This document shows, one piece after another, positions 1-64,000 of a stretch of 64,000 nt of DNA (positions are counted from its first letter, which is position 1; every line of letters begins with the position of its first letter). The notes beneath the pieces are model-generated. The model worked only from the letters and a program-made list of their open reading frames with translations, was not told where the DNA came from and did no database searches. A program made the position numbers and the translations under genes. Source of the stretch: Alphaproteobacteria bacterium (GTDB taxonomy: Bacteria > Pseudomonadota > Alphaproteobacteria > Micropepsales > Micropepsaceae); NCBI GenBank assembly GCA_947473475.1, contig CANJBZ010000023.1, positions 1 to 64,000 on the forward strand, in the 5' to 3' direction.

Positions 1-170
1 AAGAAACCCGGAACCGACAGCTGCGCAGCGATGCCAGCCTGACCTCACAGACCGGGGCGCCAACCGCTTGCTCCCCGATAACCCGTCAACAAAAAAGCGG
101 ACACATCACGAGCTACATAAACCGGACAACTTGATTAGCTAGCAACAGCGGTTTTGCCCAGCTGGCCGGA
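1..170. other. Intergenic, nothing recognised
   Basis: This is the left edge of the window, downstream of the porin gene that reads leftwards. I see no convincing reading frame, RNA gene or strong hairpin followed by a T-run here. Confidence 0.5.
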
Positions 171-1838
171 TCAGTTGGTGAACTGAAGCCGCGCGCCCAT
201 CGCCGTGAAGTTCTGTCCGATTTCCTGCAAGGTGGTTGAGCCGCCGCTCGTCACGAAGCCGAGCTTGCTGACGTCCACGATCAGATAATTGAAGCGCATC
301 AGCACGTTGTTGTTCATGTACCAATTCAGGCCGAACGACAAAATGCGCTCCTCGCCGCCGCGCACACCGCCAACCGGGGCTTGGGCCGCCGTTTGTCCCA
401 CCTGACCCTCATGCCAGTTCAAATCCAGACCGCTGTAGCGCGTGGCGATTTCCCATGCGCCCCAGGAGCCGCTGTTCCAATCGAAAGGCGTGATCACACG
501 CGGATTGTTGAACGTCGCCATTTCATTGTTGGTGCCGAAGGTCTGATAGGTCTTGGTTTCGCCGGTGAGAATCCAGCTTCCCTCGACATACCAGCCGCTG
601 AATTTCGGATCGCCCGGATTGACGCCGGCAGCGCCGCCAAAGGGCGTGCAGCCCGTGCAGGTCACGTCGCGATTCATGCCGAACTGCATGTATTCGCCAT
701 AGACGAAGAAATTGCGCCAGTTGCCGCCGCCTTCCAGTCCCCACAGCCAGCCGCCTTCTTCCGGAATGTTGGTTGCGGTGGTTGAGGCGCCGAGCAGCGT
801 GCTGCCCGAGGTGCTGACCAGCCGGTTCGCATCGACACGGATTTCGGGGCGGTCCTGCAGTGCCAGAGTGCGCGGCGCCCCGGGTGTGGCAGTGCCCGTC
901 AGATTGAAAATATGCGCGAAGTTGCCGCCGACCTGAAAATTGGAAAAGCCGTCCGACCAGAAGCGGTACGCGGCCCGCCCGACAATTTGCGAGCCTTCAT
1001 CGGTGGTGTTGGTTGGCGATCCCGCAGGCGGTGTAGTCGGCTGGCCGGTAAAGGCGGTCGACAGCACCAGATTGTCGCCTGGCGTGAAAATATCCTGCTG
1101 CTGGAACGTCAACTCGATGCCGCGGCGGTGGTCGTCGCCGCCATAACCGGCAATGGCGGTGTTCACGACGTCACCGCGCTCCATGAAGGTGGTGGACGAT
1201 GAGGAAACCGAGTCGCCGTAGGTGAAGAGTGGCTGAATCACGCCGGCGTTGATGCGGAAATGCGCCTCGGTCGGGCTGCTGATGTTGCCCCAATTGTAGG
1301 CAATGCGGGCCAGGTTCACGATCGCATTGTTGCCCTCGGCATTCGCGCCGCCGAAATCCATGCGGAATTCGTACCAGAAGTCGCGGAAGGCGCGGCCTTC
1401 GGCGCCGAAATAGAAGCGCCGGACGATGGAGCCGGACGCCAGGTCCTTGAACTGGGCGTTGGTCGTATTGAGATTGCTGTCTTGATTGAAAAGAGCGGTG
1501 TCGAACTGGATGCGCGCCCGCAGCGCCATCGTGAAGCGTCCATCGGCGCTCTGCACCGTGGGGCGCGAATTGTCGAAGCTCCATGTGGTGTCGGCGACCT
1601 GCTGCTCCAGCGTCGAAAGACGGGTACGAACAGCTTGGTCGTCTTCGTCTTTTTGGGCGAGGGCACTCTCGATCGCCTTGATCCGCTCGTCCAGGCTTCG
1701 GGTGTCTTCCGGCATCGCCGGTACACCCAGCTTTTGCTCCAGCGCCCGCACGCGGTCTTCCAGCCCCCCCTGGGCCCAAGCGGTTCCTGAGATCAAAACC
1801 AATAAGGCGCTGCCGGAAAGCAATGCTGTCTTCGTCAT
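171..1838 (-). CDS. OprP/OprO-like phosphate-type outer-membrane porin
   Basis: A 555-residue protein with a clear signal peptide (residues 1-22, ending AWA before Q). A short heptad-like segment follows (about 25-80, LEDRVRALEQKLG), and then a long beta-barrel-type sequence ending in an aromatic/Asn residue after an F-rich strand. Coiled-coil N-termini followed by a barrel are typical of the phosphate/pyrophosphate-selective porin family (OprP, OprO), which form anion-selective trimers in the outer membrane. The start is the ATG that gives the signal peptide; the Shine-Dalgarno sequence is weak. A three-repeat Pho box lies about 120 bp upstream in the right orientation, which independently supports induction by phosphate starvation. 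Substrate selectivity cannot be read from the sequence. Confidence 0.85.
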   Translation of the reverse strand: MTKTALLSGSALLVLISGTAWAQGGLEDRVRALEQKLGVPAMPEDTRSLDERIKAIESALAQKDEDDQAVRTRLSTLEQQVADTTWSFDNSRPTVQSADGRFTMALRARIQFDTALFNQDSNLNTTNAQFKDLASGSIVRRFYFGAEGRAFRDFWYEFRMDFGGANAEGNNAIVNLARIAYNWGNISSPTEAHFRINAGVIQPLFTYGDSVSSSSTTFMERGDVVNTAIAGYGGDDHRRGIELTFQQQDIFTPGDNLVLSTAFTGQPTTPPAGSPTNTTDEGSQIVGRAAYRFWSDGFSNFQVGGNFAHIFNLTGTATPGAPRTLALQDRPEIRVDANRLVSTSGSTLLGASTTATNIPEEGGWLWGLEGGGNWRNFFVYGEYMQFGMNRDVTCTGCTPFGGAAGVNPGDPKFSGWYVEGSWILTGETKTYQTFGTNNEMATFNNPRVITPFDWNSGSWGAWEIATRYSGLDLNWHEGQVGQTAAQAPVGGVRGGEERILSFGLNWYMNNNVLMRFNYLIVDVSKLGFVTSGGSTTLQEIGQNFTAMGARLQFTN

Positions 1839-1938
1839 GCGGTGCTGGCCCTGCTAGCTGGGAGAATGAGCGGCTCGAGACCCGTTTGGTCTGGCCAATA
1901 GGTGCCGCCGGCCCACTCCGTCCACGACATTTTTATGA

Positions 1939-1984
1939 ATTATTACTGCACTATTTATGACGTTTGTATGACGATTACATGACG
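1939..1984 (-). promoter_or_regulatory. Pho box and -10 of the porin promoter
   Basis: Read on the minus strand there are three direct repeats of CGTCAT(A/G) spaced exactly 11 bp apart, at 1984-1978, 1973-1967 and 1962-1956, each followed by an AT-rich 4-bp spacer. This is the architecture of PhoB-binding sites. About 10 bp past the last repeat lies TAATAAT (1945-1939), a good -10 element at the spacing expected of PhoB-dependent promoters that lack a -35. The orientation points at the porin rather than at the divergent kinase gene. PhoB itself is not in the window. Confidence 0.75.
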
Positions 1985-2064
1985 CTTTCCAGCTTACCCA
2001 CAGCCGGCTCTCTTGTCCGGACGGTAACCCCGTGTAAAGCCGCCACCCGCAAGGTGGCGGCGCA

Positions 2065-3873
2065 ATGATGCCCGCTCACCCCTTCGCAATCCCCGGTTTA
2101 GCCGTCACGGCTATTTTGGCCATTGTTGCGCGCCCATTTTGGGAATGGTTTTCATCGGGCCACGCGGCTCTTGTTGCGGCTTCCGCATTTGTATCCGCCG
2201 GTCTCTTGCTGGCCGCATTCTGGATGGTGCGCCGGCGGGCGGCGGCCAATGAGCGGCGCGCCGACCAGTTGTCGGACCTCGCCCGGGAGCTTGAAACGTC
2301 CATCGGAGCCCTGAAAACCGCCAATGTACGGCTGGTCGAAAGCAAGTCGGCGCTGATGGAGGCGTGCGACAAGGCCGAGGAAAACAGCCACGCAAAATCG
2401 CATTTCCTCGCCACCATGAGCCACGAAATTCGCACGCCCATGAACGGTGTGCTCGGCATGGCAAGGCTGCTTCTGGAAACGCCGCTCTCCCCCGACCAGA
2501 AGACCTATGCCGAAGCGATCCGGCAATCTGGTCTATCCTTGCTCGCCTTGATCGAGGACATCCTCGATTTTTCCAAAATCGAATCCGGTGCCCTTACGCT
2601 CGACCCCAGCGACGTGCCGCTGCGGCCGCTGATCGAAGGCGTGGCCGAATTGCTTGCGACGCGCGCGCACGCCAAGGGCATCGAGATCGCTACCGCGATC
2701 GGCGCGGATGTGCCCAACCAGATTCGAACGGACGGAATGCGCCTTCGGCAGGTCCTGAAGAACCTTCTGGGCAATGCTGTCAAATTCACCGAGGAGGGCG
2801 GCGTTCTCGTCACGGTCTCGACCGAACGGGGAGAGGAGGGAGCCCATCTTCTCCTGTCGATCCAAGACACGGGCATCGGGGTTCCGCCAGACAAGATGGC
2901 GGCCATTTTCGAGGACTTCGTGCAGGCGGATTCCTCGCACGCCCGCCGCTTTGAGGGCACCGGACTGGGACTTGCGATTTCCAAGCGGCTGGTGACGGCG
3001 ATGGGCGGCGCGATTGGCGTTCGTGCCGCTGAGGATCGAGGCAGCGTCTTTTGGGTCAGGCTGCCGCTGGATGAAGTGCCGGCGCGCTCCGCGCCATGCC
3101 CGCTCCGCAACAAGCGGATCGCCCTACTGGATGTTTCGCCGGTCGTCGGCGCCGGGCTGAAACAGCAGATCGAAGCGGCGGGTGGAACCTGCACGGAATT
3201 TGCGCAACAGGATGTGGGGGCGGACCTCATCCTGACCGATGCGGACCCTCAGGCCTTGCGGGATATGCGGTCGTTCAGAGTTCCTGTGATTGCGCTTTTG
3301 TCTCCCGCACAGCGGACGCATCTGGCCATGCTGGGTGTACGCGGCATAGCCGGTTATCTGGTGAAGCCGGTGCGTCAGTATTCTCTGGAAAAGCGCATCC
3401 TGGCGGTGCTGGCCGGGGAAACCGAATTGGTCCGGCCCGAACATCCGCCGCCGCCCCATCGCCAGCCTCAGGGCTCAAATGGGCTTTGCGTTCTCGTTGC
3501 CGAAGACAATCCCGTCAACGCGCTGCTCGTCCGCGAGCTGCTCCGGCGGCGCGGCCATGACGTACATCTGGTGACAACGGGCGACGCCGCCGTTGCAGCC
3601 TGTGCCGCACGGCGCTTCAATCTGGTGCTGATGGATTTGCATATGCCGGGCTGCGACGGCATTGAGGCGGCTGCCCGCATTCGCGGTGCGGAGGCGGAAA
3701 GCAACGCAAAGCCGGTTCCCATCTATGCCCTAACGGCCGATGCCGTGGAGACCGGGCGCAAGGCCTGCCTCGATGTGGGCATGGATGGCTTTTTGACCAA
3801 GCCGGTGGACCCCGCGGACCTCGAAGCGGTCATCGCGACACTTCATCCGGCAAGCGCCGTCGCCGCAGAGTAA
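2065..3873 (+). CDS. Hybrid sensor histidine kinase with two receiver-like domains
   Basis: A 602-residue membrane kinase. Two hydrophobic segments lie near residues 8-28 and 35-55, with almost no periplasmic loop, followed by a coiled linker, a HisKA dimerisation domain with the phospho-acceptor H120 in MSHEIRTP, and an HATPase domain (N box about 233, G box DTGIGVP about 272, GTGLGLAIS about 301). The first receiver-like region (about 350-445) lacks a normal acidic pocket and looks degenerate. The second (about 475-595) is complete, with phospho-acceptor D524 in LMDLHMPG and a conserved Lys in LTKPVD. With no sensory domain visible, the input is unknown. It is divergent from the porin and shares its control region; whether it takes part in phosphate sensing is not shown. 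The second codon (2068) is an alternative start. Confidence 0.9.
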   Translation: MMPAHPFAIPGLAVTAILAIVARPFWEWFSSGHAALVAASAFVSAGLLLAAFWMVRRRAAANERRADQLSDLARELETSIGALKTANVRLVESKSALMEACDKAEENSHAKSHFLATMSHEIRTPMNGVLGMARLLLETPLSPDQKTYAEAIRQSGLSLLALIEDILDFSKIESGALTLDPSDVPLRPLIEGVAELLATRAHAKGIEIATAIGADVPNQIRTDGMRLRQVLKNLLGNAVKFTEEGGVLVTVSTERGEEGAHLLLSIQDTGIGVPPDKMAAIFEDFVQADSSHARRFEGTGLGLAISKRLVTAMGGAIGVRAAEDRGSVFWVRLPLDEVPARSAPCPLRNKRIALLDVSPVVGAGLKQQIEAAGGTCTEFAQQDVGADLILTDADPQALRDMRSFRVPVIALLSPAQRTHLAMLGVRGIAGYLVKPVRQYSLEKRILAVLAGETELVRPEHPPPPHRQPQGSNGLCVLVAEDNPVNALLVRELLRRRGHDVHLVTTGDAAVAACAARRFNLVLMDLHMPGCDGIEAAARIRGAEAESNAKPVPIYALTADAVETGRKACLDVGMDGFLTKPVDPADLEAVIATLHPASAVAAE

Positions 3874-3913
3874 GTCTTTCCCGGCCCCGATGTGGCGTGC
3901 TTCACTGCCGCGC

Positions 3914-4402
3914 ATGAGCAAAACACCATCCCCTGAGTCCCTTCCCTACCGTCCGTGCGTCGGCGCCATGGTGCTGAACCGTCACGGCCACGTTTTCGTC
4001 GGCAAGCGTATCGATCAATCGCTGGAATCCTGGCAGATGCCGCAGGGCGGGATCGATGACGGCGAAACCCCCGAGCAGGCGTTACGCCGCGAACTGAACG
4101 AGGAAATCGGCACCGATCATGTCGAGATTCTGCGCGTGCATCCCGATTGGCTGACGTATGAGCTGCCCGAGCATCTGCTCGGCGTTGCGTGGCGGGGACG
4201 CTACCGCGGGCAGCGCCTGAAATGGTTCGCCCTGCGTTTTTTAGGCGATGACAGCGCGATCGACCTGAAAACCGCGCACCAGGAATTTTCCGATTGGAAA
4301 TGGACACCGCTCGACGATCTGATGAGCATGATCGTGCCGTTCAAGCGCGACATATATGCGAAGGTCATCGCGGCGTTCGAGGATTTGGCGAAGGGTGAGT
4401 AG
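3914..4402 (+). CDS. rppH: RNA pyrophosphohydrolase RppH
   Basis: A 162-residue Nudix hydrolase. The Nudix box sits at about residues 45-66 (GG-x5-E-x7-REL-x-EE-x-G), and the flanking WQMPQGGID and W-F-x-L sequences are those of RppH/NudH rather than of mutator-type Nudix proteins. RppH removes pyrophosphate from the 5' triphosphate of mRNAs and so starts RNase E-dependent decay in the cytoplasm. I chose the ATG at 3914 (MSKTPSPESLPYRPCVGA), which matches family N-termini; an in-frame ATG at 3890 would add eight unlikely residues. The last codons run into an inverted repeat that separates it from the convergent TPR gene. Confidence 0.93.
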   Translation: MSKTPSPESLPYRPCVGAMVLNRHGHVFVGKRIDQSLESWQMPQGGIDDGETPEQALRRELNEEIGTDHVEILRVHPDWLTYELPEHLLGVAWRGRYRGQRLKWFALRFLGDDSAIDLKTAHQEFSDWKWTPLDDLMSMIVPFKRDIYAKVIAAFEDLAKGE

Positions 4403-4466
4403 TGAGTGGTGAGTGGTGAGTGGTGAGTGCGGAAAGCGTGTGTGCCCACTACTCCCTACTCACCCC
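4393..4466. repeat. TGAGTAG/TGAGTGG inverted repeat, likely bidirectional terminator (copy 1)
   Basis: The left arm is built of repeated GTGAGTRGT units, followed by a short spacer containing GGAAAGCG and a right arm carrying ACTACTCCCTACTCACCCC. It fills the whole gap between two convergent stop codons, and the left arm even supplies the rppH stop (TAG at 4400-4402). A related copy lies at 13846-13910, also between convergent genes. Confidence 0.7.
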
Positions 4467-7400
4467 TTAGTTCGCCGCTGCCGTTTTCGCGGGCGGCTGT
4501 GTCTGTTTCTTGAAATCGGCCATGAAGGCCTGAAGCGAATCGACCGATGCGATTTTCTTGGCCAGATCGCGGAAGGCGACGCCCTGCCGGTCGATGCGTT
4601 CGGTGACGGTCGCAAACGCCTTGGCGTCCGGGCTGGCGGCCATCGCTTCGGCATAGTGTTCACGCAGTTTGTCCAGAGCGGCCTCGTCGTTTCCGAGCGA
4701 ATAGGCGACCGCCGCGCGCATGACGAGCGAGCGTTGTTCCGCCGATAGCGGCGTCTTGCTGGTGTAGCGGTCGCCGAGAACCTCTTCGGCCTTCGCACCG
4801 GCAACCGTCCAGTTAGCGGAATCCCAGGCGATGTCCGCGCGCAAATACGCAGCTTCGGAGGATTCATCGTCGGCGATCAGATCGAGCGCGGCATCATGTT
4901 GCTTCAACCCGGCCAGCGCGCGCGCCTCCAGAAGGCGGCGCTGCGTGTTGACCTCGTCAGGCAGGCGCGTCTGGCGCGTGTCGTTGATAACCGCGAGGGC
5001 TTCCTTGGGCTTGTGATCCATCAGGTAGATCATGGCGAGACGCGTTGCGACGGCGGCCCGCGCCACACCGTCCAGCCGTTCCTTCACCTGATGGCTCAGC
5101 AATTGCTCCGCGGGGGCAAGCAGATCGATGGCGACAAGCCGTTCGGCCAAACGGCGAATCATCTCGTCGCCCTCCCGGCCGATCGGTGTCAGCTCAAGGA
5201 AATCGTAGAACAGCGCGAGGGCATCGACGGGACGCATGGTGTCGGCTTTGCCGCCGAGAAACAAATCGCTGAAGGCGCGGCGCATGTCGTCCTGGGCGTT
5301 GCGGGCCAGCTCGGCATCGCGAAAATTCAGCGCCGCGATGCGCAGGATACCCAGACCGTTGCGCCAATCGTTCTGGGCAAAATAGAGGCTGCCGAGTTTG
5401 CGTAAGGTTTTCAGCTCAAGATCGTCGCCGCGCCAGCGGAAGCGAAGACTCTCCAACGTCTTGATGGCGTCGGCCGGTTTGCCGTCTTTCGCCAGCTCGG
5501 TTTCGACGCGGGCGAATGTCGCCCGTGCGGCAATGGCTGGGTCATCGGTTCGTTCCAGTGTCCGCAGCCGCGACAGCGCCTCGTTGGCGTGGTCTTGCGC
5601 GGCGAGAAGCTGCGCTTCGTAAAGCCGCGCCTCGACGGAATCGCGCGGCGACAGCTTTCGCGAGAGCTGATGCAAGGCTTCACTGGCGCTTGCGAGATCG
5701 CCTTGCGAAATGCCGGTTTCCGCACGGGCAAGCCGCGCCCGCGTCTGGACCCATTCCGGGTAGAAGCGCAACACCGATTGCGAGGTGACAAGATCGTGCC
5801 GTGCATTGGCGTAATCGCCTAGTTTGGTTTCGGCCAAGCCGCGCCACAAAGCGGCATGCGGATCGGCGCCAAGCGCGCCAGCCGATAAGGACGCGCGCGC
5901 ATCGGCATAGCGGCCCATGAGGTATTGCGCGGCGCCTTTCATGGCGACGATGCCCGGATCGTTCGCCAGTTTGGCGTCGGCGGTCTGAATCAGTTCGGTT
6001 TCGCCCAACGCTTCGGGCGCCAGATTTTGCGCGAGCAGGTAGCGGGCGAGTCTCAACCGCGCTTTATTGCCTTCGCTTTCCGGCAGCTTCGCAACAGTGG
6101 TGCGCAATTCACGGATAGACTCCACAACGTCTTTGCTGTCCGCCTTGCCCCATTGCTCAAAATCGATGAACGCCGGTCCCTGCTTGCTGGTGAGCATTTC
6201 CACGATCGGCTCGGTGCCAGCGCCCGAAGCGGCAGACAAAGCCATGCCCTTCGGCCGGGCAATCGTCACCAGCTCGCTTTGCACTTGAACGGTGAGGTCC
6301 TGCGTGAACGGGAGAATCACAAGTCCCGTTGCCGTCGACAGGGCTTCCATTTCGACGAAATGCTTGGGTGTCAGAACGCCCTTTCCGGCGCGTCCGGGAA
6401 CGATGAACAAATGATCGCCGGCGTCGGCATCGGCGAGCTGGAAAACACGCATCGCGCCGGGCAGCGTCGTGGTCAGCGCCGTCTGCCCATCGACGCCCTG
6501 GCGCGTCAGTGTCACGGGACTAGGCGGCGCCATAGCGCCGGCCTTCAAATAGACGTCGAGTGCAACCTCGGATTCTTCGACGGAAGGCAGAAGGGGCGAT
6601 TTGAATTCCAGTTTGAGAACAACCGCGCCCCCGGTTTGCTCCGTTCGCACGCGCGCGAGAATGGAAGACAGAGGCGCAAGCAGACTGGCGCTATCGAATG
6701 CCGGATGCCCATCGAGAACGATCCAGACCACATCGCCGCGCACGAAGATCGCGGAGGCGCGGGCACGCGCGGCGGGAAAGTGAAGGATCGCGCCATCTCG
6801 CGTCTTTTCGGCGCTCGGATTCGCCGTCTGCGCCATTCCAAGCATCAGCGATTGCTGGGCCGGCAATGCGGCAGCGGCATCTCCGCCCTTCGCAACAGAA
6901 GCAGTAGCGGCGGCGTCCGAACCTTTCGGCGCCGCTTTGGACTGCGGTATGGCCGGTGCCGGCGTGCGGACGACAGCTGCGGAATCGGTTCTCGGCGCCA
7001 TCACGTCGATAACGACTTTGGCGCCGTCGCGGGAATCCTTAAATGTCGATTCCGGGTCGGTCTCGAAATCGACAACCAACGCATTTCCTTCGAGACGCCA
7101 GCCGGCGTTTTTCACCCAAGGGGGATAGCGCGTCTGAAGCACCGAAAAATCCGGCTTCGCGAGCGCTTCGAAACGAACCGACACGCGCGCCTGACCGGGA
7201 TACACGGTGTAGACAACGGGGGCGGCCCAATCAAAGATCAGACGCGTGTGATCGGAAAATTCGCCGATGCGCATTTTCACGATGGGCAATTTTGCGACAT
7301 CGAGCACTTCCACCTTCGGCGGCGGCGCTGGTGGCGGCGGCTGCAAGTCCGGCGGCACGCCTTTGAAACTGTCGGGCACGAGATCGATTGCGGTCTGCAA

Positions 7401-7835
7401 CCCTTGCGTGGACGTGTGAATCGCGACCGGCCGCTTCAGGGCAAAGCGATACGTCAGTCCGTCCGCTTCACGGCGCCCGCTGCTCACATAGGGTCCAAGC
7501 CCCTCGGTCAATGTATCGACGGTGGTCGCCATGCCGCGGGCCAGCCGGATCGTGACGATGCCGTCGGCGACTTGTGCCGTCACCGGTGATGGGGATGCGA
7601 AGGTGAAAAGAATGCGCGCGTAACCTGGCGCGGTGTCGACGCTTGCACGGTCCGCACTGGGTGCAACGGCCGATGCGGCCGCGGGCGTTGCTGCGGCAGC
7701 TGCCGGTGTAGCGGCGGGAGCTGCGGCCGGCGCCGGCGCGGGATTGGGAGCGGGCGCTTGAGCAGCACGCACGTTCGCCGTGCCGGCAAGCACGGCAAGC
7801 GTAAAGGCCAGACTGAAGCGTGCCGTCCGCCGCAT
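4467..7835 (-). CDS. Large secreted AMIN-like/TPR protein of the flagellar motor operon
   Basis: A 1122-residue protein with a signal peptide (residues 1-25) and an Ala/Pro-rich linker (26-60). Two stretches resemble AMIN-type beta domains (about 70-155 and 185-275; the second reads GEFSDHTRLIFDW), with a Pro-rich spacer between them. A further beta-rich middle (about 330-550) is followed by a long helical-repeat C-terminal half (about 580-1090) with TPR-like A/G/Y/A spacing. It is the last gene of the minus-strand fliL-fliM-DUF6468-motE-like run, 6 bp after the motE-like gene, so it is almost certainly cotranscribed. AMIN-like domains often bind peptidoglycan or outer-membrane structures and TPRs bind proteins, so a periplasmic scaffold at the flagellar base is a reasonable inference. 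I know of no named function. Confidence 0.8.
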   Translation of the reverse strand: MRRTARFSLAFTLAVLAGTANVRAAQAPAPNPAPAPAAAPAATPAAAAATPAAASAVAPSADRASVDTAPGYARILFTFASPSPVTAQVADGIVTIRLARGMATTVDTLTEGLGPYVSSGRREADGLTYRFALKRPVAIHTSTQGLQTAIDLVPDSFKGVPPDLQPPPPAPPPKVEVLDVAKLPIVKMRIGEFSDHTRLIFDWAAPVVYTVYPGQARVSVRFEALAKPDFSVLQTRYPPWVKNAGWRLEGNALVVDFETDPESTFKDSRDGAKVVIDVMAPRTDSAAVVRTPAPAIPQSKAAPKGSDAAATASVAKGGDAAAALPAQQSLMLGMAQTANPSAEKTRDGAILHFPAARARASAIFVRGDVVWIVLDGHPAFDSASLLAPLSSILARVRTEQTGGAVVLKLEFKSPLLPSVEESEVALDVYLKAGAMAPPSPVTLTRQGVDGQTALTTTLPGAMRVFQLADADAGDHLFIVPGRAGKGVLTPKHFVEMEALSTATGLVILPFTQDLTVQVQSELVTIARPKGMALSAASGAGTEPIVEMLTSKQGPAFIDFEQWGKADSKDVVESIRELRTTVAKLPESEGNKARLRLARYLLAQNLAPEALGETELIQTADAKLANDPGIVAMKGAAQYLMGRYADARASLSAGALGADPHAALWRGLAETKLGDYANARHDLVTSQSVLRFYPEWVQTRARLARAETGISQGDLASASEALHQLSRKLSPRDSVEARLYEAQLLAAQDHANEALSRLRTLERTDDPAIAARATFARVETELAKDGKPADAIKTLESLRFRWRGDDLELKTLRKLGSLYFAQNDWRNGLGILRIAALNFRDAELARNAQDDMRRAFSDLFLGGKADTMRPVDALALFYDFLELTPIGREGDEMIRRLAERLVAIDLLAPAEQLLSHQVKERLDGVARAAVATRLAMIYLMDHKPKEALAVINDTRQTRLPDEVNTQRRLLEARALAGLKQHDAALDLIADDESSEAAYLRADIAWDSANWTVAGAKAEEVLGDRYTSKTPLSAEQRSLVMRAAVAYSLGNDEAALDKLREHYAEAMAASPDAKAFATVTERIDRQGVAFRDLAKKIASVDSLQAFMADFKKQTQPPAKTAAAN

Positions 7836-7841
7836 GGCGCA

Positions 7842-8660
7842 TTAGCCGCCGGAGCCAGCCGCCGGAGCCGGTGCGGGCGCAGTGGCCCCGCCATTGGCAT
7901 CGGCCGGCAGCTTGTAACGGTTGGCAAGTCCGACGCTGAGCCTCTGTGCGACATCGGCCGGTAGGACCGCCATGATGCCCGCGACGACATCGGGTTTCAT
8001 CCGTCCGGCGAGGCCCAGACGCACATTGTCGTCCAGCGAGCCGAAGATGCGCGCGGCGTCTTTCGGCTTCATCGCGGTATAGACCTTCACCAGGCTGTCG
8101 AGCTGTTCCAGATCTTTCGCATCGCGCTGCGCGAGCAGGGATTCGATCTTGGTTTGCAGGCCCTTCAGTTCGGAGATCTTGCTATCGACCCGCTTTTCCG
8201 TCGCCTGAATGATGTTGGCGCGGAGGTCGAGGTCGCGTTGACGCTGCTCAAGCGCATCGCGGCGGTCGGAGAGGCTGGTCAGCACATCCATTTCCGCCGA
8301 ACTGATGCCCGAGCCGGAAATGTCTTCGCTCAATTCATCCGGCGCCTTGGGGGCTTCGGAACCCTTTCCGCTTTTTGCCGGCATGGGTAAAGCCTGGTTG
8401 ATCGCCGCCAGGGGATCGGTGGGTTTCGCGGGCGCGGGGTTTGCCGCCGCCGGTGCTCCGGGCTTGGCGGGCGCTGCGGCCGCTGGTTTGGGTGCTGGTT
8501 CCGTGGTTGCAGCGTTGGCGCTGAAGGCAAGGCCGGCTGCTTTGACGCCAAACAGGATGACACCTACGGCGATCACAGCAGGAAGCAAGCGCACGTCACC
8601 GCCCCTGGGCTGGCGGCGGGGCTTCGGCTGCGCCGGTCTGGTTTTTGTCGTCTGTTTCAT
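7842..8660 (-). CDS. MotE-like flagellar protein with MgtE-N-type domain
   Basis: A 272-residue protein with a basic N-terminus, one membrane segment (about 24-48), a long Ala/Pro-rich periplasmic linker (50-110), a coiled coil (about 120-185) and a C-terminal domain like the MgtE N-terminal/FliG-like helical repeat (about 190-250; KDAARIFGSLDD and MKPDVVAGIMAVLP). In rhizobia, MotE with this domain layout is a chaperone that targets MotC to the periplasm. Here the gene sits between DUF6468 and the giant TPR gene in the fliL-fliM operon, which supports a motor-related role. The exact partner is unknown, and no motC is in the window. Confidence 0.8.
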   Translation of the reverse strand: MKQTTKTRPAQPKPRRQPRGGDVRLLPAVIAVGVILFGVKAAGLAFSANAATTEPAPKPAAAAPAKPGAPAAANPAPAKPTDPLAAINQALPMPAKSGKGSEAPKAPDELSEDISGSGISSAEMDVLTSLSDRRDALEQRQRDLDLRANIIQATEKRVDSKISELKGLQTKIESLLAQRDAKDLEQLDSLVKVYTAMKPKDAARIFGSLDDNVRLGLAGRMKPDVVAGIMAVLPADVAQRLSVGLANRYKLPADANGGATAPAPAPAAGSGG

Positions 8661-8672
8661 GAAGGGCGCTCC

Positions 8673-9062
8673 TTAGCGAACGGCGCGGAATTTTTCGGAC
8701 AGTGCCGAGCTTTGCCGGGATGCGTTATTGGGCGTGCCCGCATGCGCGGTTTCGATGCGTGCGGCGATGCGTTCGCCGGACGAGGTGAGCAGCGCCAATT
8801 CATCGGCCATCCCGCGCGCGGCCGTCACGCGCCGTCCGAGATTTTCGTCGGCTTCCCGCGCTGCGACACGAAGGCCGGTCAGCGATGCTTGCGCCGCGGT
8901 AATTGCGCCGTTGAGCGCGCGCACCGTGCCGGCCAGGGTTTCCTGGTCGTTGCGCAAGTTCTTCAGGCGCGCTTCCAGCCGCACGCAGCACAGCAGCGTG
9001 GCCGCCAGCAGCAGAGCCAGTGTGATTTCGAGGATGAGCGAAAGGGGAAGAGATTCGAGCAT
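8673..9062 (-). CDS. DUF6468-type bitopic protein, possible PflI-like flagellar positioning factor
   Basis: A 129-residue protein with an N-terminal membrane helix (about 5-27, SLILEITLALLLAATLLCC) followed by a coiled-coil cytoplasmic region (30-100) and a disordered Ser/Arg-rich tail. The ATG at 9062 begins 7 bp after the fliM stop. An upstream TTG start would overlap fliM and add an unlikely 20 residues. Its place directly after fliM matches the small bitopic protein PflI, which helps place the flagellum at the pole in Caulobacter. That identification rests on position and topology, not on a match I could test. Confidence 0.7.
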   Translation of the reverse strand: MLESLPLSLILEITLALLLAATLLCCVRLEARLKNLRNDQETLAGTVRALNGAITAAQASLTGLRVAAREADENLGRRVTAARGMADELALLTSSGERIAARIETAHAGTPNNASRQSSALSEKFRAVR

Positions 9063-9069
9063 GGATATC

Positions 9070-10146
9070 TCAATAAGCCTTTGAATCGTTTCGTTTCGCG
9101 ATGCCTTCGATGCGCACAGCAACGGACGAGCCCATGCGGCCCATGCGGCCGGTGAGCAGGGGAACGCCGCCGCAGCGCAATTCGATGGGTGAGTCGGGGC
9201 CGGCGTTCAGCATGATGGTCTGACCGATCTCCAGATTCATGACGCGGTTTAGCGGCAATTTTTGTTCATCGAGGATTGCGTCGATCTCCACGCGGGTGGA
9301 CCACAGTTCGGTCGCCAAGTGATTTTCCCAGATGGAATCGCGGCCGAATTTTTCGCCCATGAACTGCTGCAGCAGCAGTTTGCGGATCGGCTCCAATGTT
9401 GCGTAGGGGAGCATCAGCTCGATGCGTCCGCCACGGTCTTCCATGTCGATGCGCAGCTTGACGAGAATGGCCGCATTGGCCGGCCGCGCGATCGCGGCAA
9501 AGCGCGGGTTGGTTTCCAGGCGGTCGAGCGTAAAGCTGATGGGCGCCAGCGGCTCGAAGGCCTGCACCATGTCGGCAAGGATGACTTCGATCATCCGCTG
9601 CACCAGCGTGCGTTCGATCGTCGTGTAGGGGCGGCCTTCGATGCGCATGGCGGCGGTGCCGCGGCGGCCGCCAAGCAGCACGTCCACGATGGAGTAGATG
9701 AGATTGGAATCGACGGTGAACAGGCCGTAATTGTCGAGTTCTTCGGCGCGGAACACCGACAGAATCGCCGGCAGAGGAATCGAGTTCAGATAATCGCCGA
9801 AACGGATGGATGTGATGCTGTCGAGACTGACTTCGACATTGTCCGAGGTGAAATTGCGTAAGGATGTCGTCATCAGCCGCACGAGGCGGTCGAAGACGAT
9901 TTCCAGCATCGGCAGACGTTCATAGGAAACCAGCGCCGAATTAACGATGGCGCGGATGCCCGTCTTGTTCTGATCGCCGCCGTCTCCAACATCGAAGCCG
10001 AGGAGCGAATCGATTTCATCCTGATTGAGAATCCGTTCGGCCGCGGGCGCAGCGGCGGCGGAATCGCCGGTCTCATTGCTCCCGCCGCCGAGGCCCCAAT
10101 CGACATTGGGATCGTCGGGGCCGCCCGGTTCTTTTGGATCAGCCAT
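9070..10146 (-). CDS. fliM: Flagellar motor switch protein FliM
   Basis: A 358-residue switch protein. The N-terminal acidic segment carries the CheY-P-binding motif (ILNQDEIDSLLGF, about residues 39-51), followed by the FliM middle domain (about 75-250, binding FliG and CheC-like folds) and a C-terminal SpoA/FliN-like domain (about 275-350, with LEIGQTIML and GGVPLLTGRMG). It forms the C-ring at the cytoplasmic face of the motor and sets the direction of rotation. The N-terminus is longer than in enteric FliM and Gly/Ala-rich. It lies 12 bp downstream of fliL in the same operon. Confidence 0.96.
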   Translation of the reverse strand: MADPKEPGGPDDPNVDWGLGGGSNETGDSAAAAPAAERILNQDEIDSLLGFDVGDGGDQNKTGIRAIVNSALVSYERLPMLEIVFDRLVRLMTTSLRNFTSDNVEVSLDSITSIRFGDYLNSIPLPAILSVFRAEELDNYGLFTVDSNLIYSIVDVLLGGRRGTAAMRIEGRPYTTIERTLVQRMIEVILADMVQAFEPLAPISFTLDRLETNPRFAAIARPANAAILVKLRIDMEDRGGRIELMLPYATLEPIRKLLLQQFMGEKFGRDSIWENHLATELWSTRVEIDAILDEQKLPLNRVMNLEIGQTIMLNAGPDSPIELRCGGVPLLTGRMGRMGSSVAVRIEGIAKRNDSKAY

Positions 10147-10158
10147 TGCTACTTACTC

Positions 10159-10767
10159 TCACTGGACGATCATTTCTTTAAGCAGCACATCGCGTACCGG
10201 CGTGGGCGCCGCGGCAAGATTGACGCGGCGAAGCAATTCTTCCTTCAAGCGCATGACGCCGGCCGAGCCGCGAATATCTTCGACGCGCAATTCGCGTAAG
10301 TACCCTTGGAACTGATCGATGATGCGCGGCATCACCGGTTCGATGGCCGCCTTGTCTTCCATTTTGTCGAGTTCCAGCGACACCGACAGTTTTAGATAGG
10401 CCGCGGTGGTGTCGGGCGTCTGTATGTTCACGATGATATCGGGAATATCCAGAAAGGCTGCCTCTTCCGGGGGAAGCTTATCTTTCTGTGTTTTGACGCT
10501 TTCGGTTTCCGCAACGGCGGGATCTTCGGCGGGTGCGGACAGTACAAGGAAGTAAAGCGCGGCGCCGCCGCCTCCGAGAACAACCAACAGACCGGCAATC
10601 GCGATCAGCTTCAGCTTCATAGGCAGCTTGAGAATCGCGAGCGGGTTCGCGAAGCTCAGAATTCCCAGAATTTTTCCGACAAGCCCTTTCTTCTTGGGTG
10701 GGGCGGCGGCTGCCTCGCCGCCACCCTCTTCGCCGGAACTTTCTTTGCTGTTCGCTTTGCTGGCCAT
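10159..10767 (-). CDS. fliL: Flagellar basal body-associated protein FliL
   Basis: A 202-residue single-pass inner-membrane protein with a charged cytoplasmic N-terminus (1-45), a membrane helix at about 52-74 (LIAIAGLLVVLGGGGAALYFLVL) and a periplasmic FliL/stomatin-like domain (about 100-202; LDIPDIIVNIQ and YLKLSVSLELD). FliL rings surround the stator units and increase torque or stator stability. First gene of the minus-strand operon; its upstream region carries half of a CtrA-type site (10823-10837). Confidence 0.95.
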   Translation of the reverse strand: MASKANSKESSGEEGGGEAAAAPPKKKGLVGKILGILSFANPLAILKLPMKLKLIAIAGLLVVLGGGGAALYFLVLSAPAEDPAVAETESVKTQKDKLPPEEAAFLDIPDIIVNIQTPDTTAAYLKLSVSLELDKMEDKAAIEPVMPRIIDQFQGYLRELRVEDIRGSAGVMRLKEELLRRVNLAAAPTPVRDVLLKEMIVQ

Positions 10768-10822
10768 GAATGCGTTTGCCCGCGACCTTTAAATCTCGCG
10801 AGCCGAAAATAGGCCGGCTTGG

Positions 10823-10837
10823 TTAAGGATGCGTTTT
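10823..10837 (-). promoter_or_regulatory. Weak CtrA-like half site upstream of fliL
   Basis: On the minus strand this reads AAAA-N7-TTAAC: one perfect TTAA(C) half site and one poor half, about 56 bp before the fliL start. fliL is a CtrA target in Caulobacter, so the site is plausible, but on sequence alone it is weak. Confidence 0.3.
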
Positions 10838-10944
10838 GCATTGGGAAAAATTTGCCGCCCTAAGCGGCTTGTGATCCGGCCATGCTTGCCGGGCCGCGCC
10901 TGCGCGCATGCCTTGAGCCCCCGGATTGTCTGCTCTTTTGCTCG

Positions 10945-10960
10945 TGGCATGGCCCATGCA
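10945..10960 (+). promoter_or_regulatory. Sigma-54 type promoter for flgF-flgG-flgA-flgH
   Basis: TGGCATG-GCCC-ATGCA matches the -24/-12 consensus TGGCACG-N4-TTGCA at all but two positions and has the obligatory GG and GC doublets 10 bp apart. It lies about 48 bp upstream of the flgF start. Rod and ring genes are sigma-54 (RpoN) dependent in Caulobacter, with FlbD as activator, so the assignment fits the pathway. I did not find a clear activator site. Confidence 0.65.
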
Positions 10961-11007
10961 CAGAGGTCCTTCGAGGATCAGAGCGCACCAGAAAGGGGCG
11001 AGTGAAC

Positions 11008-11754
11008 GTGGAAAACAGTTTTCTGGTTGGCCTATCGCAGCAGCTTGCTACGAACAGGGCCATGGAAGTGATCGCGAACAATCTCGCGAACCTTTCCACT
11101 CCGGCATTCAAACGCGAGTCTGTCCACTTCGAGCAATATATCGTGCCGGTGGACTCGACCGAGGCGGAAGCGGGCGACAAAGTTAACATTTCGTTTGTTT
11201 ACGACAAAGGGGTTGAACGCGATCTTTCCGAGGGCAGTATCGAGCACACCGGCTCGGAATTCGATCTGGCGATTGGCGGCTCCGGCTACTTCGTGGTGCA
11301 GACGCCGAACGGCGAACGCTACACGCGCAACGGACATTTCCAACTCGACACGCAAGGCCGGGTGGTCACCGACGACGGCTTTCAGGTGCAAAGCGATGCC
11401 GGCGCGATCACGCTGCAGCCGCAGGACGGCAGTTTGCGCGTCGCCAATGACGGGACACTCAGCACCGATCTCCAGCGTCTGGGCAAAATCCGCATCGTCA
11501 CCTTTGCCGACGAACGCGGACTGAAGAAGGCTGGCGCCAGCCTGTACGACGCGAATGGTCAGCCGCCTCAGGCGCTGGCCCAAGCGAATGTGCGCCAGGG
11601 CATGATCGAAAAATCCAATGTTCAGCCCGTCATCGAGATCGCACGCATGATCGACGTCATGCGCGCCTATCAGGCGAGCGCGGATCTCACCAAGTCGGGC
11701 GAAGACCTGTTGAAGCAGGCCATCGAAAAGCTCGGCTCTACACCAACGGCCTAA
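11008..11754 (+). CDS. flgF: Flagellar proximal rod protein FlgF
   Basis: A 248-residue rod protein with the conserved N-terminal helix (VGLSQQLATNRAMEVIANNLANLSTP) and the C-terminal coiled segment ending in the MRAYQA-type motif shared by axial proteins. FlgF with FlgB, FlgC and FlgG makes the rod that crosses the periplasm. I chose the GTG at 11008 (MENSFLVG) because the AAGGGG at 10993-10998 then has a 9-nt spacing and the N-terminus matches the family; the GTG at 11002 is only 3 nt from it. First gene of the sigma-54-type operon. Confidence 0.93.
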   Translation: MENSFLVGLSQQLATNRAMEVIANNLANLSTPAFKRESVHFEQYIVPVDSTEAEAGDKVNISFVYDKGVERDLSEGSIEHTGSEFDLAIGGSGYFVVQTPNGERYTRNGHFQLDTQGRVVTDDGFQVQSDAGAITLQPQDGSLRVANDGTLSTDLQRLGKIRIVTFADERGLKKAGASLYDANGQPPQALAQANVRQGMIEKSNVQPVIEIARMIDVMRAYQASADLTKSGEDLLKQAIEKLGSTPTA

Positions 11755-11766
11755 GGAGACAGCCCC

Positions 11767-12552
11767 ATGAGAGCACTCAGCATCGCTGCGACCGGCATGT
11801 TGGCGCAGCAGACCAATGTCGAAGTCATCGCGAACAACCTCGCGAACATGAACACCACCGCTTACAAGATGCAGCGCGCCGAATTTCAGGACCTGCTCTA
11901 TCAAAACGTGGAGCGGCCCGGCTCCGCATCGGCCGATACGGGCGCGGTGCTCCCTGCGGGTATTCAGATCGGCGTCGGTGTACGCACGGCGGCGACCTAT
12001 CGCATCACCAATCAGGGCAACCTCGCTTCGACCGGAAATCCCTATGACGTCGCCATCAACGGCAAGGGCTATTTCCATATCACCATGCCGGACGGCACCG
12101 ATGCGTACACACGGGCCGGCGCCTTCTCGCTGTCGCCCGACGGGCAGATCGTCACGGATAAAGGTTATGTCGTGGCGCCCGGTCTGGCGGTTCCGACGGA
12201 CGCGGTGTCGGTCACTATCAATTCACAGGGCCAAGTGCAGGCGCTGCAGGGTGGGCAAACGGCCCCGCAGACAATCGGGCAGTTTGAGCTTGCGCGCTTT
12301 CCGAACGACGGCGGTCTGCAGGCCACGGGCGACAATCTGTTCACGGAAACGGCGGCATCGGGCGCGGTTATCACCGGCCTGCCCGGTTCGCCCGGATACG
12401 GATCGATCCAGCAAGGGTATCTGGAAACGTCGAACGTGAATTCGGTGCAAGAGATCACCGATCTGATCACCGCGCAGCGCGCTTACGAGATGAACTCCAA
12501 AGTCGTCTCGGCCGCCGACCAGATGCTGCAAATCACCTCGAAGATGAGCTGA
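11767..12552 (+). CDS. flgG: Flagellar distal rod protein FlgG
   Basis: A 261-residue distal rod protein. The N-terminus MRALSIAATGMLAQQTNVEVIANNLANMNTTAYK is diagnostic of FlgG, a D1-type beta region fills the middle, and the C-terminus TAQRAYEMNSKVVSAADQM is the paired axial helix. FlgG builds the distal rod through the P- and L-rings. A strong AAGGAGA Shine-Dalgarno precedes the ATG by 7 nt, and the gap to flgF is 12 bp. Confidence 0.97.
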   Translation: MRALSIAATGMLAQQTNVEVIANNLANMNTTAYKMQRAEFQDLLYQNVERPGSASADTGAVLPAGIQIGVGVRTAATYRITNQGNLASTGNPYDVAINGKGYFHITMPDGTDAYTRAGAFSLSPDGQIVTDKGYVVAPGLAVPTDAVSVTINSQGQVQALQGGQTAPQTIGQFELARFPNDGGLQATGDNLFTETAASGAVITGLPGSPGYGSIQQGYLETSNVNSVQEITDLITAQRAYEMNSKVVSAADQMLQITSKMS

Positions 12553-12557
12553 CCGCC

Positions 12558-13076
12558 ATGAACATCCGGACAATCCTCGTCATTGCGTTTTGCGCGATTG
12601 CTTTCAGTGCGCTCGCGCAAGTCCCCGACGGTCAGGTCGAACTGGTGGTTCCTGCGCACGACATCGCGCGCGGCTCGCTTATCGGCGAAGGCGACCTCAC
12701 GACCAAGCTTGTGCCGATGCAGCGCGTGAGCGACACGCTCATTCGTGACGTTCAGGACGCTGCGAACAGGGAGGCCAAACGCCCCCTGCACGCCGGCGAA
12801 ATGATCCGCAGCAGCGATCTGAAACGGCCCACGCTTGTCGCCAAAGGCGCGACCGTCACCATGATCTTTGAGGCGCCAGGCATGTCTCTTACCGCGGTTG
12901 GCCGGGCGATGGCGGAGGGCGGCGAAGGCGACACGATCTCCGTGCTGAACCCCACATCCTACCGGCAGGTCAGCGCCGTCATCACCGGCCCTGGCACCGT
13001 CCACGCCGGCGCATCCCGGGCCACGCCTACTGTCGCCAATGCGGCAGCCATCAAACCGCAGCAAGGAAAATTCTGA
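12558..13076 (+). CDS. flgA: P-ring assembly chaperone FlgA
   Basis: A 172-residue exported protein with a signal peptide (1-20, ending ALA before Q) and a SAF domain with the typical PAHDIARG-x-LI-x-xDL motif, followed by the beta-rich FlgA tail (AGEMIRSSDL; VTMIFEAPGMSLTAVGRAM). FlgA helps FlgI assemble the periplasmic P-ring. It is 5 bp from flgG and its stop overlaps the flgH start by one base. It is shorter than enteric FlgA, as is usual in alphaproteobacteria. Confidence 0.9.
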   Translation: MNIRTILVIAFCAIAFSALAQVPDGQVELVVPAHDIARGSLIGEGDLTTKLVPMQRVSDTLIRDVQDAANREAKRPLHAGEMIRSSDLKRPTLVAKGATVTMIFEAPGMSLTAVGRAMAEGGEGDTISVLNPTSYRQVSAVITGPGTVHAGASRATPTVANAAAIKPQQGKF

Positions 13077-13840
13077 TGTCCATGCGTTCGACCTTTCTCA
13101 ACAGCGCGCGTTACGCCGTCGTCGCTTCCGTCACGTTGCTATCGGCCTGCGCGGGCACAATCGACAGGATCGACCACATCGGCCAGCCGCCAGGGCTGCA
13201 TCCCATCATTGTGCCGGCTGGAATCGTAGGTGGCTCCCCGGTGATCGTGCCGCAGCCGGTCTCAGAGGCGCAGTTGCCGCAAGCGAACTCGCTTTGGCTG
13301 GCCGGTTCGCGAAGCTTTTTCCGCGATCCGCGCGCAGGAAAAGTTGGCGATCTGATCACGGTGGAAATTGCCATCGGCGATCAGGCGACGATCGCCAACA
13401 CAACCACGAGTTCGACAAAGGCAACCGATAACGCGAATGCGACAAATCTTTTCGGCCTGGAGAGCCGGCTGAAAGGTGTGCTCCCCGACGCCGTCGATCC
13501 TTCGAGTCTCATCAATCTTGGATCGAATTCCGCCAACACGGGGACGGGTACGGTGAATCGTTCCGAATCGATCAACCTAACCGTGGCTGCGATCGTCACC
13601 GGTGTGCTGCCGAACGGCAATCTGGTGATCCAGGGTCAACAGGAAGTGCGGGTAAATAACGAGGTGCGGGAACTGGTGGTATCCGGCATTGTGCGGCCGG
13701 AGGATATTTCCAACGCCAACACCATCAAGCACACGCAGATTGCCGAGGCGCGCATTTCCTATGGCGGCCGCGGTCAGATCACCGATGTGCAGCAGGCGCG
13801 CTACGGACAGCAATTGCTCGACGCGATCCTGCCGTTTTGA
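13076..13840 (+). CDS. flgH: Flagellar L-ring lipoprotein FlgH
   Basis: A 254-residue outer-membrane lipoprotein. The signal peptide ends in a lipobox (LLSAC, with the acylated Cys near residue 24), followed by the FlgH core (SLWLAGSRSFFRDPRAGKVGDLITVEI, then GVLPNGNLVIQGQQEVRVNNE and the conserved C-terminal GRGQITDVQQARYGQQLLD). It forms the L-ring bushing in the outer membrane. Its start overlaps the end of flgA (TGATG). Transcription probably stops in the inverted repeat immediately downstream. No flgI is seen next to it. Confidence 0.95.
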   Translation: MSMRSTFLNSARYAVVASVTLLSACAGTIDRIDHIGQPPGLHPIIVPAGIVGGSPVIVPQPVSEAQLPQANSLWLAGSRSFFRDPRAGKVGDLITVEIAIGDQATIANTTTSSTKATDNANATNLFGLESRLKGVLPDAVDPSSLINLGSNSANTGTGTVNRSESINLTVAAIVTGVLPNGNLVIQGQQEVRVNNEVRELVVSGIVRPEDISNANTIKHTQIAEARISYGGRGQITDVQQARYGQQLLDAILPF

Positions 13841-13845
13841 GGGAC

Positions 13846-13910
13846 GTGAGTGGGGAGTAGTGAGTGGTGAGCAGGAAACGCTGATGACAGCCTCTACTCA
13901 CTACTCACCC
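13846..13910. repeat. TGAGTAG/TGAGTGG inverted repeat, likely bidirectional terminator (copy 2)
   Basis: Left arm GGGGAGTAGTGAGTGGTGAG and right arm ACTCACTACTCACCC pair over at least 11 bp (GAGTAGTGAGT with ACTCACTACTC), around a loop containing GGAAACGC. It lies between the convergent stop codons of flgH and dksA and is related to the copy at 4393-4466. Confidence 0.7.
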
Positions 13911-13911
13911 A

Positions 13912-14328
13912 TCAATCGTCTCGATAAACGCGCTCTTTGCGTTCGTGACGTTCCTGCGCTTCAATCGAGAACGTGGCAATGGGGCGCGCATCGAGCCGTT
14001 TTAGGGAAATGGGCTCGCCGGTTTCCTCACAAAATCCGTAGGAGCCGTCTTCCAGGCGCCGTAGCGCGGAATCGATTTTCGAAATCAGCTTACGCTGGCG
14101 ATCGCGCGTGCGCAGCTCAAGCTGGCGTTCCGCTTCGGTCGTGGCCCGGTCGGCCAAATCCGCGTTTGGCGTCGGTTCGGATTGCAGATTTTGGATGGTC
14201 TCGCGGCTTTCGCGAAGAATGTCGTCTTTCCATACAACGAGTTTGCGCCGAAAATACTCGCGCTGCCGCTCATTCATGAAGGGCTCTTCGTCGGACGGCC
14301 GGTATCCCAGGGGCAGTTCGGTCGCCAA
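13912..14328 (-). CDS. dksA: DksA-family RNA polymerase-binding factor (single-Cys form)
   Basis: A 138-residue protein with the DksA coiled coil (about 15-100, containing ERQREYFRRKL and DLADRATTEAERQLELRTRDR) and the C-terminal globular domain CEETGEPISLKRLDARPIATFSIEAQERHE. Only the first of the four classical zinc-ligand Cys positions remains; the others are Thr, Phe/Ser and Ala-type. This is known for many alphaproteobacterial DksA proteins and implies a fold without zinc. DksA acts with ppGpp on RNA polymerase at rRNA and amino-acid promoters. It lies convergent to flgH. Confidence 0.9.
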   Translation of the reverse strand: MATELPLGYRPSDEEPFMNERQREYFRRKLVVWKDDILRESRETIQNLQSEPTPNADLADRATTEAERQLELRTRDRQRKLISKIDSALRRLEDGSYGFCEETGEPISLKRLDARPIATFSIEAQERHERKERVYRDD

Positions 14329-14435
14329 TTCAATCTCCCTTGAATTAAAGGCGCCCTTCCGACGGGCGGCGCGGTTATAGCGGCGCGCCTCCTCGCGGGC
14401 AAATAGAAACGGTTGCTTGAAAAACGGGCAGTAAA

Positions 14436-14864
14436 TCAGGACAGCTCGGCCTGCTCGAGCTTTGCCAGCTCGACACGGGCGCGCAGGTCGATTTCGTCCA
14501 GGACGCCTTGCAGCTGTGGATCGACGAAATGTTCGCGATGTTTGGTGATGGCAAGGGCCAAGCGGTTCAACGTTTCGCGCGGAATGCCGCCGGCCAAGAG
14601 CCCGTCGCGGAGTTCGTCCAGCAGGGTCAGAAGTTGTTCCCCATGCCGTACACCGCGCTGGCGGCTGTTCGTGGAGTCTTCGACGCCTTGAAGGGCGAGG
14701 ATCGTGTCCACGGCCGAGATTGGGCCGCTACCGGTCAATGCACCTGCCGCGGCGGTGCTGACAATTTCTTCGGCAGCGAAGCTTACGCCGCCTGCGCCAG
14801 AGGCGCGTCCCATCCGCTTTATGGAGGAGACCGGGTCGGCTCTACGAGTAGGTTTGATTTCCAA
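14436..14864 (-). CDS. fliX: Flagellar assembly regulator FliX
   Basis: A 142-residue protein matching the alphaproteobacterial FliX family: a basic Ser/Gly-rich N-terminus (about 1-40), then a conserved helical C-terminal half (about 60-142; ILALQGVEDS, RQRGVRHGEQLLTLLDELRDGLLAG and LDEIDLRARVELAKLEQ). In Caulobacter, FliX couples completion of the early basal body to FlbD and sigma-54-dependent late flagellar genes. That fits the sigma-54-type promoter before flgF here. A CtrA-like site lies 47 bp upstream. Confidence 0.88.
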   Translation of the reverse strand: MEIKPTRRADPVSSIKRMGRASGAGGVSFAAEEIVSTAAAGALTGSGPISAVDTILALQGVEDSTNSRQRGVRHGEQLLTLLDELRDGLLAGGIPRETLNRLALAITKHREHFVDPQLQGVLDEIDLRARVELAKLEQAELS

Positions 14865-14910
14865 GGTTTGAAGCCGCCGCCTGATTCCGCCAGAGCCTCG
14901 CGCTTTAGAC

Positions 14911-14925
14911 TTAACAAAAAGCTAA
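14911..14925 (-). promoter_or_regulatory. CtrA-like site upstream of fliX
   Basis: Read on the plus strand as TTAA-CAAAAAG-CTAA, seven of eight consensus bases of TTAA-N7-TTAA with correct spacing, 47 bp before the fliX start. CtrA controls fliX in Caulobacter; binding here is inferred. Confidence 0.45.
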
Positions 14926-15034
14926 GAGAAAACTTCAAATGTCGTGTGAACTGCGCAGGCAATCCTTAAGAAAGCAGAACCTCAGACCATTCACCCCGAT
15001 TTGTCCGCCCGTGTTCCGCACGCCGGAGGAATAG

Positions 15035-15529
15035 TCATTCCGCTCGGCCCCGATGATAGGGATGGCCGGCCAGGATCGTGAAGGCGCGGTAGATTTGTTC
15101 GGCCAGCATGACGTGCACAAGCTGATGCGGCCAGGTTTGCGGGCCAAAGGCCAGGGATTCCGCCGCATTTTCGCGGAGCGCGGGGCTTAGGCCGTCCGGG
15201 CCGCCGACAATGAATACAAGGTCGCGTATCCCTCGGTCGCGGAGGGTCGCCACGTGCCGGGCGAAGGCCTCGCTGGAGAGTGAACGGCCCTTTTCATCCA
15301 GGACAATGCGATGCGCGCCTTCGGGAATGCGGGAGGAAAGCTTTTTCGCTTCATCGTCCATGCGCGCCGCGAGATTGGCGGCACGTGACGTTTCGACGAC
15401 GGCAAAATCGACTTTGGTGAAGCCCAGTCTGGTTCCAAGCGCGGCGGCACGCTTGCGATATTCATCCGCCAGAGCTTGCTCCGGCGCCGCCTGCCGCGAC
15501 TGGCCAACCGCGGCGACGATGATGCGCAT
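15035..15529 (-). CDS. rlmH: 23S rRNA (pseudouridine-1915-N3) methyltransferase RlmH
   Basis: A 164-residue SPOUT-class methyltransferase. The N-terminus MRIIVAAVGQ, the middle VLDEKGRSLSSEAFA and the C-terminal SAM knot (IVGGPDGLSPALR, then WPHQLVHVMLAEQIYRA) are characteristic. It methylates pseudouridine 1915 in helix 69 of mature 70S ribosomes. The start at 15529 lies 7 bp after the rsfS stop and gives the family N-terminus, whereas an upstream start would overlap rsfS. The rsfS-rlmH pairing is conserved widely. Confidence 0.94.
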   Translation of the reverse strand: MRIIVAAVGQSRQAAPEQALADEYRKRAAALGTRLGFTKVDFAVVETSRAANLAARMDDEAKKLSSRIPEGAHRIVLDEKGRSLSSEAFARHVATLRDRGIRDLVFIVGGPDGLSPALRENAAESLAFGPQTWPHQLVHVMLAEQIYRAFTILAGHPYHRGRAE

Positions 15530-15536
15530 GCCAGTC

Positions 15537-15962
15537 TTAGGCCGGCAAAACCAAATGTTCACTGGCCCGGCGGCGGCTCGCTTCGCCCACCGACCACATG
15601 CCTTCCAGGTCGTAATACGTGCGAACTTCGTCGCGGAAGATGTGTACGATCACATCACGGGCGTCGATCAGCACCCAATCGCCCTGCTGCAAACCTTCGA
15701 CGCGGGCTGTGCCATAGCCCCAGTCCTTCAGCCGCCGCGCCAGATTTTCGGCGAGCGCCGCCACATGGCGCGTCGAACGGCCGGTGGCAATCACCAGGGC
15801 GTCGGTCAAAGCAGAGCGGCCCGTGAGATCGATTGTCACGATGTCTTCCGCCTTGTCGTCATCGAGCACGGTTTGGATGCGGGCGAGCAGTGTCGGCGCA
15901 TCGGCAACAGGCGTTTCATCTGCGGGAGAAGTACTCAGCTCTACGCTGGAAAGACGAGTCAG
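15537..15962 (-). CDS. rsfS: Ribosomal silencing factor RsfS, probable CTG start
   Basis: A RsfS/Iojap protein (LDDDKAEDIVTIDL, ALVIATGRSTRHVAALAENL, GDWVLIDARDVIVHIF). It binds ribosomal protein L14 and blocks subunit joining in slow growth. The only GTG/ATG start near the domain is GTG 15869 (110 aa), which would cut into the first family helix. A strong AAGGAG (15975-15970) lies 7 nt before an in-frame CTG at 15962, giving 141 aa with the full first helix (LLARIQTVLDDD). I therefore prefer the CTG; if it is wrong, the gene starts at 15869. Downstream rlmH follows after 7 bp. Confidence 0.88.
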   Translation of the reverse strand: MTRLSSVELSTSPADETPVADAPTLLARIQTVLDDDKAEDIVTIDLTGRSALTDALVIATGRSTRHVAALAENLARRLKDWGYGTARVEGLQQGDWVLIDARDVIVHIFRDEVRTYYDLEGMWSVGEASRRRASEHLVLPA

Positions 15963-16056
15963 GGTCGGGCTCCTTGGTTCAGGCAGTACCCACTGCCGCC
16001 AATAACCGGATGCGCGTACGTCCCGATCTATGCCGCAGTAGAGCTGCTCCTTATGC

Positions 16057-16073
16057 CACGGATATAATCCGTG
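16057..16073. promoter_or_regulatory. 17-bp palindrome upstream of rsfS
   Basis: CACGGAT-ATA-ATCCGTG, perfect 7-bp arms. It lies in the gap between nadD and rsfS, about 95 bp before the proposed rsfS start, and could be an operator or part of a promoter (the centre reads TATAAT on the plus strand). No regulator is identified. Confidence 0.35.
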
Positions 16074-16082
16074 AAGTTCAAA

Positions 16083-16715
16083 TTACCATAGATGGGCGCC
16101 TTTCGCGAGGCCGGATGCCCGCAACAAAGTGGCGCTTAGCGTATTGCGTTTACCATCCAGAACCGTCCAGGCGGGTGGCGGCATGACGGAAAAGTGGCGG
16201 TTCGGCTCGGCATAGGCGTCGCGGAAGACATTGGCCGCCTTGCACATGCGGGCCGAAAGCGCGGTGCCGGGCCGTGCGACGACAGCGACGGGAACAAGCG
16301 CGAAAATTTCACGCCAATCGCGCCAGCGCGGCATTTGCATTAAATTGTCCGTACCCATCAGCCAGACGAAATGGATGCCGGGGAAGCGCCGCTTCAAGGC
16401 CGCCAGCGTGTCGACGGTGAACCGCGTGCCAAGAGAGGCTTCGATCCCGCTGACGACAATGCGTGGGTTGTCCGCGATGCCGCTGGCCGCCAAGAGCCGG
16501 GCGGAAAAATCACCCATGCCGGCAGTGTCTTTGAGCGGATTTTGCGGGCTGACAAGCCACCACACAAAATCAAGATCGAGCTGCTTGAGCGCCAGTACGC
16601 TTGCGTAAACATGGCCTTCGTGCGCGGGATTGAACGACCCACCCAACAGCCCGATCCGCAATCCAGGCGCCACAGGGCCCGGCGGCCGTACCCAATTAAT
16701 CGGTGTACGCCTCAT
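16083..16715 (-). CDS. nadD: Nicotinate-nucleotide adenylyltransferase NadD
   Basis: A 210-residue nucleotidyltransferase. It has GGSFNPAHEGH (about residues 27-37), WWLVSPQNPLK, WLMGTDNL and a C-terminal S-A-T-x-x-R motif (LSATLLRAS). It makes deamido-NAD from nicotinate mononucleotide and ATP. The start at 16715 has a strong GGGGAGGA at 5 nt spacing; a longer frame from 16913 would translate the intergenic repeat and is rejected. The Shine-Dalgarno lies in the edge of that repeat. Confidence 0.94.
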   Translation of the reverse strand: MRRTPINWVRPPGPVAPGLRIGLLGGSFNPAHEGHVYASVLALKQLDLDFVWWLVSPQNPLKDTAGMGDFSARLLAASGIADNPRIVVSGIEASLGTRFTVDTLAALKRRFPGIHFVWLMGTDNLMQMPRWRDWREIFALVPVAVVARPGTALSARMCKAANVFRDAYAEPNRHFSVMPPPAWTVLDGKRNTLSATLLRASGLAKGAHLW

Positions 16716-16946
16716 TTTGTTCCTCCCCTGCGGAGCGATAGCGGAGCGGGGGAGTGGGACCGCTCCCCGAGTCCGCGCGAAGCGCGGCCCGAGGATAAAC
16801 TCCGGCGGTGGAGGGGGCTGCCGCGCGACAAATGCGAGCCACTGCTTCTCGTGCGAACAAGCTGAAGTGTTGAAAGCGGAGCGCGCGTCCGTCCCCTCCA
16901 CCATGCTGCGCATGGTCCCCCTCCCCCGCTGTGCGGGGGAGGATCA
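16716..16946. repeat. GC-rich intergenic inverted-repeat element between proA and nadD
   Basis: About 230 bp. Outer segments TCCTCCCCTGCGGAGC (right of nadD) and GCTGTGCGGGGGAGGA (next to proA) are imperfect inverses. Inside are smaller inverted repeats (GGTGGAGGGGGC against CCCCTCCACC; ATGCTGCGCAT; CGCGCGAAGCGCGG). It has the look of a non-coding repeat element and no believable gene. The left edge supplies the nadD ribosome-binding site. Confidence 0.6.
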
Positions 16947-18230
16947 TTAAGCCCGAGTCTGGCCGGCGCCGCGGACGACATATTTGAACGTTGTAAGTTG
17001 TTCGACGCCGACGGGACCGCGCGCGTGCAGTTTGCCGGTTCCGATGCCGATTTCAGCGCCCATTCCAAATTCGCCGCCATCGGCAAATTGCGTCGAGGCG
17101 TTGTGCATCACAATGGCGGAATCCAGCCCGGCCAGGAAACGCTCCGCAACGCGAATGTCTTCCGTGACGATGCATTCGGTGTGTTGCGAACCGTAGGCGG
17201 CAATATGCCGGATCGCATCTTCAACGCCGCCGACGGAGCGTACGGCGATAATGGCGTCGAGATATTCGGTGCGCCAATCGTCTTCCGTTGCTGGTTTGGC
17301 GGACGGATAGACCCGGCACACCTCATCATCGCCGCGGATTTCACACCCAGCCGCAACAAGATCGCCGAGAATCGGACACAGATGCGTTTCAAGGATCGTG
17401 CGGTCGATCAGCAGCGTTTCGGTCGCGCCGCAAACGCCCGTGCGCCGCATTTTGGCGTTGAGCACGATTTGGCGCGCCATCGCCAGATCGGCTTTCTCAT
17501 GCACATAGGTGTGGCAGATGCCTTCCAGATGCGCGAGCACGGGCACGCGCGCCTCGGACTGTACGCGCGCGACGAGGCTTTTGCCGCCGCGCGGCACGAT
17601 CAAATCGATGGCGCCGTTTAACCCCGCGAGCATGTGTCCGACCGCCGCGCGATCGGTCGTCGGGACCAGTTGAATCGCCGCATCGGGAAGGCCCGCGGCC
17701 TCCAATCCCCTCACCAGCGCCGTGTGAATGGCACGCGATGAATGCAGCGATTCCGATCCGCCCCGCAGAATGGCGACGTTGCCGGATTTGAGGCACAGCG
17801 CGCCTGCATCCGCCGTCACATTGGGGCGGCTTTCATAGATGATGCCAATGACGCCAATCGGCGTGGCGATCCGCGAAATGTCCAAACCGTTGGGACGTTT
17901 CCAGCGGGCAAGCTCGCGCCCGACCGGATCGGGCAAGTTTGCCACGTCGGCCACGCTCCTCGCCGTCGCGTCGATGCGTTTGGCGTCGAGTTTCAAACGA
18001 TCCAGCATCGCCGGGCTGAGATTGCGCTCCGTCGCCGCCTTCATATCGATGTCATTGGCGGCGAGGATATCTGCTTCATCGGCACGCAGCGCATCGGCCG
18101 CCGCCTCGAGCGCCTTGTTCTTCCGCGCCGTCGAGGCTTCACGCATCGCCACAGCCGCATCGCGGGCGGCGCGGCCGATGGCGAGCATGCCGGCTTCCAG
18201 CGTGTTCACGTCTCGCGTCTGTACGTTCAT
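16947..18230 (-). CDS. proA: Gamma-glutamyl phosphate reductase ProA
   Basis: A 427-residue aldehyde-dehydrogenase-fold enzyme of proline synthesis, reducing gamma-glutamyl phosphate to glutamate semialdehyde with NADPH. Visible motifs are [15 protein letters not shown], the [14 protein letters not shown] loop, the catalytic-Cys region ([14 protein letters not shown]) and [22 protein letters not shown] near the end. Its start overlaps the proB stop by 4 bp, showing a proB-proA operon. Length is normal. Confidence 0.97.
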
Positions 18231-19363
18231 GGCGCCGCTCCAACGAATGACGTCAGCGCCAGATCGTCGCGATGGATCATCTCGTCGCGTCCACGATAAC
18301 CGAGAATGGCTTCGATATCGACGGTACGGCGGCCGGTCAGGCGTTTGGCGTCTTCCGAATTGTAAGCAATGAGACCGCGCGCCAGTTCGCGCCCGTCTTC
18401 GCTTTTCACGACGACGGCATCGCCGCGCTCGAACTGTCCGCTGACGGATTTGACCCCAGCGGGTAAGAGGCTTTTGCCCGACGACAGCGCCCGTTCCGCG
18501 CCGTTATCGATAACGATCGTGCCGAGCGCGGAAAGCCCACCGGCGATCCAGCGCTTTTTGGCTTGCGCGGGAGAAACGCGCGGCACAAACAACGTCGTGC
18601 GCGGCGCAGTGGCAATTGAGGCCAGCGGATGCAGCACATGGCCGTTCGCGATGATGACGCCCGCGCCAGCGCCGGTTGCGATTTTAGCGGCGACGATTTT
18701 GGACTCCATGCCGCCTTTGCTGAATCCCGAAACCGGCCCTTCCGCCATGCGCTCGATCTCCGGCGTAATCGCCGGCACTTCCGCAATGTGCGTGGCGGTG
18801 GGATCGCGCTGCGGATTGGCGGTGTAGAGCCCGTCGATATCGGACAGCAACACCAGCATGTCCGCTTCCATCATGGACGCAACGCGCGCACCCAAGCGGT
18901 CATTGTCGCCATAGCGGATTTCCGCCGTCGCGACCGTGTCGTTCTCATTGATGACGGGAACCGATCCCAGCGACAGCAACGTCGCCAAGGTCTCGCGCGC
19001 GTTCAGGTAGCGCCGGCGTTCTTCCGTGTCTTCGAGCGTCAAAAGAATTTGTGCGACAGTAATATCGTAGGCGAGAAAGGCGTCCACATAGGCTTGGGCG
19101 AGCTGAACCTGTCCGACAGCCGCAGCCGCCTGACTTTCCTCCAGCCGCAACGCGCCCGCTTTCAATTTCAGGGCCCGGCGTCCAAGGGCAATCGCGCCGG
19201 AGGAAACGACAATGATTTCCTTTCCGGCGCGCTTCAGGGCGGCGATGTCCGCGGCAAGGCTCGCCAGCCAGTCGCGCTTCAGCGCACCGGCTTTGGAATC
19301 GACCAGTAATGCCGAACCGACTTTGACGACGATACGTTTGGCTTGGACCAGGTGATCTGTCAC
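18227..19363 (-). CDS. proB: Glutamate 5-kinase ProB with PUA domain
   Basis: A 378-residue kinase with an amino-acid kinase domain (about 1-260; [62 protein letters not shown]) and a C-terminal PUA domain (about 280-370; [25 protein letters not shown]). It phosphorylates glutamate in the first step of proline synthesis and is usually feedback-inhibited by proline. It overlaps proA by 4 bp. Upstream is an inverted repeat that separates it from obgE. Confidence 0.97.
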
Positions 19364-19368
19364 GACCG

Positions 19369-19463
19369 CCCCCTCACCCCGACCCTCTCCCCCTGGAGGG
19401 GAAAGGGAGGTTGTGCACGAATCCCCCTCGCCCCCGGAGGGGGAGAGGGTTGGGGTGAGGGGG
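19369..19463. repeat. CCCCTCACCCC...GGGGTGAGGGG inverted-repeat element
   Basis: About 95 bp with near-perfect terminal arms (CCCCCTCACCCCGACCCTCT and AGAGGGTTGGGGTGAGGGGG) and an internal pair (CCCCCTGGAGGGG; CCCCCGGAGGGGG). This class of GC-rich intergenic palindrome is frequent in proteobacterial genomes. It lies between obgE and proB, both on the minus strand, and could attenuate readthrough. Confidence 0.7.
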
Positions 19464-19502
19464 AGCTGCTAAAGACAAGCTCTCTGCCGAAAATATGCAC
19501 AC

Positions 19503-20833
<1,331 letters not shown>

Positions 20834-20860
20834 GATCTCCCTCGCACGCGCGCGAGGGAG

Positions 20861-20893
20861 AAATAAAAAAGGGAGATGGCGGACCATCTCCCT
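20861..20893 (-). terminator. Rho-independent terminator of rplU-rpmA
   Basis: On the minus strand a perfect 10-bp stem AGGGAGATGG/CCATCTCCCT with a TCCG tetraloop is followed by TTTTTTATTT. It lies about 50 bp past the rpmA stop. Confidence 0.9.
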
Positions 20894-20939
20894 CGCTGGA
20901 TTTGAGGCCGCCGTAGTGGCGGCCCGCATCGCAAGCCGC

Positions 20940-21209
20940 CTATTCCGCTGCTTCGCTCACCGGCATGACCGACACAAAGGTGCGCCGTTTCAGACCTGTG
21001 CGGTATTCCACGCGTCCACCGACTGTGGCGAACAGCGTATGGTCCTTGCCCATGGCGACATTGGTGCCTGGGTGAACCTTGGTTCCGCGTTGCCGGACCA
21101 GAATGTTGCCCGGGATCACAACCTCACCGCCGTAGCGCTTGATGCCAAGACGCTGACTATGGGAGTCGCGGCCGTTGCGCGAAGAGCCGCCTGCTTTTTT
21201 GTGTGCCAT
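20940..21209 (-). CDS. rpmA: 50S ribosomal protein bL27
   Basis: An 89-residue protein with the bL27 N-terminus [16 protein letters not shown] and the core [21 protein letters not shown]. The N-terminal tail reaches the peptidyl-transferase centre. There is no extra N-terminal extension of the kind cleaved in Firmicutes. It lies 12 bp from rplU and is followed by a strong terminator. Confidence 0.98.
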
Positions 21210-21221
21210 GGTGTTCTGTTC

Positions 21222-21524
21222 CTACGGAGCCGTGATGTCCGTGATCTTAACGCGGGTCAAAAGCTGACGATGACCGCGCTTGCGATGGGTGTCCTTGCGC
21301 CGCTTCTTCTTGAAAGCGATCACTTTCGGTGCGCGGTCCTGTGCCACGATCTCGGCCGCGACCGAGGCGCCCGCGAGAAGCGGCGCTCCGGCCTTGGTGC
21401 CCGCCATCAGCACTTCAGAGAAGGTGATGGACGCGCCCGCTTCGCCGGGAAGCCGATCGATTTCCAGTATGTCGCCGGAAGCGACCGTATATTGTTTTCC
21501 GCCGGTGCGGATGACCGCGAGCAT
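21222..21524 (-). CDS. rplU: 50S ribosomal protein bL21
   Basis: A 100-residue protein with MLAVIRTGGKQYTV at the N-terminus, IDRLPGEAG in the middle and the basic C-terminal KKRRKDTHRKRGHRQ segment that contacts 23S rRNA. It starts the rplU-rpmA operon. A strong promoter (TTGACT-N16-TATATT) lies just upstream and resembles the rpsD promoter. Confidence 0.98.
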   Translation of the reverse strand: MLAVIRTGGKQYTVASGDILEIDRLPGEAGASITFSEVLMAGTKAGAPLLAGASVAAEIVAQDRAPKVIAFKKKRRKDTHRKRGHRQLLTRVKITDITAP

Positions 21525-21589
21525 CTGACCTATCCTTAGACCGAAAAAATCCTACCGCGAAACGAAGGGTCTCGCGCGGGAAGGCGGGG

Positions 21590-21617
21590 AATATAGCCAC
21601 CGAACTTGCTCAGTCAA
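21590..21617 (-). promoter_or_regulatory. Sigma-70 type promoter of rplU-rpmA
   Basis: Minus strand: -35 TTGACT (21617-21612), 16-bp spacer beginning GAGCAAGTT, -10 TATATT (21595-21590). The predicted start is near 21583, giving a leader of about 60 nt. The nine spacer bases after the -35 are identical to those in the rpsD promoter. Confidence 0.75.
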
Positions 21618-21668
21618 CCCTTACTCCAACTCTTGCCAGGGCGTTTGCGGCGGTCTACCCGGACATTC

Positions 21669-22271
21669 ATGTCTCTGGCCCTCGACCGGCTCTACCATTT
21701 GCACTGGGTAATGCCCGAGCTGGCGCGCAGCGCGCAGCCCTATATGGGCTTTTACCGGGCGTTTTTGCGTCCCCATGGCTTTAAAAGTATCATCAATTTA
21801 CGGGGGCCCAACCCGGATTTCGGCTGGTGGCATCAAGAGAAGCGGGCCGCGGAAAGTCTCGGGATTGCCCATTTCGACGTGAAACTATCCTCCAAATACC
21901 TGCCGGCGCGCTCGGGGATGGCCGAGCTTTTTAACGCTTTCGACCGCGCAGGGACCCCTTTGCTGCTGAAATGCAGCGGCGGGCAGGACCGGACGAGCTT
22001 GGCCGCCGCCCTTTATTTGCTGCATCGGCAGGGACCAGGGGCGCTTGCGGAGGCCATGGGACAGTTTGCCTTCTGGCCTTATCTGCACCGGCCCAAGCCC
22101 CACCAGCTCTGGCTTAGGGAATTCCCTGGCTACGCCCTGCGGGAGGCGGGGGGGCTCACTTTGGGGGATTGGGCGCGAACCCGCTACGATCCGCAAGGAT
22201 TTGCGCGCTTTCTTGACGATAAGGGCATGGGCACGAGTTTTCGCGCTTTTCAGGCCGAAGCGCCGGGATGA
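21669..22271 (+). CDS. Dual-specificity/tyrosine phosphatase-like protein
   Basis: A 200-residue protein with a phosphatase fold: the acidic region SIINLRGPNPDFGWWHQEK and the P-loop CSGGQDR (C-x5-R) followed by TS, as in small DSP-type phosphatases. The target could be a protein, lipid or nucleotide phosphate. The start is uncertain: ATG 21669 (MSLALDRLYHLHWV) fits relatives better than 21606. Its stop overlaps the alkB start by 4 bp, so the two are cotranscribed. Confidence 0.75.
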   Translation: MSLALDRLYHLHWVMPELARSAQPYMGFYRAFLRPHGFKSIINLRGPNPDFGWWHQEKRAAESLGIAHFDVKLSSKYLPARSGMAELFNAFDRAGTPLLLKCSGGQDRTSLAAALYLLHRQGPGALAEAMGQFAFWPYLHRPKPHQLWLREFPGYALREAGGLTLGDWARTRYDPQGFARFLDDKGMGTSFRAFQAEAPG

Positions 22272-22894
22272 GCCGCCGTCTGGAGCTGGCGCCCGGCGTT
22301 CAGTATTGGCCGGAAAAGCTCAATCAAGCCGCAGAAGCGGGGCTGCTTGCCGATGTCATGGCTGGGATCGCGGCCGCGCCGCTTTACCGTCCGGCCATGC
22401 CCGGCAGCGGCGCATTGCTGTCGGTGGAGATGACCAATTTCGGCCCGCTGGGCTGGGTGACCGATCAGGCCAAAGGGTACCGTTACGAGCCGCTGCACCC
22501 GGTCACCGGCGAAGCGTGGCCCGATATCCCAGATCCCCTGCTTGAGCTTTGGCATGAGCTGACGGATTACCGCGCTCCACCGGAAGCCTGTCTGGTCAAT
22601 CTTTACCGGGATGCGGCTCGGATGGGGTTGCACCGGGACGCCGATGAGCAGGCTGCCGATGCCCCGGTTCTGTCCGTCTCGCTCGGCGACACCGCGCTTT
22701 TCCGCTTCGGTGGGCTTACCCGGCGCGGGCCTACCGCCTCGGTGAAGCTGCATTCGGGGGATGTTCTGATGTTCGGCGGCCCGGCACGCATGATGTTTCA
22801 CGGTATCGACCGGATCCAGGCCGGCAGCAGCGGCCTTATCCCAGGCGGCGGGCGGATCAATCTGACGCTCAGGCGGGTGACGAACCCCGCGTAA
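22268..22894 (+). CDS. alkB: Alpha-ketoglutarate-dependent DNA repair dioxygenase AlkB
   Basis: A 208-residue Fe(II)/2-oxoglutarate dioxygenase. Iron ligands are H and D in GLHRDADE and the H in MMFHGIDRI, and the 2-oxoglutarate-binding Arg residues lie in the C-terminal RINLTLRRV. The substrate lid contains NLYRDAARMG. AlkB oxidatively removes 1-methyladenine and 3-methylcytosine from DNA and RNA. It is translationally coupled to the upstream phosphatase-like gene (ATGA overlap); I see no ada-like site. Confidence 0.93.
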   Translation: MSRRLELAPGVQYWPEKLNQAAEAGLLADVMAGIAAAPLYRPAMPGSGALLSVEMTNFGPLGWVTDQAKGYRYEPLHPVTGEAWPDIPDPLLELWHELTDYRAPPEACLVNLYRDAARMGLHRDADEQAADAPVLSVSLGDTALFRFGGLTRRGPTASVKLHSGDVLMFGGPARMMFHGIDRIQAGSSGLIPGGGRINLTLRRVTNPA

Positions 22895-22897
22895 GCC

Positions 22898-22932
22898 AAA
22901 AAGGCGACCGGTCGGGGGGCCAACCGGTCGCC
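22898..22932 (-). terminator. Rho-independent terminator of the candidate small RNA
   Basis: Minus strand: perfect 10-bp stem GGCGACCGGT/ACCGGTCGCC, 10-nt C-rich loop, then five T residues. On the plus strand no T-run follows, so it acts on leftward transcripts (the small RNA and any readthrough from the aminotransferase gene). Confidence 0.85.
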
Positions 22933-23034
22933 GAATGCGCTCTTCGCGCTGGATGCCGGGAGGGGATGACCGGCACCCTGGGGACGCATCAATCTGCTAG
23001 CGGGGGCAATGCAGATCGAACGTCTCGTCCCACC
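22898..23034 (-). ncRNA. Candidate small RNA, about 137 nt, with C-rich loops
   Basis: There is no reading frame, but a complete minus-strand transcription unit is visible: promoter TTGAAA-N17-TATGTT (23069-23041), predicted start near 23034, and three consecutive hairpins. Hairpin 1 has stem ATCTGC/GCAGAT (23016-22992) with loop ATTGCCCCCGCTA. Hairpin 2 has stem GGGTGCCGG/CCGGCATCC (22978-22951; one G-U pair) with loop TCATCCCCTC. Hairpin 3 is the terminator stem GGCGACCGGT/ACCGGTCGCC with loop TGGCCCCCCG, followed by TTTTT. All three loops expose C-runs that could pair with Shine-Dalgarno sequences, a known mode of trans-acting sRNAs in alphaproteobacteria. It lies between alkB and the aminotransferase gene. 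I cannot match it to a named family. Confidence 0.65.
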
Positions 23035-23040
23035 GGAACT

Positions 23041-23069
23041 AACATAGGCATGAAAGACACAGGTTTCAA
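23041..23069 (-). promoter_or_regulatory. Promoter of the candidate small RNA
   Basis: Minus strand -35 TTGAAA (23069-23064), exactly 17 bp, -10 TATGTT (23046-23041). It directs transcription into the hairpin-rich segment ending at 22898. Confidence 0.6.
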
Positions 23070-23071
23070 CT

Positions 23072-23094
23072 TTCTTCACGTCGAATGTGAAGAA
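23072..23094. promoter_or_regulatory. 23-bp palindrome just upstream of the small-RNA promoter
   Basis: TTCTTCAC-N7-GTGAAGAA, perfect 8-bp arms, centred about 49 bp before the predicted start of the small RNA and touching its -35 region. This is where an activator operator would be expected. No T-run follows on either strand, so it is unlikely to be a terminator for the aminotransferase gene. Confidence 0.45.
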
Positions 23095-23204
23095 TAACTA
23101 TTATTTAATGGACAGTAGTTTTTTTGCCACATGCGGCGGCCTGCGCGGCGAACGGCGCTGAACAGGAGATAAGCCGAAAATCGGCAATCGCAAGGTCTGC
23201 CGGG

Positions 23205-24617
23205 TCATCCAACCCCCAGGTCGTGGGCGGTCAGGTCGATGCAAAGCTTGGCGCGCTTCAGCAGCAGCTCCACTTCGTCTTCGGTAATGACCAGGGGCGG
23301 CGCCAGCACCATGGTGTCGCGGATGGCGCGCATGATGAGGCCATTGTTGAAGCAATGGTCGCGGCAGATGATTCCCGCATTGCGCTGGGGCGCGAACATC
23401 CGCCGCCCGGCCTTGTCCTCGACCAGCTCCATCGCGGCGAGCATGCCGATCCCGCGGACCTCTCCGATCAAGGGGTGGTTGGAAAACACTTCTTTTACGC
23501 GCCGCTGAAAATAGGGCCCGATGCGCTTCTTAACCCGCTGCACGATGCGTTGCCGTTGCAGCAGTTCGAGGTTTTTGAGCGCGACCGCACAGGCGACGGG
23601 ATGCCCGGAATAGGTAAAGCCGTGCACCAGTTCTTCCTTGGCCGTCGCAATCGCTTCGCCCATGCGCTCGCCGAGCGACACCGCAGCGATCGGCTGGTAC
23701 CCCGAGCTCAGCCCCTTTGCCATCGTGATGATGTCCGGCTCAATGCCATACGTCGTGCTGCCGAACCATTCGCCGGTGCGGCCGAAGCCGGTGATCACTT
23801 CGTCCGCATGCAGGAGAATGTCGTTCTCTTTGCAGATGCGCGCGATTTCGGGCCAATAGGTGGAAGGCGGCAGGATCAGCCCGCCCGCGCCCTGTATCGG
23901 CTCCGCGGAAAACGAGGCGATGCGGTCCGGCCCGATGTCGCGGATGATCTTTTCGGTCTCGCGGGCGATGAGAAGGCCGAATTCCTCCGGCCCGATATCG
24001 CCGAAACCGGCGGCTTTGGCGCCGAACCAATAGGGCGCGGGCACTTTGGCAAAGCCCGCCAGCGGCAAATCGAATTGCGTATGCATCGGTGTGAGGCCGG
24101 ACAACGAGGCCGATGCCATCGTGACGCCGTGATAAGAGAGCGTTCGCGAAAGATGCAGCTTCTTCTCGGGCCGCCCTTTCAGGTTCCAGTAATAGCGGAT
24201 GAGCTTGAGCGCGGTGTCGTTGCCTTCCGAACCCGAATTGGCGAATAGCACATGTTCATGCCCATCGGGCAAAAGCTTCGCGAGCATGGCGGCAAGCTCC
24301 GCCGTCCATGGGTTCGTCGTCTTGAAGAAGTGATTGTAAAAGGGCAGCGTGTTCAGCGCGTTGCAGCCGGCGCGCGCCAGCTCCTTGTTGCCGTAGCCGA
24401 GCTGCACGCACCATAGCCCCGACATGCCGTCGATCATTTTCTTGCCGTCGGAATCCCAGAGGTAAACACCCTTGCCGCGCGTGATCACACGCACGCCCTC
24501 GCGGTTCAGCGCCTCGGTCTGCGTGAAGGGGTGAATGTGATGCGCCGCGTCCAGTGCGCGCCAATGTTTCGTGCGGGCGCCGGATTTTTCCGGCGGGGCC
24601 TTCTTCGCGCGGGCCAT
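23205..24617 (-). CDS. Class III (omega) aminotransferase, SpuC/beta-alanine type
   Basis: A 470-residue PLP enzyme. It has the N-terminal HPFTQ and DGMSGLWCV motifs, ANSGSEGNDTALKL (about 126-139), the PLP-stacking SYHG, ADEVITGFGRTG (about 271-282) and the Schiff-base Lys K301 in ITMAKGLSSGYQP. This signature belongs to omega-amino acid or diamine:pyruvate aminotransferases such as SpuC (putrescine) and beta-alanine:pyruvate transaminase. A PuuD-type hydrolase is encoded nearby at 26547-27368, which favours polyamine or GABA use. The exact substrate is not decided by sequence. Confidence 0.9.
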   Translation of the reverse strand: MARAKKAPPEKSGARTKHWRALDAAHHIHPFTQTEALNREGVRVITRGKGVYLWDSDGKKMIDGMSGLWCVQLGYGNKELARAGCNALNTLPFYNHFFKTTNPWTAELAAMLAKLLPDGHEHVLFANSGSEGNDTALKLIRYYWNLKGRPEKKLHLSRTLSYHGVTMASASLSGLTPMHTQFDLPLAGFAKVPAPYWFGAKAAGFGDIGPEEFGLLIARETEKIIRDIGPDRIASFSAEPIQGAGGLILPPSTYWPEIARICKENDILLHADEVITGFGRTGEWFGSTTYGIEPDIITMAKGLSSGYQPIAAVSLGERMGEAIATAKEELVHGFTYSGHPVACAVALKNLELLQRQRIVQRVKKRIGPYFQRRVKEVFSNHPLIGEVRGIGMLAAMELVEDKAGRRMFAPQRNAGIICRDHCFNNGLIMRAIRDTMVLAPPLVITEDEVELLLKRAKLCIDLTAHDLGVG

Positions 24618-24750
24618 AGGTTCCTCAGATCAGAAATGCAAACGGGAGAACGCCACGCAACCGCGGCGCTCCGTCCGTCAAGAACGCAATTCTATCTGAA
24701 CCGGCCCTGGGAAGAAGAGTGGTTAAATCCGCGCGTCTAACTTTGCGCGC

Positions 24751-26352
24751 TTAGCCCCAGCTCACCCGTTCGCCTTCGCGGCGGACGTTGCGCTTTTGCA
24801 TCATGGAATGATCTTTGGGAAGTTCCGCAAGCGAGCCGCCGAAATGGCGCCCCTGGCCGCAATTAAACCCAATGTCTTTGCAGCGTTGCAGTTTGTCGGC
24901 GCTGTCGATCCATTCGGCAACCGTCTCGATGTGCAGCTCATTACAGGTGGCCAGCACGCTTTTCAGCAGGGCGTCTTCGCGGGGCGATTTTCCGAGCCGC
25001 TGAATAACGCCGCCGTCGAATTTGACGAAGTCGACGGTGAGGCCGTGCAGATATTGCAGCGAGGCCGCGCCGGCGCCGAAATCGTCGATTCCGACTTTAT
25101 AGCCCATTTGACGAAGCGACTGGATCGCTTTGTCAGCGGCTGTGATGTCGGGAACTTCCGCGCTTTCCGTCATTTCTATCAGCACGCGCTTGGCGAGGGC
25201 ACGCTTTTTGGCAAGCAGGCCTGCCAACATTCCAAAGGATGTGGGGTCGGCAAAGGTGCGGCCCGAGACATTGAACGCGATCTTCGCGGTGATGGCGGGA
25301 TCGCCTTCGAGGATGGAAAAGGTCTTCAACGCGACTGCGAAGTCCAGCCCATCCGCCAGGCACAATTCTTCGGCGAACTTCACCAATTCAGCCGGGCTTT
25401 TACCGGCTTCAAAACGGCTCAGCGCCTCGTAGTGCGAAGTGAAGCCGGTCTTCAAATCCACGATGGGTTCAAATGCAAGATTGAACGCGCCGTCGGCGAC
25501 CGTGGAATTGAAGGCCTGCGCCTTGGCGACGGTTTCTTCCATCATCTTGTCGAACATGACGGCAAGATCGGTGCTCGGCACCGCCTTGATCTTGCCTTCC
25601 GTGAATTGCGACACGACGTAACGCAGCGCCAGCACGTTCTGCTCGGGCGAGAGGTTGCGCCCCTTCAGGGACATCAGCACTTCTTCGACTTGCAGCGACC
25701 CCAGCCCGCGCTCGCGCACGGCGCTCTGGATTTTTTCGCTGAGGCTTTTGGCGGCACGCGGATCGTCGCTAACGATGCCGAACCGGGTTTGGGAAAGCCG
25801 GGCGGCGACGATGGCGCCCATCGCGGCGACATTGGCGCCGATGCCGGCCATCAGGCCCGCGGCATCCTGCGGCGACAGTTTCGCGCAAACATCCGGCAGA
25901 TTGGGAACGTTGACCATGGCGACGGCGCCACGGCCGCCCGCGTGTTCGGCCGCCGCCGCAAGGAACGCATCCTTGTCGACGAGTCCAGTTTCCGGGTCCT
26001 TGTTCGTGCTTCCGCCCAGGCGTCCGCGTTTGCCCGGCCGCACCAGCGTGCAGGAAATGCGATCGCTCTGGGGCAAATAGCACATGGCCAGTGTGCCTTT
26101 TTCGCCGGACGCCAGCGTGATTTGCAGCGGCCCCTGGCGCTCACCCGGCGTCATGCTCTGCGCCATGACCATGAATCGTGCCTGTTCTTCGGCGGCAAAA
26201 AACTCCGAGGCGGGGCGTCCCGTCAGGGTTGCGGCGGTCGAAAAGCCGCTGGGCGCCCCCGTCACGAAAAGAATCGCGCCATTGCTGTCAATCTCAAAGA
26301 GCAAATCTGCGCCGGCAAAAGCAAAGGCAAGAAGGCGTATAGGTTCAATCAT
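24751..26352 (-). CDS. EAL-domain protein with degenerate GGDEF region
   Basis: About 533 residues. It has an N-terminal PAS-like segment (LLFEIDSNGAILFVTGAP), a GGDEF-like domain (about 120-250) in which the active loop reads SQTRF instead of GGDEF, and an EAL domain (about 290-510). The EAL domain keeps E-A-L (309-311), the Asn of NVSG, EMTES, the paired Asp residues of IDDFGAG and VKFDGG, and the glutamate of ETVAEW. It could therefore hydrolyse cyclic di-GMP or act as a sensor of it; it should not synthesise it. The start is taken at ATG 26352 (MIEPIRLLAF); a TTG at 26391 is possible. It is a lone gene. Confidence 0.85.
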   Translation of the reverse strand: MIEPIRLLAFAFAGADLLFEIDSNGAILFVTGAPSGFSTAATLTGRPASEFFAAEEQARFMVMAQSMTPGERQGPLQITLASGEKGTLAMCYLPQSDRISCTLVRPGKRGRLGGSTNKDPETGLVDKDAFLAAAAEHAGGRGAVAMVNVPNLPDVCAKLSPQDAAGLMAGIGANVAAMGAIVAARLSQTRFGIVSDDPRAAKSLSEKIQSAVRERGLGSLQVEEVLMSLKGRNLSPEQNVLALRYVVSQFTEGKIKAVPSTDLAVMFDKMMEETVAKAQAFNSTVADGAFNLAFEPIVDLKTGFTSHYEALSRFEAGKSPAELVKFAEELCLADGLDFAVALKTFSILEGDPAITAKIAFNVSGRTFADPTSFGMLAGLLAKKRALAKRVLIEMTESAEVPDITAADKAIQSLRQMGYKVGIDDFGAGAASLQYLHGLTVDFVKFDGGVIQRLGKSPREDALLKSVLATCNELHIETVAEWIDSADKLQRCKDIGFNCGQGRHFGGSLAELPKDHSMMQKRNVRREGERVSWG

Positions 26353-26453
26353 CCGCAGGGCTCGAAAATCGACCCTGCTCTTCTCGCACAATAGAACTTA
26401 GGAGAGAGTGAATTGCCGAGCTGCCAGCTTAAGAGGTATTGCGCGGATATGTG

Positions 26454-26480
26454 AAAAAAACCAATGAATTACAATTGGTT
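26454..26480 (-). terminator. Rho-independent terminator of puuD
   Basis: Minus strand: stem AACCAAT/ATTGGTT with an 8-nt loop followed directly by a T-run, about 70 bp past the puuD stop. Confidence 0.75.
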
Positions 26481-26546
26481 ATGGCGCACCCAATGTTCAG
26501 GCTGCGCGCTTGTCTCGCGGAGAATATTCGAGACCGTCCAACAGCC

Positions 26547-27368
26547 CTAATTTCTGGCTAAATCAGATGGGGTAGGACCTATTTCTGGATCAAGTTTCTG
26601 CTTTTCAGCGCGCAAACGCAGAGCCTGCCCGAAAGCGGTGAAGATCGCGGTGCTTACCGGATTTTCCGCATGCCGCCATTCCGGGTGCCACTGCACGCCG
26701 AACAGGAAGGCATTCGCGTCTTCCATGCTGACCGCTTCGATCGCGCCGTCGGGTGCTTCGGCTTCCACCCGCAATCGGGCAGCCAGACGGTCAACGCCCT
26801 GGCCGTGCAGCGAATTGACCTGAACCGTCGTGCCCGCGAGGCCGGGCGCCATCCCCGCAAACATACCATTCGGAACGATCCGCACGGCATGCGCCGGCCC
26901 GTATTGCTCCTCAACGCTGTCTTTCTGATTTCCCGTGCGGTGATCCGCGAACCCGTTCACTTCGTGCAGGTGCTGATGCAGGGTGCCGCCAAAGGCGACG
27001 TTCAACTCCTGAAAGCCGCGGCAGATACATAAAAAGGGTACACCCGCTGCTTCCGCGGCGCGCATCAGCGGCAGGGAGGTTGCGTCCCGTGCCTCATCCA
27101 GCAGCGTATGCCGTCGGGGCGGTTCACCGCCATAACGGTGGGGCGCCACATTGGACGTCGATCCGGTAAAGAGCAGTCCGTCCACACCCGCCAGAATCGC
27201 CTCTGCGTCCAAGGGCGGTGAGAGAACCGGAATGAGCAGGGGTAGTGCGCCCGATCCCTCGCGCACGGCGTCGATGTATTTTTCGCCCACCATGTGGAAG
27301 GCGTGATCGCCCACGCGCTTGCGGTCGCAGACAATGCCGACGATGGGAAGGCGTGTGGTCATAAGCAT
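26547..27368 (-). CDS. puuD: Gamma-glutamyl-GABA hydrolase (PuuD-type class I glutamine amidotransferase)
   Basis: A 273-residue peptidase C26 enzyme. The nucleophile Cys is in LCICRGFQELN, the His-Glu pair is in GVQWHPEW, and the substrate-side motif GLLFTGSTSNVAPHRYGG matches PuuD. It releases GABA from gamma-glutamyl-GABA in the glutamylated putrescine pathway. The other puu genes are absent nearby, but a SpuC-like aminotransferase lies 2 kb away on the same strand, separated by the EAL gene. A second in-frame ATG at 27362 is equally likely as the start. Confidence 0.87.
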   Translation of the reverse strand: MLMTTRLPIVGIVCDRKRVGDHAFHMVGEKYIDAVREGSGALPLLIPVLSPPLDAEAILAGVDGLLFTGSTSNVAPHRYGGEPPRRHTLLDEARDATSLPLMRAAEAAGVPFLCICRGFQELNVAFGGTLHQHLHEVNGFADHRTGNQKDSVEEQYGPAHAVRIVPNGMFAGMAPGLAGTTVQVNSLHGQGVDRLAARLRVEAEAPDGAIEAVSMEDANAFLFGVQWHPEWRHAENPVSTAIFTAFGQALRLRAEKQKLDPEIGPTPSDLARN

Positions 27369-27408
27369 GACTGTAGAGCCGCATCGGAAAGGGCGGCAAG
27401 GCGGCGAT

Positions 27409-28083
27409 TCACCGCCCGTTGCGCTTGAACAGGCTTAAATCCCTGATGACGAAGAGGGCTGCCGGGATGTCGGCGACTTGCCGCATTTCGGTGACCACCA
27501 AGGTCGTCCGCGCCCCCTGTGCGTCGACGACCTGCCACTGCCGCAGTTCAAGATTGCCGCCGGAATCGGCCAGCGTCAGCGTGATGCTGCCGGTTGCAGG
27601 GCCGGACGCTTCGCGTGCCGTAACGGAGACGGCCCCCGCTTCGCGTTTAATGGCGCTGACGCGCGGGTCGAGCGACAAGTCCATATTGTCGCTGAGCAGC
27701 AGGCGTAAGGGCGAGGTTGTGATCGGATAGCGATCGGTTGTCTTGAGGTCGCTGTTTTCCACCGCCAGCGTTGTGCCGTCCGCGACCACGATATTGGGAT
27801 TGGGTTTCTGATATTCGAACCGCACGCGTCCGGGCTTCTTCAGGTAGAACGCGCCCTGTTCGGTCTTGCCGTCGCCATTGACCTGGGTGAATCGTCCCTG
27901 CACGCTTTTCAGCGCGTTGAGATAGGTAGAGACGCGCTTCAAATCGGCCCGCTCGCTATCCGAGAAGCTGGGGCGGATGGTAGGCGCTGCCAGTTCTTTG
28001 GACGGCGCCGCAGCGTACAAAGAAACGGGAATGGCAGCCACCAAGGCTGCCGCAAAAATCGAAGAAAGACACACGTGGCGCAT
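27409..28083 (-). CDS. lolA: Outer-membrane lipoprotein carrier LolA
   Basis: A 224-residue periplasmic chaperone with a signal peptide (1-23, ending YAA) and the LolA fold (LNALKSVQGRFTQV, GAFYLKKPGRVRFEYQKPNPNIVVADG, then SPLRLLLSD). It carries lipoproteins from LolCDE to the outer membrane. The start at 28083 has AAGGG at 5 nt spacing, while a start at 28128 would add 15 residues before the signal peptide. It is divergent from gpsA, sharing a 118-bp control region. Confidence 0.9.
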   Translation of the reverse strand: MRHVCLSSIFAAALVAAIPVSLYAAAPSKELAAPTIRPSFSDSERADLKRVSTYLNALKSVQGRFTQVNGDGKTEQGAFYLKKPGRVRFEYQKPNPNIVVADGTTLAVENSDLKTTDRYPITTSPLRLLLSDNMDLSLDPRVSAIKREAGAVSVTAREASGPATGSITLTLADSGGNLELRQWQVVDAQGARTTLVVTEMRQVADIPAALFVIRDLSLFKRNGR

Positions 28084-28151
28084 GTTGCCCTTGTAGAAAA
28101 TCTTTATGGCGGAAAGAAGTGGCGGCATGATGTGCTCCGCTGCGGCCCCGA

Positions 28152-28179
28152 TTGGGCTATCTGGCTCACGCCCTATAAT
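28152..28179 (+). promoter_or_regulatory. Promoter of gpsA
   Basis: -35-like TTGGGC (28152-28157), 16-bp spacer, consensus -10 TATAAT (28174-28179). Predicted start near 28186, about 16 nt before the gpsA ATG. Confidence 0.6.
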
Positions 28180-28201
28180 TCACAGGATTAAGCCCCGTTC
28201 C

Positions 28202-29227
28202 ATGGCTCCTTTGTCAAATGACGAACGCAATCGCTCTGCCGCCCACGCCTCCATCGGGGTCATTGGCGCCGGGGCTTGGGGGACGGCCCTTGCCATCGTT
28301 GCGGCGGGGAATGCGCAAAAGGTTCTTCTGTGGGCGCGCGAACCCGAAGTGGTCGAGAGTGTTTCGGCACGCCGTGAGAACAGTCAGTTCATGCCCGGCG
28401 TCCGTCTTCCCGAAGCGATCCAAGCGACGGCCGCGCTGAGCGATATCGGGGACGCGGATGCGCTGCTGCTGGTGACACCGGCGCAGCACATGCGCGCGAC
28501 GCTTGCCGGGCTGCGCGGATTTGTGAAGCCTCATACGCCGGTCATCATCTGCGCCAAGGGCATCGAGACCGGCAGCGGCTTGCTGCTGAACGAAGTGCTG
28601 GAAGAGGCGCTGCCGCAGGCGGAGCCCGCCATCCTGTCCGGCCCCTCCTTTGCCCGAGACGTCGCCCGGGGTTTGCCGACCGCGGTGACGATCGCGGCCC
28701 GTGAAAGCGTGGCTGTGCGCTTGCAGGCAAGCCTCAGCCAGAGCTGGTTCCGGCCCTATGTCAGCGAGGACGTGCGGGGTGTGGCGTTGGGCGGGGCCGC
28801 CAAAAATGTGTACGCGATCGCCTGCGGCATGGTCGAAGGCGCTGGGTTTGGCGAAAGCGCCAGGGCAGCGGTCATCTCCCGCGGCTTTGCCGAACTGCTG
28901 CGGCTGGGGGCTGTTCTAGGAGCGCGCAGCGAAACGCTGATGGGTCTGTCCGGTCTCGGCGATCTGGTGCTGACGGCAACCAGCATGAGCTCGCGCAATT
29001 TCTCGCTCGGCGTGGCGCTCGGCAAAGGAGCGCGCCTGGACGAAGCATCCGGGCCGGGCCGTCCGCTGGCCGAAGGTGCGGCGACCGCGCCCGCTCTGGT
29101 CGCGCGCGCCAGCCGGCACGGGATTGAGCTTCCCATCGCGGAAGCTGTCGCCGATGTTCTTGCGGGCCGCCTGCAGGTGCGCGAGGCCGCCGAACGGCTG
29201 CTGTCGCGCCCGCTTAAATCGGAGTGA
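28202..29227 (+). CDS. gpsA: NAD(P)-dependent glycerol-3-phosphate dehydrogenase GpsA
   Basis: A 341-residue enzyme with the Rossmann motif GAGAWGTALA near residue 20, CAKGIE, GPSFARDVARGLPTAV, the catalytic Lys in GAAKNVYAIACGMVEG and GLSGLGDLVLT. It makes sn-glycerol 3-phosphate for phospholipids from dihydroxyacetone phosphate. I use ATG 28202 because an upstream frame start (28106) lies before the promoter. Downstream EVE and Rieske genes follow with little or no gap. Confidence 0.96.
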   Translation: MAPLSNDERNRSAAHASIGVIGAGAWGTALAIVAAGNAQKVLLWAREPEVVESVSARRENSQFMPGVRLPEAIQATAALSDIGDADALLLVTPAQHMRATLAGLRGFVKPHTPVIICAKGIETGSGLLLNEVLEEALPQAEPAILSGPSFARDVARGLPTAVTIAARESVAVRLQASLSQSWFRPYVSEDVRGVALGGAAKNVYAIACGMVEGAGFGESARAAVISRGFAELLRLGAVLGARSETLMGLSGLGDLVLTATSMSSRNFSLGVALGKGARLDEASGPGRPLAEGAATAPALVARASRHGIELPIAEAVADVLAGRLQVREAAERLLSRPLKSE

Positions 29228-29232
29228 AACCC

Positions 29233-29646
29233 ATGGCCTATTGGCTATTCAAAACGGAACCCGACACCTTCTCCTGGGACATGCAAAAGAAGCGGGGCGC
29301 CAAGGGCGAGCCGTGGAGCGGCGTGCGCAACTGGCAGGCCGCGCGCAACATGAAAGAGATGAAGAAGGGCGATCTGGGATTTTTCTATCACACGGGCGAT
29401 GAGAGACAGGTCGTCGGTATCGTCGAAGTGATCGGCGAATACCGTCCCGACCCGACAGACGAAACGGGCCGCTTCGGCCTGGTCGACGTGAAAATGGTGA
29501 AAGATGTGCCCAAGCCTGTGACACTGGCCACGATCAAGGCCGATACGGCCTTCGCCGATATGGTGCTGGTGAAAAATTCCCGTCTCTCCGTGCAGCCGGT
29601 GACGGCGGAGGAATGGAAACGCATCTGTAAGATGGGTGGTCTTTGA
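29233..29646 (+). CDS. EVE-domain protein
   Basis: A 137-residue protein that is a single EVE domain (MAYWLFKTEPDTFSWD, WSGVRNWQAARNM, GDLGFFYHTGDERQVVGI and the C-terminal PVTAEEWKRI). EVE is related to PUA and YTH folds, which bind modified bases in DNA or RNA. The function of stand-alone bacterial EVE proteins is not firmly known. ATG 29233 has GGAG 8 nt upstream; a GTG at 29224 would overlap gpsA. gpsA-EVE adjacency is common in alphaproteobacteria. Confidence 0.9.
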   Translation: MAYWLFKTEPDTFSWDMQKKRGAKGEPWSGVRNWQAARNMKEMKKGDLGFFYHTGDERQVVGIVEVIGEYRPDPTDETGRFGLVDVKMVKDVPKPVTLATIKADTAFADMVLVKNSRLSVQPVTAEEWKRICKMGGL

Positions 29647-30029
29647 GCGAGATTTTCCTCTGCCGCGCCGAACAGCTTGAAGAACCCGGCACCTGGAACA
29701 CTGTGCTGACCGAGGATGGCGAGGAGCTGGACATCGTCGTTGTACAGACGAATGGCGCGCGCCACGCTTACATCAATTCCTGCCCGCACCAGTTCATCCC
29801 GCTGGAGACGTTTCCCAACCATTTCCTGACCGAAGACAAACAGTTCCTGGTCTGCTCCGGCCACGGCGCGCGTTTCGAATTGGCAACCGGCGCGTGTTAC
29901 AGCGGCCCATGCCGCGGCAGGGAGCTGGATCGTCTAAAGATTGAAGAACGCGACGGCGCGATTTACCTCGCCGAAGAACTCTCACCCGGCATCATCGCCC
30001 GCAACAAGCGCATGAGCCGGCGTTGGTGA
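29643..30029 (+). CDS. Rieske [2Fe-2S] domain protein
   Basis: A 128-residue single-domain Rieske protein. Cluster ligands are CPH (about 46-48) and CSGHG (about 70-74), i.e. C-x-H...C-x2-H. It resembles ferredoxin subunits of dioxygenases (NirD/BphF type) rather than bc1 Rieske proteins, as there is no membrane anchor. The start is a TTG that overlaps the EVE stop (TTGA), so translation is coupled. Its redox partner is unknown. Confidence 0.85.
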   Translation: MSEIFLCRAEQLEEPGTWNTVLTEDGEELDIVVVQTNGARHAYINSCPHQFIPLETFPNHFLTEDKQFLVCSGHGARFELATGACYSGPCRGRELDRLKIEERDGAIYLAEELSPGIIARNKRMSRRW

Positions 30030-30142
30030 TGAGCCACTTCTAGATTTCCGCGGACAAAAATTCTGGTGTCATCCTTCACTTTCAGGATGGCCTCGAATGT
30101 GTGCCCGAATTACAGTAGATCAAAACGTGAACAGGGGCGGCC

Positions 30143-31402
30143 ATGCGCAAGAATTGCAGGGTGACATGCGGGCTTCTGACGGCGGCGCTTATGGTGCTTC
30201 CGTCGCTTGTTGAGGGCGCGCAGCAGCCTCCGCCTTTGCCGCCCATTCGCGAGTTCGATATTGCCACCGTCGAGCGGCTCGGGCGGGCGATTTACGAACA
30301 GGATCAATTCGCTTGGATGGCGAGCGACGTTGCGGTCGCCAAACGCGGCGGCGGGCAGATCCTTGAGCGCGATGGGCTGCGCGGTTGGATCACGGAGCGT
30401 CGCGACGGAAAGGATGTGGTCCGCTTTATTCGCCTCGGGGCCGATGGACCGGAAGCCCTGTACGATGTGACCTTCGCGCAAGGCGCTGAGCCCGTCTTCA
30501 CCACACCAACCGATCGCAAGCTCAGCGAAAGCGAACTTGGGCAATACAATGCGCGAATGCTGGCGTTGGCGAGCATCCCGCGCGCATGTACCGACCGTCG
30601 CAATTCGGTGGCCTTGAAGGATCCGGAGGGCGATGGCTGGCTCGTTTGGGCGCTCGCCTCGACGACCGATCCCGATCTGATCGTTTTGCGGGGTCATTAC
30701 CGGTTCACCATCTCCGCCGACGGCAAAACCATTCGTGCAATCGACGCGCTGTCGGCAAGCTGCGATCAGATCAGCCGGAAGAAAAGGGCCAAGGATATGC
30801 CGCCCGACGCCGAACCTGCGGGATTGCTTTCGTCTGACATTGTTTCCCTGACACCTGCCGAAACCTACGTGTTTGCGAGTTTGAGTTATGACGTACTCAT
30901 TCACGTCGGCACCGAAGACGGCAATACATGGCGAGTCGATGGGGATCACGTGTCAGCCGTCGATCAGGGGGCGCCGGGCGAGGATGGCTCTACGGCGCGG
31001 TTTATGGCGGGGGAACGGGAGGTTTGTGGGCTGATCACATCCAAGCTGAATGAAACGCCGAAACGCTACTATGTCGCCAACGGCGCCACGCACGTCATTT
31101 CTATTACCGAGACTGCGGAAAAATATCCTGCCCTGGCGGAGCCCGGCTTTAAAGCCGAAGCACTGGCCTGCACCCGCCAGGATATTGTCCCTTCGCCGAA
31201 CGATTACAAAGTGCTTGCCGCGGGTCTGAGTCTGAACATCCTCGATAAGGGGGCCGGCCATCCGGAACGCTCCGGCACGCTCGAATTGGTGGACGGTAAG
31301 GCCCGGTTCAACGTGAAGGGCGCACCTCTCACGGATGATTTGCCGGTTCGGGTGAACGCGCGACTCGAGGCGTTTCAGAAAGCCCTTCAAGCCGTGCGGT
31401 AG
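30143..31402 (+). CDS. Secreted protein of unknown function (419 aa)
   Basis: There is an N-terminal signal peptide (about 1-26, ending VEGAQQ) followed by a roughly 390-residue soluble region with no family I recognise. Features include a four-to-six Cys content (near 149, 208, 295, 339), acidic loops and a final beta-rich segment (GTLELVDGKARFNVKGA). It is preceded by a 113-bp gap, so it is probably a separate transcript. It is likely periplasmic, and codon use is like its neighbours. Confidence 0.75.
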   Translation: MRKNCRVTCGLLTAALMVLPSLVEGAQQPPPLPPIREFDIATVERLGRAIYEQDQFAWMASDVAVAKRGGGQILERDGLRGWITERRDGKDVVRFIRLGADGPEALYDVTFAQGAEPVFTTPTDRKLSESELGQYNARMLALASIPRACTDRRNSVALKDPEGDGWLVWALASTTDPDLIVLRGHYRFTISADGKTIRAIDALSASCDQISRKKRAKDMPPDAEPAGLLSSDIVSLTPAETYVFASLSYDVLIHVGTEDGNTWRVDGDHVSAVDQGAPGEDGSTARFMAGEREVCGLITSKLNETPKRYYVANGATHVISITETAEKYPALAEPGFKAEALACTRQDIVPSPNDYKVLAAGLSLNILDKGAGHPERSGTLELVDGKARFNVKGAPLTDDLPVRVNARLEAFQKALQAVR

Positions 31403-31409
31403 CTGAACG

Positions 31410-31826
31410 TCATGCAGACGGGTGCTGAAACAGTTGGAGCCCAGGATAAGCGGAAAATGCGGCGTCCCTCGTCATAATTGTTCGGCCCGTGACAATCGCC
31501 TGCGCAATCAGAAGCCGGTCGAAAGGATCGCGGTGGATCAGCGGAAGCTGGCGTATGTATTCGGCTTCGGGTGCGGCAATGGGAATAATTGGAATTTCGA
31601 GCGATTGGGCGGCGCGCTCAAAGTGATCGGCCGGGATCGGGTTTTTCCTCCCTGGTGCCGAAAGAAGCCCTTTTGCAATCTTGATCGACAATTCCCAGAT
31701 CGAAACAACACTCACGCTGACATCGCGTGAAGGATCGGAAAGGATGGCATGCTCCGCCGGGGTGAGCTGTTCCGGAGCCTCAATTGCCCAAAGAAAAATA
31801 TGGCTGTCGATCAGGAACCGGGCCAC
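31410..31826 (-). CDS. PIN-domain toxin of a type II toxin-antitoxin pair
   Basis: A 138-residue PIN protein with the acidic residues of the nuclease site: D7 in LIDSHIFLW, E44 in SIWELSIK, and the D-R-L-L-I-A-Q-A helix. It matches the VapC-like subgroup usually paired with Phd/YefM antitoxins. It is expected to cut RNA when the antitoxin is lost. Its start overlaps the antitoxin gene by 16 bp, the normal order (antitoxin first). Confidence 0.88.
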   Translation of the reverse strand: MARFLIDSHIFLWAIEAPEQLTPAEHAILSDPSRDVSVSVVSIWELSIKIAKGLLSAPGRKNPIPADHFERAAQSLEIPIIPIAAPEAEYIRQLPLIHRDPFDRLLIAQAIVTGRTIMTRDAAFSAYPGLQLFQHPSA

Positions 31827-32071
31827 AGATTGCTGTCCTCGAAATCACGTGCAATTTCCGCGTCCGCGATCTCACGGGGGACAACTTCGATAAGCCCGAT
31901 GCGGGAAGCGCCCAGCTTCCGTTTTTTTAAGCGCGACGTCATTGCAAGCGGAACCAACCGCGCGACCGGCCTATCGTTTTTCGCGATGATGATCTCGTTG
32001 CCCTTTGCCGCCTCTTCCACGAGTTCGGAAAGGTGCGTCTTGGCTTCGTAGAGGTTTACCTGTTTGCTCAT
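31811..32071 (-). CDS. Phd/YefM-type antitoxin
   Basis: An 86-residue protein with the Phd/YefM DNA-binding N-terminus MSKQVNLYEAKTHLSELVEEAAKGNEIIIAKNDRPVARLVP and an acidic C-terminal tail (DAEIARDFEDSNLW) expected to wrap the toxin. ATG 32071 is chosen over a start at 32188 that would translate the operator. A perfect 29-bp palindrome 22 bp upstream is the likely operator for autoregulation. Confidence 0.9.
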   Translation of the reverse strand: MSKQVNLYEAKTHLSELVEEAAKGNEIIIAKNDRPVARLVPLAMTSRLKKRKLGASRIGLIEVVPREIADAEIARDFEDSNLWPGS

Positions 32072-32092
32072 GCCAACAATGTAGTAGGAACG

Positions 32093-32121
32093 CAGAAGTT
32101 GGTCAAGTTGACCAACTTCTG
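32093..32121. promoter_or_regulatory. 29-bp perfect palindrome, toxin-antitoxin operator
   Basis: CAGAAGTTGGTCAA-G-TTGACCAACTTCTG, 14-bp perfect arms about one central base. It fills the 52-bp gap between the fliP stop and the antitoxin start. Autoregulation through an upstream palindrome is normal for Phd-type modules. It could also form a hairpin that ends fliO-fliP transcripts, although no T-run follows. Confidence 0.7.
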
Positions 32122-32123
32122 AT

Positions 32124-32933
32124 CTACTGTGGTGTGACGCCCATCCCATAGCTCGCCACCAGAGAACCTGCGACCAGGCGCCAGCCATCGACCAGCACGA
32201 AAAAGATCAGCTTGAAGGGCAGCGAAATCACGATCGGCGGCAGCATCATCATGCCCATGGACATAAGAATAGACGCAACGGCCATGTCGATGATGAGAAA
32301 GGGAACGAACAGCAGAAACCCGATCTCGAAAGCGCGCTTCAGCTCAGACAGCATGAACGCCGGAACGATGGCCTGAATCGGTGCGCCTTCCACCGTCTGC
32401 GGCATCGGCACTTTCGCCATATCGACGAACAAGGACAGGTCCTCCTTTCGCGTATGTGCCGCCATGAATTTCTTAATCGGTGTTTCGGCCCGCTCCAGCG
32501 CCACATCGGTGGTGATCTGCTGCGCGGCGAGCGGCTGCATTGCATTTTGATAGATGTCGGTAATGGTCGGCGACATCACAAAAAACGTCAGAAACAGCGC
32601 CAGACTCACAATCACGCTGTTGGGCGGGCTCTGCTGAACGCCGATGGCCGTGCGCAATAGCGACAGCACCACGACGATGCGCGTGAAGCACGTCATCATG
32701 ATAAGGATGGACGGGGCCAGGGACAAAATAGTCACCAGTCCGACAATCTGCATCAGGCGCTCGGTCATCTGACCGCCGCCGGTCAGGTCCAGCGTCAATC
32801 CCTGTCCCACAGCCGCAGCGGCAGAAGCTGCCGCGCCCGCTTGTGCCGCCAGCGCGGCCGACGGCAACAGCACCGCCGCAATTAAAAGCACGCTGCGGGT
32901 CAGCCACAGCATCGAACCACGCGACACGCTCAT
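32124..32933 (-). CDS. fliP: Flagellar export gate protein FliP
   Basis: About 269 residues. It has a signal peptide (residues 8-30) and four membrane segments with the FliP signatures LAPSILIMMTCFTRIVVVLSLLR, QQSPPNSVIVSLALFLTFFVMSP, FMLSELKRAFEIGFLLFVPFLIIDMAVASIL and MMMLPPIVISLPFKLIFFVLVDGW. FliP forms the core of the FliPQR export gate. The start (ATG 32933) overlaps the fliO stop by 4 bp; the second Met (32912) is possible. It is followed directly by the toxin-antitoxin operator. Confidence 0.95.
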   Translation of the reverse strand: MSVSRGSMLWLTRSVLLIAAVLLPSAALAAQAGAAASAAAAVGQGLTLDLTGGGQMTERLMQIVGLVTILSLAPSILIMMTCFTRIVVVLSLLRTAIGVQQSPPNSVIVSLALFLTFFVMSPTITDIYQNAMQPLAAQQITTDVALERAETPIKKFMAAHTRKEDLSLFVDMAKVPMPQTVEGAPIQAIVPAFMLSELKRAFEIGFLLFVPFLIIDMAVASILMSMGMMMLPPIVISLPFKLIFFVLVDGWRLVAGSLVASYGMGVTPQ

Positions 32934-33205
32934 GCCAAAATATCCGTCCGTTTGCCCGGCGTGCTGGAAAGCACGGTGGCGCCTTGTGGCGCGGTGACGA
33001 GAACATGCTCTGTGCCATCGCAGCGCACGATGAAGAGGCGGTGGTTCTTTCCCAGCATGAGCGTCTCGATGACGGTCAAACGCCGTCCTGACCCACCGGC
33101 AATTCCGGGCAGCCCGTAGCGCCGGACCGCCAGTCCTGCGCCGCCGACCAGCGCCAGCACCAAAGCAAGCGCGCCGAAATAGCGAAGGGCGTCCAAGACA
33201 TCCAT
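32930..33205 (-). CDS. fliO: Flagellar biosynthesis protein FliO
   Basis: About 91 residues with one membrane helix (about 6-26, YFGALALVLALVGGAGLAV) followed by a small cytoplasmic domain with the FliO pattern RRLTVIETLMLGKNHRLFIVRCDGTEHVLVT. FliO helps assemble FliP. The start is not certain: ATG 33205 (MDVLDALRYFG) is preferred over 33250. It overlaps fliP by 4 bp and is divergent from flgB. Confidence 0.88.
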   Translation of the reverse strand: MDVLDALRYFGALALVLALVGGAGLAVRRYGLPGIAGGSGRRLTVIETLMLGKNHRLFIVRCDGTEHVLVTAPQGATVLSSTPGKRTDILA

Positions 33206-33299
33206 GAAAAACGCAAACCTTTCCGGGTCTTCCTGGGCGGCCCCCGGCAAATTTCGCCGGGTTACCTGCGGAAGTGAGGCCCATACTCGGTTTGCATGC

Positions 33300-33315
33300 T
33301 TAATCAGGGGTAAAC
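33300..33315. promoter_or_regulatory. CtrA-like box 1, fliO/flgB divergent region
   Basis: TTAA-TCAGGGG-TAAAC: seven of eight consensus bases of TTAA-N7-TTAA with the extra C found in strong sites. It is 94 bp upstream of fliO and 110 bp upstream of flgB, so either direction is possible. Confidence 0.5.
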
Positions 33316-33352
33316 GAACCCGGCAAAATTTTCTTAGTGTTGAATAGGTAAA

Positions 33353-33368
33353 TTAAGACCCCGTTAAA
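33353..33368. promoter_or_regulatory. Perfect CtrA box 2 upstream of flgB
   Basis: TTAA-GACCCCG-TTAAA matches TTAA-N7-TTAA exactly, about 57 bp before the flgB start, where CtrA boxes overlap the -35 region of flagellar class II promoters. The CctrA-activating kinase CckA is encoded at the end of the same gene run. Confidence 0.75.
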
Positions 33369-33424
33369 CATGAGCGCCGATGCTGCCGGATTGAAGGTGA
33401 AATCCTCATCGCAAGGTCTGGGCC

Positions 33425-33826
33425 ATGGACATGAACGGCGTACCGCTTTTCTCGCTTCTCTCGGGGCGCATGTCCTGGCTGTCACATCGCCAATCGCTTC
33501 TCGCCCAAAACGTCGCCAATGCGGACACGCCCAATTACGTGGCGCGGGACATGAAGGCGATGAATTTCGAGCGCATGGTCGCGGGTCAAAGCTCCGGCAA
33601 CAGCCTTTCCCTCACCAATGCGCGCCACATCGCCCCGCTATCGTCTTCGGGCGGCGGCGATGAGGAAGATGCAGTGGGCGAAGGCGGTTCGCCGACGGGC
33701 AATGCCGTCTCCATTGAACAGGAGATGATCAAGCTGTCCGAGACACAAATTCAATATCAGGCCGCGACCAACATCTATCAGAAGGCCGTTAACATGTTCC
33801 GCACCGCACTGGGCGGTCGCGGGTAA
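33425..33826 (+). CDS. flgB: Flagellar proximal rod protein FlgB
   Basis: A 133-residue rod protein with the N-terminal LLSGRMSWLSHRQSLLAQNVANADTPNYVARDMK and the C-terminal axial helix IKLSETQIQYQAATNIYQKAVNMFRTALGGRG. A Gly/Asp-rich segment in the middle (about 75-95) is disordered. First gene of flgB-flgC-fliE-fliQ-fliR-flhB, which continues into cckA. Confidence 0.96.
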   Translation: MDMNGVPLFSLLSGRMSWLSHRQSLLAQNVANADTPNYVARDMKAMNFERMVAGQSSGNSLSLTNARHIAPLSSSGGGDEEDAVGEGGSPTGNAVSIEQEMIKLSETQIQYQAATNIYQKAVNMFRTALGGRG

Positions 33827-33838
33827 AGGAGCCGAGCC

Positions 33839-34249
33839 ATGGATTTCACGACATCTCTGTACATTGCTGCGTCGGGTATGCGCGCTCAATCCGGCCGTAT
33901 GCGGATCATCGCGGAGAACCTGGCCAACGCCGATTCGTCGGCGCCGTCGGCAAATGGCGAGCCCTATCGCCGCCGCATCGCCACCATGTCATCGGAATTC
34001 GACCGGACGCTGAATGCCGACGTCATAAAGCTGAGCGATCCCGTACCCGATCAATCCGAATTCCGGCTGCAATACGACCCAGGCAATCCGGCGGCGGACG
34101 CTCAAGGCTACACCAAACTGCCCAACGTCAACGCGCTCATCGAAATGATGGATATGCGCGAGGCGCAGCGATCCTATGAAGCCAACCTTCAGGTCATGGA
34201 AAGCGCGCGCGCCATGCTCGTCCGCACCGTCGATCTGCTACGCCGCTAG
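33839..34249 (+). CDS. flgC: Flagellar proximal rod protein FlgC
   Basis: A 136-residue rod protein with YIAASGMRAQSGRMRIIAENLANADS at the N-terminus, YTKLPNVNALIEMMDMREAQRSYEANLQVMESARAM at the C-terminus, and a short D1 insertion between. It is preceded by AAAGGAG 5 nt before the ATG and lies 12 bp from flgB. Confidence 0.97.
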   Translation: MDFTTSLYIAASGMRAQSGRMRIIAENLANADSSAPSANGEPYRRRIATMSSEFDRTLNADVIKLSDPVPDQSEFRLQYDPGNPAADAQGYTKLPNVNALIEMMDMREAQRSYEANLQVMESARAMLVRTVDLLRR

Positions 34250-34260
34250 AGGATTAGACC

Positions 34261-34575
34261 ATGGCCATCAGCTTCGTTCCCGCGATGAACGCCTATCAAG
34301 CCGCCTCGCGCTTAGGCGGCGGCGAAGCCGTTGGCTCCGCGGGCGCCATGCAAGGCGCGGGAAGTTTCACCGATGCGCTCGCCAACGCCGCCAAGGGTGC
34401 TGTCAGCACCCTGCAGACAGGCGAGGCCGCAGCCGCGCAAGGCGCCGCCGGACAGGGCGAGATGGTCCATGTGGTCAACGCGGTAACCGCCGCCGAGCTC
34501 ACTTTGGAGACCGTGGTGGCGATCCGCGACAAGGTTATCTCCGCCTATCAAGACATCATCAAAATGCCGATCTGA
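34261..34575 (+). CDS. fliE: Flagellar hook-basal body protein FliE
   Basis: A 104-residue protein. The variable Gly/Ala-rich N-terminus is followed by the conserved FliE region GSFTDALANAAKGAV and the C-terminal helix VVAIRDKVISAYQDIIKMPI. FliE joins the MS-ring and export gate to the rod. Spacing to flgC is 11 bp and to fliQ 9 bp. Confidence 0.93.
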   Translation: MAISFVPAMNAYQAASRLGGGEAVGSAGAMQGAGSFTDALANAAKGAVSTLQTGEAAAAQGAAGQGEMVHVVNAVTAAELTLETVVAIRDKVISAYQDIIKMPI

Positions 34576-34584
34576 GGTTTCAGA

Positions 34585-34848
34585 ATGACGCCCGCCGAGA
34601 CTTTGGATTTTGCCCGCGAGTCCATTTACCTGCTGATCACCATCGCAGCGCCGTCCATGATGACAGCGTTGATTGTGGGTGTGGTAATCGGCCTGTTCCA
34701 GGCGCTGACGCAGATTCAGGAACAGACGCTGGTCTTCGTGCCGAAGATATTGGCGATCTTCGTCGTGCTGCTGTTTGCGCTGCCTTTCGCCGGCGCCGCC
34801 ATGGCGACCTACATGGACAATGTCGCGGCGCGAATCGCGCAGCCATAA
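34585..34848 (+). CDS. fliQ: Flagellar export gate protein FliQ
   Basis: An 87-residue protein with two membrane hairpin helices and the FliQ motifs SIYLLITIAAPSMMTALIVGVVIGLFQALTQIQEQTL and FVPKILAIFVVLL. Four copies surround FliP in the export gate. It lies 9 bp after fliE and 10 bp before fliR. Confidence 0.96.
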   Translation: MTPAETLDFARESIYLLITIAAPSMMTALIVGVVIGLFQALTQIQEQTLVFVPKILAIFVVLLFALPFAGAAMATYMDNVAARIAQP

Positions 34849-34858
34849 CGGAACGCGC

Positions 34859-35623
34859 ATGACAATCATCCTGCCGCCATTGCAAGGCGTGGTGCTGGTG
34901 TACCTGCTGACGTTTGCGCGCGCAGGCGCCATGATCATGCTGATGCCGGTGATCGGCGATGCGGGTGTCCCGGCGCGGGTAAGATTGTCTTTCGCGCTCG
35001 CGGTTTCCGCGGCCCTCGTCGCTACGACCAGCCGGTATTATCCGTCAGTCGCCCCGCCGCCGATAGAACTCGCCGCGATGATTGTACGCGAAGCGACGGC
35101 CGGCGTTCTCGTCGGCACAATGGCGCGGCTCATCATGAGCACGCTGGAGGTCGCCGGCAGTCTCATCGCAATACATACCGGACTTGCCTTCGCAACGACG
35201 ATCGATCCGGGCCAGGGCGTTCAGAGCGCGATCATCTCTACATTTCTGTCGCTGGTAGGTGCGCTGCTGGTTTTCGAAACAGGCCTGCATCATCTGGCGA
35301 TCGGCGCTATCGCGGGAAGTTATAGCCTGCTGCCGCCAGACCGGCTCATGCCGGCCGGGGATATGGCGGAGATGGCGTTGACGCTCGTCTCGGGCTCGTT
35401 TGCGCTCGGGCTGCAATTGTCCGCGCCCTTCATGGTTTTCGGGCTGTTGGTCTATGTAACACTCGGCGTGCTGTCGCGCCTGATGCCGCAATTGCAGGTG
35501 TTTTTTCTCGCGATGCCGATCAACATCATGGCCGGCTTCGTGCTGCTGATGATGTTCCTGGGCGTCATCATGACGGCGTTCCTTGAATTCTTCGCCACGC
35601 AGATGCGCGTCTTCGGAGCATAG
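34859..35623 (+). CDS. fliR: Flagellar export gate protein FliR
   Basis: A 254-residue protein with five to six membrane helices. Typical FliR sequences are LLTFARAGAMIMLMPVIGDAGVPARVRLSFALAVS and the C-terminal PQLQVFFLAMPINIMAGFVLLMMFL. It closes the FliP5-FliR1 ring of the export gate. ATG 34859 gives the family N-terminus; a longer frame from 34775 overlaps fliQ. It is followed by flhB after 6 bp. Confidence 0.95.
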   Translation: MTIILPPLQGVVLVYLLTFARAGAMIMLMPVIGDAGVPARVRLSFALAVSAALVATTSRYYPSVAPPPIELAAMIVREATAGVLVGTMARLIMSTLEVAGSLIAIHTGLAFATTIDPGQGVQSAIISTFLSLVGALLVFETGLHHLAIGAIAGSYSLLPPDRLMPAGDMAEMALTLVSGSFALGLQLSAPFMVFGLLVYVTLGVLSRLMPQLQVFFLAMPINIMAGFVLLMMFLGVIMTAFLEFFATQMRVFGA

Positions 35624-35629
35624 CGGGCG

Positions 35630-36712
35630 ATGGCCGAAGGACATGACGACGCAGAACGCACCGAAGAACCGACACAAAAACGCTTGGATGACGCGCTTAA
35701 AAAGGGCGACGTCATCAAGAGTATGGAAGTGGCGGCCTTCGCGATGCTGGCCGGCGGCACGCTGGCGCTGGCCATGTTCGCGCAATCGGCCGCGCGCGAT
35801 TTCACCCGCACGTTCACGGTCTTCCTCGCCGATTCGTCCGCCTTCCAGCTGGATGCGGGCGGTGCGGTGCTGCTGATGAAGAAATGCGTTTTCGCGTTTT
35901 TTGCCCTGGTCGGTCCGGCGGCGGGATTGCTGATGGTGACCGCCGTGGGCGGCCATTTGCTGCAGCACCGGCCCTTTATTTCGACCGAAAAGATCAAGCC
36001 TAACTTTTCGAAAATTTCGCCGATAGCGGGCTTCAAAAAGCTCTTCGGCATCGATGCGATCGTCAATCTCATCAAGGGCGTCGCCAAAATTATTCTGGTC
36101 GGCGCCGCGGCCTTCCTGGCGGTTTGGCCCGAACGGGGCCGTCTGGAGTCGTCGCTCGATATGGACGCGACCAGCGTTGCCATGATGTCCATGACGTTGA
36201 TCGGCAAGGTGCTGATTGCCGCTTTGATCGTGCTCGCCCTGATTGCGGTGCTTGATTATGTCTATCAGCGCCAAAAGTTTATGGCGCGGCACCGCATGTC
36301 GCGTCAGGAGTTGAAGGACGAAGTCAAACAGAGCGAAGGCGACCCGCACGTCAAGGCGCGCATCCGGCAGATTCGCATGGAACGCTCGCGCAGGCGCATG
36401 ATCGCCGCGGTTCCCGAAGCCAGCGTGGTGATCATGAACCCGACCCACTATGCCGTCGCGCTGAAGTATGAATCGGGCAAAACCGCTGCGCCCATCTGCG
36501 TTGCCAAAGGCATGGATCATCTGGCGCTGACCATTCGTAAGGTCGCCGAAGAACATGGCGTCCCGGTGGTGGAGAGCCCGCCGCTGGCGCGCGCGCTTTA
36601 TGCCGCGGTCGAGCTTGATGAAGAGATTCCGCCCGAACATTACAAAGCCGTGGCCCAGATCATCGGCTACGTTATGCGGGTGGCAAAGAAGAACGGCTTC
36701 TGGCGCAATTGA
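35630..36712 (+). CDS. flhB: Flagellar export switch protein FlhB
   Basis: A 360-residue protein with a basic cytoplasmic start (EEPTQKRLDDALKKGDVIKS), four membrane helices (about 35-55, 85-110, 145-165, 185-210) and a cytoplasmic FlhB-C domain with the autocleavage motif NPTH at N270-H273. Self-cleavage between N270 and P271 switches export from rod/hook to filament substrates. The cckA reading frame begins at or just after its stop. Confidence 0.97.
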   Translation: MAEGHDDAERTEEPTQKRLDDALKKGDVIKSMEVAAFAMLAGGTLALAMFAQSAARDFTRTFTVFLADSSAFQLDAGGAVLLMKKCVFAFFALVGPAAGLLMVTAVGGHLLQHRPFISTEKIKPNFSKISPIAGFKKLFGIDAIVNLIKGVAKIILVGAAAFLAVWPERGRLESSLDMDATSVAMMSMTLIGKVLIAALIVLALIAVLDYVYQRQKFMARHRMSRQELKDEVKQSEGDPHVKARIRQIRMERSRRRMIAAVPEASVVIMNPTHYAVALKYESGKTAAPICVAKGMDHLALTIRKVAEEHGVPVVESPPLARALYAAVELDEEIPPEHYKAVAQIIGYVMRVAKKNGFWRN

Positions 36713-36738
36713 GAGGGCGACAGCATGAGGACGCTAAA

Positions 36739-38904
36739 TTGACCGAGGTGGCAGTCTTACTCAGCCGCAGCTTCTCGCCGCAGGAGGCGGGGGGATCGTC
36801 GCGCTTGGCCGCGCTGATGTTTTTCGTGCTCGCTGTCATTGGCTCGGTTGTGGTTTTGCTTGCGCCCGATACGGCGCAATGGGCGGGCGTCATCATGCTG
36901 GGCTTGCTTGCGATTGGGGGAAGCCTGCTGCTGATCGCCGCCTGGCCCCGGCAGGCGCCCGAAATCGAAGACGCCCGGCGCGCGGCTGCGGCCGCTGCCT
37001 CCTCCAATATGGCGTGGGCGGTCACCGCGCGCGATGGGTCTGTGCTGGATTGCAACGTGGCCTACCGGTTCCTGGCCGGCGCCGGTGATGGCGAACCGCC
37101 CGCGCCGCCACAATTGGCGTTTCCGGGCGAAGGGCCGGCCGGAGCGCTGTACCGGCTGGTCCGTGCCGCCAATGAAGGACGCATGCGGGAAGAGCATTTC
37201 GAAACCGATGCCGGTCAGAAGCTGACCGCGGCGGTTCGGCCGCTGCGCGTGGGCGAAACGGCATGGTGGTTTACGCCGCGGCTTCCGGAAGCCGCTCCAC
37301 CCAAAGGCAGCATCGTCGAGAAGAAAAATACCTCACCCCTCATCCGGGTGTCCGACTTCTTCCGGAATGCGCCCATGGGTGTGGCGGTCACCTGTGGCGA
37401 TGGCGTCCTCGTGGAAGCCAATAGTGTGTTCGCGACGTTCTTTGCTCTGGGCGCGAATAGCGCAGGCGCGCGGCTCGACGCCTTGATCCGCGAGGAAGAG
37501 CGCGCCGGTGCGTTGGAGTTGATTGCCAAGGCGGCGGCCGGCGATGTCAGCCGTGCTCCCGTTGAAATACGCCTTTCCTGCAGCCCGAAATCGTTGCCGC
37601 TCACCGCGCAACTCTTTGCCAGCCCCTTTATGCCTGGGCCGGAAGGCGAGGCGCGGGCGATTTTGTACATTGTGGACAACTCCGAGCAGAAGGCTCTGGA
37701 GATGCAATTCGCGCAGGGCCAGAAGATGCAGGCGATCGGCCAACTGGCCGGGGGCGTCGCGCACGACTTCAACAATCTGCTGCAGGCCATCATGGGCAAT
37801 TGCGATCTTTTGCTCATGCGCCATCCGGCGGGCGATCCGTCGTTTCCGGAGATCAATGAGGTTCGCCAGAATTCCGTGCGTGCGGCGGGGCTGGTGCGGC
37901 AATTGCTGGCGTTCTCGCGCCAACAGACCTTACAGCCCAAGGTGATTTCACTATCGGATACTCTAACCGAGTTGATGTTGCTGCTCCGGCGTCTGGTCGG
38001 CGAACATATTCAGCTGAAGATCGAGCACCAGCCCGATTTGTGGACGGTCAAAGCCGACGAAGGCCAGCTGTCCAATGTCGTAATGAATTTGGTCGTCAAC
38101 GCGCGCGACGCCATGCCGCCGGAAGGTGGGGTGGTGACGATCCGTACCGCCAATGTGACGTTTGCGACACCGCAGCCGATCGGGCTCGGCCACATGCCCG
38201 CCGGCGATTATGTGCGGGTGGAAATCAACGACACCGGGGCGGGCATTTCCAAGGAAAACCTTGGCAAAGTTTTCGAGCCCTTTTTCACCACCAAGCCGGT
38301 GGGCCAGGGCACGGGTCTGGGTCTGGCCACGGTTTACGGCATCGTCAAACAGACGGGCGGCTTCATCACGGTGGACAGCGAAGTCAGCCGGGGTACGGCG
38401 TTCCATGTCTATTTGCCGCGCCATGCCGCGCTTCCGGGCGCGGTGGAACCCGTGGAAGAAGTGGAAAAAAGCGGGCTGCGGGATGTCACCGGCCAGGACA
38501 CGGTTCTTCTCGTCGAGGATGAGGACGCGGTGCGCAGCTTTGCGGCGCGTGCGCTACGCTTGCGCGGTTACACGGTGCTGGAAGCGTCCGGCGGCGAAGC
38601 GGCGCTCGATATTGTGCGCAGCCGCGCCGAATCGATCGATTTGCTGATCACCGACGTGGTGATGCCCAACATGGACGGACCGACGCTGGTGCGCGCCGCG
38701 CGTCCGCTGCGCCCCGAAATGCGAATCATCTTCATGTCCGGCTATGCGGAAGACGCGTTCCGCCGGAACGAGGAAAACGCCGAGAACCTTCATTTCCTGC
38801 CCAAGCCGTTTGGGCTGAAACAGCTCGTGGCCAAGGTAAAAGAGGTCCTGCAAGGCGGCGAGCCGCAGCGCGGGCGTTCTACAGGGCCCGACGCGGGCGC
38901 CTGA
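36739..38904 (+). CDS. cckA: Cell-cycle hybrid histidine kinase CckA
   Basis: About 721 residues with two N-terminal membrane helices (near 22-45 and 50-70), two PAS-like domains (about 90-170 and 205-320), a HisKA domain with phospho-acceptor H342 in [18 protein letters not shown], an HATPase domain ([40 protein letters not shown]) and a C-terminal receiver with D639 in [13 protein letters not shown]. The HDFNN H-box and domain order are those of CckA, which phosphorylates ChpT and through it CtrA and CpdR. No ATG fits: TTG 36739 follows GAGG at 9 nt, and a TTG at 36709 overlapping flhB is the alternative. Its place at the end of a flagellar operon with CtrA boxes suggests a regulatory loop. 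Confidence 0.9.
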
Positions 38905-38966
38905 TCGGGAACATCAAAAGAACACGCAAGGAAATTGTTATTTGTAGCAGTATGTTACAAAGCCGC

Positions 38967-38994
38967 TTGCCAATGAGAACAAATCATGTACATT
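38967..38994 (+). promoter_or_regulatory. recA promoter with embedded SOS-like box
   Basis: -35 TTGCCA (38967-38972), 16-bp spacer, -10 TACATT (38989-38994). The spacer holds GAAC-AAATCAT-GTAC (38977-38991), seven of eight bases of the alphaproteobacterial LexA box GAAC-N7-GAAC, placed so that LexA would block both elements. The recA start is 68 bp downstream. Confidence 0.65.
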
Positions 38995-39061
38995 TCGGCT
39001 GTGGATCGGTCGGTGGCGGCCCTTCGCATTTCTTAGGCGCTGTGAAATAAGGGAGCGGGAT

Positions 39062-40138
39062 ATGACACAGGCGGTTCTTCGCGTCGTGGCTAAAGAGGAA
39101 AACACCGAGAAGAAGCGCGCGCTCGAAGCGGCGCTTTCCCAGATCGACCGGGCGTTCGGCAAGGGCTCGGTGATGAAGCTGGGCCAGCGCGAGAAGGCGG
39201 TCGACACCGATGTTGTGTCCACCGGTTCTCTGGGGCTGGATATCGCGCTTGGCATTGGCGGTCTGCCGCGGGGCCGGGTGATCGAAGTGTACGGGCCGGA
39301 ATCCTCAGGAAAAACGACGCTGGCTCTCCATGCGGTCGCTGAGATCCAGAAAAAGGGCGGTGTTGCCGCCTATGTGGACGCGGAACATGCCCTCGATCCG
39401 GGCTATGCGCGCAAACTTGGCGTCGATATCGACGAGTTGCTGATTTCCCAGCCCGACACCGGCGAGCAGGCGCTTGAAATCACCGATACGCTGGTGCGCT
39501 CGGGCGGTGTGGACATTGTGGTGATCGATTCGGTTGCCGCGCTCACGCCAAAGGCCGAGCTTGAAGGCGAAATGGGCGATCAGCTTCCGGGCTTGCAGGC
39601 GCGGCTGATGAGTCAGGCCCTGCGCAAGCTCACCGGCTCGATTTCCAAATCCAACACCATCGTCCTCTTCATCAATCAGATTCGCATGAAGATCGGCGTC
39701 ATGTTCGGGAACCCGGAAACGACGACGGGCGGCAATGCCCTGAAATTCTACGCCAGTGTGCGCCTCGATATTCGCCGCATCGGCGCGATCAAGGACAAGG
39801 ACGAGGTCGTCGGCAATCAGACCCGCGTCAAAGTCGTGAAGAACAAGGTCGCCCCGCCCTTCCGGCAGGTGGAATTCGACATCATGTACGGTCGCGGCAT
39901 TTCCAAGTCGGGTGAACTGCTCGATCTGGGGTCCAAGGCCGGGATCGTCGAAAAGTCTGGTTCCTGGTTCTCCTATGAGGGGCAGCGCATCGGGCAAGGG
40001 CGCGAGAACGCCAAGCAATATCTGGAAGCCAACCCTGACGTGGCAGACGCCATCGAAGCGGCTATCCGAGCCAATGCGGGCCTGCTGTCGGCCGGTCTTA
40101 CATCCGGCGAAGACGCGGCGGCTGCCTCGGACGAGTAA
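39062..40138 (+). CDS. recA: Recombinase RecA
   Basis: A 358-residue RecA with Walker A GPESSGKT at residues 78-85, the [11 protein letters not shown] Walker B strand, loop L2 around [27 protein letters not shown] and the C-terminal acidic tail. It drives homologous recombination and LexA self-cleavage. AGGGAG precedes the ATG. An SOS-like box lies in the promoter and a strong terminator follows. Confidence 0.99.
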
Positions 40139-40167
40139 CCGTTCCCCTCGGCAAGGAACGGCTCCCG

Positions 40168-40206
40168 GAAGGCGCTCTCGGCAACGAGAGCGCCTTCTGC
40201 TTTTTT
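40168..40206 (+). terminator. Rho-independent terminator of recA
   Basis: Perfect 13-bp stem GAAGGCGCTCTCG/CGAGAGCGCCTTC with a GCAA tetraloop, then TGC and six T residues, 30 bp past the recA stop. Confidence 0.93.
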
Positions 40207-40252
40207 CCTTCCCCGCTGCGCAGGCGGGGCTATCGCACATGGAATTATATTA

Positions 40253-40397
40253 CCTCCCCCTGGTGGGGAGGTCGAAATGCAGAAGCGGCGTCAGCCGCGA
40301 GGCATTTCGGGTGGGGGGATTGCCAGCGGACAGGCTCCCCCCACCCGAAATTGCTCGCGAAGGCGCGATCAATTTCGGCCTCCCCACCAGGGGGAGG
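40253..40397. repeat. 145-bp nested palindromic element between recA and alaS
   Basis: Perfect 19-bp terminal inverted repeats (CCTCCCCCTGGTGGGGAGG and its complement) enclose a second perfect 15-bp inverted pair (ATTTCGGGTGGGGGG/CCCCCCACCCGAAAT). There is no reading frame. It has the form of a miniature inverted-repeat element or an intergenic palindromic repeat. It lies after the recA terminator and about 140 bp before alaS. Confidence 0.8.
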
Positions 40398-40503
40398 CGA
40401 TGACATGCGTTACCTTCCGCCTGACGGCGCGTCGACAATGCCGAATGGACTTCCCCCGAGTTAACAGGGCCACGTCCTCGGTTTTTGAAACGTCCGTCCC
40501 ATT

Positions 40504-40532
40504 TTGCAGATCGGAAAATCGGCTGCTATTAG
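40504..40532 (+). promoter_or_regulatory. alaS promoter, predicted leaderless transcript
   Basis: -35 TTGCAG (40504-40509), 17-bp spacer, -10 TATTAG (40527-40532), then GGTTGC and the alaS ATG at 40539. A start 7 nt past the -10 falls on the A of the ATG, and no Shine-Dalgarno is present. Confidence 0.55.
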
Positions 40533-40538
40533 GGTTGC

Positions 40539-43205
<2,667 letters not shown>

Positions 43206-43210
43206 AGGAA

Positions 43211-43756
43211 GTGCGTGTCCGTCCAATCATAGACTGGAAGGAAGAGTTCAGAGCTAGGCTGGTAGAACAGAAAAAGGCTGCGGTTCAAGCTCACGCAGAA
43301 TGGTCTCGCCGTTGGTTTCTATCTCTTGCGTTGGGAAATGGCGCAGGGATCGGTGGTGTGGGGGCCGCACTTCTCAACGGGCGCGCAACCCAAGACGCCA
43401 CCTTGCTAATGCTACTTCCTTCCATTTGGGCATTCGCCGTAGGTCTAATAGCCGGCGCACTCATCCCCTTCTGTTGGGCGAAAAGCGTCGAGCACGTCGG
43501 ACAATGGGCACATGTCAAAGAGGCTGAACTCGATGCAGATGGCCCGACGTCAATCTACTATGCGGACGATGATGGAGAGTTGAGCTCTGAAGTCCTCAGA
43601 GACCTTGAGAAGCACCAAGACGGTTGGCTTTGGTGGCGCTCCACCTGTCAGAAAATCGCAGTGATAGCGTTTTTAATCGGCCTATTCTGGCCGTTGGTTT
43701 TCATAACTGCGGCAGCGGTATGGAAATTTGGCCAGGAATCTGGAGTTACAGCCTAA
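43211..43756 (+). CDS. Small membrane protein of unknown function
   Basis: About 181 residues with three hydrophobic segments (near 36-58, 66-90 and 146-172) and a charged acidic loop (about 100-140) between the second and third; no family is recognised. The GTG start at 43211 sits almost on top of AAAGGAA, closer than normal, so the true start is unclear. It is 5 bp from alaS and could be read through from it. The stretch is visibly less GC-rich than its neighbours with more AT-ending codons, which suggests later acquisition. Confidence 0.6.
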   Translation: MRVRPIIDWKEEFRARLVEQKKAAVQAHAEWSRRWFLSLALGNGAGIGGVGAALLNGRATQDATLLMLLPSIWAFAVGLIAGALIPFCWAKSVEHVGQWAHVKEAELDADGPTSIYYADDDGELSSEVLRDLEKHQDGWLWWRSTCQKIAVIAFLIGLFWPLVFITAAAVWKFGQESGVTA

Positions 43757-43897
43757 GAGAAGCTATCCAAGTGTGCAGAGTACGCCAATTGTTCCTCGGA
43801 ATCGCTCGGTCTGCTCGAGTGTTTTTGTGTTGCCTACTTCTCTTCTAACAACGTCCGGAGATCATTGAGAGAAAAGGTTGTATTGCAGTTGGCCCTT

Positions 43898-43931
43898 GAA
43901 GGCGATTACGACATCGCCTTCTTTAGGTTTT
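43898..43931 (+). terminator. Hairpin overlapping the icd stop, possible terminator for the rightward gene
   Basis: GAAGGCGAT/ATCGCCTTC (9-bp stem, 6-nt loop) followed on the plus strand by TTTAGGTTTT. It overlaps the last codons of icd, which is convergent. The T-run is broken, so the call is weak. Confidence 0.4.
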
Positions 43932-45117
43932 CGTCGATTTTGTCGAGGAAGCCTTCCGTTGACAGCGACTTTGTTTCCGGGCCGATCAGCAGCGCCAAGT
44001 CCTTGGTCATGAAACCGGACTCGACAGTGTCGATGCACACCTTTTCCAGACTGGTCGCGAAGTGCGTGAGGTCCGCATTGCCGTCCAGTTTGGCGCGATG
44101 CAAAAGCCCGCGCGTCCAGGCGAAGATCGTCGCCATCGAATTGGTTGAGGTCTGCAGGCCCTTCTGATGTTGCCGGTAGTGGCGCGTCACCGTGCCGTGC
44201 GCGGCTTCCGTTTCAACGGTGTTGCCGTCGGGCGTCATCAGCACGCTGGTCATCAGGCCAAGCGAGCCAAAGCCTTGCGCCACCGTGTCGGACTGCACGT
44301 CGCCGTCGTAGTTTTTACACGCCCAGACATAACCGCCGCTCCACTTCAGTGAGGAGGCAACCATGTCGTCGATCAGGCGGTGCTCATAGGTGATGCCCGC
44401 CGCTTTGAACTTGCCGGCGAATTCCTCGTCGAACACTTTCTGGAATAGGTCCTTGAAGCGTCCGTCATAGGCTTTGATGATCGTGTTCTTGGTCGACAGA
44501 TACAGCGGATAATTGCGGCCCAGCGCGTAGTTCATGGAGGCGCGGGCGAAGTCGATGATCGACTCATCCAGATTGTACATCGTCATGGCGATGCCGCTGG
44601 CCTTAAAGTCGAACACGTCCTTCTCAATCTTCTTGCCGTCCTTGCCGGTCCAGGTGACCGTCAGCTTGCCGGGGCCCGGCACTAGAAAATCCACGGCGCG
44701 ATACATATCGCCATAGGCATGGCGGCCGATGACGATAGGCTGCGTCCAATGCGGCACCAAACGCGGCACGTTTTTGCAGATGATGGGCTCGCGGAAAATC
44801 GTGCCGCCCAGCATTGTGCGGATCGTGCCGTTGGGCGACTTCCACATCTGCTTCAGATTGAATTCCTTCACGCGCTCTTCGTCGGGCGTAATGGTTGCGC
44901 ATTTCACGCCGACGCCATGGCGCTTGATCGCGTCGGCTGCATCGATGGTGACCTTGTCGTTGGTCGCATCGCGGTGTTCGACGGAGAGGTCGTAATATTC
45001 GAGGTCGACGTCGAGATAGGGAAGAATGAGTTTCTTCTTGATCAAATCCCAGATAATGCGGGTCATCTCATCGCCGTCGATTTCGACGACAGGATTTGCG
45101 ACCTTTATTTTCGCCAT
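43906..45117 (-). CDS. icd: NADP-dependent isocitrate dehydrogenase, dimeric type
   Basis: A 403-residue dimeric isocitrate dehydrogenase of the eukaryote-like subfamily ([65 protein letters not shown]). It makes 2-oxoglutarate and NADPH in the TCA cycle. ATG 45117 gives the family start; a longer frame would run back through its promoter. It lies downstream of a second, unrelated isocitrate dehydrogenase and has its own promoter very like that of its neighbour. Confidence 0.96.
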
Positions 45118-45151
45118 GAATGCGTCCTTCGGATGCGGGAAAGTGGGGCGT

Positions 45152-45180
45152 CTCTTACGATTGAACCCCATCCCCGTCAA
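45152..45180 (-). promoter_or_regulatory. icd promoter (dimeric enzyme)
   Basis: Minus strand TTGACG (45180-45175), 17-bp spacer, TAAGAG (45157-45152), followed by AC. The bases around both hexamers (TCCTTTGACG and TCAATCGTAAGAGAC) recur before the monomeric gene at 47548-47576. Confidence 0.6.
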
Positions 45181-45202
45181 AGGAATGGTTAGCGCGCATA
45201 CG

Positions 45203-45230
45203 AAAACGGGCGCTACGAGGCGCCCGTTTT
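45203..45230 (-). terminator. Terminator of the monomeric isocitrate dehydrogenase gene
   Basis: Stem AAAACGGGCGC/GCGCCCGTTTT, 11 bp with a 6-nt loop and T-runs on both strands, 23 bp past the stop at 45253. It separates the two dehydrogenase genes into separate transcripts. Confidence 0.85.
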
Positions 45231-45252
45231 GCGTTTCGGCGTGCCGCAAAAA

Positions 45253-47576
<2,324 letters not shown>

Positions 47577-47634
47577 AGGACCTCTAACACCACACCATTT
47601 GCCTCACCTGAGGCTCGGGCCTAGTAAGACGATC

Positions 47635-48399
47635 ATGCCCGCCTCCGTGATAACCCCCGCGATCATCCTGTCTGAGCCCCAGTTGGGGGAGAATATCGGC
47701 GCCTGCGCGCGGGCCATGGCCAATTTCGGCCTGTCCGATTTACGCTTGGTTAAGCCCCGCGATGGCTGGCCGAACCCAAAGGCGGAGGCGATGGCGGCGG
47801 GCGCGGCCAATTTGATTGCCTCCGCCAGCCTCCACGATACCGTCGCGGACGCCATCGGCCCGTTGCGCTTGGTCTTCGCCTCGACGGCGCGGGACCGCGC
47901 CATGGCCAAGCCCGTCCTCACCCCTGCCGAGGCGGCGCGGCGATTGCGGGAAGCCGCCCAGAACGGCATCGCAACGGCTGTGCTGTTCGGCAATGAGCGG
48001 TCCGGGCTCAACAATGACGAAGTGGCGCTGGCCGATTGCGTCATCACCATTCCCACCGATCCGGGCTTTTCCTCGCTCAATCTGGGCCAGGCGGTCCTTT
48101 TGATGGGCTATGAATGGTTCAAGTCGGGGGATGCCACCCCGTCCGCCCAGATCGACCATGGCGCCGCCTTGCCGGCAGCCCGCGAAGACCTGATCCGCCT
48201 GTTCGAGCACCTGGAGAGCGAGCTGGAAACCAGCGGTTTCCTGTGGCCGCCCGGCAACCGCCCTTCGATGGTTCACAACCTGCGCAATATATTGCATCGC
48301 GCCCAACTGACCGATCAGGAGGTCCGCACGCTCCGGGGCGTCATCGTGTCCCTGACGAAAGGCAAGCGCCGCGATCCCTGGCCGCCGAAGGACAGTTAA
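47635..48399 (+). CDS. trmJ: tRNA (cytidine/uridine-2'-O-)-methyltransferase TrmJ
   Basis: A 254-residue SpoU-family methyltransferase with a SAM knot (AIILSEPQLGENIGACARAMANFG; VLFGNERSGLNNDEVALAD; IPTDPGFSSLNLGQAVLLMGYEW) and a C-terminal extension ending in the TrmJ-specific RPSMVHNLRNILHRAQLTDQEVRTLRGVI. It methylates ribose 32 of tRNAs. ATG 47635 gives the family N-terminus. The rpsD promoter lies immediately after its stop. Confidence 0.93.
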   Translation: MPASVITPAIILSEPQLGENIGACARAMANFGLSDLRLVKPRDGWPNPKAEAMAAGAANLIASASLHDTVADAIGPLRLVFASTARDRAMAKPVLTPAEAARRLREAAQNGIATAVLFGNERSGLNNDEVALADCVITIPTDPGFSSLNLGQAVLLMGYEWFKSGDATPSAQIDHGAALPAAREDLIRLFEHLESELETSGFLWPPGNRPSMVHNLRNILHRAQLTDQEVRTLRGVIVSLTKGKRRDPWPPKDS

Positions 48400-48406
48400 G
48401 CGGCGT

Positions 48407-48434
48407 TTGACAGAGCAAGTTGCATGAGTATAGT
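48407..48434 (+). promoter_or_regulatory. rpsD promoter
   Basis: Consensus -35 TTGACA (48407-48412), 16-bp spacer beginning GAGCAAGTT, -10 TATAGT (48429-48434). Predicted start near 48441, giving a leader of about 55 nt. The GAGCAAGTT spacer is shared with the rplU promoter. Confidence 0.75.
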
Positions 48435-48494
48435 GCCCGGCCTTCCGCGGGGGCTCTCTCGCGGGCATCAAAATACGCGAGCAAAGCGAACCGC

Positions 48495-49112
48495 ATGACG
48501 AAGCGCACGACCAGCAAATACAAGCTCGACCGCCGCATGGGCGAGAACATCTGGGGCCGCAACAAGAGCCCCATCAACAAGCGGGCTTACGGTCCGGGCC
48601 AGCACGGTCAGCGCAAGTCGCGCAAGCTTTCCGACTATGGCACGCAGCTTCACGCCAAGCAGAAGCTCAAGGGCTATTACGGCAACATCACGGAGCGGCA
48701 GTTCCGCCGCTATTATGATGAAGCGGCCCGCAAAACCGGCGATACCGGCGAGCAGATGATCGGCCTGTTGGAGCGCCGTCTGGATGCGGTGATCTTCCGC
48801 TGCAAATTCGCGCCGACGCCGTTCGCCGCCCGCCAGCTCGTAAGCCATGGCCACGTCATGGTGAACGGCAAGCGCGTTACCATCCCGTCCTATCTCGTGA
48901 AGGAAGGCGAGCTCATCGAGCTCAAGTCCAAAGCGAAGGACATGGGTCTGGTGCTGGAATCGGTGAAGAGCCCGGAACGCGAAGTCCCCGATTACATCGA
49001 AGCCGACCACAACAAGATGACGGCGAAGTTCCTGCGCACGCCGAAGCTGGGTGATGTGCCCTATGCGGTGCAGATGCAGCCGAGCCTCGTGGTGGAATTC
49101 TACTCGCGTTAA
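48495..49112 (+). CDS. rpsD: 30S ribosomal protein uS4
   Basis: A 205-residue uS4 with the N-terminus [22 protein letters not shown] (no zinc Cys cluster), [19 protein letters not shown] and the S4 RNA-binding domain [34 protein letters not shown]. It nucleates 30S assembly. ATG 48495 is the family start; an upstream in-frame ATG lies inside the promoter. It stands alone, as is usual in alphaproteobacteria, with a strong terminator. Confidence 0.98.
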
Positions 49113-49140
49113 TTCGCGAAACCATCCACGCCAAATACAA

Positions 49141-49172
49141 AAGGCCGCAGGATCATCTCCTGCGGCCTTTTT
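49141..49172 (+). terminator. Rho-independent terminator of rpsD
   Basis: Perfect 12-bp stem AAGGCCGCAGGA/TCCTGCGGCCTT, 5-nt loop, T-run; 28 bp past the stop. Confidence 0.93.
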
Positions 49173-49322
49173 CGTTTGGTTGCCTCAGCACCACAATCAC
49201 CGTGGGCGGCCTCCGAGCCGCCCATCCAGCGGCGCGGCGTCTGCCGCGCCAGAGACTCATCGGCGCGCCGACGCGCGCCTGCTGGGTGGCCGGGTCAAGT
49301 CCGGCCATGGTGATAGGGTTTG
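49173..49322. repeat. GC-rich intergenic repeat-like stretch between rpsD and grxD
   Basis: It contains small inverted repeats (GGGCGGCCTCCGAGCCGCCC; GCGGCGTCTGCCGC; GGCGCGCCGACGCGCGCC) and GGTGGCCGGGTCAAGTCCGGCCATGG, a wording common in alphaproteobacterial intergenic repeats. No gene is seen. Confidence 0.5.
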
Positions 49323-49658
49323 TTACTGCACGTTTTCGAGCGTGATGCCTTTGTCCTTCAGAAACGTGTCCAGCTCGCCCGACTCGAACATCTCTTTGAT
49401 GATGTCGCAGCCGCCGACGAATTCGCCCTTCACGTAGAGCTGCGGAATGGTCGGCCAGTTGGAGAATTCCTTGATGCCCTGGCGCAGCTCCGGGTCCTTC
49501 AGCACGTCGGCCGACTTGAACTTGACGCCCAGCTCGGACAGCACATGCACGACGGCCGCGGAAAACCCGCATTGCGGGAAAACGGGCGTGCCTTTCATGT
49601 AAAGCATGACGTCGTTTTCGGCGATGTCCTTGGCGATTTGATCGCTGGCTTGGCTCAT
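49323..49658 (-). CDS. grxD: Monothiol glutaredoxin GrxD
   Basis: A 111-residue monothiol glutaredoxin with the CGFS active site at C30 (PQCGFS), WPTIPQLYVKGEFVGGCDII and an N-terminal helical region. It binds a bridging [2Fe-2S] cluster with glutathione and partners with BolA proteins in iron-sulfur trafficking. The bolA gene lies 58 bp upstream on the same strand. Confidence 0.97.
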   Translation of the reverse strand: MSQASDQIAKDIAENDVMLYMKGTPVFPQCGFSAAVVHVLSELGVKFKSADVLKDPELRQGIKEFSNWPTIPQLYVKGEFVGGCDIIKEMFESGELDTFLKDKGITLENVQ

Positions 49659-49716
49659 TGGGATATCCTTTCGTGAAGCTTAGCTAAGAACGGCTCGCGC
49701 CATCGTCAAGCGCGGC

Positions 49717-49950
49717 TCAATCTTTGACGGTGGTTTGCAGTTGGAGCGCATGAAGCTGCCCGCCCATGCGCCCGGAGAGGGCGTCATAGACCATCTTGTG
49801 CTGCTGCACGCGGGTTTTGCCCTTGAAGGCGCTCGACACGACAACGGCCGCGTAATGGTCGCCATCGCCGGCAAGGTCGGTGATTTTCACGTCCGCGTCG
49901 GGAAGGGCAGCGCGGATGGCGCTTTCAATCTCTGCTGCCGGCATAGCCAT
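49717..49950 (-). CDS. BolA-family protein
   Basis: A 77-residue BolA protein with the class II-like fold AIRAALPDADVKITDLAGDGDHYAAVVVSSAFKGKTRVQQHKMVYDALSGRMGGQLHALQL, including the conserved His of HK-x-VYDAL. It forms a heterodimer with monothiol glutaredoxin around a [2Fe-2S] cluster. It lies between purL (10 bp) and grxD, a conserved alphaproteobacterial order. Confidence 0.94.
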   Translation of the reverse strand: MAMPAAEIESAIRAALPDADVKITDLAGDGDHYAAVVVSSAFKGKTRVQQHKMVYDALSGRMGGQLHALQLQTTVKD

Positions 49951-49960
49951 TGTGCAAACC

Positions 49961-52174
49961 TCAATTTACGGGCGGAAGCTCGCCGCCGGACATCAGAGCG
50001 GGGAACCAGCTTTCGTGCGCCGCGCGAAGTTTCGCGAGCGGTGCATCGCCGGCGCCTTTGACGGCGATCCTATCGCCCCCTGTGACGCCAAGGGAAGACA
50101 TGGACACGCCCGCCGCCTTGGCTTCACCCAAGACCCGTGCAGCTTCGGAGGCGGGCAGGGCGAGGATGTAGCGCCCCTGGTCTTCGCCGAACAGCAGCGC
50201 AATCGCGGCGTCGCCAAACGTCAACTCGGCGCCGATGCTGCCGGCCATCGCCATTTCGGTGATCGCGACGAGAAGCCCTCCGTCGGAAATATCGTGAACG
50301 GTGTCCAGGCGCCCTTGTTCGATGAGGCCGCGGACGAAATCGCCGTTGCGCTTTTCGGCGGCCAGATCGACCGGCGGCGGGGCGCCTTCTTCGCGCCCTT
50401 CGATCTCACGCAGATAAATCGATTGGCCAAGATGGCCTTTGGTGTCGCCCACCAGAAGAAGGGCATCGCCGGCGCGTTTGAACGCAACCGTCGCCATGCG
50501 GCGCACGTCCTTGAGCAATCCCACGCCGCCAATAGCGGGCGTCGGCAGGATCGGCTCGCCATTGGTCTCGTTGTAGAGCGAGCAATTGCCTGAGACGACC
50601 GGGAACGACAGCGCCCGGCAGGCTTCGCCGATACCGTCGATGCCGCCGACAATCTCGCCCATGATTTCGGGCCGCTGCGGATTGCCGAAATTCAGATTGT
50701 CCGTGACCGCCAGCGGCGTCGCGCCAACGGCCGTCATATTGCGCCAGCACTCCGCCACGGCCTGCTTGGCCCCTTCGAAAGGATCGGCTTTGCAGTAGCG
50801 CGGGGTCACATCGCAACTGATGGCCAAGGCCTTGTTCGAGCCGTGCACGCGCACGACCGCGGCATCGCCGCCAGGCACTTGCACCGTGTCGGCCATGACG
50901 GTCGTGTCGTATTGCTCCCACACCCAGCGGCGCGAGCACAGATCGGGCGAGCCGATCAGGCGCAGCAGTGAGGCCATCACGGGTCGCGCGGCGTCAAATG
51001 CCGGCTGCGTGGCCTTCGGCGCGGCCTTGCGCTCGAACGGACGTTGATAAACCGGGGCTTCGTCGGATAGCGCGGTGATCGGCATGTCGGCAACGACCGC
51101 GCCCTTGTGCTTGATGACGAGACGCTTGGTGTCAGTGGTGACGCCGATGACCGCGAAATCCAATTCCCACTTGGCGAAGATGCGTTCCGCCTCGGGCTCG
51201 CGGCCCGGCTTCAGCACCATCAGCATGCGCTCCTGCGATTCGGAGAGCAGCATCTCGTAGGCGGTCATATTCTCTTCACGCTGCGGCACGCGGTCGAGAT
51301 TGAGTTCGATTCCCGAGCCGCCCTTGTCGCCCATTTCGGCCGAAGACGATGTCAGCCCCGCCGCGCCCATGTCCTGAATGGCGATGATGGCGTCGGTCGC
51401 CATCAATTCCAGGCACGCTTCCAGCAGCAATTTCTCCGTGAACGGATCGCCGACCTGAACGGTGGGGCGCTTTTCCTCGGAATCCTCGTTGAATTCGGCG
51501 GACGCCATGGTCGCGCCGTGAATGCCGTCGCGTCCCGTCTTGGAGCCGACATAGACGACCGGATTGCCCGAGCCTTTCGCGGCCGAGAGAAAAATCTTAT
51601 CGGTGCGCGCAAGGCCGACGCACATCGCGTTGACCAGGATGTTTCCGTTGTAGGAGGGGTGAAAGTTCACCTCACCGCCAACGGTGGGTACGCCCATGCA
51701 ATTGCCGTAGCCGCCGATACCCGCGACGACACCCGAAACCAGATGGCGCGTCTTGGCATGATCCGGCGCACCGAAGCGCAGCGCATTCATCATCGCCACG
51801 GGACGCGCGCCCATGGTGAAGACATCGCGCATGATGCCGCCGACGCCCGTCGCCGCGCCCTGATAGGGCTCGATGAATGAGGGATGGTTGTGGCTTTCCA
51901 TCTTGAAGATGACGGCATCGCCATCGCCGATATCCACGACGCCTGCGTTTTCGCCGGGGCCTTGGATCACCAAGGGGCCGGTTGTCGGTAACTTTCGCAA
52001 ATGCGCGCGCGTGGATTTGTAGGAGCAGTGCTCGCTCCACATCACCGAGAACACGCCGAGTTCGACGAAGTTCGGCTCGCGGTTCAGCAGCTGTTTGATG
52101 CGGTCATATTCGTCCGGCGACAAACCATGTTCGCGAACGATTTCGGGGGTGATGACGGTCATACCTGTATTCAC
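49961..52174 (-). CDS. purL: Phosphoribosylformylglycinamidine synthase, PurL subunit
   Basis: A 737-residue small-type PurL ([45 protein letters not shown]; the ATP-binding [19 protein letters not shown]; a second AIRS-like half from about 420). It converts FGAR to FGAM with PurQ and PurS. The GTG start at 52174 overlaps the purQ stop by 4 bp; an ATG at 52162 is possible. Confidence 0.97.
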
Positions 52175-52839
52175 GACAGAGTATCGATCAGGCTTTGGAA
52201 CAGGGGGCGGCCGGTGGTCGATCCCAGCAGCGGATCGCAGGCGCGTTCGGGATGGGGCATCATGCCCAGCACATTGCGTTTCTCGTTTAGAATGCCCGCG
52301 ATGTTGCGGGCCGAGCCGTTGGGGTTATCACCGGGCGCATAGCGGAACACGACGCGGTCTTCGCCTTCCAGGCGATTCAGCGTTTCCTCATCGGCAAAAT
52401 AATTGCCTTCGCCATGGGCGACCGGGAAGCGCACCCTTTCCCCTTTGGAATATTTCCGCGTGAAGGCCGATTGCGATTCATCGACGACCAATTCGACGGG
52501 GCGCGAGACGAATTTCAGATCGGCATTGCGCAGCAGCGCGCCCGGAAGCAGATGGGATTCGGTGAGAATCTGGAACCCGTTGCAGATGCCGAGAACGGCA
52601 ACGCCGGCTTCAGCCTTCTTCATCACATCGCGCATGATGTGCGACTGCGCCGCCATCGCGCCGCAGCGCAGATAGTCGCCATAGGAAAAGCCGCCGGGGA
52701 TGACGATCAGATCGACGTCGGGCACTTCGGTTTCCGCGTGCCACACCATGTGCGGCGGCGTGCCGGTGATTTCGGCCAGCGCCGTTTGCGCATCGCGGTC
52801 GCAATTGGAAGCGGGGAAAACAATGACGGCGGATTTCAC
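52171..52839 (-). CDS. purQ: Phosphoribosylformylglycinamidine synthase, glutaminase subunit PurQ
   Basis: A 222-residue class I glutaminase with catalytic Cys in [10 protein letters not shown] and His/Glu in [10 protein letters not shown], and the N-terminal [12 protein letters not shown] typical of PurQ. It supplies ammonia to PurL. The GTG at 52839 overlaps the purS stop (GTGA), so a longer frame from 52896 is not needed. Confidence 0.96.
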
Positions 52840-53078
52840 GGACGCAGCTCGATTTCGTATTTCTCGATAACCGTGTTGGCGAGGAGCTTCTCGCACATCG
52901 CTTTCAGGCTGGCGTGCGCTTTGGCTTCGTCCTGCTCCGTCAGCTCGATGTCGATCAGCTTGCCTTGGCGGACATTGCCGACGGCGTCGAAGCCGAGATT
53001 GTTCAGCGCATGACCGATCGCCTTGCCTTGCGGATCGAGCACACCGTTCTTCAACGTCACAAACACACGCGCTTTCAT
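52836..53078 (-). CDS. purS: Phosphoribosylformylglycinamidine synthase subunit PurS
   Basis: An 80-residue protein: [29 protein letters not shown] and [42 protein letters not shown] are the full PurS fold. It bridges PurQ and PurL. Its ATG directly abuts the stop of the upstream small CxxC gene (TAA-ATG). Confidence 0.97.
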
Positions 53079-53312
53079 TTATGCAATCACTCTCGCAAAG
53101 GCGGATGCACTTACCGCTAGCTTGTTCGTGTCTTTACACGCCGCACAAAGACGTACGCGCCGATCAAACCCAGGGACCGCCTCTAGCTTCTTGGTTTTCT
53201 GCTCGACCTGCTGCCGTGGGCGTATGTTCAAAACCTTAGACAAGCAATCGTCACAATAGGCCTGTCCGCGATGTTGACGCAGGAATTCTTGTATTTGGTC
53301 CATTCTTGTCAT
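53079..53312 (-). CDS. Small CxxC protein inside the purine operon, function unknown
   Basis: About 77 residues. The N-terminal half ([25 protein letters not shown]) looks like a small helix-turn-helix carrying a first CDDC pair, and a second pair CAAC lies near residue 58. Two CxxC pairs suggest one bound metal, probably zinc. ATG 53312 has GGAGG at 5 nt. Its stop abuts the purS ATG, so the two are translationally joined. A CCAATT-N6-AATTGG inverted repeat lies 24 bp upstream. Most alphaproteobacterial purC-purS junctions, as I know them, lack such a gene. Confidence 0.75.
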
Positions 53313-53335
53313 GGAAACCTCCTCATTGAGGTTGT

Positions 53336-53353
53336 CCAATTCAACCAAATTGG
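53336..53353. promoter_or_regulatory. Inverted repeat upstream of the small CxxC gene
   Basis: CCAATT-CAACCA-AATTGG, perfect 6-bp arms, in the 92-bp gap between purC and the CxxC gene. It could be an operator, perhaps for the CxxC protein itself; this is speculative. Confidence 0.3.
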
Positions 53354-53404
53354 GAGCGCTTACTAGTCAGAAAATGATGTTCACTGACAGTATGTCGCAG
53401 CTTG

Positions 53405-54166
53405 TTACTTCACCAGTACAGGGCCTGTGCCGCCTTGCGTCGATTCGGGAAGAATCCCCAAGCGCCGCGCAACTTCGGAATAGGCTTCCGTCACGCCGCC
53501 GAGGTCGCGGCGGAAACGGTCTTTGTCCATTTTCTCGTTCGTCTGCACGTCCCACAGGCGGCACGAATCGGGGCTGATCTCATCGGCCAATACGACACGC
53601 ATGAAATCGTTTTCCCACAGGCGGCCGAACTCGATCTTGAAATCGACCAGCTTGATGCCAACTCCCAAGAAAAGGCCGGACAGGAAATCGTTGATGCGGA
53701 TGGTCAGATTGACGATGTCGTCCAGATCCTGCGGGCTGGCCCAGCCGAACGCGGTGATGTGTTCTTCGGACACCCACGGATCGTGCAGCGCATCGTTCTT
53801 GTAATAATATTCGATGATGGAGCGCGGCAGCGCCTGGCCTTCGGGAATCCCTAAGCGCGTTGACAGCGAACCCGCCGCAATATTGCGCACCACGACTTCC
53901 AGCGGAATGATTTCCACCTCTTTGATGAGCTGCTCGCGCATGTTCAGCCGGCGCACGAAATGGGTCGGCACGCCGATGCCGTTGAGCTGCGTCATCAGAT
54001 ATTCGGAGATGCGGTTGTTGAGGACGCCCTTGCCCTCCAGCACCGCCTTCTTCTTCGCGTCGAAGGCGGTGGTGTCGTCCTTGAAATACTGAATGAGCGT
54101 GCCCGGTTCGGGTCCCTCATAGAGAATCTTGGCCTTGCCCTCGTAGATAGTCCTGCGACGTTTCAT
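53405..54166 (-). CDS. purC: SAICAR synthetase PurC
   Basis: A 253-residue enzyme with the PurC signatures [42 protein letters not shown], the substrate loop and [15 protein letters not shown], and [10 protein letters not shown]...[14 protein letters not shown]. It joins aspartate to CAIR in purine synthesis. First pur gene of the cluster, divergent from the ATPase zeta-subunit gene across a 257-bp structured gap. Confidence 0.97.
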
Positions 54167-54423
54167 GAAAATCCGTACCTATCGCGTTCCCGTGGGGACT
54201 TTCCCTCACGTCCGCGCCCAAATGGCAACGGGGCTCATCGCCGGGAGCGGCGACAACCCCGTAAGCACCGAACTTAGCGGATGGGTAGGCCTTGGGGCAA
54301 CGTGGCCGTGAGCCACGGCGGATCGGCCTTGTGGGTGGTCGCACTCGCCCCCATCTTTCGCTATTGTCCGGGTAAGGGTGCCGGGCGCTGATAAAAAACA
54401 CTGCAATTTCAGAGGATTAGGGG
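54167..54423. other. Structured intergenic region between purC and the zeta-subunit gene
   Basis: There is no reading frame of note. It contains a nested perfect hairpin (ACGGGG at 54228, inner CGCCG-GGAG-CGGCG, closing CCCCGT at 54262), a second hairpin CGTGGC-CGTGA-GCCACG (54301-54317), and many further GC-rich complementary segments. It could be a purC 5' leader or an independent RNA. I could not match it to a known riboswitch, 6S RNA, SRP RNA or RNase P. Confidence 0.45.
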
Positions 54424-54756
54424 ATGTCTGGTTCGTTCGAGAAGCGGGAAAGAGGGTTTGAAACCAAGTGGGCTCATGACGAGGAGCTGCGCTTTAAGGT
54501 CTTCGCCCGCCGCAACAAGTTGTTAGGACTTTGGGCCGCCGCCGAAATGGGCGTCAGCGGACCGGCCGCCGACAGCTACGCCAAGGAGGTCATCGCCTCC
54601 GATTTCGAGAAGGCGGGCGATGAGGACGTGTTCGAAAAGGTCCGCCGCGACTTCGACGCCAAGGGCGTGACGTTGTCAGACCACATGCTTCGCCGGAAAA
54701 TGGAAGAGCTGCTGGAAACCGCCAAGCAGCAGGCTCAGACCGAACCGCCGAAATAG
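54424..54756 (+). CDS. F1-ATPase inhibitor zeta subunit (DUF1476)
   Basis: A 110-residue DUF1476 protein: FEKRERGFETKWAHDEELRFKVFARRNKLLGLWAAAEMG at the N-terminus, then a helical core. In Paracoccus this family is the zeta subunit that blocks reverse rotation (ATP hydrolysis) of the F1FO-ATP synthase through its N-terminal segment. The alphaproteobacteria-specific family supports the lineage call. ATG follows GAGGATTAGGGG; it converges on DUF6356 with a 1-bp gap. Confidence 0.9.
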   Translation: MSGSFEKRERGFETKWAHDEELRFKVFARRNKLLGLWAAAEMGVSGPAADSYAKEVIASDFEKAGDEDVFEKVRRDFDAKGVTLSDHMLRRKMEELLETAKQQAQTEPPK

Positions 54757-54757
54757 G

Positions 54758-55018
54758 TTATCGGGCCGGGAGCGGCTTCAACTCCGCTCCGGCCTGCTCC
54801 GGCTCGTTGGCGTGGTTCGACCGCGCGGCCATTGTCGCGTGCAGCCGGTGAATGGTGCCGCTGGCCGTGGTTTGGAAAAGCGACGGCACCAAACCGTGAA
54901 TAAAGCAGGCCAAGCCTGCCTTTAGCAGCGCGCCGGAAAAACCGAACGCGACCTGCTGATGCCCCAAATAGGTTTCCCCGACAGACTGCGGATGCGCCTG
55001 GAACAGCCGTTTCAGCAT
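54758..55018 (-). CDS. DUF6356-type small protein
   Basis: An 86-residue protein with LFQAHPQSVGETYLGHQQVAFGFSGALLKAGLACFIHGLVPSLFQTTAS, a pattern I associate with DUF6356. It has one hydrophobic stretch (about 28-50), probably membrane-associated. Function is unknown. It converges on the zeta gene and is divergent from the Lrp-type regulator. Confidence 0.7.
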   Translation of the reverse strand: MLKRLFQAHPQSVGETYLGHQQVAFGFSGALLKAGLACFIHGLVPSLFQTTASGTIHRLHATMAARSNHANEPEQAGAELKPLPAR

Positions 55019-55069
55019 GGAAGACCCCGTTGATGCCGATGGGATTCTATTTGTCTTGCATGAATTTTC

Positions 55070-55107
55070 TTCCCAAAATGACCCAAGAAATTGTCTGGAT
55101 TTGGGAA
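55070..55107. promoter_or_regulatory. Inverted repeat TTCCCAAA...TTTGGGAA upstream of the Lrp gene
   Basis: Two 8-bp inverse arms (55070-55077 and 55100-55107) in the divergent control region, the second 8 bp before the regulator start. Lrp/AsnC proteins often bind their own AT-rich inverted sites, so autoregulation is plausible. Confidence 0.35.
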
Positions 55108-55115
55108 ATTATTTG

Positions 55116-55580
55116 ATGCCCTACGACGCCACGGACCTGCGGATTTTGGACATTCTGCAGAACGATGCCTCGCTGCCGATCACCGAAATCGCCGAGCGCG
55201 TACACTTGTCGCAGAACGCCTGCTGGCGCCGGATCAAGCAGTTGGAAGAAAGCGGGCTCATTGTGAAGCGCGTGGCGCTGCTGGACCCGGCGAAACTGGG
55301 CGTGGGAACGACGGTGTTTGTTACCGTCAAAGCCGGCGAGCACACCGAGAAATGGCTGGAGAATTTTTCCGCCGCCGTGCGCAAGATTCCCGAGGTGGTG
55401 GAATTTTATCGCCTGACGGGAGAGATCGATTATCTGCTGAAGCTGCAGGTGGCCGACATCGCCGATTACGACCGCATCTACAAGATGCTGATCCGCGCCG
55501 CCAAATTGATGGACGTCAGCTCCGCCTTCGCGATGGAAGAACTGAAACGGACGACGGCTATTCCCTTGCCGAGAAAATGA
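55116..55580 (+). CDS. Lrp/AsnC-family transcriptional regulator
   Basis: A 154-residue regulator with an N-terminal helix-turn-helix (DLRILDILQNDASLPITEIAERVHLSQNACWRRIKQLEESGLI) and a C-terminal RAM/AsnC ligand domain (VGTTVFVTVKAGEHTEKW; FYRLTGEIDYLLKLQVADIADYDRIYK). It is expected to be a dimer or octamer responding to an amino acid. ATG 55116 is the family start. The regulated genes are not evident, but DUF6356 is divergent. Confidence 0.93.
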   Translation: MPYDATDLRILDILQNDASLPITEIAERVHLSQNACWRRIKQLEESGLIVKRVALLDPAKLGVGTTVFVTVKAGEHTEKWLENFSAAVRKIPEVVEFYRLTGEIDYLLKLQVADIADYDRIYKMLIRAAKLMDVSSAFAMEELKRTTAIPLPRK

Positions 55581-55728
55581 TTCTCCGCGACTCCGCGGAG
55601 AACAAAAGGGGAAACCACAAAGGACACCAAGAGACACAAAGTTCACAAAGGATTTCGGCGCGCACCGCGCGGCCAACGACGCCTTAGTGTCCTTTGTGTC
55701 TCCTTTGTGCCCTTTGTGGTTCCCCTTC
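55581..55728. repeat. CACAAAGGACAC inverted-repeat element, copy A
   Basis: The left end TTCTCCGCG-ACTC-CGCGGAGAA is a perfect hairpin. It is followed by ACCACAAAGGACACCAAGAG-type units, a GGCGCGCACCGCGCG loop and an inverse arm ending TTTGTGGTTCCCC. It fills the gap between the convergent Lrp and GGDEF-EAL genes; the right terminal repeat is missing. Related to copies at 57947-58158 and 62754-62853. Confidence 0.75.
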
Positions 55729-57513
55729 TTATGCCGCAGTGCGAGGAACGGGTTCGGCCCAGGCGGGGGAAATTTCGGGTTTGCCGAAATAGAAGCCCTG
55801 GAAGAAGTCTACGCCGTACTCTTCGAGCAGTTGGGCGTCCTGCTCGGAGCCCACCCATTCGGCGACCGTTGTAAGCTGGAAATTCTTCGCCAGATCCACA
55901 AGCGTGCGCACGAAAAGCTGGTTGTCCGGCGAGCCGCTCAAGTTCTTTATGTATTCGCCGTCGATCTTGACCATGTCGACGCGCAGATTGTGCAGATTGC
56001 GGAACGACGTATAGCCCGCGCCGAAATCGTCAATGGCGACGCGGCAGCCCATGTCGCGCAGGCGCGTCACGAAACGCGCATTTTCCTCGAACGCCTGCAG
56101 TGCCGCAGTTTCCGTAAGCTCCACGGTCATGCGCTCGGCGACTTCGCGGTTTTCGCGGACATAATTGATGAAGGACTGCAGCCAGGAATGATCGCCCGCG
56201 GTCGTTCCCGAGACGTTGATCGAGAGCTTGATATGTGGGTGGCGATAGAGCTGCGCCACGGCGATTTCGAGCGCGCGGCGGTCGGCAAGCCGGACCAGCC
56301 CCAGCGTTTCAGCCGCCGGGATGAACTCGCCGGCTGCTGCGATGGAGCCGTCCTTGCGATTCATGCGCAGCAGGCATTCATAGTGCTCCGGGAGCCGCGA
56401 GCGCGCGCCTACGATCGGCTGATAGGCCAGGACCAAGCGCTGCTCATGCAGCGCGGACATGATTTCATCGCCGAGATTCACCAGCCGCCGCCGTTGCGTC
56501 TCGTGCTGCGCCGACATCGAATAGACGGCGAACCCGTTGCGGCCCCGCGCCTTGGCGCGTTCCAGCGCCTCTTCGGCGCGCAGCATGGCCTCCTGGCTGG
56601 TAGATGCACCCTGCGGCAGCCACACCGCGCCGATGGAGACGGTTGTCGCCACCGAGCCGGCCTGTGTCTGGATCGGATCCTTGCGCACGGCGGCGTGCAG
56701 GCGTTCGGCAACCGCGGCCAATTCGCGTTCGCCGCACTCGCCTAAGATGACGCCGAACTTGTTGCCCCCGGTGCGCCCGATCAGGTCCGTCGCGCGCAAC
56801 GTCTGCGCCAATCTAAGGCCAGCCTGTACGATCAACTCGTCGGCGACATCGAACCCGTAGGTTTCGTTGATGACCGCCAGCTTGTCGATGGAGGCGACGG
56901 CATAGGCGCAGTGCCGGCTCTCCGCTGTGGACGTCTCGATGATGCGGCCGAGTTCCTCTCGCAGCCTGGTGCGGTTCAAATGGCCGGTCAGCTCGTCACA
57001 GGTTGCAAGATAAGACAGACGGTTGAACGTACTCTTCTGCTCGGTGATTTCACGCAGCATGCCGGTGACGCGTTCGGCGCGTCCCTCCGGCCCCGGAATG
57101 CGCACGCCGCAGAGTTCGAACCAGTGGCATGAACTGGCCGAGGCTGTTTCGAATTCCAGCCGGAAGGTGGCCTCTTCCGGATGCGTTTCGTCCAGCGCGT
57201 TAAGCAGCCGGGCTCGCGCCTGTGCGGGAAGCCAAGAGCAAAAGTCGCTGCCCGCGGCGAACCGCTCGATCTCGCCATGAATGGCCCAAGACGCTCCATC
57301 CCAGTGGATTTGGTCGTCGGCAAGCGTCCAGTCGAAAGCCGCGGCGCGGGCGCCCATCAGGGCGAGACGCAGGCGTTCGGCATCGGACGCATGGCCGAGG
57401 CCGGCCAACTGTTCCCTAAACGTCGCTTGAAGGGACGTAACGCGCACTATTACCCACCACTCTCTTTTGCCGCGATCTTTGTCGCGTCTTGGGGGCACGG
57501 TAGCGGCGGGCAC
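55729..57513 (-). CDS. PAS-GGDEF-EAL protein with degenerate GGNKF and ECL motifs
   Basis: About 594 residues with a PAS domain (about 50-160), a GGDEF-like domain with GGNKF at 249-253 in place of GGDEF, and an EAL domain with ECL at 379-381 in place of EAL but keeping NVSG, ELTET, IDDFGAG and KIDGEYI. Diguanylate cyclase activity is unlikely; phosphodiesterase activity is possible because the Glu is kept. The start is uncertain (GTG 57513, or an internal GTG near residue 23). The stop lies in the edge of the copy A repeat. Confidence 0.85.
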   Translation of the reverse strand: MPAATVPPRRDKDRGKREWWVIVRVTSLQATFREQLAGLGHASDAERLRLALMGARAAAFDWTLADDQIHWDGASWAIHGEIERFAAGSDFCSWLPAQARARLLNALDETHPEEATFRLEFETASASSCHWFELCGVRIPGPEGRAERVTGMLREITEQKSTFNRLSYLATCDELTGHLNRTRLREELGRIIETSTAESRHCAYAVASIDKLAVINETYGFDVADELIVQAGLRLAQTLRATDLIGRTGGNKFGVILGECGERELAAVAERLHAAVRKDPIQTQAGSVATTVSIGAVWLPQGASTSQEAMLRAEEALERAKARGRNGFAVYSMSAQHETQRRRLVNLGDEIMSALHEQRLVLAYQPIVGARSRLPEHYECLLRMNRKDGSIAAAGEFIPAAETLGLVRLADRRALEIAVAQLYRHPHIKLSINVSGTTAGDHSWLQSFINYVRENREVAERMTVELTETAALQAFEENARFVTRLRDMGCRVAIDDFGAGYTSFRNLHNLRVDMVKIDGEYIKNLSGSPDNQLFVRTLVDLAKNFQLTTVAEWVGSEQDAQLLEEYGVDFFQGFYFGKPEISPAWAEPVPRTAA

Positions 57514-57777
57514 TTAAAAAGGCCTGAAATTGCGAGCGGTTGGAGAGCGGACTCGCCTTGTGGCCCGAGACTTGCCTAAGATTGGGTTATGAGCTCGATC
57601 CGAAATTGTATTGAACCCCGCGCAGTCGCCCGAACCGGCTGCAACCGCCGTGTCGAAAAAGCAGGCCCAGGCGCCGGTTTGGCCGACGATCCGCTGCGTC
57701 AGACGGTTATCCCGGTTGGCTTCGTCGAACGGCGGCGGTCACGCCAGCCGTCCCGTTTCAGGAGGCGGCTCCACGAT

Positions 57778-57927
57778 GTGAACCAAAATGGGCCATCCCC
57801 CGTTTTCGCCGCGCAAGTCATCGGCCAGGTTCTGGACACCGGCCGCACTAGCGCGAACGCCGCTGCACGCGCCTATGAGAATGCAAGCCGTCAGCAAAGG
57901 GATGGGCGCGTCGTCGACGTTTTGTGA
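57778..57927 (+). CDS. Possible small protein, about 49 aa
   Basis: From GTG 57778 the frame reads PVFAAQVIGQVLDTGRTSANAAARAYENASRQQRDGRVVDVL, with AGGAGG 12 nt upstream. An upstream frame (57593-57781) ends in a TGA that overlaps this GTG, which hints at two coupled tiny genes. No family is recognised; the call rests on codon pattern and spacing only. Confidence 0.35.
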   Translation: MNQNGPSPVFAAQVIGQVLDTGRTSANAAARAYENASRQQRDGRVVDVL

Positions 57928-57946
57928 GCCAGCCCTAAGAAATATG

Positions 57947-58158
57947 TTCTCGCGGAGCCGCGGCGAACGCAGAGAAATAGGGAAACCACAAAGGTCACGA
58001 AGGAGACACAAAGATCACAAAGGAATTTTCGCTCGAAACGTTTTTTCCTTCCGTAAAAGGCACTTGGCGCGCAATGCGCGCCGCTCCTTCTTCGTGTCCT
58101 TCGTGTCTCCTTCGTGACCTTTGTGGTTCCCCTTTTCTCCTCCGCTGCTCCGCGAGAA
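57947..58158. mobile_element. MITE-like CACAAAGG element with 12-bp terminal inverted repeats (copy B)
   Basis: A 212-bp element with perfect terminal repeats TTCTCGCGGAGC and GCTCCGCGAGAA, flanked on both sides by ATG (a possible 3-bp target duplication). Inside, CCACAAAGGTCACGAAGGAG units face their inverse CTCCTTCGTGACCTTTGTGG across a central loop that holds GGCGCGCAATGCGCGCC. There is no transposase gene. It lies before the stop of the convergent DUF1223 gene. Confidence 0.75.
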
Positions 58159-58165
58159 ATGCTTT

Positions 58166-58954
58166 TTAGCGCGAAGTGGCGTGGCTGGTTTGGGGGAATT
58201 GCAGGAGCGCAGCGCCTAAGATCGGGCCGTAGTCGTGCGCTTGCAAGATCACGGCGATGCCGTCGTGCTTCATGTTGGCGAGGTTCAAGGGCAAATCGAT
58301 CTTCATCGCTTCGCCTGTCCATTCACCGGCGCGCTGCAGATCGCGCACGACGTTCGTGTAGGTCAGCATATGATCGCGGTTTTCGCCGCCGCCGACATTC
58401 ACCATGCCATGCACGAGCGTCCGCATCACCCAGATGGTCGCCATCGGGCGGATTTTCGTCTTTGCGGCAGGAATGGCGATTTCCAGGCGCCCGGACGCAG
58501 TGCCCACCAGAACCGGCACGGAAGGTTCGCCCAAGCCGTCATTGGCGCGGGCGGATAGCGCCGCGAAGACCCGGTCACGCTGATTACCAACCACATCGAA
58601 GCGGCCGTCGATGATCATCTGCGGCGTATAGATGCCGGAATGGCTCATGGTACGGGCATAGGACCGCTGGCGCTGGGTGTTTGCTTCGGTCGCGAAGGTG
58701 TCCTTCCAGCCGAGCATGTCCCAGTAGGTGATCGGCAGGGACAGCGCGATGACGTCTCTGCGCTTGGCAAGGTCGCTCAGCAAGCGGTCGGCGGCCGGGC
58801 AGTCGCTGCAGCCCTGGCTGGTGAACAGCTCAACCACCACCGGCCGCGGAGCGGGAGAAGGCATGACCGGCTGACCCGCCCACGCTGCTTGCGTCAGCGT
58901 TGCGGTGAGAATTCCCAGTGCGGTGTAAAGCCAGCGTCCCATCGGCAAAACCAT
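58166..58954 (-). CDS. DUF1223 thioredoxin-fold secreted protein
   Basis: A 262-residue exported protein with a signal peptide (1-26, ending AWA) and the DUF1223 core VVELFTSQGCSDCPAADRLLSDLA, with a CxxC pair, then LPITYWDMLGWKDTFA and YTPQMIIDGRFDVVG. The fold is thioredoxin-like and a redox role is likely, but no substrate is known. A second Met (58942) may be the start. Confidence 0.88.
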   Translation of the reverse strand: MVLPMGRWLYTALGILTATLTQAAWAGQPVMPSPAPRPVVVELFTSQGCSDCPAADRLLSDLAKRRDVIALSLPITYWDMLGWKDTFATEANTQRQRSYARTMSHSGIYTPQMIIDGRFDVVGNQRDRVFAALSARANDGLGEPSVPVLVGTASGRLEIAIPAAKTKIRPMATIWVMRTLVHGMVNVGGGENRDHMLTYTNVVRDLQRAGEWTGEAMKIDLPLNLANMKHDGIAVILQAHDYGPILGAALLQFPQTSHATSR

Positions 58955-59047
58955 AGGCCGAAAGACGGAATTTCCCCAAGGGGGCGGTGCATCAATTTGG
59001 GTTGAGTGCGCCCGCGAACGGGCGCACTCCCCAAATTCGTCACATCT

Positions 59048-61756
<2,709 letters not shown>

Positions 61757-61964
61757 AACTACCCCCGAAAAAATGGTGAATCGGGCGCGGACATTAATGA
61801 TATTCCGCACCCAAGGCTATGCGTCGCTTATCCGCTCTTTATCCGTAGTCTGGCATAGAGTGGAAACGCAAAGGTGAAACTCCGTCCATATTCTTGCCAA
61901 CTTCCAGGCGTTATTCCGCTTGGCACATGAAAAGCTCATCCCAGAACGGCCGGCCCCGCATGTC

Positions 61965-62741
61965 ATGCGACAGATATATCCCGTGAGACTGCCAGTATGC
62001 ATCGCCGTTCTTGTGCTCGCCACCGGCGCCGGCTTTGCCGCTTTGGCGCAACAGGCATCGCCCCAACCGCCTCCCGCCGCACGCCTTCCTCTGGCGCCCG
62101 CAAGCGCCCTTCCCAGGGACGGGACATACATCGCCAATGATAAAATTGGATTTACGGTCGATCACCAGAGCGGCTTGGTGCGCTTGCGCTTCGTCGACAA
62201 TGACGAAGTGTTCTACCTGACCAGCGAGGCCGCCCCGATGGGCGGGCACGTCCTGAAATACGACACCGGCGCGGTGGCCCTGCACGTGACTGTCTTTGGC
62301 GCGGTGACGCTTTATACGCCCGCGGCCAAGGGCGGCCTGCCCGTTGAATATGTCGATGTGCCCACCAGCGTTGATCCCGCGCCGGTGGCCGCGAAGGACA
62401 TGAAGATGTTCGCGGCAAAGCTCGCTCAGGAGCTGTCGTCGGGCAACGATTTCGCCATCGGCTTCGCGGCCGACTGGGACAATATTCCGCGCTCGGACAT
62501 GCTGCGGCTGTTGATGTGCGATGCAATGCGCAACGCCACCTATGCGCTCGAAGAAGTCGCCAAGGGTCCCAAGCGCAGCGTAATCTCGGATCGCTTGCAC
62601 ATTGTGCGCGTGCTGCAGGGGCCAAAGCCGAACGTCACTGTGCAGCGCGGTATCCTGGCGGTCACCATAGCGCCGCAAGTTGGCCCCGCCGCGCGGCCGT
62701 CCTCGCTCGCCATCGCCCGCGCCCTGCAAGCGGCGCTTTAA
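61965..62741 (+). CDS. DUF4908-like secreted protein
   Basis: About 258 residues with a signal peptide (1-27, ending ALAQQ), a Pro/Ala-rich linker and a domain I associate with DUF4908 (IGFTVDHQSGLVRLRFVDNDEVFYLTSEAAPMGGHVLKYDTGAVALHVTVFGAVTLYTP), followed by a C-terminal helical part that may bind a cell-envelope partner. ATG 61965 gives a good signal peptide; 61920 is possible. It ends in the copy C repeat. Confidence 0.7.
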   Translation: MRQIYPVRLPVCIAVLVLATGAGFAALAQQASPQPPPAARLPLAPASALPRDGTYIANDKIGFTVDHQSGLVRLRFVDNDEVFYLTSEAAPMGGHVLKYDTGAVALHVTVFGAVTLYTPAAKGGLPVEYVDVPTSVDPAPVAAKDMKMFAAKLAQELSSGNDFAIGFAADWDNIPRSDMLRLLMCDAMRNATYALEEVAKGPKRSVISDRLHIVRVLQGPKPNVTVQRGILAVTIAPQVGPAARPSSLAIARALQAAL

Positions 62742-62753
62742 GTTCTGCGCCGA

Positions 62754-62853
62754 TAAAAAGGGGAACCACAAAGAACACCAAGAGACACAAAGGACACGAA
62801 GACGATTTGGCGCGCTTTGCGCGCCCGATTTCTACTTTGTGATTCCCCTTTTT
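62754..62853. repeat. CACAAAGGACAC inverted-repeat element, copy C
   Basis: GGGGAACCACAAAGAACACC, AAGAGACACAAAGGACACGA, a GGCGCGCTTTGCGCGCC hairpin loop and an inverse arm CTTTGTGATTCCCC with a T-run. It lies between the convergent DUF4908-like and DUF985 genes. It is shorter than copies A and B, and the terminal repeats are not visible. Confidence 0.7.
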
Positions 62854-63276
62854 TTAGCAGCCAGTAGGCGCCCAATTGGGCGGCGCCAGTTCGAAGCTGG
62901 CAAATTCAAATCCGGGTGCGACGGTGCAGCCGACCAGCGCATAGGCCCCAAGGGGTCGCGCGCTTTGCCAGCCATGCGCCGGCACGACCGCTTGCGGGCG
63001 TTCGCCGCGATCAAGCTGCGGACCCAGTGTGATCTGCTGGACGCCCGTATCGGTGGCGATGGAAAGCGCCAGCGGCCCACCGGCGTACCAATGCCAGACC
63101 TCCGCGGCATCGACGCGATGCCAGTCCGAAACCTGTCCCGCGCGCAGCAGGTAATAAATCGCCGTCGAATGTGCGCGGTCCTCAACGCCGCCTTCGTCGC
63201 GGAAGGTTTCGCGGTAAAAACCGCCCTCGGGATGCGGCTTCAAATCCAGCGTCTTGATAATGTCGTCGGCGGTCAT
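62854..63276 (-). CDS. DUF985 cupin protein
   Basis: A 140-residue single-domain cupin of the DUF985 family: LKPHPEGGFYRETFRDE, STAIYYLLRAGQVSDWHRVDAAEVWHWYAGGPL, QAVVPAHGWQSARPLGAYALVGCTVAPGFEFASFEL. The His/Glu positions for metal binding are present. Function in bacteria is unknown. Its start overlaps the exonuclease stop by 4 bp, so the two are cotranscribed. Confidence 0.93.
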   Translation of the reverse strand: MTADDIIKTLDLKPHPEGGFYRETFRDEGGVEDRAHSTAIYYLLRAGQVSDWHRVDAAEVWHWYAGGPLALSIATDTGVQQITLGPQLDRGERPQAVVPAHGWQSARPLGAYALVGCTVAPGFEFASFELAPPNWAPTGC

Positions 63277-63869
63277 GCCGCAACTTTCACAAACGGATTG
63301 GGTGCGCCTTTTTCGATCAGCACGCGAAACCCCGTTGCAACCCCGCGCGCATCGGCCAGCGCATTATGCCTTTGGCCCTCGAACGTCGCGCCGGCCGCTT
63401 CGGCAACATCGCAGGCGCGCTTTCCGGTCAAATCGATGCCCTGTTCGGCAAACCATGGCACGGCATTGGAATAGCGCGGCAGCGCCCTTTCCCAGCCGTA
63501 GAGCTTAAGATTGCTGAGCAGAATCAAATCGTCACGCCCATGCGCGAAGGTTTCCGCACCGTCCACGAAATCGAGGAATGCGCGATAGGCGACGACGAAA
63601 TCCACGCCACGCGAGGCAACCGCGTCGTTGGTAATGCCAGTGAGTTCCACGAGATAATCCGACAGCACGGGATTCACGCGCGGCCGGATCAACATTTCAA
63701 ACGTGTCGACTTCCTTCAGCGTATGGCCGTCGAGTTTGACCGCGCCGATCTGCACCACCTCAGTAAGTTCGCCCGGACGCGTCCAGCGCGAGTCCATCGA
63801 GCCCTCCCAGGCGGTGAACTCCAGATCGAAAATCACCGCTTGAATTTTTTTTCTGCTCTTCACGCCCAC
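63273..63869 (-). CDS. DEDDh-type 3'-5' exonuclease
   Basis: A 198-residue exonuclease-domain protein with D-x-E in FDLEFTAWEG, the second Asp in the HGRDD region and the H-x4-D pair in RHNALADARG. It is related to ERI-1/KapD-type ribo-exonucleases. ATG 63869 is preceded by an AGAGGTGGGC segment. It is coupled to the DUF985 cupin gene. The remaining 131 bp to the window edge hold no gene that I can see. Confidence 0.88.
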   Translation of the reverse strand: MGVKSRKKIQAVIFDLEFTAWEGSMDSRWTRPGELTEVVQIGAVKLDGHTLKEVDTFEMLIRPRVNPVLSDYLVELTGITNDAVASRGVDFVVAYRAFLDFVDGAETFAHGRDDLILLSNLKLYGWERALPRYSNAVPWFAEQGIDLTGKRACDVAEAAGATFEGQRHNALADARGVATGFRVLIEKGAPNPFVKVAA

Positions 63870-64000
63870 CTCTGAACAAATTGTAACACGCTCAATCTAA
63901 CAGCTTTTCCGCCGCCCGAACGCCCGGTTTCATTTGCACACGCTTTCCTAAGTTCTTAAAGGTTCTAATGCCTCTACCGCCTGGCACGTGGCGGATGGGA
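63870..64000. other. Right-edge intergenic region
   Basis: AT-rich patches probably hold the promoter of the exonuclease-cupin pair, but I could not define -35/-10 hexamers with confidence. No reading frame is seen. Confidence 0.4.

Follow-up and report, generated by a model that had tools for sequence, protein, structure and literature searches.

In the window, i.e. the whole 64,000-nucleotide stretch of DNA that was analysed, the minus strand carries an intergenic small RNA (sRNA) gene of 137 nt, which is RusT-like and runs from 23034 to 22898. Its upstream neighbour, in the same direction, is a class-III aminotransferase gene (PF00202; 23205..24617, minus strand), and downstream lies a convergent gene for an AlkB-like oxygenase (PF13532; 22268..22894, plus strand). 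The alkB gene and a phosphatase-like gene overlap by four bases (21606-22894 for the two together), and this pair adjoins the sRNA in most of the window's family. A sigma-70-type promoter, TTGAAA-N17-TATGTT (23041..23069, minus strand), precedes the RNA, with TTGAAA at 23064-23069 and TATGTT at 23041-23046, and the unit ends in an intrinsic terminator (22898..22932, minus strand), the stem of which, 22903-22932, is followed by U5. Promoter, unit and U-tailed terminator are all located where a sequence-only reading of this DNA had placed them. The promoter and the terminator were also recovered independently by a pattern scan, with short patterns of a kind that match shuffles as well.

Dinucleotide shuffles of the RNA fold at -52.9 +/- 4.0 kcal/mol and the RNA itself at -75.9 (z = -5.8), a value that none of 200 shuffles reached. 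Among 34 aligned loci from the window's family and its near relatives, 33 keep the promoter as TTG.AA..TGT..C-N5-TGCATA..TT with constant spacing, and this speaks for a transcript of its own; more distant orders have their own TTGAAA-like versions. Taken at the level of sequence, this confirms 22898-23034 as a real, independent bacterial sRNA gene. An encoded peptide was considered and rejected, the longest frames varying in both position and sequence among the homologues, and a search for a plasmid copy of the sRNA found none.

The sequence-only reading had described three successive hairpins with C-runs in all their loops. There are in fact four hairpins, a short one having been missed between the second and the terminator. 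Hairpin 1 (22979..23033, minus strand) is a long, covarying stem with a C-rich loop at its tip. Both sides change in 16 of 16 pairs of its two main helices, where 89-92% of cells are paired. Its loop, AUUGCCCCCGCUA (22998..23010, minus strand), is the first candidate pairing site; the G, the C-run, the GC and the next U are near-invariant in the alignment (UG(C)nGCU), the run being five C long here and six to eight elsewhere. Hairpin 2 (22951..22978, minus strand) has the stem GCCGG/CCGGC, in which the outer pairs covary and the inner GG/CC is fixed, and its loop, UCAUCCCCUC (22960..22969, minus strand), contains a UCCCCUC that is 97-100% conserved in 72 homologues. Its conservation, and a position that matches the seed of RusT, make it the likely seed. 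Hairpin 3, the additional one (GCGC-GAAGA-GCGC; 22937..22949, minus strand), has a loop that is not C-rich, with 98.6% of cells paired and few changes. The terminator is hairpin 4, with both-side changes in 11 of 13 pairs. The C-runs of the first two loops (UGCCCCCCCGCU and AUCCCCUCCC) are thus conserved, close to invariant across homologues, while at the terminator many of them carry other loops in place of the C-run.

A blastn comparison over 60 relatives gave 15 genomes with a match. Named genomes were scanned with a pattern, and of the 115 loci so obtained more than 60 are true; these come from Maricaulis, Parvularcula, Marinicaulis, Aquisalinus, one Parvibaculum MAG, one Rhizomicrobium MAG and other MAGs. 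A covariance model, R1, was built from 20 of the pattern-scan loci. It recovers the true set, has zero matches in loci that share only the pattern (such as L067 and L063) and gives the window RNA, its sole good copy in that genome, a score of 120.2 bits. Within the class, 33 of 289 genomes are matched, the weakest of them doubtfully; some of the weak matches (e.g. L160) were set aside as terminators only, by appearance. The homologues span Micropepsales, Maricaulales, Parvularculales, a Parvibaculum MAG and several further families.

The sequence-only reading had made its proposal depend on compensatory changes in the stems of homologues, and these are clear. In an alignment of 72 homologues, which was fitted to the model and hence leans towards it, 93.6% of cells pair and 34 of 43 stem pairs show changes on both sides. 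The compensatory cells number 659, a count reached in none of 500 shuffles, as compared to 55-129 when the partners are slid by one to three columns. The double changes of hairpin 1 are present also in an alignment made from sequence only. As loci collected with a loop pattern bias the conservation of the loops, a second sample was built from a protein that is often encoded 3' of the RNA and is present in 49 of 240 genomes of the class, ignoring the RNA itself. R1 recognised the RNA at 17 of 30 of these loci, and the first two loops were C-rich in all 17, with at least four C each, which implies that C-rich loops are under constraint. By these alignments the sRNA is real and ancient, and two of its C-rich loops have been preserved across many alphaproteobacterial families.

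The surroundings of the gene were compared over 82 loci, some of which share one genome. On the upstream side, the codirectional gene encodes LolA in 31 loci, a class-III aminotransferase in 17 (no more than 600 nt away) and, in 9, a class-I glutamine-amidotransferase-like (GATase) protein; in at least eight of these nine LolA is next. Downstream, 47 loci have the conserved protein mentioned above and 23, the window included, have a convergent AlkB. The homologues outside the window's family are mostly found at a site with the order lolA or aminotransferase, RNA, conserved protein and xth (exodeoxyribonuclease III), which was seen in more than 40 loci. The conserved protein has about 205 residues and a C-terminus of the form GRWP(I/V)GV.G..(F/L)N(L/I)F, is encoded in the same direction as the RNA, mostly 35-290 nt away, and has no match in Pfam or NCBIfam; it lies between lolA and xth in the genomes of the second sample (L350-L379; e.g. 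L350:1453-2100). The window copy has the aminotransferase-AlkB form, away from lolA-xth, and linking forms connect the two sites: LolA-GATase-RNA-AlkB (L065, L066, L127, L049 and L141) and aminotransferase-RNA-conserved protein-xth (L140 and L056). We read this gene order as a probable move of the sRNA gene, in the window's family, from an ancestral lolA-xth site to the alkB-aminotransferase gap. A search by xth gave genomes in which the RNA is directly between LolA and xth, as RusT is; the best of them is L449, with the loops CCCCCCC and UUCCCCUCCC. Whole-genome R1 matches of moderate score in three genomes (G051, G218 and G229) sit 39-89 nt upstream of xth.

It was also possible to observe shorter multi-hairpin RNAs just upstream of the exodeoxyribonuclease III gene in other alphaproteobacterial families (L450, L455, L434, L437, L420, L447, L444, L471 and L460). 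They have four hairpins, of which the second has a UCCCCU-like loop and the terminator a C-rich one, and none reaches an Rfam gathering score.

That the RNA could be placed in no named family was borne out by the Rfam covariance search, which, run at gathering and permissive thresholds, gave nothing beyond weak matches. These were to P15 (RF00627, 22.7 bits against a gathering score of 70), tfoR (RF02100, 19.4 of 70) and Rhizobiales-2 (RF01723, 17.7 of 40), all below gathering. The alpha-r8 sRNAs (suhB RF00519, MmgR, SisA-D) are similar in being alphaproteobacterial and having an anti-Shine-Dalgarno core (UUUCCUCCCU), but there the core is a single-stranded stretch and in the window RNA it is a hairpin loop. 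Membership was rejected, with no RF00519 match up to E 10, and the same genome has a separate, genuine alpha-r8/suhB sRNA at G000:C17:78978-79050 (L163; 59.5 bits). The alpha-r14 sRNA NfeR1 shares the several hairpins, conserved anti-Shine-Dalgarno loops and variable stems; it carries CCUCCUCCC in three loops (PMC10746234), whereas the window RNA is without CCUCCUCCC and has two different loop motifs. GsrN resembles it in that a C-rich loop pairs with G-rich mRNA sites, but GsrN is driven by sigma-T/EcfG and is mostly found near the ecfG locus in Caulobacteraceae (PMC5869019), in contrast to the TTGAAA/TATGTT promoter and lolA-xth ancestry seen here. The genome also contains a CC2171 (RF01867) match at G000:C8:6117-6280, which at 77.1 bits is above the family cut-off; as a marker of Caulobacteraceae genomes this family is useless, since it matches widely.

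A closer counterpart is RusT (CCNA_R0199) of Caulobacter crescentus, a 118-nt, Hfq-bound RNA encoded between lolA and xth (PMC11005374). It has four stem-loops, of which the last is the terminator and the third the Hfq site, and a conserved seed in stem-loop 2, with the pairing cytosine C53 in the loop (PMC11005374). NtrX binds its promoter, iron starvation induces it, and through the second loop it directly represses TonB-dependent receptors and OmpW (PMC11005374). The RusT RNAs described so far all come from Caulobacter and its near relatives. The homologues of the window RNA are at, or traceable to, the same intergenic site in the same direction, and the window RNA too has four stem-loops ending in the terminator, a seed-like UCCCCUC in stem-loop 2, equivalent by position, and a hairpin 3 that corresponds by position to the Hfq site. 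The window RNA differs in its length, about 137 nt, in its place between alkB and an aminotransferase gene and, against the published description of RusT, in a second conserved C-rich loop on the long hairpin 1; RusT, at 118 nt, probably has a shorter first hairpin. The RNAs between lolA and xth, the L449 form, the R1 matches by xth and the RusT architecture make orthology the most economical reading, and the window RNA is most likely a distant RusT orthologue, as compared by gene order and shape and not letter by letter. The sequence-only reading had seen here its best candidate for an undescribed regulatory system. Synteny and architecture instead tie the RNA to the characterised, Hfq-dependent RusT, and we read it as a new, widespread member of the RusT-type RNAs that is absent from Rfam, and not as a wholly new system.

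The likeness to RusT is one of gene order and architecture, several alphaproteobacterial sRNAs (NfeR1, PmaR, GsrN and SisA) have C-rich loops or stretches, and R1 scores the shorter RNAs upstream of xth weakly, 16-48 bits. It is conceivable, then, that the window RNA belongs to a true trans-acting family with anti-Shine-Dalgarno loops that is not homologous to RusT, two sRNAs sharing the lolA-xth neighbourhood. We consider this unlikely, as the intergenic site, the direction, the number and order of the hairpins and the C-rich second loop all agree, and there are intermediates that have the extra gene and others that lack it (L449, L350-L362). The orthology could also be taken further than we have done above. 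The RNA may be an ancient core alphaproteobacterial sRNA, older than several order splits, with two ultraconserved anti-Shine-Dalgarno loops that would make it a dual-seed regulator; in that case RusT would represent the short version found in Caulobacter, and the RNAs with four hairpins upstream of xth would belong here as well. We put this forward tentatively, as possible rather than probable.

As to function, it is reasonably probable that the window RNA is a trans-acting, base-pairing RusT orthologue with its own promoter and terminator, held by Hfq and blocking G-rich start regions with its C-rich loops. The sRNA would be made from its sigma-70-type promoter and stop at its own terminator. 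In hairpins 1 and 2 the C-rich loops would remain single-stranded, pair with G-rich sequence at the translation starts of several mRNAs and so block the entry of ribosomes. By analogy with RusT, hairpin 3 and the U-tail may hold Hfq, the repressed targets would include envelope and transport proteins, and there may be a link to NtrYX and iron limitation. The gene structure, the covariation, the conserved loops and promoter and the synteny are supported by sequence; pairing of the loops with Shine-Dalgarno sites is plausible, and is expected by analogy with RusT, NfeR1, SisA and GsrN. An hfq gene is encoded in the genome. Hfq binding by the window RNA is uncertain, as its terminator is not preceded by an AU-rich stretch.

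Two comparisons of possible targets were negative. Genes with a strong Shine-Dalgarno site in this genome (L231-L253, L274-L349) often encode exported or membrane proteins, as judged by a simple hydropathy rule. An enrichment of exported proteins among genes with a site complementary to loop 2 (GGAGGGGA before the start) looked promising at first and was gone when genes with other strong sites were used as the comparison set (9/17 as compared to 13/22, p 0.75). The starts of 17 TonB-dependent receptor genes were no more complementary to the two loops than those of 38 control genes (p 0.32 and 0.34). The genome has a single exact complement of loop 2, GGAGGGGATGA, namely the one opposite the sRNA. 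Separately, a recurring intergenic sequence with GGGGAGGGGA mimics Shine-Dalgarno start sites and inflates pattern counts; it was found at L231, L238, L241, L242, L247 and others in this genome, and in the window at 19343-19612 (PLTPTLSP-type frame).

With both of these tests negative, the C-rich loops could instead serve chiefly as a sponge for a G-rich partner, either an sRNA or a protein, rather than act on mRNAs. Such pairs exist, the G/A-rich CrfA of Caulobacter being a sponge of the C-rich SisA-D RNAs (PMC12559287), but no partner was identified here and RusT acts on its mRNAs directly through the second loop, and we regard this explanation as improbable. That the sRNA acts in cis on the downstream gene, as its leader or attenuator, as the conserved protein gene following at 47 loci might suggest, is hardly credible and largely refuted by the convergent loci. 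The RNA and its promoter and terminator are intact also where a convergent AlkB comes next, as it does in the window and at 22 further loci, and in several genomes the downstream gene is found without the RNA.

What makes the sRNA, most likely a distant RusT, notable is its age and the constraint on two of its loops; in kind it is ordinary. None of the examined loci matches an Rfam family, and the alignment presented here provides a model by which the RNA can be annotated. If the link to RusT holds, RusT-like RNAs would be among the more widely kept sRNAs of the alphaproteobacteria, with a position, a promoter and two loop seeds that can be tested in genomes that have no assigned sRNA family. 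The spread of the RNA also makes it possible to ask whether the control of the outer membrane under iron stress is an ancestral function.
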